NCBI GenBank assembly: GCA_026981635.1
Contig: JALSIF010000289.1
Coordinates: 1 to 10,009, forward strand
Source of the DNA: a bacterium
GTDB taxonomy: Bacteria; 4484-113; JALSIF01
DNA length: 10,009 nucleotides
Direction of reading: 5' to 3'
Part shown: in pieces, positions 1 through 10,009 of the stretch
Layout: each line of letters opens with the position of its first letter
Position numbering within the stretch: position 1 is the first letter of the stretch
Position numbers and translations under genes: made by a program
Notes under the pieces: model-generated
Told to the model about the DNA's origin: nothing
Databases searched by the model: none
Seen by the model: only the letters and a program-made list of their open reading frames with translations

Positions 1-46
1 CACCAGGTAGGGCGGGACCATCCCGGGCAACCATCCCTATCCAGCC

Positions 47-52
47 TATAAT
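47..52 (+). promoter_or_regulatory. -10 box of a leaderless promoter for the ATPase/TPR gene
   Basis: A perfect TATAAT hexamer ends 8 nt before the GTG at 61. With normal sigma-70 geometry transcription would begin at about 59-61, at or next to the start codon. No SD lies between the box and the GTG, and no -35 match is seen 16-19 bp upstream. The same layout recurs at three other genes in the window. Confidence 0.7.
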
Positions 53-60
53 CGCACCAG

Positions 61-2328
61 GTGGGAGAGGCAAGCGACCCGCGTGATCTTAAGGCCCTGC
101 TGGCACGACGAGGGGAGGCACTGCACAGGATTGTCCAGTGGCTCAAAAACCCCCACCCCGAGCGGGGGAGCTTCGTGGTCAGCGGCGGGCTGGCGGTGGG
201 CAAGAGCGACTTTTTGGACGGGCTGGTGGAACGGATAAAGAGCGATCCGCCCAGGGAGGAGCTCCACATCGGCCTGGTTGGCTTTGGACAGCTTGCCAGC
301 CACGACCTGGTCTGGGGGCTGGCCGAGGTGGTGGACCTGGCCACCGAGGAGCTTATGGCCCAGTGCGACGAGGAGCTGGCCTACGAGATCACCGCCGCCT
401 TCATCCTCCACTTCGGGCAGCCGGAGCAGGCGGCGGAGATGGGAAGGCGTAGCGGCCCGCAGGAGCGCAGGAAGCTGGTGGAGGCCTGGGAGATAGACCC
501 GCGGGACGGCCTGATGGCCTGCTTCATCCGTCTCTTCAACCGCGCCATCAGCAGCTTCTCGCCCGAGAACCTGGCCTCGGCCATGGCCAACCCAGCCGGT
601 CCACCCGCCTACCAGCGGCTGCAGAACTTTGGCGCCAGCCTGTTTATGCTGCTCAACCGGGCCGGCCAGGGGATGCCCTACGAGGGACCCACCTTCGTGC
701 TGGTGTTTGACGACCTGGAGTTTGCCAGCTGGGAGCAGGTGGGTCAGCTTCTGCACCTCGGCACCCGCATCCCCCGCTGCTTCCGGCTTGTCTTCTGCCT
801 CAGTCAGCTTCCCCAGGAGGAGGGCAAGGAGAACTTCTCCCTCCGCTTCAACCCGCTTTTCAAGCAACTTGCCGGGGACAACTGGGTCAACCTGGAGTTT
901 GACCCCGAGGCATCTTCCCTCACCTACCAGGAGGGGGAGAGGGTAGATGTGGAGCACTACATCGGTGAGCTTGCCCGCCTGCCGGAGGAGGGAGTGCTCA
1001 TCGTTGAGGCCCTCTGCTGGGCTCCCTTTGCTCCCCGGGCGTCGGTTGAAGAGCTGGAGGCGCTCACCGCCCTTGATCGGCAGGGGGTGGAGAGGGGGCT
1101 GGGGGCATGCCTTAGGGCGGGACTGGTGGTGCGGCGGCAGATGGGCTACTGGATGGTTCACCCGGGACTGGTTGAACACCTGAGGATCGCCCTGGCCAAG
1201 CGGTGGGGGATTGAGATCCCCTCCCGCGGCAAGCCGGAGCACGAAGACCGCTTCCGCCAGGCGATGGAGATGATCACCGGAGAGATCGCCGTGCGGCTGG
1301 CGGAAGGACTGGAAGAAAACCTGCTCATCCGCCAGGACCCCTACCTGCTCCACAACCTGGTGATCAACCCAGCCGCCATGGAGCTGGTACCGGAGCTGGT
1401 GGGGGAGGTGATGCCGGGGATGGTCTGGTACTACTACCACCACCGGGAGGCGGCCATCGCTGCCAGCCTGGCCAGCCGTTTCCTGGAAGGGGTGGAGCGC
1501 GGCCAGCTCAAGGTCCCCGCCCAAACCAGCGCCTTCGTGCGTGGGGTGCTGGCCAGTTCCCTATATCTGCTTCGCAGGGTGGAGCAGGCGGGGGAGCAGT
1601 TTGACCGCTTCATCGCCTACTGCGAGCAGGTGGGCACTGAGCGGGCGCGGGCGGCCGCCCTCAACCGCAAGGGGTCAATGCTGCTGGAGTTTCGCCACAT
1701 CCAGCAGGCCCAGCCTCCCCTAGAAGAGGCCCTGCGCACCTACAGGGAGCTGGAGGAGAAGGCGGGAGAGGCGGCGGTGCTGGGCAACCTGGGGAGCCTG
1801 GCCATGCTCAAGGGGGAGCTTGCCGAGGCGGAGGAGCTGTTTCGCCGCTCGGCGGAACTGGCCAGGCAGCTTGGGGAGGTGCAGGTGGAGCTAAACGGCC
1901 GGCTCAACCTGGGGCTGGCCTACCTCAACCAGGGCAAGACCGAAGCGGCGCGCGGGGAGCTGGTAGTGGCCCAGCAGCTGGCCGACCAGCTCAGGGACGA
2001 GCACCGCTCGGCCATGGCCCGCTTCTACCTGGGGCTGGCTGCCCAGCGGGAGGGAAGGATGCAGGACGCCCTGGACCTGCTGGGGGCGGCGCGGGAGAGC
2101 TTCATCCGCCTGGGGGACCACTTCCACTACACCTCGGCCGCCCTCCACTTGGTGGAGCTGCTTAACCGGGCGGGCCACCGGGAAAAGGCGCTGGGCTTTG
2201 CCCGTGAGGCGGTGGCCATCGCCGAACAGATCAACCACCCAGCCAAGGAGCGGCTGAGAAAGCTCCTCGCTGATCTCAGCGCCCTGGACAGCCTGGACCA
2301 GCTCCCGGGAGAGGTGGGGAAAGCCTAG
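61..2328 (+). CDS. P-loop (STAND-like) ATPase with C-terminal TPR-like repeats
   Basis: This 755-residue soluble protein has no signal peptide. A Walker A motif, GGLAVGKS, lies at residues 42-49. A hydrophobic strand ending in two aspartates (FVLVFDD, 212-218) fits Walker B and is followed by Glu220. A middle region rich in helices (about 300-480) resembles the winged-helix and linker part of STAND or AAA regulators. From about 505 to 725 there are roughly five TPR-like units of paired amphipathic helices with repeated small residues (LGNLGSLAMLKGELAEAE is typical). In this family an ATPase switch is usually coupled to a protein-binding solenoid in signalling, transcription control or defence. 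No DNA-binding or effector domain is recognisable, so the output is unknown. The GTG at 61 is chosen because a TATAAT box lies 8 nt upstream and the ORF's N-terminus leads directly into the ATPase domain. It converges on the tRNA genes. The domain call is firm and the role is not. Confidence 0.85.
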   Translation: MGEASDPRDLKALLARRGEALHRIVQWLKNPHPERGSFVVSGGLAVGKSDFLDGLVERIKSDPPREELHIGLVGFGQLASHDLVWGLAEVVDLATEELMAQCDEELAYEITAAFILHFGQPEQAAEMGRRSGPQERRKLVEAWEIDPRDGLMACFIRLFNRAISSFSPENLASAMANPAGPPAYQRLQNFGASLFMLLNRAGQGMPYEGPTFVLVFDDLEFASWEQVGQLLHLGTRIPRCFRLVFCLSQLPQEEGKENFSLRFNPLFKQLAGDNWVNLEFDPEASSLTYQEGERVDVEHYIGELARLPEEGVLIVEALCWAPFAPRASVEELEALTALDRQGVERGLGACLRAGLVVRRQMGYWMVHPGLVEHLRIALAKRWGIEIPSRGKPEHEDRFRQAMEMITGEIAVRLAEGLEENLLIRQDPYLLHNLVINPAAMELVPELVGEVMPGMVWYYYHHREAAIAASLASRFLEGVERGQLKVPAQTSAFVRGVLASSLYLLRRVEQAGEQFDRFIAYCEQVGTERARAAALNRKGSMLLEFRHIQQAQPPLEEALRTYRELEEKAGEAAVLGNLGSLAMLKGELAEAEELFRRSAELARQLGEVQVELNGRLNLGLAYLNQGKTEAARGELVVAQQLADQLRDEHRSAMARFYLGLAAQREGRMQDALDLLGAARESFIRLGDHFHYTSAALHLVELLNRAGHREKALGFAREAVAIAEQINHPAKERLRKLLADLSALDSLDQLPGEVGKA

Positions 2329-2364
2329 GCGAGAGGAACCGGGGCGGAGTCCACCACGGAGAAG

Positions 2365-2437
2365 TGGGCCAGGAGGGACTCGAACCCCCAACCAACGGAT
2401 TAAGAGTCCGCTGCTCTACCAATTGAGCTACTGGCCC
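2365..2437 (-). tRNA. tRNA-Lys (CTT)
   Basis: The 73-nt cloverleaf folds completely. The acceptor is GGGCCAG/CTGGCCC, the D stem is GCTC/GAGC and the anticodon stem is GCGGA/TCCGT. The loop CTCTTAA places CTT at positions 34-36, so it reads AAG. The T arm is GGGGG-TTCGAGT-CCCTC and the discriminator is A. The 3' CCA is not encoded (CTT follows), so it must be added by tRNA nucleotidyltransferase. Nucleotide 1 lies 7 nt after a TATACT -10 box, so its 5' end may coincide with the transcription start. Confidence 0.97.
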
Positions 2438-2444
2438 AATAGGA

Positions 2445-2474
2445 AGTATATCGGGCAAGGCGAATTTATCGCAA
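2445..2474 (-). promoter_or_regulatory. Promoter of tRNA-Lys, start at mature tRNA 5' end
   Basis: On the minus strand TTGCGA (2474-2469) and TATACT (2450-2445) are separated by 18 bp, a good sigma-70 layout. After the -10 come 7 nt (TCCTATT) and then G1 of the tRNA at 2437. Expected initiation is therefore at G1 or within a nucleotide of it. This would make the tRNA independent of tRNA-His and leaderless. Confidence 0.65.
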
Positions 2475-2514
2475 CCCCCCTCCCCCGCTGAGCGAAGGGG
2501 GCAGGCGTGGGGGG
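2475..2514. repeat. G/C-rich nested inverted repeat between the two tRNA genes
   Basis: Six C (2475-2480) can pair with six G (2509-2514). Inside them five C (2482-2486) pair with five G (2497-2501) around the loop GCTGAGCGAA. There is no T-run on either side, so it is not a standard intrinsic terminator, although it could still slow read-through from tRNA-His. Its style, with C and G runs around a CGCTGAGCG core, resembles dispersed palindromic intergenic elements seen in many GC-rich bacteria. Whether it is repeated in this genome cannot be seen here. Confidence 0.5.
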
Positions 2515-2534
2515 CTCAAGTGCCGAGCAGAGAG

Positions 2535-2609
2535 TAGGGAGGGTGGGGCTCGAACCCACGACCTCCGGATCCACAATCCGGCGCTCTAACCAAACTGAGC
2601 TACCTCCCC
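2535..2609 (-). tRNA. tRNA-His (GTG), with U-1/A73 instead of G-1/C73
   Basis: The 75-nt cloverleaf has acceptor GGGGAGG/CCTCCCT (with a G1-U72 wobble), D stem GCTC/GAGC and anticodon stem CCGGA/TCCGG. The loop TTGTGGA gives anticodon GTG (His), and the T arm is GTGGG-TTCGAGC-CCCAC. Discriminator 73 (2535) is A and the base at -1 (2610) is T, so they could form a U-A pair. Nearly all bacterial tRNA-His carry an encoded G-1 paired with C73, the main recognition element for histidyl-tRNA synthetase; known losses are in a group of Alphaproteobacteria. CCA is not encoded. A 5' leader of about 16 nt is expected from the -10 box at 2633-2638. Confidence 0.95.
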
Positions 2610-2632
2610 ACGGAGGCGGTCGGGTCAACACT

Positions 2633-2638
2633 ATTCTA
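2633..2638 (-). promoter_or_regulatory. -10 box for tRNA-His, with a second copy 20 bp upstream
   Basis: On the minus strand TAGAAT lies at 2638-2633, giving an expected start near 2625 and a leader of about 16 nt before tRNA-His. An identical TAGAAT lies at 2658-2653, possibly a tandem promoter. Neither has a clear -35. The region is shared with the divergent SDR promoter at 2688-2693. Confidence 0.45.
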
Positions 2639-2685
2639 CCTAGGCGGGGGGGATTCTAGCGCCCTCCCCTTCCCCTGAGCCGGTT

Positions 2686-2693
2686 GCTAACAT
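2686..2693 (+). promoter_or_regulatory. Extended -10 of a leaderless promoter for the SDR gene
   Basis: The sequence TGC-TAACAT is an extended -10 (TGN then TANNNT at 2688-2693), which explains why no -35 is visible. Exactly 7 nt separate it from the GTG at 2701, so the start codon is the expected first transcribed triplet. No SD is present. Confidence 0.65.
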
Positions 2694-2700
2694 CCACCTG

Positions 2701-3456
2701 GTGAAGGAGCTGGAGCAGATCGTGGCGGTGGTCACCGGCGGTACCCGGGGGATCGGTCTGGGGATTGCCAAGGAGCTGGCCCGCCAGGGAGCCACCGTGG
2801 TGATGGTGTATGCCCACGACGACGCCCAGGCGGAGCGGGCGGCTGGCGAGGTCAACGAGCTGGTGGAGGGAGAGCAGCCGGCGGCCAAGTGCTGGAAGGC
2901 AGATGTGACCAGCCTCACCCAGCTTGAGCTGATGCTTAGCGGCGTCCACTCGGTCCATGGGCGGGTGGACGCGGTGGTCCACGCGGTGGGGGCCAGCCAC
3001 TGGGACCCGGTGGCCGAGCTTGATCCCACCCTGTTTGACCGGGTGCTGGCCCGCATCCTCTATGGGGCCTTTTTCCTCACCAAGCTTTCGGTGCCGGTGA
3101 TGCGGGGGCAGAACTTCGGCCGGCTGGTCTATGTGGCCAGTGGGGCAGTCACCGAGCCGCGCGCCTACCCCAACATGGCGGCGGAGGCCATCGCCAAGCT
3201 GGGGCTGGTGGCGCTGGCCAAGGCGGTGGCGGTGGAGGAGGCGAAAAGCGGCATCACCGCCAATGTGGTGGCCACCTCCTTTACCGTGCCAGAGGAGATG
3301 GGTGAGGAGGAGAGGCGGCAGCTCACCTCGGCGGTGCCCGTGGGCAGGGAGGTGGATCCGCTGGAGGTGGGCCGGGCAGTGGCCTTCCTGGTCTCTCCCA
3401 AGAGTGCCTACATAACCGGGCAGGTGGTGGGAGTGACGGGAGGGTTCAACCTCTAG
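2701..3456 (+). CDS. Short-chain dehydrogenase/reductase family protein lacking the catalytic Tyr
   Basis: At 251 residues this has the length and shape of FabG/FabI-type reductases. The NAD(P)-binding signature TGGTRGIG is at 12-19. An acidic Asp69 in KADVTS follows strand 3, and the C-terminal segment YITGQVVGVTGGF is typical of the family. The NNAG motif is replaced by HAVG (94-97), closer to the enoyl-ACP reductase FabI. The active site is abnormal: Ser147 and Lys166 are present, but there is no Tyr four residues before the Lys (Glu162), nor seven before it (Met159) as FabI would have. The only nearby Tyr is Tyr156, ten residues before Lys166. It may be a divergent reductase with a relocated Tyr, or a non-catalytic nucleotide-binding protein. 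The GTG at 2701 follows an extended -10 by 7 nt. The transglycosylase gene follows 35 nt later with its own promoter. Confidence 0.88.
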   Translation: MKELEQIVAVVTGGTRGIGLGIAKELARQGATVVMVYAHDDAQAERAAGEVNELVEGEQPAAKCWKADVTSLTQLELMLSGVHSVHGRVDAVVHAVGASHWDPVAELDPTLFDRVLARILYGAFFLTKLSVPVMRGQNFGRLVYVASGAVTEPRAYPNMAAEAIAKLGLVALAKAVAVEEAKSGITANVVATSFTVPEEMGEEERRQLTSAVPVGREVDPLEVGRAVAFLVSPKSAYITGQVVGVTGGFNL

Positions 3457-3476
3457 GCCACCCGTCCCACTTCGCT

Positions 3477-3484
3477 GTTAGACT
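3477..3484 (+). promoter_or_regulatory. Extended -10 of a leaderless promoter for the transglycosylase
   Basis: The sequence TGT-TAGACT is an extended -10, with TANNNT at 3479-3484, followed after 7 nt by the GTG at 3492. No SD lies in the gap. It sits in the 35-nt space after the SDR stop codon, so the transglycosylase can be transcribed on its own even though the two genes are tandem. Confidence 0.6.
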
Positions 3485-3491
3485 TGCCCCG

Positions 3492-5768
3492 GTGAAGCGG
3501 CTACTGGCCATTGCGCTGGGCATCTTCGTTACCGTCTTTGCCCTAACTCTCCTAGTAGGGAGCATCTTTCTGCTCAAAGAGCGGGCCGGACCAAGCAAGG
3601 AGGTAAGGGAGCTTCGTGCCAAGGCGGAGAGGCTGGAGGAGAACCTTGCGCGAGCGCTGGACGAGCTAATCGCTCGGCCGGAGGACCGGGGAGCCGCCCA
3701 GCGCACCATCAACCTGGCCCTGGAGACCGGTCACCTGGGGCTGGCGCTGGTGGTGGCCCATGCCCTGGGGATCAGGGACAGCCGCCTTGAGGAGGTGGTG
3801 GAGTTTGTGCGCCAGGGGGAGAGGCGGCTGGCCCAGGGCAAGCCCCCCGAGCGGCAGAAGGCGCTAAGCCTCATTGAACGCTTTGAGGATGACCCCCTGG
3901 CCGACTGGATCAGGTTCTATGTGGCCAGCCGCTATGCCGCCACCGGTGACTGGCATTCAGCACTGAACAACTTCCTCCTCATCAGGCATCTTGCCGGGGT
4001 GGAGCAGAGCTGGGTCACCTACTTCGCCCTGCGGGCGGCAATCAAGGCCAACCAGAAGGAGAAGGCGGAGGAGCTCTACACCCGTTCTGGTCGGGTGCCG
4101 GTGGACGCACCCCTGGCCCTGAAGCTCCGCATCCGGCTGATGCGCATCGCCTACACCGCCAAGTTCGTTGACCCGGTCAAGGCCCGCTGGCAACTGAGGG
4201 AGCTGGCCGAGCAGCCGCCCCAGGAGCTGGAGAGGATGAGCGCCCTGGCCCTGGACCGGCTGAGGGCAGAGGTGGCCCGAGAGATCGCCCGCCGGCTGGC
4301 GGAGAAGGATGCCGAGCAGTACCTGCCCTGGGAGGCAGAGCTGTGGCTGGTTTCGGCGCTGGAGGAACCCCGGGCAACCGCCCGCGATCCCGACTTCGTC
4401 GCCCGCCTGCCCAAAGTCGCAGGCCGCTTCGTAGCCCAGCTTGACCAGCTCAGCGGGGAGGAACTCTTCTCCCTTGCCCGTAGCCTGGCGATGACCGGTG
4501 CGGGGCTGCCCGCCCCCTTCAAAGGCTCATCCGTGGAGCGGGCCTTCGTGGCCCTGAGCCTCAAGCCGGAGGAGGGAGGGGAGCGGATGAAGCTGGCGGT
4601 GGCCAGCATGCAACTGAGCGGCGACCCGGAGGAGCTGGTCGCCCTGGTGGCGGCGGAGCTAGCCGAGCGGCTGGTGGGAGAGGGGAAGGAGCTGGCGGTG
4701 GCGGAGGAGCTCATGCGCACCGCAGCAGGTCTCTCCACCCGAGGCTGGCCCAACTACGCCTACCGGGCGGCGGTCATCCGGAGGCTGAGGGGGCGCTCCC
4801 TGCTGCCCAAGGACGCCGAGATGCTGGTGGAGGCGGCACGGGCGGCAACCGACCCTGAGGTGGTGCGCGGGGCAAGCGCCGAGGCGCTGGGCTATGCCGC
4901 CCGGAGCAAGGGCGGGCCGAGTGTGGCTGAGCTGCTTGAGAAGTTGCCCGAAAGTGAGGTCACCCAAGCCTGGCGGGCGCAGCTTAGGGGCAAAGAGAGA
5001 ACCTACACCTTCGGCGAGGTGAGCTTCTACCAGCTCACTCCGGAGCTGGAGAGATTCGGCTGGGCCGACCAAAAGCCCAACTGGAACCGGATCAAGGAGG
5101 CACTGGGGGAGGCGGACCGCTTCGCTGGCTGGGGGCTGATGGACCTGGCCCGCACCTCGGGCAGTGGGCTTACTGCGGTGGGCTATGCGGCAGCCGCCCT
5201 CATTGGGGCGGCAGGCAGGCTCACTCTGCGGGAGCGGGCGGAGCTGGGTGAGCTTCCCACCAGGCCCAGCCTCGCCTACCTGACCATGTTGGCCTGGCTC
5301 TACCGCTCCCCCTACCGGGAGCTGATTGATAGGCTCTCCCGCCAGGCGGGGGTGGAACCCGAGCTGGTGGCAGCGGTGGCCCTGAAGGAGTCGGACTTCA
5401 GGGCCGACGCCCGCTCCCCGGCGGGGGCGGTGGGGATCATGCAGGTGATGCCGGGGGTGGCGCGAAACCTTCCCGGCATCCGGAGCGACCAACTGGAAGA
5501 TCCGGAGGTAAACATCCGGGCGGGAATACGCGTACTTATGGAGGCAGGGCTGGGGCAGGCGCCCATTGAGGAAGTGCTTGCTGCCTATAACTGGGGGCGG
5601 AGTCGAGTTGGGAACCATCCCCTGGGCCCCTCCGAGGAGGGAAGGCGGCTGGTGTGGATAGAGACCCTGCCGATTATTGAGACCGAGTATTTTGTCAAGA
5701 AAGTGATAACCTACCGAGCGCTATACCGACTTATATGGGGGATATTCCCAGCAGATTCTTCAGAATAG
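3492..5768 (+). CDS. Membrane-anchored soluble lytic transglycosylase (Slt type)
   Basis: This 758-residue protein cuts the MurNAc-GlcNAc bond of peptidoglycan with 1,6-anhydro product formation. Residues 1-29 form one hydrophobic segment after MKR, a signal anchor placing the rest outside the cytoplasmic membrane. Residues 40-75 are a charged helix, possibly a coiled coil. A long alpha-helical solenoid (about 75-600) matches the superhelical arm of Slt70-like enzymes. The C-terminal SLT domain (about 615-745) has all family motifs: catalytic Glu633 in ALKESDF, GIMQVMP at 648-654 and AYNWG at 698-702. Length is somewhat above E. coli Slt70 (about 645). The last 25 codons are more AT-rich than the rest. 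GTG 3492 is chosen because it gives a clean anchor sequence and lies 7 nt after an extended -10. The small TPR gene follows after 55 nt. Function is confident; which growth or recycling step it serves is not. Confidence 0.93.
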   Translation: MKRLLAIALGIFVTVFALTLLVGSIFLLKERAGPSKEVRELRAKAERLEENLARALDELIARPEDRGAAQRTINLALETGHLGLALVVAHALGIRDSRLEEVVEFVRQGERRLAQGKPPERQKALSLIERFEDDPLADWIRFYVASRYAATGDWHSALNNFLLIRHLAGVEQSWVTYFALRAAIKANQKEKAEELYTRSGRVPVDAPLALKLRIRLMRIAYTAKFVDPVKARWQLRELAEQPPQELERMSALALDRLRAEVAREIARRLAEKDAEQYLPWEAELWLVSALEEPRATARDPDFVARLPKVAGRFVAQLDQLSGEELFSLARSLAMTGAGLPAPFKGSSVERAFVALSLKPEEGGERMKLAVASMQLSGDPEELVALVAAELAERLVGEGKELAVAEELMRTAAGLSTRGWPNYAYRAAVIRRLRGRSLLPKDAEMLVEAARAATDPEVVRGASAEALGYAARSKGGPSVAELLEKLPESEVTQAWRAQLRGKERTYTFGEVSFYQLTPELERFGWADQKPNWNRIKEALGEADRFAGWGLMDLARTSGSGLTAVGYAAAALIGAAGRLTLRERAELGELPTRPSLAYLTMLAWLYRSPYRELIDRLSRQAGVEPELVAAVALKESDFRADARSPAGAVGIMQVMPGVARNLPGIRSDQLEDPEVNIRAGIRVLMEAGLGQAPIEEVLAAYNWGRSRVGNHPLGPSEEGRRLVWIETLPIIETEYFVKKVITYRALYRLIWGIFPADSSE

Positions 5769-5790
5769 GACAAACCGGGGCCAGAGCGGG

Positions 5791-5796
5791 TATACT
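5791..5796 (+). promoter_or_regulatory. -10 box for the small TPR gene
   Basis: TATACT is preceded by GC-rich sequence without a clear -35. Initiation is expected near 5803-5804, giving a 5' UTR of about 20 nt before ATG 5824. This is a short leader, unlike the fully leaderless starts nearby. Confidence 0.45.
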
Positions 5797-5823
5797 CACA
5801 ACCTTAGTGGGTGAGAAGTGAAA

Positions 5824-6276
5824 ATGGGCAGGAAGGAAGACCCAGCTGAAAGGATCAAGCTCTATGGGGATGCCAAGGCTACCCTGAACCCCCTTGATCG
5901 GGCGCGCAAGCGCAAGCGCCTCAAGCAGGCGGAGGCCGCCTATCAGGAGAACCCGGAGGACCCCCAGCGGATCATTGAGTATGCCGATGCCCTGTTTGAC
6001 ATGGGCGAGCTGGAAAAGTCCCTGGAGCTACTGGAGGGGCTGGGGGAGCAGACCTCAAACGACCCTGAGCTGCTCTACAACCTGGGCTTCATCTACCTCA
6101 AGCTGGGCAAGGTAGACGAGGCGGTGGGCTACTTTAAGCAGGTGATAGAGAAGGCTCCCGATCACCCCCTGGCCCGCAGTGCGGGCTATGAGCTTTGGAC
6201 CATTGACCCAGAGTCCTACTCTCCCTTTGAACGCCGACGGGTGGAGAAGGCCCACAGCGAGACGGCCAAGGAGTAG
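5824..6276 (+). CDS. Small TPR protein
   Basis: About 150 residues, with no signal peptide or membrane segment, so probably cytoplasmic. The first 40 residues are very basic (a RARKRKRLKQ stretch). Two to three TPR units cover about 35-120, with typical positions in YADALFDMGELEKSLELL and LYNLGFIYLKLGKVDEAVGYFKQVIEKAPDHP. A charged tail ends in SETAKE. TPR proteins bind partner proteins; the partner is unknown, although the upstream transglycosylase and downstream terminase-like gene lie on the same strand. ATG 5824 is preferred: a weak SD-like GGGTGA (5809-5814) lies 9 nt upstream of it. The alternative GTG at 5818 adds two residues but leaves only 3 nt to that SD. A TATACT box at 5791 suggests its own promoter. 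Confidence 0.85.
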   Translation: MGRKEDPAERIKLYGDAKATLNPLDRARKRKRLKQAEAAYQENPEDPQRIIEYADALFDMGELEKSLELLEGLGEQTSNDPELLYNLGFIYLKLGKVDEAVGYFKQVIEKAPDHPLARSAGYELWTIDPESYSPFERRRVEKAHSETAKE

Positions 6277-6321
6277 GCTCAACCCTGCTTGACCAGCCGG
6301 GGCTAGGCTTTTGCCGGGAGA

Positions 6322-7614
6322 ATGTCGGTCTCTTCCCACGCCCTGGCCCACCTCTTCCGCCTGTTTGGCTACCAGCCCCATCCGGCCCAGCTCAGGGTTC
6401 ACCTCTCCCCTGCCCCCCGCCGGCTGGTCATCTGTGGTCGTCGCTTTGGCAAGACCACCCTGGCCGCGGTGGAGGCAGCGGTGGGTCTGCTGGCTGGTGC
6501 CCGGGTATGGGTGGTGGCCCCCACCTACCGCCAGTGCGGGCGAACCCTGGCCGTGGCAGGAAAGATGCTGGTGCGCATTCCCACCCTCGGGGAGAGCATG
6601 GCCATCTCCAGACAGCCCCCCCGCCTCTCCCTCTGGGGAGGGGTGATTGAGGGCAAAAGCGGGGAGAATCCGGCGGGGCTTCTGGGGGAGCGGGTGGACC
6701 TGCTCATCCTGGATGAGGCGGCTAGGCTTTCCCGCGAGGTGTGGGAGAGCCACCTCAGCCCCGCACTGATTGAGGGGGGGAGGGCGCTGATCATCTCCAC
6801 CCCCTACGGCAGGAGCTGGCTACATGAGCTCTTCCAGCGGGCGAAGGAGTGGGAGGAGTGGGAAGTCTTCCAGTTTCCCAGCGAGGCCAATCCCCTCATC
6901 CCCACCGGTCTGATTGAGCGTGAGCGGCGTCGGCTTCCCGAGGATGTCTTTGCCCGGGAGTACCTGGCTGAGTTTGTCCTGCCCCAGGAGCGGGCGGTGC
7001 CCGAGTTTGACCCGGAGGTCCATGTGGGGGAGGTTGAGTTTGACCCCTGGCTAGACCTCTACCGGGCGATTGACTTCGGCTTTAGCGATCCCTTTGTCTG
7101 TCTGGACTTCCAGATCACCCCCCAGGGGCAAGTGAGGGTGATCGGGGAGTACTACCGGCGGATGACGGTGCTTAGCGAGCATGTCAGGGAGCTTCGCAAG
7201 GGAGAGAAGAGCTACCCCTTTGCCCTGCCGCCGGGGCGGGACTACTACCGGTCCGGGGGGGAAGCCGGGGAGCGGATCCACTATGCCGCCGACCCCAGCG
7301 GCGGGGGGCTTTTGGCGGAGCTCAGGCTGCGCCTGGGTCGGCCCATCATCGCCCGGCGGGTGCTGAGGGAAAGCTCTTTCATGGAGCTGAGAGAGCTGTT
7401 TCGCTTGCGGATTGAGGGGGAGCCGGCCATCCTCATCCACCCCCGCTGCGAGAACCTGATCAGGGAGCTGAGCGAACTTCGTCTCCACCCGGAGACGGGG
7501 CAGAGCCTGGGCAGTGATCATGCGGTGGACGCCCTGCGCTATGGGCTGGCTGCCTTCCTGCCTTGGCGGGAACCCGTGGAGATGGGATGGACGGGGGGAG
7601 GCTGGCCGCCCTAG
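6322..7614 (+). CDS. Terminase large subunit-like ATPase/nuclease (TerL-like), outside a phage cluster
   Basis: This 430-residue protein has both halves of a phage DNA-packaging motor. In the ATPase half, Walker A is GRRFGKTT (39-46), the VVAPTYRQ segment is at 64-71, Walker B is LLILDE with catalytic Glu132 (127-132), and the coupling motif IISTPYG is at 157-163. The RNase H-like nuclease half keeps its acidic residues: Asp251 in AIDFGFSDP, Asp324 in AADPS, and Asp403 (or Asp399) in SDHAVDALRY. Terminases translocate DNA into a prohead and cut it at the end of packaging. Length is at the low end for TerL. No portal, small terminase, protease or capsid gene is nearby, and base composition matches its neighbours. 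It could be a remnant, part of a dispersed gene-transfer-agent locus, or a domesticated enzyme. GGGAG just before ATG 6322 is too close to be an ideal SD. A TAGGCT -10-like hexamer lies 12 nt upstream. Confidence 0.9.
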   Translation: MSVSSHALAHLFRLFGYQPHPAQLRVHLSPAPRRLVICGRRFGKTTLAAVEAAVGLLAGARVWVVAPTYRQCGRTLAVAGKMLVRIPTLGESMAISRQPPRLSLWGGVIEGKSGENPAGLLGERVDLLILDEAARLSREVWESHLSPALIEGGRALIISTPYGRSWLHELFQRAKEWEEWEVFQFPSEANPLIPTGLIERERRRLPEDVFAREYLAEFVLPQERAVPEFDPEVHVGEVEFDPWLDLYRAIDFGFSDPFVCLDFQITPQGQVRVIGEYYRRMTVLSEHVRELRKGEKSYPFALPPGRDYYRSGGEAGERIHYAADPSGGGLLAELRLRLGRPIIARRVLRESSFMELRELFRLRIEGEPAILIHPRCENLIRELSELRLHPETGQSLGSDHAVDALRYGLAAFLPWREPVEMGWTGGGWPP

Positions 7615-8534
7615 GGAATGTAGCCGCGGCGGCGCTCCCGTTCCTCCTTCTCAATGCGAAGCTGGGTCTGGCGCGCCCAGCGGCGCATCTTGTTGAGGGC
7701 GCGGCGCTCAATCTGGCGCACCCGTTCGCGTCCCATGCCGAAGAGGCGGGCCACCTCTTTGAGGGTCATGGGCGGGTCGTAGGATTCCTCCCCCTCCTCG
7801 GTCAGGCCGTAGCGCTTGATGATCACCTGGCGCTCAAGGTCGGTGAGCTGGGCGAGGAAGTGGCGGATCTGGAGGGTGTTTAGCACCTTCTGGGGGCCGT
7901 CCTCCTCCGAAGCGGGAATGCGCTCTTTGAGCTCCCTGCCCTCCTCTGCCGATTCGTTTCCGTCGGAGTGCTCAAAGCTGGTGTCCAGGCTCATCACGAA
8001 GGGGATGGAGTTGTGGTAGCGCTCCACCTCCTCCACCGTCATGCCGAGCACCTCGGCGATCTCCTCGGTGGTGGGCTCGCGGCCGTGCTCGCGGCGGAAG
8101 GCGTCCTGGGCCTTGCGGATCTTGTGGACCCGCTCAAAGACATGTTCGGGGACCCGGATCAGGTTGTGGTTTTTGGTGATGTAGCGAAGGATGCGCTGCT
8201 TGATCCACCAGGTGGCGTAGGTGGAGAACTTGTAGCCCAGCTCGGGCTTGAAGCGCTCAATGGCGATGAGCAGGCCCACATTGCCCTCGCTTATGAGGTC
8301 GGCCAGGGGAATGTTCAGGTTCTTGTAGCGCTTGGCAATGGAGACCACCAGGCGGAGGTTGGACTCGGCAAGCTTGCGGCGGGCCTCCTCCCGCTCCCAC
8401 TCGGGGAGGGACTCGTCCACTATCTTTTGGGTTATCTCCCGCTCCTCCTCGGGGGTAAGCAGGGACTGGCGAGAGATGAAGTCAAGGTGGGCCGCCAGGG
8501 CGTTCTCCAGCCGCTCCTTCTCTGAATAGGTCAA
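7611..8534 (-). CDS. Sigma-70 family RNA polymerase sigma factor (group 1/2-like)
   Basis: The protein is 307 residues. Region 1.2 is about 11-35. Region 2 is about 55-120, with NLRLVVSIAKRY, DLISEGNVGLL and the -10-binding segment YATWWIKQRI at 106-115. Region 3 is about 126-186. Region 4 is about 220-285, with the HTH in LKEVARLFGMGRERVRQIE. Region 1.1 is absent, and the usual PSR-containing end of primary sigma factors is replaced by a highly charged tail. At the position of E. coli sigma-70 Thr440 there is Leu116, while the Gln437 equivalent (Gln113) is kept. Both details favour a group 2 factor, but in a little-studied phylum a primary factor is possible. TTG 8534 is the start: upstream in frame is a stop after two codons, and a near-perfect SD, GGAGGTGA (8548-8541), lies 6 nt before it. 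The gene converges on the terminase-like gene, sharing CTAG at their stops. Confidence 0.95.
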   Translation of the reverse strand: MTYSEKERLENALAAHLDFISRQSLLTPEEEREITQKIVDESLPEWEREEARRKLAESNLRLVVSIAKRYKNLNIPLADLISEGNVGLLIAIERFKPELGYKFSTYATWWIKQRILRYITKNHNLIRVPEHVFERVHKIRKAQDAFRREHGREPTTEEIAEVLGMTVEEVERYHNSIPFVMSLDTSFEHSDGNESAEEGRELKERIPASEEDGPQKVLNTLQIRHFLAQLTDLERQVIIKRYGLTEEGEESYDPPMTLKEVARLFGMGRERVRQIERRALNKMRRWARQTQLRIEKEERERRRGYIP

Positions 8535-8541
8535 CTTCCAT

Positions 8542-8570
8542 CACCTCCCCAACCGATCCCGGCGGGGGTG
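8542..8570 (-). promoter_or_regulatory. Predicted hairpin masking the SD of the sigma-factor mRNA
   Basis: In the 5' UTR CACCCCC (8570-8564) can pair with GGGGAGGTG (8550-8542), giving seven pairs with one bulged A (8546). An inner CCG-GGAT-CGG mini-hairpin (8562-8553) sits in the loop. The paired 3' arm contains the GGAGGTG part of the SD for TTG 8534. This would limit translation until the stem opens, by heat, a ribosome, a protein or an RNA. The pairing is read directly; regulation is inferred. Confidence 0.5.
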
Positions 8571-8584
8571 GAATACTGCATCCT

Positions 8585-8592
8585 ATTTTATA
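8585..8592 (-). promoter_or_regulatory. Likely -10 region of the sigma-factor promoter
   Basis: On the minus strand TATAAAAT (8592-8585) offers overlapping -10 candidates, best TAAAAT at 8590-8585. This would start transcription near 8578 and give a UTR of about 44 nt containing the whole SD hairpin. No -35 lies at a proper distance; TTGAAA at 8603-8598 is too close. Confidence 0.4.
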
Positions 8593-8621
8593 GCCTTTTT
8601 CAAGCGGGGCAAACCATCGGG

Positions 8622-9599
8622 CTACCGGTCAAGGTTGGTTCTAAGTCCCAGCCCCAACCGCTGGAAAAGACCCACAATCAGCAGATCGGTTCCCTTTCTG
8701 GCCTCCAGCTTCTCGTATTCCGGGGGGACCGAGGTGAGGGAGGAGCAGTCCAACTCGCGGGGGGAAAGACCCCGGGTGGAAAAGTCAAGCAGGGTTCCAC
8801 CTGAGCGGGCCTTCATGGAGAGAGGAAGACCGGTCTCCTCGTCCAGGAAGAAGACAAACTCCCCCCGCTCTCCCACCTCAATGCGGTAGCCCTCAACCGG
8901 CCGCTCACCCACCGCCCGTCGGCCCAGCCGCCTGAGGGCAAGGCGAGGGATCTGGGAGACATCCTCCACCCCCTCCTCGGCCAGCCTGGCCAGCTCCCGG
9001 CGGGTGGCCTTCCACCAGCGCTCAACCCACTCATCACCCATCGCTACGATGCCCAGGACCAGCGGATCCCGCAGGGGATCCAACCGGTCCAGGGGAAGTT
9101 CCTGCCAGGATCGGGTGGAGGGGAAGATGACCAAGAGGCGGTTTTGCGGACGGTCCACCACCAGGACGATGGGGGGAGGGGAAGGGGCGGGCTGGGTGGT
9201 CTCCTGCCCCGGGCCCTCACCGGTGGGCTGGCCCCGCTTTTCCTCCTCCTGCTTCCGGCCGCTCTCACCGGTACGGCGGCGGCTGGCCAGCTGGTAGGTG
9301 AGATCCTCCGCTGTGGAAGGCCCGGCTGAGGGGCCGCCTTGCTCCCCTTCCCTGCCCTGGGCTTCCTCCTCGCCCTCGCCCGCCGGAGGAGGGATGAGGG
9401 GTGGGAGGAAAAACTCAATGCGGGTTATCCCCTGGGCATAGACCATGGTGCCGTGGAGGAGCAGGCGGGAGGCACTCCCCTGGCGCAGGGTCACCTCATA
9501 GGGGGTGCTCAGGGCAGTACAGGTCTCCTCTGCTGGAACTGGCTGCGTCGCCAGCAGAGCGACCAGGAGAGCTGCTGGTATGAGGGAAAGGACTCTCAC
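8622..9599 (-). CDS. Secreted LolA-like protein with a low-complexity insert
   Basis: This 325-residue protein begins with a signal peptide (hydrophobic 3-20, probable cleavage after VPA at 21-23). The mature part starts with strands typical of the LolA/LolB-like fold (SASRLLLHGTMVYAQGITRIEF, in pieces). It continues after an insert with IVLVVDRPQNRLLVIFPSTRSW and the late segment FVFFLDEETGLPLSMKA, the usual order of this half-barrel fold. Such proteins bind lipid-like ligands in or outside the periplasm; the exact ligand is unknown. The insert, about 65-142, is rich in Pro, Gly, Glu and Gln and should be disordered. Only two cysteines are present (27 and 285), possibly a disulfide. The first is not in a lipobox, so it is not a lipoprotein. 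GTG 9599 lies 7 nt after TAAACT with no SD. It is divergent from the secreted protein at 9766, with the sigma gene 87 nt downstream. The fold call is moderate. Confidence 0.8.
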   Translation of the reverse strand: MRVLSLIPAALLVALLATQPVPAEETCTALSTPYEVTLRQGSASRLLLHGTMVYAQGITRIEFFLPPLIPPPAGEGEEEAQGREGEQGGPSAGPSTAEDLTYQLASRRRTGESGRKQEEEKRGQPTGEGPGQETTQPAPSPPPIVLVVDRPQNRLLVIFPSTRSWQELPLDRLDPLRDPLVLGIVAMGDEWVERWWKATRRELARLAEEGVEDVSQIPRLALRRLGRRAVGERPVEGYRIEVGERGEFVFFLDEETGLPLSMKARSGGTLLDFSTRGLSPRELDCSSLTSVPPEYEKLEARKGTDLLIVGLFQRLGLGLRTNLDR

Positions 9600-9606
9600 A
9601 CCGCCA

Positions 9607-9612
9607 AGTTTA
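9607..9612 (-). promoter_or_regulatory. -10 box of a leaderless promoter for the LolA-like gene
   Basis: On the minus strand TAAACT (9612-9607) is followed by 7 nt (TGGCGGT) and then GTG 9599. No -35 match or TGN extension is seen. The position relative to the start codon is the same as at 2701 and 3492. Confidence 0.55.
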
Positions 9613-9663
9613 GCTACCCCCGGGGAGGGAGGGAGCGCCTAAGAGTTGGAAAGGTTTGGTAAG

Positions 9664-9694
9664 TTGATTTTTCTTATCCGAGGGTAGCTATAAT
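9664..9694 (+). promoter_or_regulatory. Promoter for the secreted protein gene at 9766
   Basis: TTGATT (9664-9669) and a perfect TATAAT (9689-9694) are separated by 19 bp, slightly long but acceptable. The surrounding sequence is AT-rich for this window. Initiation is expected near 9701-9702, leaving about 65 nt of leader before GTG 9766. Confidence 0.65.
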
Positions 9695-9700
9695 CTCAAC

Positions 9701-9773
9701 CGAGCAAGAGGCGAGCCTAGCGCTGGGAAAACCCAGAGGGCAAACCTTTCCACAGAGGTATTCCGGTGACCTC
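9701..9773 (+). promoter_or_regulatory. Structured 5' leader with masked SD and start codon (unassigned)
   Basis: CTGGG-AAAA-CCCAG (9723-9736) is a perfect hairpin and can be extended by GCCT (9715-9718) with GGGC (9738-9741). The SD GAGGT (9755-9759) can pair with ACCTC (9769-9773), closing a loop that contains GTG 9766. It can instead pair, as AGAGGT (9754-9759), with ACCTTT (9744-9749). The two pairings exclude each other. A 10-nt AGGGCAAACC segment (9737-9746) matches part of the c-di-GMP-I riboswitch core, but the rest of that consensus is missing. No known riboswitch class is recognised. Confidence 0.45.
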
Positions 9774-10009
9774 AAGAGAACCCCACCCCAACCCCATGGC
9801 GAGAGGATTTGTCATCCTAGGCGCCGCCTTCCTGCTGGTGCTTGCTCCAACCCTGGGCGGCAAGCACCAGGCGGGGGCGGAGGAGCTTCCTCCGGCCGAG
9901 TTTGAGCGCCAGGTCAGGGCTCGCTACAGCGGGCTGGAGGAGGAACTCAGGGCCTTCATGGCCAGCTACCTGGAGGAGGAGTGGGGGCTTAGGGGAAACG
10001 ATGCCCGCG
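9766..10009 (+). CDS. Secreted protein, N-terminal part (runs off the window)
   Basis: 81 complete codons are visible with no stop before the edge. After a short basic/polar N-terminus (13 residues if GTG 9766 is used) there is a hydrophobic signal core, FVILGAAFLLVLAP. A plausible cleavage site lies near AGA-EE. The mature part begins with a charged, helical and possibly coiled-coil segment (FERQVRARY, then LEEELRAFMASYLEEEWGL). No domain is identifiable from this fragment. GTG 9766 is chosen because GAGGT lies 6 nt upstream; the internal ATG 9796 has only C/A-rich sequence before it. It is divergent from the LolA-like gene and preceded by the structured leader. Confidence 0.75.
   Translation, partial: MTSREPHPNPMARGFVILGAAFLLVLAPTLGGKHQAGAEELPPAEFERQVRARYSGLEEELRAFMASYLEEEWGLRGNDAR

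What the first reader, a model, noticed from the sequence alone, without database searches (positions are those of the whole stretch)
6322..7614. Intact terminase large subunit standing alone among chromosomal genes
Walker A, Walker B with catalytic Glu132, the coupling motif and the nuclease acids Asp251, Asp324 and Asp403 are all kept, so it is under selection rather than decaying. Yet there is no portal, capsid, protease or small terminase within several kb on either side, and its composition matches its neighbours. This fits a gene-transfer-agent with dispersed genes, or a TerL domesticated for another DNA-translocating or cutting job. Its neighbours are a basic TPR protein and a sigma factor.
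Basis: partly seen in the sequence, partly recalled or inferred. Interest (0 to 1): 0.75.

Follow-up and report, generated by a model that had tools for sequence, protein, structure and literature searches.

The report
Orphan phage DNA-packaging motor in chromosome
A bacterium's chromosome carries one intact gene for a virus DNA-packaging motor and cutter with no other virus gene beside it; similar orphans sit at unrelated sites in relatives and in Anaerolineae, so it is probably a captured phage gene, but whether it does a job is not shown.

Summary
ORF 6322-7614 is a complete two-domain phage large terminase (TerL: ATPase plus RNase H-type nuclease) with its catalytic residues, packed between cellular genes (TPR gene 45 bp upstream; sigma-factor stop codon overlapping its own). 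No portal or capsid model used here hits the 85%-complete genome. Two corrections. The invariant third nuclease acid is Asp399; Asp403 is conserved only in part of the family. The TPR-TerL-sigma order is not conserved: lytic transglycosylase-TPR is an old pair; in relatives the sigma gene and TerL lie elsewhere. Of 10 genomes of the class, 4 carry such an orphan TerL, each at a different site, two with an upstream TerS-like gene. A separate Anaerolineae TerL clade holds 16 orphan loci at about 15 sites; one pair there shows dN/dS 0.17. Best reading: a captured phage packaging gene, kept intact, in a recurrent pattern of orphan terminases. Selection on the window gene itself cannot be measured (closest relatives 37-39% identical). 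A dispersed gene transfer agent is not supported; domestication is possible but unproven. The most novel open reading is a capsid-less TerS-TerL cassette that exploits heads of infecting phages.

The parts
6322..7614 (+). orphan phage-type large terminase (TerL), 430 aa, ATPase + RNase H-type nuclease
6436..6456 (+). Walker A (GRRFGKT, residues 39-45)
   Evidence: core residues kept in the 80 phage relatives
6700..6717 (+). Walker B with catalytic Glu132 (LLILDE, residues 127-132)
7072..7074 (+). nuclease Asp251
   Evidence: invariant
7291..7293 (+). nuclease Asp324 (Glu in the Anaerolineae orphans)
7516..7518 (+). nuclease Asp399, the family-wide third acid
5818..6276 (+). small TPR protein, cellular; paired with the lytic transglycosylase in several genomes of the class
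3492..5768 (+). SLT-domain lytic transglycosylase, cellular neighbour
7611..8534 (-). RpoD-like sigma-70 factor, convergent; its stop overlaps the TerL stop (CTAG, 7611-7614)

Best explanation
The gene is a TerL captured from a tailed phage and kept as an intact packaging motor-nuclease in the chromosome. Shown: full fold and catalytic residues, cellular neighbours, clean junctions, host-like codon usage, no portal or capsid found in the genome by the models used, and recurrence of orphan TerLs at unrelated sites in this class and in Anaerolineae. Inferred: the original unit was a TerS-TerL pair (still seen in two relatives and in most of the Anaerolineae orphans); in this genome TerS has been lost or left behind. 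Inferred mechanism if expressed: the ATPase pumps and the nuclease cuts double-stranded DNA, and with no head of its own it could act only by docking on the portal of an infecting phage (packaging the wrong DNA or spoiling packaging) or as a stand-alone nuclease-translocase. No step of that mechanism is demonstrated.
For: Family and fold. Lone context in window, G002, G003 and G004 at four unrelated loci. TerS-like HTH gene directly upstream in G002 and G004. TerL 57% but TerS only 31% identical between G002 and G004. Capsid and portal searches negative in G000. Phage relatives in IMG/VR have TerL-portal-capsid order, so the ancestor was a phage gene. Anaerolineae: orphan TerL clade, 16 loci, TerS-like ORF upstream in 12 of them, no structural gene among the families shown for 75 flanking ORFs, flanks not shared, dN/dS 0.17 in one pair. 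Control: of 63 other genomic TerL loci of this family, 55 have a portal-like ORF directly downstream and 3 more show one on inspection.
Against: No TerS by the window gene or elsewhere in G000. Monophyly of the four class TerLs is weak (51/78; together in 80% of bootstrap trees against the other groups), so they may be separate captures. Window TerL is on a long branch (1.64) and keeps only 52 of 85 positions that are at least 90% conserved in phages, like G002 (51) and G004 (49). Selection on it is not measurable. The genome is a MAG of 317 contigs, 85% complete. Nothing shows expression.
Confidence: 0.5

Rival explanations
1. Last surviving gene of a decayed prophage, without function, intact by chance or youth.
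For: Patchy presence (4 of 10 genomes); decay products exist in the class: a 158-bp TerS fragment (92% identical DNA) next to two tRNA genes in G002 and a TerS-like HTH ORF without TerL in G004 contig C59. G003 lacks the HTH part of TerS.
Against: No phage debris around it; 45 bp and -4 bp junctions; neighbour-like codon usage; catalytic residues kept on a long branch; the same state recurs in 16 Anaerolineae loci, one pair with dN/dS 0.17.
Confidence: 0.3
2. TerL domesticated for a cellular DNA-translocating or DNA-cutting job.
For: Clean embedding, host-like composition, intact active sites; a promoter-like site before TPR and no terminator-like site between TPR and TerL, so co-transcription is possible; purifying selection on an analogous orphan.
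Against: Not conserved across the class and never at the same locus, unlike a housekeeping gene; no conserved partner gene; no defence-family match.
Confidence: 0.15
3. Gene transfer agent with dispersed genes.
For: Intact TerL among chromosomal genes, no linked structural genes.
Against: No HK97 capsid, HK97 portal or phage-kin portal in G000; the one class genome with such HK97 genes, G004, has them in an ordinary prophage with its own different TerL (contig C48).
Confidence: 0.05

Closest known systems
Phage TerL of the P74-26/G20c (Thermus phage) type, PHROG phrog_2
   Same: ATPase domain 34% identical at Z 29; nuclease domain fold; catalytic motifs
   Different: no TerS, portal or capsid nearby; chromosomal context; several positions invariant in phage kin changed
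Phage-inducible chromosomal islands (PICIs, satellites that redirect packaging; PMC6092414, PMC6739421, titles and abstracts seen only)
   Same: packaging genes without a full structural set would have to use a helper phage's heads
   Different: no integrase, regulator or other island gene found; here TerL itself, and in relatives a TerS-TerL pair only
Gene transfer agents (RcGTA type; from general knowledge)
   Same: chromosomal, host-like composition
   Different: no portal or capsid found; patchy, not vertically conserved
Orphan TerS-TerL pairs of Anaerolineae (described here)
   Same: terminase alone among cellular genes, mostly a single full-length copy per genome, scattered sites
   Different: separate TerL clade; second nuclease acid is Glu; TerS-like gene usually present

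Membership tests
Phage large terminase (TerL) | Walker A/B ATPase with catalytic Glu and coupling motif | tested here: met
Phage large terminase (TerL) | RNase H-type nuclease domain with three acids | tested here: met
   Asp251, Asp324, Asp399; Z 17.8 to P22 and 16.4 to SPP1 nuclease
Phage large terminase (TerL) | packages DNA through a portal | not testable with these tools
   no biochemical test possible
Prophage | linked structural, integration or lysis genes | tested here: not met
   the window's genes with family matches are cellular; contig ends limit the view to 6.3 kb and 2.4 kb
Gene transfer agent | portal and capsid genes in the same genome | tested here: inconclusive
   three searches negative, but genome 85% complete and other capsid types not searched
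Gene transfer agent | vertical conservation among relatives | tested here: not met
   4 of 10 class genomes, four unrelated loci
PICI-like satellite | integrase, regulator and packaging-redirection genes between attachment sites | tested here: not met
   none among the window's genes; no terminal repeats stood out
TerS-TerL orphan pair | TerS-like HTH gene directly upstream | tested here: not met
   upstream gene is a cellular TPR protein; no TerS of the G002/G004 type in G000; met in G002 and G004

The most novel reading that the evidence does not exclude
Capsid-less TerS-TerL cassettes are a recurrent class of chromosomal packaging modules (selfish or anti-phage) that redirect or sabotage DNA packaging in the heads of infecting phages; the window holds a TerL-only member.
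Probability: 0.2. Interest if true: 0.8.

Novelty: new variant of a known kind. Interest (0 to 1): 0.5.

Why it matters
Terminases normally sit beside portal genes. Intact orphan terminases kept at unrelated chromosomal sites would mean either that hosts re-use packaging motors or that a minimal packaging parasite exists. The Anaerolineae orphan clade makes this testable with dN/dS and expression data. Two literature searches aimed at orphan or domesticated terminases found nothing relevant in the open-licence library, which is no proof of novelty.

Tried and rejected
Close relatives of the window TerL by single-protein scans of genome and viral contigs: none; the same for G003 and G002 TerL in viral contigs. 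Defence-system models: no match to TerL. Terminal inverted repeats or target-site duplications around the orphans: nothing convincing. dN/dS of the window gene: not possible at 37-39% identity. Empty-site comparison for the window: no genome of the same family held. High-copy transposon: not supported, each genome with a lone locus showed one full-length copy of this type (G061 and G062 have further, different TerLs). My first control for portal neighbours was inflated by shadow ORFs of TerL and was redone. Two further literature searches returned nothing.

Full report
What is there. The window is one complete contig (C289, 10,009 bp) of a 1.75-Mb metagenome-assembled genome in 317 contigs, 85% complete. 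ORF 6322-7614 encodes 430 aa matching phage large terminases (phrog_2 E 1.9e-38; P74-26 TerL ATPase, E 6e-24). The predicted structure (pLDDT 89) has both domains: ATPase (Z 29.1 to P74-26) and RNase H-type nuclease (Z 17.8 to P22, 16.4 to SPP1). All catalytic motifs are present.

Surroundings. Upstream genes are an ATPase-like TPR protein, two tRNA genes, a short-chain dehydrogenase, a lytic transglycosylase and a small TPR protein; downstream, convergent, is an RpoD-like sigma factor. TerL starts 45 bp after the TPR gene and its stop overlaps the sigma stop (CTAG, 7611-7614). The lytic transglycosylase-TPR pair lies together in several genomes of the class, while the best sigma matches lie on other contigs. 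So both flanks of TerL have their best matches within the class, and a binning error is unlikely. Codon usage of TerL fits its neighbours (z -0.6). The sigma protein has a C-terminal tail of about 15 residues absent from the relatives that aligned well, which could mark an old insertion; this is only suggestive.

Relatives in the class. Of ten genomes, four have such a TerL: G000, G002, G003, G004. In G002, G003 and G004 it also lies among cellular genes, at different loci. G002 and G004 have a TerS-like helix-turn-helix gene directly upstream (33% identical to each other); G003 has an upstream ORF without the helix-turn-helix part. G002 holds a 158-bp TerS fragment, 92% identical, beside tRNA-Val and tRNA-Met on another contig, and G004 a second TerS-like ORF on contig C59. 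So related sequences have entered more than once, or moved, and decayed in this family. G004 also has an ordinary HK97-type prophage with another TerL (contig C48). HK97 capsid (PF05065), HK97 portal (PF04860) and the portal of the nearest phage kin were not found in G000.

Phage kin and tree. Viral contigs with related TerLs (28-32% identical to the window) carry TerL, portal and capsid in order. In a tree of 61 TerLs the class sequences fall on the phage side; whether the four form one clade is unsure (51/78; together in 80% of bootstrap trees against the other labelled groups). The window branch is long (1.64).

A parallel case. A search of 298 genomes of the class of an Anaerolineae genome gave 34 with a match at E 1e-20 or better. 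One strongly supported clade (100/99) holds 16 orphan loci plus one TerL with a portal within 2 kb downstream and one undecided locus. A TerS-like ORF precedes 12 of the 16. Among 75 ORFs flanking 15 of these loci, no structural family was among the 25 PHROG families listed (36 matched, 11 not shown), and flanks are not shared except in one pair of close genomes. One of the 16, L288, has two downstream ORFs that look tail-like by eye but match no PHROG. The close pair gives dN 0.047 and dS 0.278 for TerL: purifying selection on an orphan terminase. As a control, of 63 other genomic TerL loci of this family 55 have a portal-like ORF directly downstream, and three more have one on inspection.

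Interpretation. The best-supported reading is capture of a phage packaging gene, originally with TerS, kept intact. What it does is inferred. Without heads, a terminase could act on DNA only through the portal of an infecting phage or as a free nuclease-translocase. A neutral relic remains possible (0.3) because selection on this copy cannot be measured. A dispersed gene transfer agent is unlikely (0.05). Searches of the open-licence literature for orphan or domesticated terminases returned nothing relevant.

Limits. Incomplete MAG; no close relative of this genome; window equals contig; no expression data; portal and capsid searches used three models only.

Noticed in passing
L283, L285-L291, L293, L066-L068, L072, L073, L076 (Anaerolineae): Clade of orphan TerL loci, most with an upstream TerS-like ORF, at about 15 unrelated chromosomal sites; possibly more striking than the window itself.
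   Followed up: partly
L307:6096-6253 (G002 contig C9): 158-bp fragment of the G002 TerS gene, 92% identical, next to tRNA-Val and tRNA-Met.
   Followed up: partly
L308:300-755 (G004 contig C59): TerS-like helix-turn-helix ORF (63% identical over the HTH to the G004 TerS) without a TerL beside it, near a contig end.
   Followed up: no
L019:8237-10586 (G013) and L097:433-3266 (Armatimonadota): TerL followed by a Mu/P23-45-type portal; in L019 the pair sits next to apparent chromosomal genes, a possible two-gene remnant.
   Followed up: no
L330:2932-4596 (G492): Another TerL that appears to lie alone, downstream of a RecN-like ORF (by eye), in an unrelated genome.
   Followed up: no
window 61-2328: Protein with an apparent N-terminal P-loop (by eye) and C-terminal TPR repeats, AfsR-like only in the repeats; role unknown.
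   Followed up: no
window 8622-9599 (-): Protein with a signal-peptide-like start (by eye) that matches no family searched and has atypical codon usage for the window (z -4.5).
   Followed up: no
window 2364-2437 and 2534-2609 (-): tRNA-Lys(CTT) and tRNA-His(GTG), common integration sites, but cellular genes lie between them and TerL.
   Followed up: no
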